Origin: Pseudomonadota bacterium
Lineage (GTDB): Bacteria > Desulfobacterota > Anaeroferrophillalia > Anaeroferrophillales > Tharpellaceae
Length of the DNA stretch: 35,840 nucleotides
Direction of reading: 5' to 3'
Assembly: GCA_011049115.1 (NCBI GenBank)
Contig: DSCM01000131.1
Span: 1 to 35,840 of the forward strand
The translations under genes and the position numbers were made by a program. Under the pieces are notes generated by a model. That model made no database searches and had not been told where the DNA came from. It saw only the letters and a list, made by a program, of their open reading frames with translations. Of this stretch, positions 1 to 35,840 are shown in pieces (the first letter of the stretch is position 1; each line of letters begins with the position of its first letter).

Positions 1-699
1 GGGGTTGGTTTTCTTGCGGATTAAATTGATAAAGCTTAAGACCTGTTCGACGCCATGTACCGATAAGTAATCGCATTGCGTCGGAATGATGGCCAGATGC
101 GAAGCGCTCAGAGCATTGATGGTGAAAAATTCAATGGAGGGCGGAGTGTCGATAATAATGTAGTCGAACCTGTCCTGAACCTGGCTCAGGTGGCTTTTTA
201 AAATAAATTCATAATCTTTGCCACCAAAGCATTTCTTGCTCAGCAAAACCATATTCTTGTTCGACGGCAATAACCACAGCCCGGGATAGGGGGTTTGAAT
301 GAGGGCGGAATCAAGCTTCTGCCAGCCGTTTTGAAAAACGTCGTAAAATGAACTCGTCTTCTGATATCCCAGGGAGAGGGTGAGGTTTGCCTGCATATCA
401 AAATCAATCAGCAGAACGCTTTTTTTCATGAGGCTCAGAGACAGGCCGAGATTGAGGCAGGTGGAAGTTTTGGCGACCCCCCCCTTCTGATTGGTGATAA
501 CTATCGTTGCAGAATTATGCGTTGTCTCGTCAGCCAGTGGCAGATTGACGGGTTGGTTTCGAGGAAGGCTGTCCGGCAGGGTGATCGTGAAGCTATGTCG
601 GCAGCGAGAACAACGCACCGGCAGTTTTGGGGGCGCGTTGTTCAGGTCGCTTTCACTGAGCCTCAGGCGGCTCCGGCATTTTTCGCAAACGACAATCAT
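1..699 (-). CDS. ParA/MinD-type ATPase with N-terminal zinc ribbon (3' end outside window)
   Basis: This reads as 233 codons from an ATG at 699 to the window edge with no stop, so the C-terminus is missing. Residues 1-40 form a small zinc-ribbon-like module with C5-x2-C8 and C30-x2-C33, resembling MJ0042-type fingers. The ParA ATPase follows: deviant Walker A KGGVAKT (72-78, both signature lysines), Walker A' LLIDFD (D99, D101) and Walker B IIIDTPPS (D184). It is the last visible gene of the chemotaxis operon and starts 10 bp after the CheB-like stop. ParA homologues in chemotaxis clusters (ParC type) are known to position receptor arrays at poles, and I infer that role here. Plasmid or chromosome partition is less likely because no parB or origin is visible. 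Confidence 0.85.
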   Translation of the reverse strand, partial: MIVVCEKCRSRLRLSESDLNNAPPKLPVRCSRCRHSFTITLPDSLPRNQPVNLPLADETTHNSATIVITNQKGGVAKTSTCLNLGLSLSLMKKSVLLIDFDMQANLTLSLGYQKTSSFYDVFQNGWQKLDSALIQTPYPGLWLLPSNKNMVLLSKKCFGGKDYEFILKSHLSQVQDRFDYIIIDTPPSIEFFTINALSASHLAIIPTQCDYLSVHGVEQVLSFINLIRKKTNP

Positions 700-709
700 C
701 GTGGCTCCT

Positions 710-1792
710 TCATTCGTTAATGATGGACATGATGGTTTGAGGCAGCTCGAATTCGTCCAGTACCAGATTGATGGTTCCCCGTCTGATCGCGTTTTCGGTC
801 AGGTTGGGGTAGACGCATGATTCGGTATCCTGCGCGATAGTGATGCCGGAAAACTTCTGAATCCGGGCCATGCCGTCGGCGCCGTCAGTTCCGATGCCGG
901 TCAGCAGCACGCCCACGGCATGGTTTTGAAAAACCTCGGCGGCGGCAGTGAAAAGCTGATTAAGAGGCTCGCTTTCTCCGCCGCTTTGTTTCAAGGCAAT
1001 GCTTTTGTCATCCTGGCTTTGCAGACCGATTGTCTGCCGACAGGAACCGATGTAGCAGACCCCCGATCTCAGGGGCAGGTCGTCCCGGACTTCGCAAACC
1101 TCCCAGGGTACCAGCCGGTCAAGGTGCTGGACGAAGGCGCTGATGATTTCAGGTGCGATCTCCAGGGCCACGACCAGCGCCGCCGGCAGGGTCGGCGCCA
1201 GACTGGAAAGCAGGCGAATGATGGCGTTCGGACCGCCCAGGGTTGTCCCTATGGCCACCAGGTAGTCCAGCGGCTGGTAACTGTAACGGCCGAGATTTTC
1301 TTTTCGATGAAGCCGCGGCAGGCGTACCCGGCGCAGATTATTGAGCTTGACCTCGCTCGCCATCTTGATCCGGTCAATGATTTGTTGCCGGGAACGATCA
1401 ATGTCGGGTGAAACGGCGCCTGATGGTTTGGGAATGAAATCGACCACCCCCAGGCGCAGGGCCTCAAAGGTTATCGCCCCATCACTGAACAGGGAACTGA
1501 GTACGACGATAGGCAAGGGACATTTGATCATAATATGTCTGATACCGGTCAGTCCATCCATGATCGGCATGTCGATATCCAGCGTGACCACATCCGGCTG
1601 CAAGCGGAGGATCTGTTCCAGTGCTTCCTGGCCATTGCTCGCACTGCCGACGACTTCAATCTGAGGATCGTTATGCAGCAACTCAAGGATGGCCTTGCGC
1701 ATGAAGGCGGCGTCGTCGACGATTAGAACCTTTATTTTCTGGGCATCCTTTTTCACAGAGGTCATTTTACCAGGGATTATCTCGGTTGTCAT
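710..1792 (-). CDS. CheB-like response regulator with degenerate methylesterase domain
   Basis: About 360 residues with CheB architecture: an N-terminal receiver (phospho-acceptor D72 in TLDIDMP, K in PKPS) and a C-terminal methylesterase fold. The catalytic triad is not intact. The usual GASTGG nucleophile loop reads GTTLGG (Ser replaced by Thr184) and the catalytic His position is Glu211, while the Asp of LTGIGTDGADG (D303) remains. Receptor demethylation is therefore doubtful, and a phospho-Asp sink or receptor-binding role is an inference. I chose the ATG at 1792 because an AGGA lies 9 bp upstream; an ATG at 1801 and a TTG at 1810 are in frame. It lies 29 bp downstream of the DUF4388 CheB-like gene in the same operon. 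Confidence 0.85.
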   Translation of the reverse strand: MTTEIIPGKMTSVKKDAQKIKVLIVDDAAFMRKAILELLHNDPQIEVVGSASNGQEALEQILRLQPDVVTLDIDMPIMDGLTGIRHIMIKCPLPIVVLSSLFSDGAITFEALRLGVVDFIPKPSGAVSPDIDRSRQQIIDRIKMASEVKLNNLRRVRLPRLHRKENLGRYSYQPLDYLVAIGTTLGGPNAIIRLLSSLAPTLPAALVVALEIAPEIISAFVQHLDRLVPWEVCEVRDDLPLRSGVCYIGSCRQTIGLQSQDDKSIALKQSGGESEPLNQLFTAAAEVFQNHAVGVLLTGIGTDGADGMARIQKFSGITIAQDTESCVYPNLTENAIRRGTINLVLDEFELPQTIMSIINE

Positions 1793-1821
1793 CTTATTCA
1801 TTCCTGTCAAGCCGTTTCGGC

Positions 1822-3648
1822 TTAAGTCAGCGTGTTGATCCAGGCAACCATCCCGTTGGCCAGGGCTTCGGGTTCGAGTTCCTGGTCGTGGAGTTCAGCC
1901 ATAAAAACCGCGGCCAGGGACTCAGGCATCATGCAACTTGAACGACGCTGAACCAGGATCCTGCCGCCTTGGTCGCGAACGTGGCGCAGACCATTCAGAG
2001 CACCGGTTTCCGCGCCGGAAAGGAGCACGACAAGCAAGCGTTCAGAAAAGCAATCAGCGGCGGCGGTCAGCAGAGAATCAAAATCTGCGGACTCTTTTCC
2101 TTTGATGTTCGCCGTTTGTCGTGAGCTCGAGATGATGGCCTGCGTGGTTGTCTGGAAATCCCATGAGGAGAGGCTGGAACCCAGGTAAAATCGACCGCTT
2201 TGTAAGGGGAAAGCCTCTGTGACCGGAGTTACATCTTGACGGCACAGACCCGCCAGATGTTTCGAAAAAGCAGGAATGAAGGACCCGGGGATAGAGCTCA
2301 GGCCGATAACCATGGGGCTGTTGGTCTGCGGCAGGCCGGTGGCCAGGTGATACAAAGCTCCATGACCACTGCAGCCGGTGAAAACTAGGACCAGACCGTC
2401 GGCGAGAGGGGAGGCGTGGCTTTGCCCCGGCAAGGTTTTGGCGCCGCGAAAGCGTTGAAAAACCGCCGGTCTGGCTCTGGCCGCCTGCCGTACGCAGGCG
2501 ACAATATTTTGCTGCTGCAGCAAAGGGTCTTTGCTCTTGACCGGTTTGCCGATAAAATCAACCGCCCCTAGATCCAGCAGTGAGATAATGGCCTCCGCCG
2601 AACCGCTGCCCACATTGCTCATAACCACGACCGGACATGGGCTTTTAATCATGATATGTTTCATGGTCGCACTGCCGTTCATCACCGGCATGTTGACGTC
2701 CAGCAGAATTAAATCGAAGTCCAGATTCTCCATCATGTGCAGGGCTTCCCTGCCATTGCGGGCGATGCCGGCGATTTCCATGTCTTCGGCCACCAGCAGC
2801 ATGCTCGACATGATTTTTGCCATGACCATGGAGTCCTCCACGATCAGCACCCTGATCTTACGGGTTGCGGCGAAGCTGGCCGCGGCGGTTTTCAGATTAT
2901 TGTCGGATTTAAAATCTTCATCCGCAAAGATCCTACCCAGCTCATCTTTACGGCGGGCGGATTCCAGCAGGAGATATTCGTAGTTGGATCTGATCGAGAT
3001 CATCCCGCCCGCGACGCCGTCCAGGGTTTCGAAATCACCCCCATGCCAGTTCATGATGGTATAGAAAGCCTCTTCCCCGATGAGGTTGTCACAGCAGGCG
3101 TGGACGATTTCTCCATCCTGAATGAAAATCTCCCCTTGCTGGAAATCGTCGTTGATTCGAATACTGATGCTGGCTCCCGCCAGGCAGCACATCTGAACCA
3201 GGTTATGCAGCTGGGTGATCTTGAGGGTGCCGACGAAGCCTTGTTGCGTCTGTCTGGAGGTGGAATCTTCGCTGAGCAGGTGCAAGATCGAAGCCGGGTC
3301 AAATGGTTGCTCGTGAATTTGCAGGCAGGGATGGGCGGGAATTTTTTTTCGCAGCGGTTCGCTGTCCGAAGGTAAGATCAGAATCGTCGCGAGTCGTGGA
3401 TAACTGGTAGTGATTCTTTCCAGCAGTCCCAAAGGAAGTTCAGCGTTTTCCTCGCTGGCGATGATGAGCAGAAAAATCTTTTCGTTCTGTAAAAGGGTGA
3501 GCGTCTCTTCATGGCCGTTAGAGCTCAGCAGCTGAAATGATCCCGATTGCTTGTCCAGATAGTCGGTCAGGGATTGTTTCAGGTAAGAGGAGCAATTCAG
3601 CAGAAGAATGTTCTTCAAACCGGCGTCCGTAACGTTATGTTCATGCAA
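1822..3648 (-). CDS. DUF4388-receiver-pseudoCheB fusion protein
   Basis: This protein has 608 residues and four modules. Residues 10-125 resemble a receiver fold lacking the phospho-Asp. Residues about 137-210 match the DUF4388/PatA-like domain, common in gliding and type IV pilus signalling. Residues 265-375 are a true receiver (D317 in LLDVNMP, K368). Residues 415-608 are a CheB methylesterase-like fold. All three catalytic positions are lost: the nucleophile loop reads TGCSGH (Cys426 at the Ser position), the His position falls on Ser, and the LTGMGxDGA loop reads LSGAETGAL. It is probably a non-catalytic output or scaffold protein. The start is a TTG with a weak GGAA about 9 bp upstream, so the exact N-terminus is uncertain. 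It sits between cheA and the other CheB-like gene. Confidence 0.82.
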   Translation of the reverse strand: MHEHNVTDAGLKNILLLNCSSYLKQSLTDYLDKQSGSFQLLSSNGHEETLTLLQNEKIFLLIIASEENAELPLGLLERITTSYPRLATILILPSDSEPLRKKIPAHPCLQIHEQPFDPASILHLLSEDSTSRQTQQGFVGTLKITQLHNLVQMCCLAGASISIRINDDFQQGEIFIQDGEIVHACCDNLIGEEAFYTIMNWHGGDFETLDGVAGGMISIRSNYEYLLLESARRKDELGRIFADEDFKSDNNLKTAAASFAATRKIRVLIVEDSMVMAKIMSSMLLVAEDMEIAGIARNGREALHMMENLDFDLILLDVNMPVMNGSATMKHIMIKSPCPVVVMSNVGSGSAEAIISLLDLGAVDFIGKPVKSKDPLLQQQNIVACVRQAARARPAVFQRFRGAKTLPGQSHASPLADGLVLVFTGCSGHGALYHLATGLPQTNSPMVIGLSSIPGSFIPAFSKHLAGLCRQDVTPVTEAFPLQSGRFYLGSSLSSWDFQTTTQAIISSSRQTANIKGKESADFDSLLTAAADCFSERLLVVLLSGAETGALNGLRHVRDQGGRILVQRRSSCMMPESLAAVFMAELHDQELEPEALANGMVAWINTLT

Positions 3649-3697
3649 TGATAAAGCTTCCCCTTTGTCGGGTTGTTTTTCAACCTCTGTCGGTTTA

Positions 3698-6600
3698 TCA
3701 CGAAGTCGATCTGGCGCTTCTTCTGCCCGTTTCCCGATCCATGAAGAGATTAATCAATTCGTAAACGTCGAGAATCAAAGATATTCTGCCGTCGCCCAGA
3801 ATCGTGGCCCCGGAAAAGCCGCTTTTTTCCTGAAGGTAGTCTTCCAACGGCTTGATAACCACCTCTTCCTGTCCCAGCAGGGCGTCAACCACCAGCCCCA
3901 CTTCCTTCATGCCGGTGCTGACCACGACGACGAAAGCCGGCCGCGAATCGTTCCGGGTTTCTTTAAGCTTAAACAACTTTGCCAGGCGTACCAGGGACAG
4001 GGTATGGTGGCGCAGGGTGATGACTTCCTTGCTGTTGATGGTGGCGATGGCATCAGGTTTAAGCCGGAAGGTCTCTTTCACAGTGGAAAGAGGAATGGTG
4101 AATAACTCGCCGCTGACCTTGACCCGCAAGGCGGGGATGATGGCTAAGGTCAGAGGGATCTTAATACGGAAGCGGGTCTCGATTCCCGGGATGGTGTCGA
4201 TCTCAATTGTACCGTTGAGTTTTTCGATATTTTTTCTGACTACATCCATGCCCACGCCGCGACCCGAGATATGGGTTACAATTTCAGCCGTGGAAAACCC
4301 TGGTTTCATGATCAGTTCGGTTATTTCCCGGTTCGACATCCGTTCCAGTTCTTCCCTTGAGGCAAATCGTCCCGCCAGGGCTTTTTCCCTGACGCGGTTT
4401 AAATCAATGCCCCGTCCATCATCCATGATGTTAACCACAACATGATTGCCCTCGTGATAGGCCTCAAGTCTGATGGTGCCGATATCCGGTTTCCCTTTTT
4501 TTCGCCGTTCCGTCGTCGTTTCAATACCATGGTCGACGGCATTGCGGATGATATGAATCAGGGGATCGGAAATCTCTTCAATTACCATCTTGTCAAGTTC
4601 GGTGTCCGCGCCATGAATATCCAGCTTAACCTCTTTGTCAACATTGCGGACCAGATCAAAAACCAGCCGGGGATAACGGTTGAAAAGCTGGGAGATCGGC
4701 AGCATGCGAACCTTCATGACGCTTTCCTGAAGTTCATTGGCGACCCGGCCCAGTAGAACCGTGGCCTCATTCAGGCGAAAGGTCAGGCCGGTAAGCCGTT
4801 TCATTTCCCGCAGGTCGAACCTGTGCTCCTGTTGGAACTCCCGTAATTCTCTAAGCAACTGGTTAAACCCGACCCGGCTGACCACCAATTCTCCGACCTG
4901 ATTCATCAGTTCGTCAATTTTGCCGGCCTCGACCCGAAAACTCTGCTTGAGTTTTTTTTCGTTGATCTGGTCGGTCTGGCGCCGCGAATGTTTCTCGGGG
5001 TCGCGGCGATCGTTGCCCTGAAGCAGGGCGGAATTTTCCGCTTTAAGCAGGGCTTCTACCTCGGTCAGGGAAGGTCGCTCCTGCTCGGAATCGACTTCAG
5101 GCTGGACGGTCGTCTCTGGAGCGTGATTTGCGGTGGTCGGGCTTAATTGCGGGCCGGCTTTTTCCTGGTTGAGCAGTCGAATGCGTTCGAGCAGATCGTT
5201 GATTTCGGTTTTTTCGGCCTGGCTTTGTTTCAGATTATCCGTCAACTGGTTTAAGCGATCGCGGCCGGCGATCAGCAGATCCATCACTTCCCGGTTTACG
5301 GCCAGATCGTGCTGACGGAGCTTGTAGAGCAGGTTTTCAAGATTATGTGAAAGCTTGGCGATGCGTTTGATGCCCAGGTATTCCGCCGCCCCCTTGATGG
5401 TGTGAATCGAGCGGAAAATATCGTTTAAGATCTCCGGGCCGTCCGGGTCGGCATCCAGACGGAGAAGATTGTTTTCCATCTCTTCAAGATGTTCCATGGC
5501 TTCCACGATAAAATCCTGAAGCATGGTGAGGTCGGCGATGGCCGGCGCCTCGATAGCGGCGGAGGGTTCAGCGCCTGCGGCAAACGGAGATGGTTCGCTG
5601 TCAGGAGCCGTTGTTGTTGGCGGGTCAGCGGCAAAAGGGACGGGGTTGGTCGGTTTTTCGGTCGCGGCCTGGTCCTTGATTTTCCGACCGTGTTCAAGTT
5701 GTGAAAAATGGTCGAAAAGTTGAACGATGTTGGTTCGTATGCGATCAATTAACGTGGATGCGGCCGGTTTTCCATCGGCCGGCAGCGGATCTGGAGTTGC
5801 CTGAATCTCTTTCACCCAGGTGTCGTAAAGAGCGGCCAATTGTCTGTAACCCATGTAGTTGGCAGAGGCGCGCAGTGAGTTGAGCCGGGTCGGAATCGTT
5901 CTGAGGGTGGCGATGCGATGGTCGTTATCGGTGCTTGCTTGGAGAAGTTCAGTTTGTTTTCGCAGATCGCAGAGCCCGGTTTGCATGTGTTCCAGAAAGA
6001 TACTGAAGAGTTCCTCGTCATCGGTTTCCGTGCGGTCATCGTCCGTCGAGATGGGGCTTATCTCGGCGAAAACAGCGCTCAGATTATCCACGATTTCGGG
6101 GCCTGGACCGGCAACAGCCACGTCGTTGTCAACGACAGGGACGGATATTTCGGGATCAGGCGACGTCGGTTCAGCCGTCGCCTGATCGGACGAAGAAAAC
6201 AGCTCCGCTTCAATTTCAACCGAATCGGACTTCTCTGGAGCCTCCGGATCCCGGGCGATCTGGCGATCGAAAGACCAGCTCAGACGGGCCAGAAGATCTT
6301 TGTCGCTGCGTGGTGATTCCGAGGCCGTGGTGGGGGGCGAAGGTTCTGCCGCCATCGAGGAGTCTTCGGCGGCGTGCGCGGTTAAAAGATCCCAGGAATC
6401 GTCGTTTGTACCGAATGCTTCCCTGATGGCGCCGGCAAACCCTGGTTGGGGATCACTCTTTGCGGGTGCCGGCAGCTCGATTGCGGCCGCGCTTGCTTCG
6501 GTTTCAGGAAGTTGCAGTTGCGGAAAAATTTCCGCGATCACGGCGAAGTGGTCTTGCATGAGGTTTTCGACGGCGGCCGGAGAAAAAGCCTGGTTTTCGT

Positions 6601-7318
6601 TTTCAACCAGTTCCCGGATTGCTTGCAGCTTCCGGGTCCATTTCTCGTAGACGGAAACCAGCCGTGCATAACCCATGTAATTGGCGGAAGAACTTAACGA
6701 GTCAATGATACTCAAACAGTCATTTAAAACGTCTAGTCCGCCGGCGGCGCCGGCGGTGAACAAGGTAGTAGTTTGGGTCTGGAGATCAAGAAGGCCCTTT
6801 TCCAGGTGCTCCAGGAAAATTCCTAAAAGCTCGTCATCGTCCTCCTCATACGTGCTTGCGGTGGCGTTGGGGTCGGAAAAATCCATTTCGTCAAATTCAT
6901 TTACGGTGGTTGATTCACTATAAGCTTTGTTCAAAGAAAAATCTTGTTTGAGGGTCTGAATCTGTTCAATCAGATCATCGATCTTTGTCGGCTCGCCCGG
7001 CTCGTGTTCAAGTTCTGCGACCAATTGTCCGATCCGTTGCCTGACGGCCAGCAGAAGGTCAATCGTTGCCTTGGTTATCCCGGGCCGGGCGGGCCGAATC
7101 TGATTCAGTAAGCCTTCAGCTTCATTTGCTAATCTCGCGACCGGTTCGATGCCGAAGTACTCGGCCGCACTTTTAACGGTGTAAACCGAGCGAAAAATAT
7201 TATCCAAAAGCGCCCGTTTGTCGGGCTCCTTCTGCAGGTGGAGAAGGTCGCTTTCCATCTCTTCAAGACATGCTCCCGTTTCCATAATGAAATCTTGAAG
7301 CAGGGAAAGATCCGTCAT
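3698..7318 (-). CDS. cheA: CheA histidine kinase with four Hpt-like modules
   Basis: This hybrid CheA has 1206 residues, far longer than the usual 650-750. Four Hpt-like helical modules are visible. Module 1 (1-125) has Tyr46 where the phospho-His should be. Module 2 (160-270) has Asp206 and module 3 (433-545) has Asn480 at that position. Only module 4 (596-720) keeps the motif IHTIKGAAEYLG (His639). Acidic and proline-rich linkers separate them. Then come the dimerization domain (about 790-880), the ATPase (N box HIIRNAVDHG near 922-931, G1 DDGRG 966-970, G2 GRGVGMD 1019-1025) and a CheW-like P5 domain (1058-1195). The ATG has AAGGAG six bases upstream. It receives signals through CheW and the receptor encoded upstream and should phosphorylate CheY and the receiver domains of the CheB-type proteins. 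Confidence 0.95.
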   Translation of the reverse strand: MTDLSLLQDFIMETGACLEEMESDLLHLQKEPDKRALLDNIFRSVYTVKSAAEYFGIEPVARLANEAEGLLNQIRPARPGITKATIDLLLAVRQRIGQLVAELEHEPGEPTKIDDLIEQIQTLKQDFSLNKAYSESTTVNEFDEMDFSDPNATASTYEEDDDELLGIFLEHLEKGLLDLQTQTTTLFTAGAAGGLDVLNDCLSIIDSLSSSANYMGYARLVSVYEKWTRKLQAIRELVENENQAFSPAAVENLMQDHFAVIAEIFPQLQLPETEASAAAIELPAPAKSDPQPGFAGAIREAFGTNDDSWDLLTAHAAEDSSMAAEPSPPTTASESPRSDKDLLARLSWSFDRQIARDPEAPEKSDSVEIEAELFSSSDQATAEPTSPDPEISVPVVDNDVAVAGPGPEIVDNLSAVFAEISPISTDDDRTETDDEELFSIFLEHMQTGLCDLRKQTELLQASTDNDHRIATLRTIPTRLNSLRASANYMGYRQLAALYDTWVKEIQATPDPLPADGKPAASTLIDRIRTNIVQLFDHFSQLEHGRKIKDQAATEKPTNPVPFAADPPTTTAPDSEPSPFAAGAEPSAAIEAPAIADLTMLQDFIVEAMEHLEEMENNLLRLDADPDGPEILNDIFRSIHTIKGAAEYLGIKRIAKLSHNLENLLYKLRQHDLAVNREVMDLLIAGRDRLNQLTDNLKQSQAEKTEINDLLERIRLLNQEKAGPQLSPTTANHAPETTVQPEVDSEQERPSLTEVEALLKAENSALLQGNDRRDPEKHSRRQTDQINEKKLKQSFRVEAGKIDELMNQVGELVVSRVGFNQLLRELREFQQEHRFDLREMKRLTGLTFRLNEATVLLGRVANELQESVMKVRMLPISQLFNRYPRLVFDLVRNVDKEVKLDIHGADTELDKMVIEEISDPLIHIIRNAVDHGIETTTERRKKGKPDIGTIRLEAYHEGNHVVVNIMDDGRGIDLNRVREKALAGRFASREELERMSNREITELIMKPGFSTAEIVTHISGRGVGMDVVRKNIEKLNGTIEIDTIPGIETRFRIKIPLTLAIIPALRVKVSGELFTIPLSTVKETFRLKPDAIATINSKEVITLRHHTLSLVRLAKLFKLKETRNDSRPAFVVVVSTGMKEVGLVVDALLGQEEVVIKPLEDYLQEKSGFSGATILGDGRISLILDVYELINLFMDRETGRRSARSTS

Positions 7319-7377
7319 GTCATTCTCCTTGAAAGCCCGAAATCATTCACTTCGCCTATAATTAATTCGCCTATAAT

Positions 7378-7731
7378 TTATAATTGTTCAATCAGCCGCA
7401 GAATTTCTTCGGTACTGTTTTTGTTGAAATAGCCCTTGGCGCCCAGGCTGCGGGCATTTTCGGTATAATCTTTTTCATTGAGGTTGGAGAGGAAAATGAT
7501 TTTCGCTTGGCTGTCGAAGGCCAGAATCTTTTCGGCCGCGGCCAGGCCATCCATTCCCCGCATGGTGATGTCCATGGTTACCAGATCAGGTCTTGCCTGC
7601 TTGTAAAGTTCAACCGCATCGCTGCCATCCTTGGCCTCACCGATTATTTGATGGTTTGCGGCCTGAAGGGTTGCCTTGATCATCTTGCGCATGATAGCGG
7701 AATCGTCCACTATCAGTATGGTTTTTCCCAT
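7378..7731 (-). CDS. cheY: CheY-type single-domain response regulator
   Basis: A 117-residue stand-alone receiver with the acidic pair D9-D10, phospho-acceptor D54 (VTMDITMRGMDG), switch Ser82 (FLSN) and conserved Lys104. This is the diffusible output of the CheA in the same operon, acting on a flagellar motor or another effector that is not encoded in the window. An AAGG lies 8 bp before the ATG. It sits 19 bp downstream of cheW and 59 bp upstream of cheA. All residues needed for phosphotransfer are present. Confidence 0.95.
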   Translation of the reverse strand: MGKTILIVDDSAIMRKMIKATLQAANHQIIGEAKDGSDAVELYKQARPDLVTMDITMRGMDGLAAAEKILAFDSQAKIIFLSNLNEKDYTENARSLGAKGYFNKNSTEEILRLIEQL

Positions 7732-7750
7732 GCTTGGTTACCTTGTGGTC

Positions 7751-8257
7751 TCAAGTTATGTTTAGTTGACGTAGTTTCATGATCTCTTCCACCAGAAGGA
7801 TGCGGTTGAAGTCCAGAAGCACCAGCAGACCTTGATCAATTTGGCAAACGCCGGTAATGTATTTACTCTGCATGCCGGAAACCACGATATCCGGGGGAGG
7901 TTTGACGCCGTCGCGGGGGACTTTGAGGACCTTGGTTACGGAATCGACCACGAAACCGGTCACTCGATCCCCGATATTCAGAATCATGATCCAGGTCTTG
8001 CCGGAGGCTTTTACGGAATTTAGATTGAGGCGGCGCCTTAAATCTATAACCGGAACGATATTTCCCCGCAGGTTGATAACCCCTTCGATGAAGTCGGGGG
8101 CATTGGGAATCGCGGTGCAGGAGGTTTCCCGAATGATTTCCTGTACCATCAGGATATCAACCCCGAACAGTTCATTTCCAATGACGAAACCCACAATTTG
8201 CATGAGGCCGTCATTTTCCTCCTGATTTATTTCCTGATTCGGGTACTGTTCTTTCAT
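7751..8257 (-). CDS. cheW: CheW adaptor protein
   Basis: A 168-residue single CheW domain that couples receptors to CheA in the membrane-associated array. The typical signatures are present: the GFVIGNELFGVDI strand, EIIRET, GVINLRGNIVPVIDLR and DFNRIL near the C-terminus. The first ~17 residues are polar and precede the domain. The ATG has AAGGAG at good spacing. It is separated from the receptor gene stop by 146 bp, the widest gap inside the operon, which contains two GGCGCC palindromes but no terminator. Confidence 0.95.
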   Translation of the reverse strand: MKEQYPNQEINQEENDGLMQIVGFVIGNELFGVDILMVQEIIRETSCTAIPNAPDFIEGVINLRGNIVPVIDLRRRLNLNSVKASGKTWIMILNIGDRVTGFVVDSVTKVLKVPRDGVKPPPDIVVSGMQSKYITGVCQIDQGLLVLLDFNRILLVEEIMKLRQLNIT

Positions 8258-8403
8258 GACAAAAATCTCCTTGAAGTTTTACCTGGGCGCCACGTTGCCG
8301 GAAGGCCTTGATCCTTGCGCCGTAAGTACTTGGCTGACTGGGGCGCCAAATACCCCGGATTTTTTTGACCCAACTGTAATTTTTAAAACCGCAGGAGCGC
8401 TTC

Positions 8404-10989
8404 CTAAACCTTGAACTGCTCGGTTTGCTGTGTCATGACATGGGACAGCTTCTGCAACCCGTCGGCAAGTTTCACGACCGTTCCGGCGCCTTCCTTGGTC
8501 TGCAGCGCGTCCGCGGTGGATTTTTCGATGATTTCCACCAGCTTTTGCGAGCGTTGCGCCTGTAGGTCGGTCATCTTTCTGCTGTCTTCGCTTCGTTTTA
8601 CGATTTCTTTCATCTGCTGACCGACTTCGCTAAGCCCCTGGTTCGCGTTCTCGATCAGTGCGGAAATGGTGCCGGCTTTTTCCGTCAGGGTGGCAAGGGC
8701 CGCCATGGATGTCGCCCGGCGTTCGCCCTGTTGTCCGGCCATCTCCCCGATTTCCCGGGCCAGCTGGTTGAGCCCTGCCATCATGGCATTGATGTTTTGA
8801 ATACCGGTCGCGATCTGTTCCGTGCTGTGAACGATCTTCTGGGTGGCCTGCAAGCTATTGCCGCTGCCGGCAACAATCTGATCCAGTGCCAGCCGGGCTC
8901 GATCGGAAAGACGGGTTCCGGTTTCAACTTGGGCCGAGGAATCTCTGATCAGCTTGGTGATTTCCTTGGCGGCTTCCGAAGAACGCTGTGCCAGTTTACC
9001 TACTTCATCGGCGACGACGGCGAAACCCTTGCCGTGAACCCCGGCCCGCGCCGCTTCAATGGCGGCATTCAGGGAAAGCAGGTTGGTCTGCTCGGCGATA
9101 TCCGTGATGACGGTGATGATTTCCGAGATCTGTTCCGACGATTCAGCGATGTTCCGCATACCCGCAACCGTGGCCGCCACGGATTCGGTGCCTTCGTTGG
9201 CCGCTTTTAAGGCGTTGTTGGCCAGCAAGGTGGCTTCGGAGGTGATGCGGATCAACTCCTGGACTGACTTTTCCATGTCGGTAACGGACTTGGCGGCGGT
9301 GATGATCTGCTCACCCTGTTTTTGCGTGGCCTGCACGACTTTGTCGCCGGTGTCACCCATGGCCTGGACGCGCTCCATAGCCGTGGCGGCATCCCTGGTC
9401 TGGCTGTCGGCGGCCTCCGTAACCGTTTTCATGATCTGCATCATATGTTCAGTTTTTGTGCTGGAGGTGTCGGCGGACTCGTTCTGCAGCAATGCCGCAG
9501 AGGCAACATCCCTGGCTGTGGCCCGCATGTCTTCCACCGTCTGTTGTACGATCCGCATCTGCTCAGCCTGATCTTCGGCGCGCTTCTGGTTGGCGCCGGC
9601 CCGCTGCGCGACATTATCCGATAATCCGGCCACGGCCTTGGAAGATTTGATGATCGTCAGGAAGGATTCCTTCAGGATTTTCATCAAGCCATTGAATTCT
9701 GTGGCCATGGTGCCGAGTTCGTCCCCGCTGCTGACCGGAACTACGACGCTCAGATTTCGTTCCTGGGCTGAAGCATGAATCGTGTTTGCGATTTTACGGA
9801 TCGGATTGGCGATACCCTGGGAAACCAGAAGCCAGATGATCGAGGCCCCGACAAAGGCGGCGGCGAGCAAGCCCCAGAGCAGATTCCGATTTTGTCGGTT
9901 GATCGCTCCGATAGACGTGGCTGAAGCTAAAAATTCATCTTCATAGGAACCCACGCCGATGACCCAGTCCCAGGGGGCAAAATACATAATCCGGGAAACC
10001 TTCGCGCGGGCCACGGGCTCTCCGGGGTTTTTCCATGAATAGTAGCTTTCCCCGATTCCGCCCGGTTTCTGGGCTTTGCCGATAGCAACGATCTCCTTGA
10101 CGAAAAATTTGCCGTTGCTGTCTTGGGCGGCGGAAATATCTTCTCCGTCACGGACTCCGTCTTTCGAGATAATATATCTTCCCTTGCTGTCCAGTGCCCA
10201 GGCATAACCGGTTTTACCGATTTTGATGCCATAGACCGCTTGGCGCAGGGTTTTATTCTTTTCCAGGGGTACTCCGACTTCCAGCATGCCGACAATCTGC
10301 TTGTTTCGGTCAAAGATGGGTTCCGCTAGGGTCAAGTAGAACTGATTCCTTAAGGTGATTCGGCCCTGGTAGGTCCTGCCGGAAAGAATGGTTTCTATCA
10401 TGGGATCGGGTTTGTTGGCGACGCTGGAGGGAATATAACTTCCGATTCGGCGGCGTCCGTTTTCCTGAAGAATGTTGGAGGCGACGCGCAACATGTCGCC
10501 GTTGTTATTCATGCGTTGATAGATGGTGCAGATCACGGTGGTCGTGATGCCGACCAGGGGCTGGAGCTCGTCAACTGCCGGAATGGTTAGATGGGGATCG
10601 CCCGTCATGCCCGGCCAGATGTTTCCGATCAGCATTTTCGGCAGGCTGGCTGAGGACTTGGCCTGGCTGTCCTGATTGATAACTTCCCAAGACGCGGGTT
10701 CATTGGTGAGCTGAATGCCGCCCGCGTTCTCGATCAGTTTCTGCAGGACATTCATATTGTCCCGCAGATTTTCCTGCAGTAGATCGTTTTGGACCTTGCA
10801 CATCTCATAGAAACCCCTGACGCTGTGATCAAGTCCTTCCTTGGCCAGGACAAGACTCTCTTCCGTTGCCACCGAGAGCATCGCCTGATTCTGCTGCATA
10901 GCGATAAATCCGAAAATCATAAGCGGCACAAGGGTCATGAGCGTGCCGGGAAGCATGAACTTTTCTCTGAGTTTAAGCTTTTTCAACAT
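8404..10989 (-). CDS. methyl-accepting chemotaxis protein with large Cache sensor domain
   Basis: An 861-residue receptor. TM1 lies at about 11-31, then a long periplasmic region (about 35-365) of Cache type: the stretch [10 protein letters not shown]...[11 protein letters not shown] and the [21 protein letters not shown] motif are typical. TM2 is at about 369-390, HAMP at about 391-445, then a long methylation/signalling coiled coil with the hairpin tip [20 protein letters not shown]. No CheR-tethering pentapeptide is seen at the C-terminus (QTEQFKV). The ligand cannot be read from sequence; Cache domains often bind small organic acids or amino acids. It lies between the intact cheB (15 bp upstream) and cheW and so is the cognate receptor of this cluster. 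Confidence 0.93.
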
Positions 10990-11004
10990 GGCTGGTTCCT
11001 CTCT

Positions 11005-12153
11005 CTAAAGGGTTTGGCAATAAGTTTTTATCGCGTCCGCGATATAGGCATCGGGTAAGACTTTGCCTGAGCTGCATTTCAAGATGGCGGCCTGGGGCAT
11101 TTCCCTGAACAGGCAGGTGTGGGGAGATTGAATGATGACTTTCCCCTTCATCCGGGCGATTTCGGCCACGCCCTCGGCCCCATCCTGTTCCCGTCCGGAA
11201 AGAATAATGCCGATTGTGCGTTGTGGCATGATTTCAGAGAGCGACAGCATCAGCATGTTGATGGCACCGCGCCGATCGGGAAAGGGAGACGGGTGTACTC
11301 TTAAGCTCAGACCTTGCTGCTCCTGGCTCGTGGTTATGTATTCGGATCCCGCCGCCAGATAGCAAGTGCCGTTTTGCAGGGTAATCCCGTTTACGGCCCG
11401 TTGCACGTTGATGGCGCTGTGCTTGTGCAGGTAATCGGCAAAAGCGTCAATATGGGACGGGTCGGCGTGGACAACCGCCAGATAGGTCGCCGGCCATTGC
11501 GGTTTAAGTCGTGGAATGATTTTCAGAAGGGCGCCGTAACCGCCTTCGGAAGCTCCGAAAACCACATAGTGTTCAATGTCGGTTTTGGCCGGGTCCGCGG
11601 CGGGACTGGTTGCGGTTGATCGCAGCAGTCGTACATTTTCAATTCTGACGTTTGCGACCAGCATGATTTTTTCCCGAAGTTGTCGTCGTTGGGTTGCCAG
11701 GGCCTCGTCGCCGAACCGGGAAGGTTTTTCGATGAAATCGATGGCACCGAAGCGTAAGGCATCGAAGGTTTTGGTCGCGCCTTCCCTGGTCAGGGAGCTG
11801 AGCATGACCGTGGGCGTGGGATGTTTGATCATGATATGCTTCAAGGTCAGCAAGCCGTCCATTTTCGGCATGTTGATGTCGAGGGTGACGACATCGGGTT
11901 TGATTTGGGGGATCATCTCTAATGCTTCCCTGCCGTTGCCGGCTTCGCCCACCACCCTGATCCGGGAATCCTGCTCGAATGTACTTCTGACCGCGGTGCG
12001 GATCAGCCGGGAATCGTCGACAATCAGAAGCCTGAGGGGGTTCCGGTGCAGTTGCTCGGATCGTGAATTTTCACCGCCGGCCCCGGGAGTCTTGCCGGGG
12101 CCCGGTAAGTTCTGCCGGTTGTCGATGTCTTTGTCTGCAGTCTCATGCGGCAT
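11005..12153 (-). CDS. cheB: CheB protein-glutamate methylesterase (apparently intact)
   Basis: 382 residues from an ATG at 12153 preceded by GGAG at good spacing. A longer in-frame extension to 12378 exists, but it has no such site and an unconserved sequence. A receiver (D92 in TLDINMP, IEKPS) is joined to a methylesterase domain that keeps the triad: Ser202 in GASEGG, His229 in AVVHADP and Asp324 in LSGREQDGAEG. It would remove methyl groups from receptor glutamates and deamidate glutamines. It is the first gene of the che operon. It shares the HIMIKxPxP signature with the two degenerate CheB-like genes downstream, suggesting duplication followed by loss of catalysis in two copies. No partner cheR is in the window. 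Confidence 0.92.
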   Translation of the reverse strand: MPHETADKDIDNRQNLPGPGKTPGAGGENSRSEQLHRNPLRLLIVDDSRLIRTAVRSTFEQDSRIRVVGEAGNGREALEMIPQIKPDVVTLDINMPKMDGLLTLKHIMIKHPTPTVMLSSLTREGATKTFDALRFGAIDFIEKPSRFGDEALATQRRQLREKIMLVANVRIENVRLLRSTATSPAADPAKTDIEHYVVFGASEGGYGALLKIIPRLKPQWPATYLAVVHADPSHIDAFADYLHKHSAINVQRAVNGITLQNGTCYLAAGSEYITTSQEQQGLSLRVHPSPFPDRRGAINMLMLSLSEIMPQRTIGIILSGREQDGAEGVAEIARMKGKVIIQSPHTCLFREMPQAAILKCSSGKVLPDAYIADAIKTYCQTL

Positions 12154-12668
12154 AAGATCTCCTCGATAGAGTGTTCGCAAAAAACGCCAGGGTTTTTTAA
12201 AGCGCGGCCCGCAGGTTGAAACGGCCATGGAATTACGATTGTGTATTCCAGGATACGTCGGCGTATTCTTTTCCTTAATGTCTTTTTCCCGATCCGTGGT
12301 GCTCAGCCATCCCTGGGAAAGACCACTCGGGCCAGGGAAAACGCGGCGTTTTCCCTGCGGACTTGAAGCATCTTCCAAATATCGTTTTCCTGATGGCGAT
12401 TATTCCGTAAAGGAACAAGGTCGACGGGTCAGCAATATTCGCGCCATCACGGTAAAATATCGAGAATATTAAGTCGGAAGATTTTGCGGGATGGCCCGGA
12501 GTCGAAAAAACAAGACTGCACTTTTTCTTTGTGGGCCGAGTTTTAACGGGTGCGGGGGGTTGGTAAAACTTGCCGTTAAGGTGCTGTAAGCTGTAGTGTC
12601 AACCATGCGAATGATCTGTTTGGGTTTGTTTGTCGGCGCCGCGTCTTTTCCAGTGTGCGCCGCTGAGA
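12154..12668 (-). promoter_or_regulatory. che operon leader with competing inverted repeats (intergenic region)
   Basis: No gene is supported in these 515 bases. On the minus strand they form the leader of the che operon. A perfect 11-bp inverted repeat (arms 12333-12343 and 12347-12357, 3-base loop) sits about 180 bp before the cheB start. Downstream, arms at 12322-12331 and 12288-12300 can form a second stem (GTGGT/ACCAC and CCCGA/TCGGG with a small bulge). The TTTTCCC of the first repeat could alternatively pair with GGGAAAA at 12284-12290, so the structures compete. I do not recognise a riboswitch family and could not fit a sigma28 promoter. Confidence 0.4.
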
Positions 12669-13190
12669 TCAGGCGCCGTCCAGGCCGCTGTGTTCGTATT
12701 CCTGGTACCACTGGGCCGGGTCAAGAAAAAAAGCCTCGGTCAAAAGCAGTGACTTGAGATGCTGGCCTTCAATGCCGGCCATCAGGGCGAAGAAATCCTT
12801 TTCCCGTGGGTCGCTTACCGCCGCGCGCATTTTTTCGTAAAACGCGACGCCGTTTTGCTCAAACTCAATGGCCGTTCTGATGGCTTCCAGATCGTCCTGG
12901 TCCCCGGCTTCTTCGAACTTTTCCCGGGCCAGGAAACCATGCATGGTTTCCTGCAGATTGGAGCCCGCCACGACCAGAGGAATGTCTTGCGGCCATTTTT
13001 CATTCTGTTGCCATTTTTTCTGCAGTTCGCGCAGGCGCTGATAGTGCTCCAGTTCCTCGTCGGCAATACGGGTAAACATCGTTCGGCCCAAGGGGTTTCT
13101 GGTGCGGGCCGCATGTTCAAGGTAGAATTCGCGTTCCTTAAGCTCGTTGCTTAAGGCGGTTTCCAGGGCGTCAAGGCGTTGCTGGTCCAT
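12669..13190 (-). CDS. rubrerythrin-like ferritin-fold protein
   Basis: A 173-residue four-helix-bundle protein with the paired diiron motifs of the rubrerythrin/ferritin-like family: helix 1 NELKEREFY (E16/E19), EELEH (E45-H49), second half EFEQNGVAFYE (E109-E119) and EGQH (E141-H144). It lacks the C-terminal rubredoxin domain of classical rubrerythrin. Members act in peroxide reduction or iron handling in anaerobes; the electron donor is not visible. The ATG is preceded by GGGAGA. It lies 86 bp downstream of tpx on the same strand, so a shared oxidative-stress unit is likely. Confidence 0.85.
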   Translation of the reverse strand: MDQQRLDALETALSNELKEREFYLEHAARTRNPLGRTMFTRIADEELEHYQRLRELQKKWQQNEKWPQDIPLVVAGSNLQETMHGFLAREKFEEAGDQDDLEAIRTAIEFEQNGVAFYEKMRAAVSDPREKDFFALMAGIEGQHLKSLLLTEAFFLDPAQWYQEYEHSGLDGA

Positions 13191-13276
13191 TTTTTTTCTC
13201 CCGGCGGGCTTGGATGGGGCTGAAATTATGGTGACCCCGGTTTGCGGCGGTTGTCTTCAGTCCGGATTCATAACGG

Positions 13277-13777
13277 TCAGCCAAGTTTGGCGAGAGCCGC
13301 GTCATAGTCGGGTTCCTGGGCGATTTCCGGGACCTGCTCGGTGTGGATTATCGTTCCCTGCTCATTTGTAACCACGACTGCCCGGGAAAAAAGACCGGCC
13401 AGCGGACCGTCAATCATGGTCACTCCGTAATCCTCGCCGAACTTGCGGTCGCGCATGGCCGACAGGGTGATTACGTTGTGTAAACCTTCAGCCCCGCAGA
13501 AACGGGCCTGGGCAAAGGGCAGGTCGGCCGAGATGCAAAGCACCGTGGTGTTGTCGAGTTTTGCCGCGGCCGCGTTGAAACGCCGGACTGAAGTGGCGCA
13601 GATTCCGGTGTCGATGCTGGGGAAAATGTTGAGAACCAGGCGCCGACCGCTGAAATCCTTAAGCGTGGCGAGACTCAGGTCGGCCCGGGAAAGCTCAAAG
13701 TCCGGAGCCTTGGCGCCGATTGCGGGAAGCTCGCCGATTGTGTTGACCGAATGGTTGTGTAAAGTGATCTGGGCCAT
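13277..13777 (-). CDS. tpx: thiol peroxidase Tpx (atypical 2-Cys peroxiredoxin)
   Basis: 166 residues, the normal Tpx length. The peroxidatic site PSIDTGIC carries Cys60 with the conserved Thr57 and Pro53, followed by ATSVRRFN. The resolving Cys94 is in ARFCGAEG. The usual DTPVC reads DTGIC, a conservative change. The enzyme reduces peroxides with thioredoxin in the cytoplasm. The start ATG has AGGAGA upstream. It is the first gene of a likely two-gene unit with the rubrerythrin-like gene. Confidence 0.95.
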
Positions 13778-13823
13778 TTACTTCTCCTCTGACCAACAGG
13801 TCTCAGGTCCTTTTTTCAAAATC

Positions 13824-13852
13824 AAGCTACGTTTTATTCGATTCAAAGTCAA
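13824..13852 (-). promoter_or_regulatory. possible sigma70 promoter of tpx
   Basis: On the minus strand TTGACT (13852-13847) and TAGCTT (13829-13824) are separated by 17 bp and lie about 50 bp before the tpx ATG. The -35 is good and the -10 weak. The surrounding stretch is AT-rich compared with its neighbours. Confidence 0.35.
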
Positions 13853-14328
13853 GTAAAAATAACGATAGCGGTGCGGTCAACAAAAAACGCGTGGGTCAAG
13901 GGCTTAGGAAGGACTGGCTTTTTTCTGCAGAACCTGGAGGGCTCTTAAGGAGATAGCTAAACTCGTAACCACGCTTGAAAAGCGCAAAAAACGGGATGGC
14001 GCAGTAACCGCTTTGCGGGCGATGCGCCAGAAACCTGAGACCGACAGCGGACCTGAAAGTCAGCCGCAGCGACGAAGGTTGAAGGGGAACGAAGCCATTA
14101 AAATTTTCTGGTGTAAATTTAAATCTATGGTATAGGTGACGCCCTGGGAGATCGCCGATGGCGCTTGTCTCGCATGCTTGGTTGGCTGGCGGTAAGTGAT
14201 GCCGCCGTTTCCCCGCGACAGCGCAAGCTGGTGCCCGCGCCCAGAGAATTGGGGGATCCTGACCTCGGCGGACAAGGGCGACAGGCGCCAAACGCTGACA
14301 ATAAAAACAAAACAATAAGGGGTTGGTC
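13853..14328. other. intergenic region between divergent tpx and Fe-S protein genes
   Basis: No convincing gene is present. The open frames here have poor composition, no ribosome site and no recognisable protein. An AT-rich island lies at about 14095-14140, containing TAAATTTA and a TATAGG that could be a -10. It is followed by about 190 GC-rich bases with several short complementary stretches. This could be a structured leader of the downstream Fe-S protein operon, but I recognise no known riboswitch consensus in it. Confidence 0.3.
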
Positions 14329-15408
14329 ATGAGTGAAACGGAGCGCGAAACCATGGATGTGTATCGGCTACTCGCCGGTCATCTGGATAATCTGCCGGCG
14401 GGTTTTCCCGCTACCGCCAGCGGCGTTGAATTGCGGATTCTGCGGCGGCTTTTCGCGCCGGAGGAAGCGGCTATCGCCCTGGGCTTGCGGATGATGCCGG
14501 AGCCGGCGGCCAGAATCGCTCGCCGGCTGGGCGCGGATGAAAACGAGGTGGCGGCAAAACTGGAGACGATGGCCGGCAAGGGGTTGATTTTTCGTTCGCG
14601 CAAGGATGAACTTGTGCTCTACATGGCGTCGCAGTTCGTCGTCGGTATCTGGGAATACCATGTCAATGATCTCAATGCGGATCTGATCCACGATGTTAAC
14701 GAATATCTGCCTTACCTGATGGAAAAAACCTGGTCCGCCATGGAAACCAAGCAGCTGCGCGTGATTCCGGTGGCGGAAAGCGTGAATCCGGAAGCGGCGG
14801 TGATGCCTTACGAGGAGGCGGAAAGGATTATCAGAAGCCAGAGTAAAATCGTGGTAGCTCCCTGCATCTGCCGTCGGGAGCAGAAAATGGTGGGCGCGGG
14901 TTGCGACAGCCCGATGGAGGCCTGTTTTTCCTTCGGCGCGGCCGCTTTCTACTATGAGGAAAACGGTCTGGGGCGGGCGGTTTCCCAGGAAGAGGCGCTG
15001 GTGTTGATGGGTAAGGGCCTGGATGCGGGTTTGGTTCTGCAGCCCAGCAATTCCCAGAAACCGATCAATATCTGCATGTGCTGCGGCTGCTGTTGTCAGG
15101 TCCTGAAAAATATCAAAAAGATGCCGCAACCGGCCCGCATGGTCAGTTCGAATTATTATGCCGAGGTCGATGCCGAGCGTTGCGTGGCCTGCGGCGCTTG
15201 CGCCGAGCACTGTCATATGGAAGCGCTGCACATCGAGGCCCAGGCCGTGGTTGATCCGGAGCGCTGTATCGGTTGCGGGGTCTGTGTCCCGGTTTGCTCC
15301 TTCGAGGCTTTGCGCCTGCGTCGCAAAGAACCTGAAAAACAGATCGTGCCTCCGGAAACCATGGTGCAAACCTTTATGCAGATGGCCCGGGAACGGGGTA
15401 AACTGTAA
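14329..15408 (+). CDS. 4Fe-4S cluster protein with N-terminal winged-helix-like domain
   Basis: 359 residues from an ATG preceded by AAGGGG (an in-frame TTG lies 6 bp earlier). Residues 1-95 are helical and resemble a winged-helix segment (PAARIARRLGADENEVAAKLETM). A central cysteine-rich part contains APCICRREQK...GCDSPMEACFSFG and CMCCGCCC. The C-terminus is a 2x[4Fe-4S] ferredoxin (CVACGACAEHCH and CIGCGVCVPVCS). This architecture is frequent in Desulfobacterota as an uncharacterised ferredoxin-type protein; I know no defined reaction. It runs directly into hypA with a 2-bp gap, which suggests a link to nickel or hydrogenase maturation or to redox control. Confidence 0.8.
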   Translation: MSETERETMDVYRLLAGHLDNLPAGFPATASGVELRILRRLFAPEEAAIALGLRMMPEPAARIARRLGADENEVAAKLETMAGKGLIFRSRKDELVLYMASQFVVGIWEYHVNDLNADLIHDVNEYLPYLMEKTWSAMETKQLRVIPVAESVNPEAAVMPYEEAERIIRSQSKIVVAPCICRREQKMVGAGCDSPMEACFSFGAAAFYYEENGLGRAVSQEEALVLMGKGLDAGLVLQPSNSQKPINICMCCGCCCQVLKNIKKMPQPARMVSSNYYAEVDAERCVACGACAEHCHMEALHIEAQAVVDPERCIGCGVCVPVCSFEALRLRRKEPEKQIVPPETMVQTFMQMARERGKL

Positions 15409-15410
15409 CC

Positions 15411-15761
15411 ATGCACGAGCTTCCGGTCATTACCGAGATTCTGAAGGTGGTTCTGGAACATGCCGCCCGGCATCGGTTGCGGCGGGTAACTGCGGTCCAT
15501 CTTGAGGTTGGGGCTTTGAGCGAGCTTGAAGATGAGTGGTTGCAGCGTTATTTTGACCATCTCAGCCGGGGCGGCCGGGCCGCTGGCGCCCGGCTCCTGC
15601 TCAAACGGGTGCCGGCGACCCTGACTTGTGCCGACTGCGGCGCTGAATTTGCTTTTGACGGTGGGGCGCAGGCCCGCAATTATTGTCCGGCTTGCGCCGG
15701 CCATCACTGCCGTTTGTTGCGCGGGCAGGGCTATTTTATCAAAAATCTGGAGGGCATATGA
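15411..15761 (+). CDS. hypA: hydrogenase/urease nickel incorporation protein HypA
   Basis: 116 residues, the normal HypA length. It begins MHELP with the nickel-binding His2-Glu3, and the second half has the zinc site CADC and CPAC typical of HypA. It delivers nickel, with HypB, to the [NiFe]-hydrogenase large subunit. No hydrogenase structural gene is in the window, so its client is elsewhere. The ATG follows the Fe-S protein stop by 2 bp, and its own stop overlaps the hypB start (ATGA). Confidence 0.93.
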   Translation: MHELPVITEILKVVLEHAARHRLRRVTAVHLEVGALSELEDEWLQRYFDHLSRGGRAAGARLLLKRVPATLTCADCGAEFAFDGGAQARNYCPACAGHHCRLLRGQGYFIKNLEGI

Positions 15762-16423
15762 ATGACGCGATCCGTCTGATCGAAGTTAAGGAAGAGCTTT
15801 TTGCCGACAATCGCAAGGTGGCCGAGGCTCTGCGCCGGCGCTTGCGGCGACAAAAAACCCTGCTGCTTAACCTAATGGCTTCTCCCGGCGCCGGCAAAAC
15901 CAGCCTGGTTTTAAGCACCATCGCCGCTCTGGCCGACGAAATCAGACTGGGCGTGATCGAAGCGGATATCGATTCCCTGGTCGACGCTGAAACCGTGGTT
16001 CGGGCCGGGGTTGAAGCGGTGCAACTGCGGACCGGGGGGTTTTGTCATGTCGATGCCTCGATGGTTGAAAAGGGGCTGGCTGGTTTCGCCGGTTCCGGTT
16101 TTGAGCTGATTATTCTGGAAAATGTCGGAAATCTGGTCTGCCCGGCCGAATTTGATACCGGGGCTCATAAAAATGTGATGATTCTGAGTGTTCCCGAAGG
16201 TGACGATAAGCCGCTTAAATATCCGCTGATGTTTTCTTTGTGCGATGTTCTGGTGGTCAACAAAATGGATTATCTACCTTTTTCCGATTTTAATCTGGAA
16301 AAGATGCGGGAAAGGGTGCTGAGACTGAATCCGGCGATAGAGATTTTTCCCCTCTCCTGCCGCAGCGGGGAGGGGCTGGAACTCTGGTTGTCCTGGCTGC
16401 GGGCGGAACTGGCCCGGGGCTGA
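15758..16423 (+). CDS. hypB: hydrogenase nickel incorporation GTPase HypB
   Basis: 221 residues from an ATG overlapping the hypA stop, with GGAGGG just upstream. It is a SIMIBI-class GTPase: P-loop ASPGAGKTS, the metal-site element GGFCH, VCPAEFDTG and the guanine-specificity motif NKMD. There is no N-terminal histidine-rich nickel storage region. GTP hydrolysis drives nickel transfer with HypA. An in-frame upstream start at 15683 would lie inside hypA and is not needed. Confidence 0.93.
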   Translation: MNDAIRLIEVKEELFADNRKVAEALRRRLRRQKTLLLNLMASPGAGKTSLVLSTIAALADEIRLGVIEADIDSLVDAETVVRAGVEAVQLRTGGFCHVDASMVEKGLAGFAGSGFELIILENVGNLVCPAEFDTGAHKNVMILSVPEGDDKPLKYPLMFSLCDVLVVNKMDYLPFSDFNLEKMRERVLRLNPAIEIFPLSCRSGEGLELWLSWLRAELARG

Positions 16424-16450
16424 GACGGCTTGCGGCCGGTTTTTAAGCGC

Positions 16451-16479
16451 TTGACAGGAGAAGAACGATCGTCTATAGG
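16451..16479 (+). promoter_or_regulatory. sigma70 promoter of the cobalamin-regulated unit
   Basis: TTGACA (16451-16456) and TATAGG (16474-16479) with exactly 17 bp between them form a near-consensus promoter. It lies about 40 bp before the cobalamin riboswitch and just after hypB, so transcription of the receptor genes starts independently of hypAB. Confidence 0.7.
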
Positions 16480-16516
16480 GGTCCGTAATTGAATATTGAT
16501 TTTTTTTAAGTTTCGG

Positions 16517-16703
16517 AGTCATCTTTGACAGCCCGGTTTTTTTCGGGTCGATGACAATAGGGAATGCCGTGTAAGTCGGCTGCGGGCCCGCCGCTGTAAC
16601 CGGTTACGAAAGCCGCGATAGGCCACTGTGTGGTAGTCTGAACCACATGGGAAGGTGCGGTTGTTAGGTTTGACCCGGAAGCCAGAAGACCTGCTCTGAA
16701 ACA
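16517..16703 (+). promoter_or_regulatory. cobalamin (B12) riboswitch
   Basis: The leader carries the conserved cobalamin aptamer blocks in order: ATAGGGAATGCCG, then GGCTGCGGGCCCGCCGCTGTAACC (core, read from 16578), GCCACTG near 16622, GGGAAGGTG near 16649, and the B12-box-like GAAGCCAGAAGACCTGC near 16678-16694. Pairing between 16705-16714 and 16754-16763 (GATCCGGATA/TATCCGGGTC) could form part of the switching platform. Binding of adenosyl- or other cobalamin should turn off the downstream receptor. Confidence 0.9.
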
Positions 16704-16786
16704 AGATCCGGATAAAATTCGGCGGCGGTGGTGCGGCGTTGAATGACAGACCTGTATCCGGGTCGAACTTCGTGATTAGCAAAGGG

Positions 16787-16832
16787 AAATCCCGAAGAGC
16801 CGTTTTTGTGGCTTTTCGGGATTTTTGTTTTT
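16787..16832 (+). terminator. intrinsic terminator in the riboswitch leader
   Basis: A 15-bp stem (16787-16801 with 16810-16824, one G-T pair) around an 8-base loop is followed by a T-rich tract. It lies between the aptamer and the receptor start, so it is the likely expression platform: the terminator would form when cobalamin is bound. Confidence 0.85.
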
Positions 16833-16857
16833 CCGGGTTTAGCTGAACTTAAGAGGG

Positions 16858-18972
16858 TTGATTTTGCAAGAAAGTTGGTTGTTGTCAGCGCTGTTGCCGG
16901 CTTGCCGGAGCCGCCGATCTTTGTTAAAAGATCTTTCCTTTTTTCCGAGGTCGGCTTCCGCGTTGTTTGCCGCTTTTATTCTGGTGAGCGGCTTTGGCTT
17001 GGCGGCGGCCGAATCGCCGGTGCGGCTGGATAACCTCGTGGTTGAAAGTAGCGCGCTGGGCGACGAGTTCCACACCGGGGATGTCGATCCGGCTCAGCTG
17101 ACCTCGTTTGCGACGGTTATCAATCTCGCCGATATCGATCCCGGCATTACCAGTCTCGGCGAACTGTTGGGCAAGGAAGTCGGAGTGCAGGTGCGGGGCT
17201 CCGGCGGCCTTGGCGGTTATGCATCGGTTTCCCTGCGCGGGGCTTCCGGAGATCAGGTTTATATCTATCTCGATGGCGTTTTGCTTAACGATGCGTCCGG
17301 GGGCGGGGTCAATCTGGCCCTGGTGCCGCTGCATGATCTCGTCGCGATCGAGATTTATCGGGGAAACGCGCCGGTTAATTTTAATCGTTCCGGTCTCGGC
17401 GGGGTGATCAATCTTCGCAGTCGTCGCAGCGGTTCGGGAAGCGGCGGCAGTCTTGGTTTCGGTTTGGGGTCCTTTGCCGGTAAACGCCTGGCGGCGGCTT
17501 TGCATCATCGTCAGGCCGGACACTTCGATTTGCTGGCTCAGGCCGAATATTTGGGCAGTGACAATGATTTTAAATTCGACAATGATAACGGAACAACCTG
17601 GAATCCGGCCGATGACCGCCGGGAAAAACGGCAGAACAATGAACTGTTCCGGCGTAGTCTGCTGCTGAAAGGCGGCTATTATTTCAGTGAGGATCTGCGC
17701 CTGGAGCTTTCCGAACAGTATCTAAACCAGGACCGCCGTCTGCCGACCTGGAATAACAGCGCGGTCGCCGATACTCATTTTCAGACAGAGAATCATCTTT
17801 TTCGCGCTCGGCTGGAGGCCGATAACGTTAGTTCCTGGAGACTCAATCTGGCGAGCCAGCTTTTTTATGGCGACAAGGAAGAAACCTACAATGACGTGCA
17901 GGGGATTATCGGTCTCGGCCGTCAGCATGATCAGTACCAAACGAAAAAATACGGTGCGTCTCTGTTCGTCGAATGGCCGATGGAAGGCCAGGTTCTTTCC
18001 TTTAACCTGGAAGCGGGGCGTGAAACCTATGCCACCGAGGATCTTCTTCTGCACCGGCCCCGAGGCGACAGTCGTCGCCATTATGTCGCCGCCGCCCTGC
18101 AGGACAGCATCTATTTTTTTCAGCAGCGTCTGCTTCTGCTCCCGGCCTGTCATTATCAGTGGTACGATGACCGGCTTGAAAGCGCGGTCGGCAATTATGG
18201 CAGCGCAATTCCCGGATATCGGCGGCGCCACGATCTGATCAGTCCGGTTTTCGGTCTGCGCTATCGTTTGTGGGGGCCACTGACTTTGCGGGCCAACTGG
18301 GCCGCCTATGGCCGGGAGCCCTCGTTTTATGAGCTTTTCGGGGACCGCGGTCTGATTGTCGGCAATCCCGATCTGAAACCTGAAAAGGGGCGGAATTACG
18401 ATCTCGGGCTTAATCTCGACTTGCCTTTGAATTTTGTCTGGCTGAGTCGGATTGAACTTGAAAGCGCGCTTTTTTACAGCCGGATTGACGATCTGATTGC
18501 CAGAGTTTACGATGCCCGTGGGGTTGGTCATACGGAAAATATCTCGGCCGCCCGAGTCAACGGTCTGGAGCTGCGGGCGGTCTTGAATCTGGGGGTCGGT
18601 TTTCGCCTGCTTGGCAACGCCACCTGGCAGAAGAGCGAGAACCGCGGGGATATCGGAGCTTTCCGCGGGCGGGAGCTGCCTGGCCGTTGGGAAGAAGGTT
18701 TTCTGGTGCGGTTGGAAAACCGCTGGGGCCGGCTGATGAGCTATCTGGAGTATCAGGGCCAGAGCGGAATGTATTATGATGCCGCCAATCTTCTGCCGGC
18801 CTCCGCGAAAAATCTGCTTAACTGCGGCCTGACCCTGACCCTGGCCTTGTCCGGTCGCGAGTGGCAGCTTAATCTTGAAGCAAAAAACTTGGGCGGGGAC
18901 GAATATCAGGACTTTAATGGTTATCCGATGCCGGAACAGGAATATTTCTGCAATCTGAGCTGTCGCTTTTAA
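16858..18972 (+). CDS. btuB: TonB-dependent outer-membrane receptor, probable cobalamin transporter (BtuB-like)
   Basis: About 700 residues. A basic/hydrophobic signal region ends near GLAAAES. A TonB-box-like segment (LDNLVVES) and a plug domain follow (SLGELLGKEVGVQVRG, SVSLRGASGDQVYIYLDGVLLND, GLGGVINLRS). The 22-stranded barrel ends in an aromatic terminus (LSCRF). Cobalamin specificity is inferred from the B12 riboswitch upstream. No ATG is available at the N-terminus; starts at TTG 16858, TTG 16864 (GAGGG 6 bp upstream) or TTG 16921 are possible. TonB/ExbBD and BtuCDF are not in the window. Confidence 0.85.
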   Translation: MILQESWLLSALLPACRSRRSLLKDLSFFPRSASALFAAFILVSGFGLAAAESPVRLDNLVVESSALGDEFHTGDVDPAQLTSFATVINLADIDPGITSLGELLGKEVGVQVRGSGGLGGYASVSLRGASGDQVYIYLDGVLLNDASGGGVNLALVPLHDLVAIEIYRGNAPVNFNRSGLGGVINLRSRRSGSGSGGSLGFGLGSFAGKRLAAALHHRQAGHFDLLAQAEYLGSDNDFKFDNDNGTTWNPADDRREKRQNNELFRRSLLLKGGYYFSEDLRLELSEQYLNQDRRLPTWNNSAVADTHFQTENHLFRARLEADNVSSWRLNLASQLFYGDKEETYNDVQGIIGLGRQHDQYQTKKYGASLFVEWPMEGQVLSFNLEAGRETYATEDLLLHRPRGDSRRHYVAAALQDSIYFFQQRLLLLPACHYQWYDDRLESAVGNYGSAIPGYRRRHDLISPVFGLRYRLWGPLTLRANWAAYGREPSFYELFGDRGLIVGNPDLKPEKGRNYDLGLNLDLPLNFVWLSRIELESALFYSRIDDLIARVYDARGVGHTENISAARVNGLELRAVLNLGVGFRLLGNATWQKSENRGDIGAFRGRELPGRWEEGFLVRLENRWGRLMSYLEYQGQSGMYYDAANLLPASAKNLLNCGLTLTLALSGREWQLNLEAKNLGGDEYQDFNGYPMPEQEYFCNLSCRF

Positions 18973-19104
18973 GGATCGCTGGCCGGGGCGTTCCGGGGGG
19001 AGGATGTGGGAATGCTGGTTTCTGAAAGTCAGGTCGAGATTGGATTATTGGAGTAATCGGTTTTGGATTAAGCAAGGTAACCTTTACGTGAGAGGAGAAC
19101 TACG

Positions 19105-20994
19105 ATGGCGCGAACTGAAATCATGAAAAAATCATGCCGGAGACGGTTGGCGGGAGTGGCTCTGCTGGTTTTAGTGCTGCTGGCTGGGGCGGGCCCGTCT
19201 TGGGCCGATTATGCCTACTACTATCCCCGTTTTGCGGCTTCCGACAGCCGGGGTGAGCTGGTGGGCCTGGCTCTGACCAATACGGCCGCGGCCGCAGCCG
19301 AGGTTGAGATCGTCATTAATGATCAGTACGGCGTCACGCGGGCGGTGGAGAGCTGGGCGCTGCCCGCCTATGGTCAGAAGGCGGCGGTGATCGGCGGCGA
19401 TCTTGATGAAATTACCGGTTCTTTTCAGGTGGTCTCGAATCAGCCTCTGACCGGGCTTTGTTTTCTTTTTGCCGAGGCGATGACCGTGATGTACGATGTG
19501 CCGGGAACTCAGATTCCGAAAAATCGTCTCGATATTCCCCACGTGGCTCAGGATGATATGTGGGGCATGCGGCTCATGCTCTCGAATCCCGGTAATCAGC
19601 CGTTGACGGCAACCCTGACTTATCGTGACCAGGCCGGGATTGATGCCGGGCACAGTCACTCTGTCGGCCTGGCTGCCGGCGGCAGTGCCGTTTTTGATCT
19701 GGGTGAGGTTATCGGAACCTGGGGGCTGGCCGGCATGACCGGCGGTTCCCTGCAACTGAGCGCCGACCAAAGCGGTATTGTGGCATTTTCCACCTATGAT
19801 GATTTGAAAAACGGCGGCAGCTTTTACGCCGGCCTGCCGGCGTTCGATTCAAGTCTCGACGTTGATAATTTTACCCCTTCGCGGGCGCAGTATGCCGTGG
19901 TTTCCTGCGCGGCTCCGGATTACGGCAGCGGCGCCCATGCTCTGATTGAGGTGGCGAAGCCGCGTGCTTTTCAGCAAAACCTGCTGCCGACCATCTCCGA
20001 TATCAGAATGGCGGCCGATGGGGCCTATTTCTATCGGATTGAGTGTTTTAACGGCGATAATGTGACGAAATTCGCCGCGGCCGACCCCGCGACCCCGCTC
20101 TGGCAGTATTCAACCCTCGATCCGAATGAAGCCGGCAGCAGTAATCCTCAGTCTATGATCTTTGTGCCGGCGACGGCTTCGGCTTCGGCCAAGGCCTATA
20201 TTCCGCGTTACGGTTCCACGAAAATGTGGGTGGTTGATCCGCAGGCGACAGAAGAAGCGGAATTCAAGATCGGTGAGATCGATCTGGGGGCTTACGCTGA
20301 CAGCGATGGCCTGCCGGAAATGAGCAAAGGCGTGGTCGTCGGCGACAAGTTGTTTTTGATTTTGGGAAGGCTGGATGCCGATAATGGTTTTGTGCCGACC
20401 AATACCCCGTATCTGGTGGTTATTGACACCGCCACGGATACCGAGATTGATACTCAGAGCGGCGGTCCGGAAGGTTTGCACGGTATCCCCCTGCCTATTA
20501 AAAATCCGCTGAAAATTGTTTATAACGCGGCGGCCGGTAAAATTTTTGTTCAGGGGGTCGGCCGTTACGCCAGCTCCTGGTCGGGGACTCCGGCCGAATA
20601 CAGCGGCGGCATTGTCGCGGTTGATCCTGCGACCTATCAAGTCGAAATGGTTGTCGATGATGGCGACGACGCGAATCATCCCTACGGCAATATCAGAAAC
20701 GTTGCCGTGGTGTCCGCGACCCGGGGCTATTTCGTTTCCTATGTTTCCTGGGGGAATACGGCCCTTTATGGTTTTAATCCGTCCAGCGGGGCGGTTGACG
20801 CGGCTCCGCTGGCGGCCTTTCCCGGCGGCACCAATATCATGGATCTCGGGGTTGACGCTCAGGGTCTGTTGTGGGTCTGTTCAAATTCCAATGCCGGAGG
20901 GACGCTGACCATTATCAATCCGGCGGATGACAGCGTCGATCAGATTCAGGCCTTAACCCTCAATCCTCAGGGAATTGCCTTCGGCACCTGGTAG
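19105..20994 (+). CDS. secreted beta-propeller-like protein of the cobalamin unit
   Basis: 629 residues starting at an ATG with AGGAG upstream. It has a Sec signal peptide (hydrophobic core LAGVALLVLVLLAGAG, cleavage near SWA|DY). There is no lipobox, so it is probably soluble periplasmic or exported. Residues about 35-260 look like a beta-sandwich domain. Residues about 270-629 show repeated strands with YncE-like phrases (YLVVIDTATDTEI, IVAVDPATYQVEM, LYGFNPSSGAVD, LLWVCSNS) consistent with a propeller. It follows the receptor by 132 bp inside the riboswitch-controlled unit. An accessory cobalamin-binding role, analogous to Bacteroides BtuG, is an inference only. Confidence 0.7.
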   Translation: MARTEIMKKSCRRRLAGVALLVLVLLAGAGPSWADYAYYYPRFAASDSRGELVGLALTNTAAAAAEVEIVINDQYGVTRAVESWALPAYGQKAAVIGGDLDEITGSFQVVSNQPLTGLCFLFAEAMTVMYDVPGTQIPKNRLDIPHVAQDDMWGMRLMLSNPGNQPLTATLTYRDQAGIDAGHSHSVGLAAGGSAVFDLGEVIGTWGLAGMTGGSLQLSADQSGIVAFSTYDDLKNGGSFYAGLPAFDSSLDVDNFTPSRAQYAVVSCAAPDYGSGAHALIEVAKPRAFQQNLLPTISDIRMAADGAYFYRIECFNGDNVTKFAAADPATPLWQYSTLDPNEAGSSNPQSMIFVPATASASAKAYIPRYGSTKMWVVDPQATEEAEFKIGEIDLGAYADSDGLPEMSKGVVVGDKLFLILGRLDADNGFVPTNTPYLVVIDTATDTEIDTQSGGPEGLHGIPLPIKNPLKIVYNAAAGKIFVQGVGRYASSWSGTPAEYSGGIVAVDPATYQVEMVVDDGDDANHPYGNIRNVAVVSATRGYFVSYVSWGNTALYGFNPSSGAVDAAPLAAFPGGTNIMDLGVDAQGLLWVCSNSNAGGTLTIINPADDSVDQIQALTLNPQGIAFGTW

Positions 20995-21028
20995 CCTTCC
21001 TCTTGCGTTAAGATGGGCCAGAACGATT

Positions 21029-21066
21029 AAAAAAAGTCCGCCCGAAAACTCGGGCGGACTTTTTTT
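21029..21066. terminator. bidirectional intrinsic terminator
   Basis: An 11-bp GC-rich perfect stem (21035-21045 with 21050-21060) with loop AAAC is flanked by an A-run and a T-run. It ends the propeller gene on the plus strand and can also serve the minus-strand chemoreceptor gene. Confidence 0.92.
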
Positions 21067-21102
21067 AGTCAAGTCCGGCATTCCGAAAAATTATCGTAAC
21101 CG

Positions 21103-22536
21103 TCAGTCGCCGTTGATAATTGCCTGAAAACGCGAGACCAGGTATTTCATCTCTTCAGCCTGGGCGTTGAGCTCTTCCGCCGCCGCCGCCGATTCTTCGG
21201 AGCTGGCCGCGTTCTGCTGGGTTACCTGGTCGATTTCGTCCAGGGATCCGCCGATATTTGCGATCGCCTGGTTCTGATCGGCCGAGTTCCGGCTGATCTC
21301 CTTGATCAGCTCCCCGGTTTTGACCGAGTTTGCGTCAACCTCCTTGAAACCTTCATTCGTGCGGTGGGTCACGGTGTCGCCGTGATTTACCTTTTCCATG
21401 GTCTCTTCAAGTAGCTGCGAGGTTTCGCGAGCGGCATTGGCGGAGTGGCCGGCGAGCTTGCGGACCTCATCGGCGACCACGGCAAATCCGGCTCCCGCTT
21501 CTCCGGCCCGGGCCGCTTCGACCGCGGCGTTCAAGGCCAGCAGGTTGGTCTGAAAGGCAATTTCATCAATGGTTTTAATGATTTTCTGCGTGTCCAGACT
21601 GGCGTTTTTGATCTGGGTCATGGAATTACCCAGTTCCGCCATTGACTCACGCACCCCGGCGATCATCTGCAGGGTGGTCTCAACCAGCTGGTTGGCATTG
21701 AGGGCATGTTCGGTGTTCTCGCGGGATTTTTCCGAGACCCCGGTAAAGGCCCCACGGGTGTTCTGCAGGTCTTCGGCCTGGCGTGAGGAGCCTTCGGCCA
21801 GCACCTGACTGGTGGAAGAAACCTCTCCGGCGGCCCCGGCCACTTGGCTGGCTCCTTCTGTCAGGCTTTCGGTCAGCTGCCGGATCGGTTTGATCACCTG
21901 GCAGGTAATCAGCAGGTAGACCAGAAAAACCGAGATCAGGGCGCAGCCGGTTCCGATAAGGATGCTTTTTCGCAGCAGGGCGGTGCTGGTGGCGTAGGCA
22001 GCCTGCACGTTCTGGCGGACCACGATGCCGCCGAGAACCGAATGGCTGCGGCCGTGACAATGAAAGCATGCGGGCTCATTGACGATCGGCAGGATGGTGC
22101 CGATGCGGGGGGTGTCATCGATCCATTCCAGGAAGGTTGCGTCGTTGCTTCGGCCATTCTGCAGGCCAAGGTCAATGGCCGCCGCGAAATCAGGGTTATG
22201 AACGATCTTGGTCAGGGATGAGTCGAGCCGGGCTTTGTCGGTGGTATAGCTGATCTCCTTGCGGAAATCGAAAATGAAGATTTCGACCTCGGGCATTTCC
22301 TCGTCAATGGTCTCGATGAGATGGTTGATGGTCCGGCTGTCATTGACCGCCATCGTGCCCTTGATGCCGTTGTAGATCGCCTTCGACAGGCGGGCGGCGG
22401 ATTACCCGGCTTCGTGCATCAGTGACTTTCTCTGGTCCAGGGAATTGATGGTGACCAGCAGGCCGATAACCAAGGTAAAAGGCAGGATCAGGCTGACGGT
22501 TATTTTAAATTGCAGGCTCTTCCGTTTGTAGATCAA
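21103..22536 (-). pseudogene. haem-c chemoreceptor (MCP) interrupted by an in-frame TAA
   Basis: The full reading frame starts at TTG 22536 (GGAGGGG upstream) with TM1 (FKITVSLILPFTLVIGLLVTI-type segment) and continues to 21103. A TAA at 22404-22402 follows ...LMHEAG. The frame resumes with [15 protein letters not shown], clearly homologous receptor sequence. The sensor contains a c-haem motif (CFHCH) in a DUF3365/Cache-like context, then TM2, a HAMP-like segment and a signalling hairpin ([20 protein letters not shown]). The next ATG (22353) would yield a protein without TM1, so the sensor would not be exported. TAA is not a Sec or Pyl codon. This is a nonsense mutation (for example CAA to TAA) or a sequence error. 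It is translationally coupled to the cytochrome upstream through a TTGA overlap. Confidence 0.8.
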
Positions 22537-23042
22537 TGGGCCCCTCCATAGAGCAATGGTTTGAAATTGAAAGCTTCCACCCGTTCACTGTTGTGACAGT
22601 GCGTACAGGAGGTAACGTCAATCTTGGCGATGATATCACTGCTGTCTTCGCTTTCAATGTGCGCGCCGCCGGGACCATGGCAGCTTTCGCAGCCGAGATT
22701 GCTCATTTGCGGGGTTTTCTCAAAAGAAACAAAGCCGCCGGGCTTGCCGGAGCCGGTCGTGTGTCAGGCGCAGCATTCGGCGAATTCGGCGGCGGTCAGT
22801 TTATCCTTGAGGGGAATGAGCTTTTGATAGGAATGGGCTTTCTTGGATTTTTTGGTAAAACTGTCATATTCTTCGAGGTGACAGCCGACGCAGCTTTCTG
22901 AACCGACATAACGAACGCTGCGGCCGGTGTTTTCTGCAGGGGGATCGGCGCCGAACCCGTGGCCGGGCAGGGCGAAGACCCAGCTAAGAATCAGAAACAG
23001 CAGTGGAAGGGCTGAATATCCTGCATTGGTTTTCGGTTTCAT
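22533..23042 (-). CDS. tetrahaem cytochrome c with selenocysteine in a haem motif
   Basis: 169 residues when the in-frame TGA (22766-22764) is read as selenocysteine. A signal peptide (about 1-31) is followed by four haem c motifs: CVGCH (51-55), CCAUH (90-94), CESCH (118-122) and CTHCH (146-150). The TGA falls exactly at the second Cys of motif two. The sequence after it (HTTGSGKPGGFVSFEKTP and on to FNFKPLLYGGAH) stays in frame and is typical of this periplasmic cytochrome family, which normally has a Cys there. A stop at this codon would leave one haem site. The next gene, a haem-c chemoreceptor, starts inside this gene's last codons. A role as redox partner or sensor for that receptor is inferred. 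Confidence 0.8.
22738..22756 (-). promoter_or_regulatory. SECIS-like hairpin after the cytochrome TGA
   Basis: Starting 8 nt after the TGA on the minus strand, CCGGCT pairs with AGCC(C)GG, leaving loop CCGGCA. The loop guanines fall about 16 nt downstream of the TGA, near the lower limit for bacterial SECIS elements. This is hand-folded; no energy was computed. Confidence 0.4.
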
Positions 23043-23095
23043 ACCTGCCTCATGTAAGGGTTTGCAAACTTGGTCCTGAAGGAATCGTCAGATTC

Positions 23096-23101
23096 ATTAT
23101 A
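23096..23101 (-). promoter_or_regulatory. possible -10 element of the cytochrome-chemoreceptor unit
   Basis: A perfect TATAAT on the minus strand sits about 55 bp before the cytochrome ATG in an AT-rich patch. No good -35 is found at 16-18 bp, so an activator may be needed, or the match may be chance. Confidence 0.35.
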
Positions 23102-23487
23102 TACAGCCAATATATCAAGTCGATGGGGCTTTGTAAATGATTTAAAGAAAATATTCACATCTTTTGGCGTGGTGCGACGGGCGGAAGAAACGGTGATTTT
23201 CTATCATTGACCGGTTAAAAAAATCAGATGGCCGCGGCTTTGATGGGGCCTCTACTCGAGTTGATGGAGATGGAGTAACTTGCCGGCTTTCCGGCCGCAG
23301 GCGCTGTTTCTTAACCGTGTCGTAGCCGCGGAGAGCATTTTCCGAGCCTGGCATAAATTTTGAAATGAGCCGCACGGGGTAAGAAACCTGTTACGGTTTT
23401 AATAATATTATGATGAGGGTCGCGCCGCCAGACAGAACTGGAGAGCGGGGACGGTCATTTTGCTGCTTGAAACTTAAGAGGTAGAGA
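23102..23487 (+). promoter_or_regulatory. bam operon upstream region with a sigma54-like element
   Basis: There is no gene in this region. At 23349-23364 the string TGGCATAAATTTTGAA matches the -24 half of a sigma54 promoter (TGGCA) with correct spacing, but the -12 half is TTGAA rather than TTGCA. It lies 124 bp before bamB. A short palindromic AT-rich block (ATAATATTAT) lies near 23402-23411. The bamB ribosome site is AAGAGG, 7 bp before the ATG. Both promoter assignments are tentative. Confidence 0.25.
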
Positions 23488-25488
23488 ATGAGGTACGCAG
23501 AGACTGGATTTAATTTAGAAATTGATCTGACCCGGGGCAATATTGAAAAGGTCGCGACCGATCCAAAGGAAACCGAGCTGTATCTCGGCGGTCTGGGAAC
23601 CAATGCGAAACTGCTCTGGGACCGGGTGCCCCCTGAAGTCGAGGCCTTTGACCCGGAGAACCTGTTGATTTTCAGTGCCGGACTATTGTGCGGCACGCCG
23701 GCCACCGGTTGCAACCGGACCATTGTCAGCACCATTTCCCCCCAGACCAGACTGATGGCTTTTTCCATGATGGGTGGTTTCTGGGCCCCGGAGCTCAAAT
23801 ACGCCGGCTATGACAAGGTGGTTTTGCGGGGCAAGGCGCCCGGCCTGGTTTACCTGTGGATTAAGAACGACAAGGTCGAAATCCGTGACGCCTCCCATCT
23901 GCGGGGCAAAGGCGCGATTGAAACCGCGGAGATGATCAAAAAGGAACTGGGCGAGCCGAAAGCCCAGGTCGCGGCCATCGGCCTGGCCGGCGAGAACCGG
24001 GTTTATTACGCCTCGATTGAGCAGGGTCGTTCCAGCGCCAGTCGCGGCGGTATCGGTGCGGTGATGGGTGCTAAAGGGGTCAAGGCGATTGTCGTGCGGG
24101 GCACCAAAGATATCAATATTGCCGAACCCGAAAAATTTCTTGGTCTCTGCAACGAGGTTCTGGAATATATTAAACATCGCGAAGGTAATCCGATTCCCGG
24201 GGTCATGCCGATTCTTGCCGGGCTCGGTTCGCCCCAGGAAATGAAGGTTCACGACGAGAAGTGGCATACCGAGAACTTTATGTGGGGTAATTCGCGGATC
24301 CGGCGCAAGGATTTCTGGAACGATGAAATTGCCGAGACCTGGACCGAAACCCTGGAAAGTTCCCGGACCCGGCTGATCAGCTGCTATAACTGTCCGATGA
24401 AATGCGGGGCCACGATTTCCCTGCCGGGGCTGCCGACCTACATGATGAAATGTTTTTCCAAACTGACCTATACCATGGCGGCTTTTTCCGATCTTGAATT
24501 CGGTCTGCGTATCGCCCAGCGGGCAACCGAGTACGGTCTCGATGGTTTCTCCACTCCGCAGGTCATGGCCTTTGCCTTGGAACTGCTTGAAAACGGGATT
24601 CTCTCGGAGAGTGATTTTCCAGGTATGCCGGCCGATAACGAAGGGCGCTTTTACTGGCTGCTTGATAAGATAGTCAGACGTGAAGGGATCGGAGATCTCC
24701 TGGCCGACGGCACTTACTGGGCGGCGCAGAGAATCGGCAAGGGGGCCGAGGCCTATGCGCACAATAATATCAAGAAAACCGAACAGCTGCCTTTGAAATT
24801 GTCGATGCTCAATCCCATCTATTTTCTCATGTACGCGACCGGCGAGAAAATGAATATCACCCAGATTGAAGGACAGTTTCCCCAGACACCCTTTATGACC
24901 CGTGAGGAGCGGGAAGCGTTCGTCGCCGACTGGATTCAGGTTCCCGATGATCGTTTCAAACAATACCTGCTCGATTGGGAGCCCCGCGGAGAAAACTCCA
25001 TGCCTTTTTACCCGACGGTGCCGATGTGCTGCGATATCGTCGACTGGCAGGAGCGGATGCATTACATCGACGATGCTCTCGGCGTGTGTGCCGGGTTGTC
25101 ATCGTTTCCGCTCAAACCGCCCTATCATATTCACAATTATCCCAAGTTTATTGAGTCCGGCGCCGGCATTGCCATGGACAAGGACAAACTGACCCTGGCC
25201 GCCAAGCGCTATCGCACCCTGGTCCGGGCCATTAATATTCGGCGGGGTATGCGTCGCAGTGATGAAAAACCGCCGGAGAACCATTGGAAGAAAAGATTTC
25301 CAGAACTTGAAGCCCAGCTGTTGGATGAGTACTACAAACTGAAGGGCTGGAATAATGACGGCATTCCCACGAAAGAGAGCCTGGCCGAGCTTTCCTTGGA
25401 CTACGTCGGCGAGGATTTTATCGCGCGGGGAATTTTGACCGAGAGTGAAGCGGATTCGACCGCAACCGCAAAGGAGCAGGGGGAATGA
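23488..25488 (+). CDS. bamB: class II benzoyl-CoA reductase, tungsten active-site subunit BamB
   Basis: 666 residues of the aldehyde:ferredoxin oxidoreductase family. It reduces benzoyl-CoA to cyclohexa-1,5-diene-1-carboxyl-CoA without ATP. The sequence agrees closely with BamB as I know it from Geobacter metallireducens. The active-site residues fall at the same numbers: Glu251, His260 and Cys322 (tungsten ligand region MMKCFSK). The [4Fe-4S] cysteines are 299, 302 and 306 (CYNCPMKC). The start is MRYAETGFNLEIDL with an AAGAGG site. Its stop overlaps the bamC start (ATGA). The set of downstream genes supports BamB over a generic aldehyde oxidoreductase. It needs tungsten-bispyranopterin cofactor made elsewhere. 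Confidence 0.95.
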   Translation: MRYAETGFNLEIDLTRGNIEKVATDPKETELYLGGLGTNAKLLWDRVPPEVEAFDPENLLIFSAGLLCGTPATGCNRTIVSTISPQTRLMAFSMMGGFWAPELKYAGYDKVVLRGKAPGLVYLWIKNDKVEIRDASHLRGKGAIETAEMIKKELGEPKAQVAAIGLAGENRVYYASIEQGRSSASRGGIGAVMGAKGVKAIVVRGTKDINIAEPEKFLGLCNEVLEYIKHREGNPIPGVMPILAGLGSPQEMKVHDEKWHTENFMWGNSRIRRKDFWNDEIAETWTETLESSRTRLISCYNCPMKCGATISLPGLPTYMMKCFSKLTYTMAAFSDLEFGLRIAQRATEYGLDGFSTPQVMAFALELLENGILSESDFPGMPADNEGRFYWLLDKIVRREGIGDLLADGTYWAAQRIGKGAEAYAHNNIKKTEQLPLKLSMLNPIYFLMYATGEKMNITQIEGQFPQTPFMTREEREAFVADWIQVPDDRFKQYLLDWEPRGENSMPFYPTVPMCCDIVDWQERMHYIDDALGVCAGLSSFPLKPPYHIHNYPKFIESGAGIAMDKDKLTLAAKRYRTLVRAINIRRGMRRSDEKPPENHWKKRFPELEAQLLDEYYKLKGWNNDGIPTKESLAELSLDYVGEDFIARGILTESEADSTATAKEQGE

Positions 25489-26033
25489 CTACCGTGACCG
25501 CCGCCCAGAAAACAAAAATCGTCAAGACCATCAGCATTGATGTTGATAAATGCAACGGCTGCCGGGCCTGCGAGGTGATCTGTTCCGCCGCGCATGCTTC
25601 TCCGAAATACAGTAGCAATAATCCGGCCCGTTCCCGGATTCGGATTATCCGCGATCCCTTAAGAGATATCTATGTCCCGGTTCTGGCCGGGGAGTACACG
25701 GTGGCCGAATGCGCCGGTCGCGACAAGTACATAATTGACGGTAAGGAATATGATGAATGTTCCTTCTGCCGGGCTTCTTGTCCCTCGCGCGAGGAATTTA
25801 AGGAACCGAATTCAGGCCTGCCGCTCAAATGCGACATGTGTGAAGGCGAGGAGGGAGGGCCGCTGTGTGTCAGATGGTGTTTGGCTGACGCCCTGGTCTA
25901 CGAAGAGCGTGAAGAGCTGGTCGAGGATCAGGACCGCCCGGCGGATCTGGAAGTCGGCCTGGAAGCCTTGGCCGATAAATTCGGTCTGGAAAAGTTACGG
26001 GAAGCCCTGGCCCGTCTCTCTTGCAAAGATTAG
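25485..26033 (+). CDS. bamC: benzoyl-CoA reductase Fe-S electron-transfer subunit BamC
   Basis: 182 residues with three cysteine clusters: C23/C26/C29/C33 (CNGCRACEVIC), C76 with C92/C95/C99 (CSFCRASC), and C116/C119/C128/C132 (CDMC...CVRWC). This is the ferredoxin-like partner that binds BamB and relays electrons to its [4Fe-4S] cluster. Its ATG overlaps the bamB stop, as expected for a tight BamBC heterodimer. The last ~45 residues are acidic and helical. A 241-bp gap separates it from bamD. Confidence 0.93.
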   Translation: MTTVTAAQKTKIVKTISIDVDKCNGCRACEVICSAAHASPKYSSNNPARSRIRIIRDPLRDIYVPVLAGEYTVAECAGRDKYIIDGKEYDECSFCRASCPSREEFKEPNSGLPLKCDMCEGEEGGPLCVRWCLADALVYEEREELVEDQDRPADLEVGLEALADKFGLEKLREALARLSCKD

Positions 26034-26274
26034 GACCTGATCAGTTTATGTTCAGTCAGAAAAAACAAGAGAAAGAATCGATAAGAGTGCTGGTTTGCGA
26101 CCAGTGAAAGGGCCGTCAGGTGCGGGCCGATAAAGCCCGCTTGGATTGCGGGATACGCTCTCGCATTAGGGTGCTGTGCGGGTTGTTTTCCGGTTTGGAA
26201 AACTCGGGAAAAACTCTGACGGGAACGCTTGATGCGGGTAACGTCCGCGTTAGAGAATTGAGGATTTTTAAACA
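26034..26274 (+). other. bamC-bamD gap: two perfect hairpins and a possible CxxU mini-ORF
   Basis: This is the only large gap in the bam operon. It holds two perfect inverted repeats: GCGGGC/GCCCGC (26122-26127 with 26135-26140) and GTTTTCC/GGAAAAC (26185-26191 with 26197-26203). Neither has a T-run, so they look like RNA processing or stability elements rather than terminators. An ATG at 26048 opens a 79-codon frame ending at TAG 26285-26287 with a single TGA at codon 20, in the context C-D-Q-U. Its ribosome site is poor and I recognise no protein family. It may be a small selenoprotein or chance. Confidence 0.35.
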
Positions 26275-27426
26275 GTGGAAACTGTAGCCCCATTCAGTGA
26301 AATCGTAGATGAAATAAAAGAAGCCGGCGGCGAGACCTTTAAGCTCTGTTACCAGTGCGGCAAATGTGACGCCGTCTGTCCCTGGAACCGGGTCATAACC
26401 TTCAGCATGCGCAAGGTTATTCGGGAGGCCGCTTTCGGCCTGACCGATATCGAAGGCGACAGCTTCTGGCGCTGTACGACCTGCGGGCGCTGCATGCTGC
26501 AGTGCCCCCGCCAGGTCAGGCAGATTGAACTCGGAGTGTCGCTACGGCGGCTTGCGACGCAGTATCAGGTCTTTCCTGCTTCGGTAAAGCCCGTGCGGAC
26601 AATGAGCGGCAGCCTGGCCGGGGACGGCAATCCCCTGAACGAGGATCGTCAGAAACGGGGCGACTGGGCCAGGGGACTGCCGGTCAAGCCCTTTGCCGCG
26701 GGGATGGAAATCCTTTACTTTGTCGGCTGTTATCTGAGCTATGACGCACGGCTTAAAAAGGTGGCGGTGGCCACCGCCAGGATTCTCGATAAGGCTGGAG
26801 TTGACTTCGGCATTCTCGGAGCCCGAGAAAGTTGTTGTGGGGAGAGTATCCGCAAAACCGGTGATGAAGAGGTTTTTCGCCGCCTGGCCACGGATAATAT
26901 CAAAACCTTCATCGACAGCGGGGTCAAACGCATCCTGGTGTCATCGCCGCATTGCTACCATACCCTGAAGAACGAGTATCCCGAATTCATGGTTCATTTC
27001 GAGATTGTGCATCTGGCCCAATATCTCGAAGAATTGATCCTTGCGGGCCGGCTGACGGTCGGTGGTGTCTATGCTCGCAAGGTCACCTATCATGATCCCT
27101 GCTATCTGGGCCGGCATAATAATATCTATGAGGAGCCTCGCACCCTGCTGGGTCGGGTAGCCGGCCTTGAGCTGGTGGAAATGGCCGATAATCGCGCCGA
27201 CAGCCTGTGCTGCGGCGGCGGCGGCGGCCGGATCTGGATGGAAACCGCCAAGGCGGAAAGATTCTCCGATCTTCGGGTCAAACAGGCTCAGACGGTCGGC
27301 GCCGAGGTGCTGGCGACCGCCTGTCCCTATTGTATTACCAATTTCGAGGAGAGCCGCTTGAGCCTGGATCCCGACAATCAGCTTGAGATCAAGGATCTTG
27401 CCGAAATAATCAGCGACGTGATTTAG
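26275..27426 (+). CDS. bamD: HdrD-like subunit BamD
   Basis: 383 residues. Two [4Fe-4S] motifs sit at the N-terminus (C25/C28/C31/C35 and C67/C70/C73/C77). Two CCG domains follow: C152...CC187-188...C227 and C276...CC312-313...C350 ([16 protein letters not shown]), which in HdrB/HdrD build non-cubane Fe-S clusters. The protein is thought to link the Hdr-type module to BamBC. The start is a GTG with GAGGA 10 bp upstream; no ATG fits. It is followed by bamE after 23 bp. Confidence 0.92.
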
Positions 27427-27449
27427 TTCTCATGCCAAGGAGATTGAGT

Positions 27450-30400
27450 GTGAAAAACGAAGTATTGCCAACCGAAGTTTTGCAGCTGTATGGCGATTTC
27501 CCGAGACTGAACAGTTTTGGGGACGTGTTGATCGTCGGCGGCGGAGTCAGCGGTATTCAGGCCTCGCTTGATCTGGCCAAGGCCGGATTCAAGGTCTATC
27601 TAGTTGAGAAAGGGCCGAGTATCGGCGGCCATATGTCTCAGCTGGACAAGACCTTTCCCACTAACGATTGCTCGATGTGAATACTCTCACCTAAACTGGT
27701 CGAGGTCGGCCGGCATCCAAACATCGAGGTTCTGACATTTACCGAGGTTGACGGGGTTGAGGGTGACGCCGGCGATTTCAAGGTCGTCCTGAAAACCAGG
27801 CCCCGCTATATCACCGAAGACAAATGTACCGGTTGCGGTACCTGCGTCGAATACTGTCCGGTCAGTTATCCGGATAAATTCAATCAGGGCATTTCCCAAA
27901 ACAAAGCGGTCCATGTTTATTTTTCCCAGGCGATTCCCCTGGTTGCCTATATCGATGAAAGCTGTCTGTACCTGAAAGAGAAAAAATGCGATATCTGCCG
28001 CGGGGTTTGTCAGGCGGATGCGATAGATTTCCGGCAGCGGCCGAAAAAAACCGAAATCAATGTCGGGGCGATTATTCTGGCGGTCGGCATCGAGCCCTTT
28101 GATCCCCGGGTCAATGATGAGTATGGCTACGGTCGTTTCGCGAACGTGGTCACGAGTATGGACTATGAACGCTTGCTTTCCTCGACCGGTCCTTACGAAG
28201 GGCAGGTGCTCAGGCATTCCGATAAAAAACACCCGAAAAAAATCGCCTGGATTCAGTGCGTTGGTTCGCGGCGGATGACTCCGGGTGAAAACAGTTACTG
28301 TTCCGGAGTCTGCTGTACCTATACCCAGAAACAGGTTATTCTGACCAAGGATCATGACGCCACTGTCGAGTGTACGGTTTTTCATAATGATATCCGCGCC
28401 TTCGGCAAGGATTTTGAACGCTATTTCCAGCGGGCCGAAAACCTGCCCGGCACCCGTTTCATTCGCAGCTATGTTTCGCTTGACCGGGAGCTGCCGGAGA
28501 GTAAGAATGTCGTGATTCGATATTCCACCTTTGCCGATGGGGTTAAGGAGGAGGCGTTCGACATGGTGGTTCTGGCGGTTGGTCTGAACCCACCGGCGCA
28601 GGTAAAAGAGTTGGCCGCCAAATTTCAGATTGAACTCAATCACCATGGTTTCAGCCCCTCCAGCGGGGTCAATCCCGTGGCCACCAACCGTCCCGGAATC
28701 TTTGTCAGCGGCGCTTTTCAGGGCCCCACGGATATTCCCGAGTCGGTTTTTACGGCCAGCGGAGCCGGGTCCCAGTGCGGAGAGTTGCTGGATTACCGGC
28801 GCGGCAAGCTGACGCGGGAGCGGGTTTATCCGGAAGAGCGCGATGTCTCCGGCGAAGAACCGCGTATCGGTGTGTTTGTCTGCCATTGCGGCGCCAATAT
28901 CTCCAGTGTCGTCAATGTTCCCGAAACCGTCGCCTATGCCCTGACCCTGCCCGGTGTCGTTTACGCCAAGCAACAGCTTTTTTCCTGCGCCACCAACTCG
29001 GCCAGGGAGATTACCGATTTGGCCCGGGAAAAGGGGCTTAACCGAGTGGTGATCGCCGCCTGTTCGCCCCGGACCCTGGAACCATTGTTCCGCGACACCT
29101 TACGGGAAGCCGGACTCAACCAGTACTATTGCGACATGGCCAATATTCGTGAACACTGTTCCTGGGTGCATGCCAAACAAAAGGATGAAGCCACCGCCAA
29201 GGCCCGGGATATCGTGCGCATGTCGGTGGCTCGGACTCGGCATTTGGAACCCCTGCAGGAATTCGATCTGGCGGTCAACAAGGCCGCGCTGGTGGTCGGC
29301 GGAGGGCTGGCGGGAATGACCTGCGCCCTGTCGATTGCCGCGCAGGGGCATCCGGTTTATCTGGTGGAAAAGGAAAAGGAGCTTGGTGGAGTGGCGCGCC
29401 GCCTGGCCCGGACCCTGGAAGGTCTGGATGTGCAGAGCCATCTGCGGGATCTGATTCGTCGAGTTTACCAAAATCCGCTGATTCAGATTTCTCACGAAGC
29501 CAGAATCCTCAGCGTGACCGGCTATGTCGGCAATTTTATTACCACGATAAAAAGTGAAGGTCGGGTCAAGGCGGTCGAACATGGGGCTTCGGTCTTGGCG
29601 ATCGGGGCTCAGGAATACCAGCCGCAGGAATATCTGTACGGCGAAAACGATCAGGTGTTTACCCATTTGGAGCTGGGCGAGGCGATTGCCCGGGGTGATG
29701 AGCGGGTTACTCAGGCTGCGAGCCTGGTCCTGATTCAATGTGTCGGTTGCCGTAATGAGGAGCGTAATTACTGCAGCCGGGTCTGCTGCAGTCACGCTTT
29801 GAAAAATGCCCTGCACCTCAAGGAACTTAACCCGGAAATGGCGATTTACATTATTTTCCGGGATATGCGAAGCTATGGTTTACGTGAAGATTTTTACCGC
29901 GAGGCAGCGGAGCGGGGGGTGATGTTCATTCGCTATGAGCCCGGGGGCGAGCCGCTGGTCGAAGCGGTGTCGGAGGGCGGCGCTTCGCGTTTGCGAGTGA
30001 CGGTACCAGACCCGGTACTGGGCAAATGTCTCGAACTTGATGTTGATGTTGTTTCGCTGGCGGCGGCGGTGCTACCGGCTGCCGATACCAAGGAAATTGC
30101 CGGTCTTTTCAAGGTAACCTTGAGTCCCGATAATTTTTTCAAGGAAGCTCATGTCAAACTGAAACCGGTCGAATTTGCCGCCGACGGGGTTTATCTCTGC
30201 GGGACGGCGCATTATCCCAAGCATTTTCAGGAAACCATCAACCAGGCCTACGGGGCGGCCGGTCGTGTCCTGACCCTGCTGGCCAACGACACGGTTACGG
30301 CTTCTGGTTCGGTTTGCGAGGTGCGGGAAGATGACTGTGTTTCCTGTGGCGCCTGTATCACGGCTTGTACTTATGACGCGATCACTTTTGTGGAAACCTT

Positions 30401-30578
30401 AAAAGGACGCAAGGCCCGGGTCAATCCGGTACTCTGTAAAGGGGATGGCCTCTGTAACGCCAAGTGTCCGACCCATGCGATTGTTTTAAAGCATTTCACC
30501 GATCAGGAGATTATCAGTCAGATTGATGCGGCGATCAGTCGCGATGAGATCATGCAGCAGATCGCCGCCGCCATCTAA
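27450..30578 (+). CDS. bamE: selenocysteine-containing HdrA-like flavoprotein BamE
   Basis: 1042 residues when TGA 27678-27680 is read as Sec77. GTG 27450 is preferred over ATG 27432 because AAGGAG lies 7 bp before it. The N-terminal FAD fold (VGGGVSG) leads to the motif NDCSMU (C74-x2-U77); homologues have Cys or Sec at this position, followed by ILSPKLVEV as here. A ferredoxin-like insert follows ([11 protein letters not shown]), then an HdrA core with IQCVGSRR...YCSGVCC. A second HdrA-like half has GGGLAGM and IQCVGCR...YCSRVCC. The C-terminal ferredoxin is [11 protein letters not shown] plus [11 protein letters not shown]. The flavin is the presumed site of electron bifurcation in the complex. 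Automated callers would split this gene at the TGA. Confidence 0.92.
27696..27713 (+). promoter_or_regulatory. SECIS-like hairpin after the bamE TGA
   Basis: Fifteen bases after the TGA, CTGGTCG pairs with CGGCCGG (7 bp including G-T pairs) around the loop AGGT. The loop GGT lies 24-26 nt after the TGA, within the range and with the GGU feature of bacterial SelB-binding SECIS elements. Confidence 0.6.
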
Positions 30579-30605
30579 AGGCTTTTTAGCTTAGGGAGGT
30601 TGTTA

Positions 30606-31373
30606 ATGAGTGCAGGACTGGAGTTCAAACCGAAGATTCTGGGTTTTGTCTGTCACTGGTGAGCCTACGGGGCAGCTGACCTGGCTGGAGTTTCCAGACA
30701 ACAATATACAAGTGATATCAAGTTTATCCGGCTGATGTGTTCCGGACGTGTGGATCTTGAGTTTATTTTCAAGGCTTTTGCCAATGGTCAGGACGGGGTT
30801 TTTGTCGGCGGCTGCAAGCTCGACGAATGCAACTATACCACACATGGCAATTATGATGCCTACAGTACGGTCCGGATTGCCGGAAAGATCATGCGTCATA
30901 TCGGGCTTAACCCGGAACGTCTGCGGATTGAGTTTATGTCCGGGGCCGACGGGGGGCTGCTGGCGGAAACTTGCGACGATTTTTCCCGGCAGATCAAAGG
31001 ACTTGGTCCTTTGGGTAAAAGCGAGGGGCTTGACGACAAGGCTCTGGGCTTGAAACTGGAAGCGGTGCGTAAGCTGGTGCCCTACATCAAACTGGTTGAG
31101 CGTGAACGTCTGCGGGTACCGGTCAAATCTGAAGCTGCGTACCATGATTTCTTTACCGATCCTCAGACCGACATCTTGTTCAGCGAGCTGATTGCCGATA
31201 AACTTTCAGTCAGCGAGATGATGTTGCTGCTCAATGAACAACCGCTTTCCACCGGTGAAATCTCAAGTCTGCTTGGTCTCAGCCCTTCGGCGGTGTCTCG
31301 TTATATCGGGGAGTCCTCGCGGCAGGGTCTGATCAGGTATGATGAAGGTGGAAACTGCTACCTGCGTGCTTAA
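30606..31373 (+). CDS. bamF: selenocysteine-containing MvhD-like subunit BamF
   Basis: 255 residues from ATG 30606, with TGA 30660-30662 read as Sec19. The MvhD signature FVCHWUAYGAADLAG has C16-x2-U19; relatives have C or U there. MCSGRVD (C45) and GGCKLDECNY (C70, C75) complete the small Fe-S site. The MvhD part is about 150 residues. The C-terminus (about 205-255, LSTGEISSLLGLSPSAVSRY and on) looks like a winged helix. BamF should pass electrons between BamE and BamG/H/I. Without Sec readthrough only 18 residues would be made. Confidence 0.92.
30685..30697 (+). promoter_or_regulatory. SECIS-like hairpin after the bamF TGA
   Basis: CTGGA pairs with TCCAG around a 3-base GTT loop, with the loop about 28 nt after the TGA. 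The stem is short, but the position fits a bacterial SECIS. Confidence 0.4.
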
Positions 31374-31405
31374 AGCGTAAGCCCATTGAGTTCAGGATGA
31401 TATTT

Positions 31406-31858
31406 ATGGATAACGAAAGAATAGATCAGATCATTGCCAGGCATCATGGACAAGCGAGCTCCCTGATTCAGGTTTTGCTGGAGATTCAGAGCGAACATCA
31501 CTGGTTGCCGCAGAGGGTGTTGGCGCGGGTTGCGGAAAAGCTCGCGGTGCCGTTGACCAGGATTCAGCATATCGCCACTTTCTACAAGGCCTTCAGCCTG
31601 GTTCCCAAGGGTCGTCACCGCGTCAATGTCTGTATGGGTACCGCCTGTCACGTGCGTGGCGCGGCGCGTATTCTTGATACCCTGCAGGAACTCACCGGAA
31701 TCAGGCCGGGGGAAACCGATCTAGACCTGAAATACAGTCTGGAGACGGTTAATTGTCTGGGTTGCTGTGCGCTGGGGCCGGTTTTGGAAATTGACGGTAA
31801 AACCCACGGCAAGATGACGACCGCCGAGACGGCCGACGTCTTAAAGCATTATAACTAG
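31406..31858 (+). CDS. bamG: NuoE-like [2Fe-2S] subunit BamG
   Basis: 150 residues of the thioredoxin-like [2Fe-2S] ferredoxin family. The cluster ligands are C76-x4-C81 (CMGTAC) and C117-x3-C121 (CLGCC), as in NuoE/HoxE. The ATG at 31406 is preferred because AGGA lies 8 bp upstream; ATG 31397 is in frame, but the AGGA runs into it. It works with BamH as the pyridine-nucleotide/ferredoxin oxidoreductase arm of the complex. It is separated from bamH by 8 bp. Confidence 0.92.
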   Translation: MDNERIDQIIARHHGQASSLIQVLLEIQSEHHWLPQRVLARVAEKLAVPLTRIQHIATFYKAFSLVPKGRHRVNVCMGTACHVRGAARILDTLQELTGIRPGETDLDLKYSLETVNCLGCCALGPVLEIDGKTHGKMTTAETADVLKHYN

Positions 31859-31866
31859 GTAAAATT

Positions 31867-33798
31867 ATGTCACAAATTAATTCACCGCTGGAACTGGAAA
31901 CTTTTCGGGCGAGAATCCTGGCAGCCAGGGATTCCGCGAAAACCTCAATCACGCTTTGTTCCGGTTCCGCCTGTCTGGCTTCAGGCAGCGCCGAGGTCGC
32001 GGTCGCTCTCAAGCACGAAATTGAGGCTCTGGGGTTGAACGAGAGGGTCGAGTTGCGTCGCACCGGCTGCCACGGTTATTGTGAACGGGGGCCGATTATT
32101 ATCTGTAACCCGGAAGGGATCTGCTATTTTCGGATCAAACCCGAGGATGTTCCGGAAGTGGTTTCCAAGACCCTCAGGGACAAACAGATTGTGGAACGGC
32201 TGCTTTACACCGAGCCTGGAACCGGGGAAAAAATAATTCATGAGGAGGAAATCCCTTTCTACAAGCATCAGCAGCGCCTGGTTTTCGGAGACAACGTCAA
32301 GCTTGATCCCAAAAGCATCGATGACTATTTGGCGGTCGGCGGTTATGCCGCCCTGGCCAAGGCTTTGTCCACGATGAGCGGCAGTGATGTGCTTGAAGAG
32401 ATCAAGAAGTCTAGCCTGCGAGGTCGGGGCGGCGGCGGTTTCCCCGCCGGGCGTAAATGGGAAGGTTCCCGTGATGCTCCTGAACCGATTAAGTATGTGA
32501 TTGTCAACGCGGATGAGGGTGATCCCGGGGCCTACATGGACCGCAGTCTGCTTGAAGGCAATCCCCATTGTATTCTCGAAGGTCTGGCGCTGGGCGCCTA
32601 TGCCGTCGGGGCGCGTGAAGGTTATATCTATGTTCGGCAGGAATATCCCCTGGCGGTCGCCAATGTCCTGCTCGCCATCGAGAAGGCAGAGGCCTACGGT
32701 TTTCTCGGGGAGAACATCCTGGGTTCGGATTTCAGTTTCAAAGTCATAGTGCATCAGGGGGCCGGGGCTTTTGTCTGTGGTGAGTCAACCGCGCTGATGA
32801 CCGCGCTCGAAGGACGGGTCGGAGAACCCCGGCCTAAGTATATCCGCTCCAATATCAAAGGACTGTGGAATCGTCCCAGCGTACTCAATAACGTCGAAAC
32901 CTGGGCCAACGTGCCGCTGATTATCAATCGCGGGGCGGACTGGTTCCGGCAATACGGCACCGAAAGCAGCAAGGGTACCAAGATCTTTTCCCTGGTCGGT
33001 AAGATCACCAATACCGGTCTGGTCGAGGTGCCGATGGGGATGACCCTGCGGGATATCATTTTTAAAATTGGTGGCGGGATTCCCGGAAATAAGCGGTTTA
33101 AGGCGGTGCAGACCGGCGGCCCTTCGGGGGGCTGTATTCCGGAAAGTCTGCTCGATCTTGAGGTTGGTTTCGATGAGTTGGCCAAGGTTGGTTCGATGAT
33201 GGGGTCCGGCGGCATGATCGTCATGGATGAAGACACCTGCATGGTCGATGTCGCTCGTTATTTCATTGAATTTTTAACCGATGAGTCCTGCGGCAAATGT
33301 GTTCCCTGCCGGGAAGGGCTGCGCCAGATGGTGAAGATTCTGACCAATATCACGCAGGGCAAAGGTAAGGAGGGCGATCTTGAGTTGTTGCAGGAGCTTT
33401 CCGAGACCGCCAAGGAAGCCGCGCTCTGTGCTCTCGGCCAGAGTGCGCCCAATCCCTTTCTCAGCACCTTGCGTTATTTCCGCGATGAATACGAGGCCCA
33501 TATAGCGGAAAAACGCTGTCCGGCCCTCTCCTGCAAGGCCCTGATCGCCTTTTATATCGACCCGGAGAAATGTCAGGCCTGCGGCAGTTGCCGGCGAAAA
33601 TGCCCGGCCGAGGCCATCAGCGGCGGGAAGAATCAGATTCATGTCATTGATCAGGATAAGTGCACCAAGTGCGGGACCTGTCTTGAAGTCTGTCCCTCGC
33701 GTTTTGCCGCGGTTACCAGAATTTCCGGGGTGCCGGTGCCCGCGCCGTTGCCGGAAGCTGAGAGATCCATAACCAGAAAGGCCAAGAGTGATGCGTGA
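31867..33798 (+). CDS. bamH: NuoF-like flavoprotein subunit BamH
   Basis: 643 residues. Residues 1-110 are a second thioredoxin-like [2Fe-2S] domain (C31-x4-C36, C68-x3-C72). The NuoF core has the glycine-rich NAD/FMN loop RGRGGGGFPAGRKW and the FMN motif NADEGDPGAYMDRSLLEGNPH. The [4Fe-4S] site ESCGKCVPCREG follows. The C-terminus adds a 2x[4Fe-4S] ferredoxin (CQACGSCRRKC and CTKCGTCLEVC). It should bind FMN and exchange electrons with NAD(P)H or another donor. The end overlaps the bamI start by 8 bp. Confidence 0.94.
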   Translation: MSQINSPLELETFRARILAARDSAKTSITLCSGSACLASGSAEVAVALKHEIEALGLNERVELRRTGCHGYCERGPIIICNPEGICYFRIKPEDVPEVVSKTLRDKQIVERLLYTEPGTGEKIIHEEEIPFYKHQQRLVFGDNVKLDPKSIDDYLAVGGYAALAKALSTMSGSDVLEEIKKSSLRGRGGGGFPAGRKWEGSRDAPEPIKYVIVNADEGDPGAYMDRSLLEGNPHCILEGLALGAYAVGAREGYIYVRQEYPLAVANVLLAIEKAEAYGFLGENILGSDFSFKVIVHQGAGAFVCGESTALMTALEGRVGEPRPKYIRSNIKGLWNRPSVLNNVETWANVPLIINRGADWFRQYGTESSKGTKIFSLVGKITNTGLVEVPMGMTLRDIIFKIGGGIPGNKRFKAVQTGGPSGGCIPESLLDLEVGFDELAKVGSMMGSGGMIVMDEDTCMVDVARYFIEFLTDESCGKCVPCREGLRQMVKILTNITQGKGKEGDLELLQELSETAKEAALCALGQSAPNPFLSTLRYFRDEYEAHIAEKRCPALSCKALIAFYIDPEKCQACGSCRRKCPAEAISGGKNQIHVIDQDKCTKCGTCLEVCPSRFAAVTRISGVPVPAPLPEAERSITRKAKSDA

Positions 33799-34375
33799 AA
33801 TCATTTTAGAAATTGATGGCCGGGAAGTTAAAGCCCGGGAAGGAATGACGGTTCTGGAAGCGGCTCTGGCGGCCGGAATCAGGATTCCGACGCTTTGCTA
33901 CCATGAGAAACTCGAACCTTTCGGCAGCTGCCGTCTGTGTACGGTGGAGATTGAAATCAAGGGCTGGAAAAAGCTGGTGGCGGCTTGCGTTTATCCGGTG
34001 GAACCGGGTCTGATGGTTCGGACCCGGACCGAGAAGGTGGATCGTATCCGCAAAATGATTGTTGAGCTTTATCTCGCTCATGCTCCGGATTCCTTTGTCC
34101 TGGAAGAACTCGAGCGGGAGTATGGGGCGGATCGCAACCGTTTTGCGAAAGAGGCTTCCTTTTGCATTCACTGCGGCCTATGTGTGCGTTATTGCGCCGA
34201 GGTTAAACAGAAACACGCGGTTGGCTTTGTTGATCGCGGCACGCGCAAGGAAATCTGCTTCGTACCCGAAATCGCGGCCCGTGAATGCTGGAACTGTAAA
34301 GAATGTTTTCCCCTGTGTCCGACTGAAGCTCTGCAGGCCGCCTATGTGCTGTGCACCGCGTTAAGTCACAAATAA
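33791..34375 (+). CDS. bamI: short NuoG/HoxU-like Fe-S subunit BamI
   Basis: 194 residues. A plant-type [2Fe-2S] domain comes first (C36, C47, C50, C66). It is followed by two [4Fe-4S] motifs, C125/C128/C131/C135 and C166/C169/C172/C176. This matches the N-terminal part of NuoG or HoxU. It is the last gene of the bam operon; its ATG lies within the bamH end (a GTG three bases earlier is an alternative). It should connect BamH to the Hdr-type module. Confidence 0.92.
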   Translation: MREIILEIDGREVKAREGMTVLEAALAAGIRIPTLCYHEKLEPFGSCRLCTVEIEIKGWKKLVAACVYPVEPGLMVRTRTEKVDRIRKMIVELYLAHAPDSFVLEELEREYGADRNRFAKEASFCIHCGLCVRYCAEVKQKHAVGFVDRGTRKEICFVPEIAARECWNCKECFPLCPTEALQAAYVLCTALSHK

Positions 34376-34377
34376 AG

Positions 34378-34414
34378 TTTTTCCGCCGGGGCGAGCCCTT
34401 CGCCCCGGCAAAAA
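34378..34414 (+). terminator. strong hairpin after bamI
   Basis: A 10-bp GC-rich stem (34385-34394 with 34400-34409) begins 10 bp after the bamI stop. T-run and A-run flanks could pair and extend it. On the plus strand no T-run follows, so it is not a canonical intrinsic terminator; it may protect the 3' end or act with Rho. Confidence 0.4.
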
Positions 34415-34789
34415 TCCGCAAAAGATTTCGCTGAAACCCTCGAAAACCCTCAACAAGATTTCCCTTTACCGCCTGTCCGTCTCGGTTTCCGGGTGGATAT
34501 TCTAGTTTCGCAATCCGCAACCGGATTTTGTCGGTAGGGATTTTTCTGTTAATGGTTGGAATACCTGGGTTGGAGAAGGCCGGTAAACGGTGGCTTCCTG
34601 GGTGGGCGTCAGTTTTGTGAAAAGTCCAGTGAAAGGTTTTTCGTTTTGCGAAATTCATGTTATATGGCTTATAACCTTCTGAACTTGTAAGGAATTCAGT
34701 CATCTTGATATGGTGATTTTATCATTAATGGTGGTATCTGCTCGGCATTTGCCTGGTTGCGGGGCCGCCTGTCTTGAGAGGGTAAATCA
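34415..34789 (+). promoter_or_regulatory. intergenic region with operator-like inverted repeat before the porin gene
   Basis: No gene is supported here. A perfect inverted repeat GTTATA-TGGCT-TATAAC occupies 34660-34676. An upstream TTGCGA near 34647 could act as a -35 with a -10 within the repeat. It lies about 115 bp before the porin-like ATG and could be an operator, but no regulator gene is adjacent. Confidence 0.3.
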
Positions 34790-35658
34790 ATGAGAAACAA
34801 ATTCTGGCTTTCGCTGTTGGTTTTTTGTCTGCTGCTGAACGTGGCCGGGGGCGCGGAAATCAGAGTCAAGGGAGATTTTGACAACCGGTTTACCATCTAC
34901 ACCAATCATAATGACTGGCTCGATGGCGAAAAGGGAGTTCTGAAGGACGGCAATTCTCCGGAAAGCTGGGGGGAGGTGCGCTATCGTTTTTGGGTTGATG
35001 CCGCCAGCAACGACGGTCGGGTCAAGGGGGTCTGGGCTTTTGAAGTCGGAGGGTTGGAGTTCGGCAAGCCCGGCGGACCGGGCGCCAGTCTTGGGGGTTC
35101 TTATTCCGGGGACGCGGTTAATACCGAAACCCGTTGGCTGTACACCGATTTTCAATTGCCCTGGGTCTCCGGTAAAGCCGGCTGCGCCTGGGTCTGCAGC
35201 CTTTTAACGTCAATCCGTTTTTCTGGTCTGAAACCATCATGGGGGTTAGCTCTGATTTTTCCGCCGGCTCCTGCGATCTGCAGTTCGCCTGGCTGCGGCC
35301 ATATCGGGATGAAGTCAAAGATCCTGATTCCGAGGTTCAGGATCTCGATGCCTGCTACGGTCGGGTAAACTTTAAGCCGGCGCCGCAGGCCGGAGTCGGG
35401 CTGTTCGGGGTTTATTTTAAAGGAGATTCCGATCGGAGTGACCCCGCCACTTATGCGACCATCACTTCCCAGAATTATCAGCTCAAGAAGTTTAACAATA
35501 ATTATGAGCTTGATCTTTTTACCCTGGGATGTGACGGCCAGGCGAACGTCGGCTCATTCTTTTGCAACTGGGATTTTATGTATCAGACCGGCAGTATCGA
35601 TAACGCCAATTTCAAGGAATCCTACAACGGCTGGGATTATCTGGTTGTGATACTCTAA
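34790..35658 (+). pseudogene. porin-like outer-membrane protein, frameshifted and truncated
   Basis: The start is MRNKFWLSLLVFCLLLNVAGGAE, a clear signal peptide. A beta-barrel-like sequence follows with alternating aromatic/polar strands (TRWLYTDFQLPWVSGKA). At about 35170-35185 the frame shifts, consistent with loss of one base. Homologous barrel sequence continues in the next frame (RLGLQPFNVNPFFW, then SDFSAGSCDLQFAWLRPY) to a stop at 35656-35658. Both halves have the same GC-rich composition. The product would be incomplete at the C-terminus, where an AT-rich segment begins. Location after the bam operon hints at uptake of an aromatic acid, but that is a guess. Confidence 0.75.
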
Positions 35659-35840
35659 AATTGATCAGTTAAAGAGCTAGTGATTACGGAAAATTGACCA
35701 CCCACAGCGACCTTTTCTGTATTTGATTTTTCAATTTTAAGTGCCTCGGCGCTCAAAATTTACTCTACCAGACCGTTTTAGGTGCTCTTTCTCAAATTTA
35801 GGGCGCAGCTACCCTGTAAAACTGCCTTGCTGTCAGAGCA
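35645..35840. mobile_element. end of a probable IS21-type insertion sequence (continues outside window)
   Basis: The last ~190 bases are markedly AT-rich and contain spaced repeats: AAAATTGATCA (35657), AAAATTGACCA (35690), AAAATTTACTC (35755) and a degenerate copy near 35793. Multiple short terminal repeats with an AAAATTGAC core are a habit of IS21-family ends as I remember them. The boundary lies where the porin-like reading frame loses sense. No transposase is within the window, so family assignment is tentative. Confidence 0.45.

Follow-up and report, generated by a model that had tools for sequence, protein, structure and literature searches.

The methylation of receptors by CheR and CheB is the textbook mechanism of adaptation, and in true CheB, the receiver lifts off the CheB domain once phosphorylated and so uncovers its face. 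The catalytic triad of the P. atrosepticum CheB (6ymz) is given as S165, H191 and D287 (PMC7698151). For CheV, a published table names a role as phosphate sink with signal termination, or alternatively a role in adaptation, as possible functions (PMC8396549).

The window analysed here (35,840 nucleotides) is contig C131 in its entirety. The genome to which it belongs, assembled into 143 contigs with a total of 2.64 Mb, carries flagellin genes. Pfam analysis revealed a run of minus-strand genes in the order CheBs-MCP-CheW-CheY-CheA-CheBc-CheBt-ParA, including three CheB-like proteins designated CheBt, CheBc and CheBs:

1..699, minus strand: ParA-type ATPase with an N-terminal zinc ribbon, truncated by the contig end (Pfam)
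710..1810, minus strand: CheBt, the first triad-less copy, a REC and CheB-fold protein (Pfam, alignment, AF2 model, structure match)
1822..3648, minus strand: CheBc, the second triad-less copy, with an N-terminal receiver-like domain lacking the acceptor Asp, DUF4388, REC and a CheB-fold domain (Pfam, alignment, AF2 model)
3698..7318, minus strand: CheA, 1206 aa, with Hpt, dimerisation (H-kinase_dim), ATPase and CheW domains (Pfam)
7378..7731, minus strand: CheY-like receiver (Pfam)
7751..8257, minus strand: CheW (Pfam)
8404..10989, minus strand: chemoreceptor with Cache_3-Cache_2, HAMP and MCPsignal domains (Pfam)
11005..12378, minus strand: CheBs, the third CheB of the operon, REC and CheB_methylest (Pfam, alignment)

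Like the CheB methylesterases of S. Typhimurium (1a2o) and P. atrosepticum (6ymz), CheBt and CheBc combine REC with a CheB fold, show the same packing of the two domains in the predicted models and have CheA, CheW, CheY and MCP genes as neighbours. Different from those enzymes, they lack the triad, three copies are present per cluster, no CheR partner is found, and ParA, HAMP, TauE and ABC transporter genes are attached. The likeness to CheV, a phosphorylatable receiver on a non-catalytic adaptor, concerns the way of working only, as CheV is a CheW-REC fusion that is not homologous to the CheB-fold proteins outside the receiver. With DUF4388 response regulators (PF14332), CheBc shares a DUF4388 domain before the receiver, which is also found in proteins of loci L059, L060 and L061. 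To our knowledge, no DUF4388-REC-CheB protein has been described, and the open-licence PMC literature yielded no match for a CheB with DUF4388; nor did titles and the starts of abstracts there yield inactive CheB paralogues of this kind. ParC and PpfA, chemosensory ParA-type ATPases, resemble the present case in that a ParA-like ATPase lies within a chemosensory cluster, but the ParA of the window has an N-terminal zinc ribbon.

A preliminary description of this DNA had claimed two CheB-like copies with eroded catalytic sites, and Pfam together with an alignment of the triad columns confirmed both. In CheBt, Pfam detected REC and CheB_methylest (129 bits), and the alignment placed Thr190 (1241-1243) at the position of the nucleophile Ser and Glu217 (1160-1162) at that of the His, precisely the two replacements described; Asp309 (884-886) is retained. 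The CheBt receiver has D32, D33, D78, S106 and K128 at the key positions, with the phospho-acceptor D78 at 1577-1579. An AF2 model based on a 24-row alignment (pLDDT 87.6, pTM 0.85) matched full-length CheB 1a2o_A with a Z-score of 41.5 over 333 residues at 2.3 Å. Among 23 orthologues, from which L051 was dropped because its length (17403 bases) and number show it to be the G010 contig, the triad strings are TED (15), SED (3), NED (3), SDD (1) and TDD (1). The Asp is thus kept in 23/23, and the His position holds Glu in 21/23 and Asp in 2/23, while the nucleophile column holds Thr in 16, Ser in 4 and Asn in 3, a variability that makes a Thr nucleophile unlikely. A functional triad elsewhere in the domain had been considered in the preliminary description; the CheBt CheB domain contains no conserved His able to rebuild one, its best His column reaching 6/23, and therefore no alternative conserved Ser-His-Asp triad is present there. 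Nevertheless 38 columns of this domain are conserved at 90% or above across the 23 orthologues, many of them around the old pocket (G188-N195, E217, G305-G313 and C332-L337), and the preservation of this pocket is a sign that CheBt has a ligand or partner of a specific kind.

CheBc, in which Pfam found DUF4388, REC and CheB_methylest (59.5 bits against a cut-off of 24), has lost all three triad residues, in agreement with the earlier claim: the alignment places G425 (2374-2376), S452 (2293-2295) and G549 (2002-2004) at these positions. A Cys as nucleophile was ruled out, as the alignment puts Gly425 at that site and Cys426 at the neighbouring Thr165 position. The CheBc receiver has E271, D272, D317, N345 and K368, with the acceptor D317 at 2698-2700, so that the acceptor Asp and the Lys are kept in both copies and the phosphorylatable receivers attributed to them stand. 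The acidic pair of CheBc is Glu-Asp, and its switch Thr/Ser is replaced by Asn, as in 6/6 close orthologues, which suggests weak output. The AF2 model of CheBc (pLDDT 81.6, pTM 0.59; 16-row alignment) matched 1a2o_A with a Z-score of 36.9 over 331 residues at 2.4 Å, covering residues 262-608. The superposition on CheB proposed in the preliminary description therefore succeeded for both proteins, and since both matches span receiver and CheB domain, the packing of the receiver on the former active site, as in full-length CheB, seems to be kept in the two models.

In CheBc, conservation of the CheB domain is weak. The triad is present in 0/17 rows (G033_c excluded), only 2 columns are conserved at 90% or above, and the best His column, at 12/17, is also not conserved. 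Pfam did not detect the domain in L061, the one Syntrophobacteraceae-type protein scanned, and a CheBc-type CheB domain was not detected in several Syntrophobacteraceae-type clusters; with its weak conservation, the domain may be on its way out. At the other end of the protein, residues 12-134 are predicted to form E12-17, H21-33, E38-43, H46-55, E58-64, H73-82, E87-92, H97-102, E109-113 and H118-134. This order of strands and helices, together with two receivers detected by Pfam in the counterpart from the relative G033, suggests that the N-terminal domain of CheBc is receiver-like; the rows of the structure search cover residues 256-608. Its acceptor column holds Ala64 in CheBc and Asp in the distant G033. 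The N-terminal receiver domain is intact in the distant relative L040 (6184-8001).

The third CheB, described as intact, keeps its triad exactly as stated, S202/H229/D324 when numbered from the ATG at codon 76 (12151-12153) and S277/H304/D399 in the long ORF. Two further sites do not fit the description: in the alignment, CheBs has Glu at the Thr165 position and Arg at the Met283 position. The claim that the eroded copies lie beside it holds only in that all three belong to the same gene run, as CheBs lies more than 7 kb away at the opposite end. The triad letters of CheBs are kept in the window, G003, G006 and G010, and Tyr replaces His in G007. Within the nine CheBs rows, His is retained in 4/9 and lost in 5/9, and Ser is retained in 6/9 and lost in 3/9. 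All of them (9/9) carry Glu where an otherwise invariant Thr adjoins the nucleophile, and all (9/9) lack the invariant Met; both Thr and Met are kept in 29/29 canonical CheB rows. These replacements make the status of CheBs as a true methylesterase doubtful. Six Syntrophobacteraceae-type first-copy proteins, which are placed elsewhere in the tree and were excluded from the nine rows, have the triads GDD (5) and GAD (1).

The arrangement recurs in related genomes, where the preliminary description had suggested that it be sought. A protein search of 40 genomes, including the present one, found full-length matches to CheBc in five further genomes from its family, with identities of 47-53%. The operon order is shared by G003, G006, G007 and G010, and only its end lies on the 3.6-kb contig of G004. 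A contig scan yielded 80 loci, 17 with a CheBt orthologue, and the cluster extends beyond its own family to Desulfobacterales, Desulfobulbaceae, Syntrophobacteraceae and gammaproteobacterial MAGs. Among the 94 CheB-domain ORFs of these 80 loci, which were not selected by triad, Ser-His-Asp is present in 58/58 outside the 17 clusters and in 1/36 inside. In a quick tree, built with the three triad columns removed and with 22 canonical-CheB loci chosen for comparison, one branch (SH-aLRT 98) has the CheBt rows to one side of it, another (100) the 29 canonical rows, and the nine CheBs rows (99) and the 17 CheBc rows (93) each group together; L059_c was flagged as a long branch. Since the same order and substitutions occur in other genomes and the copies group in the tree, the loss of the triad is old and inherited. 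CheBt-like domains with an E-value of 1e-25 or better were found in 14/395 genomes of a phylum sample, which makes the system rare and its distribution patchy. The L055 cluster has a CheBt 57% identical to that of the window; its contig, assigned to the bin Synechococcaceae cyanobacterium SM1_2_3, is probably mis-binned. Another degenerate CheB, with P/D/N at the triad positions, is encoded in L042 (G026:C272, 3-1172) and falls outside the three tree clades.

Two close pairs give a CheB-domain dN/dS of 0.09-0.18, with synonymous sites near saturation and the ratios therefore rough, and the dN/dS of the receiver is lower than that of the CheB domain in both pairs. When the window is compared with G006 or G010, where synonymous sites are likewise near saturation, the CheB domains of CheBt and CheBc give 0.21-0.34. 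These values support purifying selection on a CheB domain without the triad. The selected pseudo-enzyme role put forward in the preliminary description gains from this selection, from the conserved order and substitutions, and from the lack of a replacement triad in CheBt. It is thus very likely that CheBt and CheBc are both non-catalytic and conserved.

The genome encodes 3 CheA-type kinases, 2 CheR genes and 5 CheB domains. Its CheR genes are confined to contigs C22 and C133, each together with a canonical CheB, and none is found in the system of the window. No ORF matching CheR was found in 21 distinct related clusters, of which those of G004, L053 and L054 lie on contigs shorter than 5 kb and some more are truncated on one side; the distant member G033 has CheR and a canonical CheB inside its cluster. 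The CheRs encoded on C22 and C133 could act in trans on the cluster. No consensus methylation motif is present in the receptor of the cluster, yet it is also absent from some other receptors of the genome, and motif counts do not tell the receptors apart; a second chemoreceptor on the window contig (21103-22353) has the motif. The CheA of the window (3698-7318) contains four Hpt-like motifs, around residues 43, 203, 477 and 636, with the phospho-His only in the last. The first has Tyr here and His in G003, G006, G007 and G010, and the two middle motifs lack His in all five.

Downstream of CheBt, the operon appears to continue on another contig. Contig C108 of the same genome carries the C-terminal part of a ParA, followed at its end by HAMP, TauE, permease, ATPase and substrate-binding genes; given that these supply the remaining ParA and the transporter genes, the operon was most likely split by the assembly. 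This locus, L171 (G000:C108, 1553-5960), and related loci have HAMP, TauE/SafE and a sulfonate-type ABC transporter after the chemosensory genes, and their substrate-binding protein seems to be membrane-anchored. The nearest NCBIfam families of the permease, ATPase and binding protein are sulfonate/taurine/nitrate-type systems, all below the cut-offs. In genomes of the same family, HAMP and TauE proteins separate ParA from the permease. Downstream of CheBt, usually after ParA, 12/21 clusters, G010 included, have a permease with 64-82% identity to that of G010; it is absent from the covered stretch of 6 Syntrophobacteraceae-type clusters, and the contigs of 3 more end too early. HAMP-TauE pairs also occur directly before a DUF4388-REC-CheB gene in L059 (15219-17941) and twice consecutively before CheA in L040 (13112-16271), and the pair may be a separate unit of its own.

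Several explanations can be offered for triad-less CheB copies. The receivers of CheBt and CheBc might serve as phosphate sinks draining phosphoryl groups from CheA or CheY, with the CheB-fold domains as passive remnants. This fits the acceptor Asp, acidic pair and Lys retained in both proteins, the Asn at the CheBc switch position, the stronger constraint on receivers than on CheB domains, and the Syntrophobacteraceae-type clusters in which the CheBc domain escaped detection. A sink needs no second domain, however, and alone it fails to explain the 38 conserved columns of CheBt, many at the old pocket; we therefore regard it as improbable for the pair as a whole, though the suggestion of a sink in the preliminary description may still hold for CheBc. 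Less probable again is the competitor role suggested in the same place, here understood to mean that CheBt and CheBc occupy the methylation sites of receptors and keep CheBs or canonical CheBs away from them. In its favour, the CheBs of the window has Ser-His-Asp, and the genome encodes two CheRs and two canonical CheBs. The model is weakened by the lack of CheR in the related clusters and by the doubtful state of the supposed true CheB, whose family loses His and Ser and differs at two further invariant sites.

CheBt might alternatively be a new enzyme, in which the acidic pair E217/D309 and the Thr/Ser/Asn residue carry out other chemistry, for example metal-dependent. The invariant Asp, the Glu or Asp found at the His position in 23/23 and the strictly conserved pocket columns are in line with this; the variable nucleophile position speaks against it, and we know of no catalytic site of such a kind in the CheB fold, so it seems slightly less plausible than competition. 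Relaxed decay of redundant copies without function is very improbable. The poor conservation of the CheBc CheB domain across families would agree with it, but the reading frames are open, order and substitutions are shared over long distances, and the low dN/dS of the close pairs tells against it; for CheBt, decay is already contradicted.

Taken together, we propose that CheBt and CheBc are phosphorylation-gated, non-catalytic CheB-fold regulators in a chemosensory system without CheR, probably acting by binding, a reading to which we assign a probability of about 0.5. In such a system, the CheA of the cluster would phosphorylate the receiver Asp (D78 in CheBt, D317 in CheBc), which would detach the receiver from the CheB-fold surface that it covers, as in true CheB. 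The exposed pocket would perform no hydrolysis and would instead bind a partner stoichiometrically. The likeliest partner would be the receptor signalling bundle, which comes close to the receptor binding suggested in the preliminary description; adaptation would then depend on phosphorylation and be non-covalent, much as has been proposed for CheV. Next in line as candidates would come ParA or the linked membrane proteins. Phosphorylation, release, partner and effect are all inferred, and a binding and adaptation mechanism, taken by itself, is plausible but falls somewhat short of even odds. For CheBc, a role as receiver/DUF4388 scaffold or as phosphate sink is as likely as one as a binding protein.

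More tentatively, the cluster may represent a chemosensory class without covalent receptor methylation, in which all three CheB paralogues would be phosphorylation-gated binders linking the array to ParA and the HAMP/TauE/sulfonate-type ABC transporter, with adaptation or transporter control being stoichiometric. The ParA, HAMP, TauE and ABC genes, with their steady linkage, point to a physiological input or output of the system. These conserved clusters, with three CheB-fold regulators of which two are triad-less and with no CheR, offer a natural setting for testing what the CheB fold and the phospho-switch can do without catalysis, and whether an array can adapt by binding alone.
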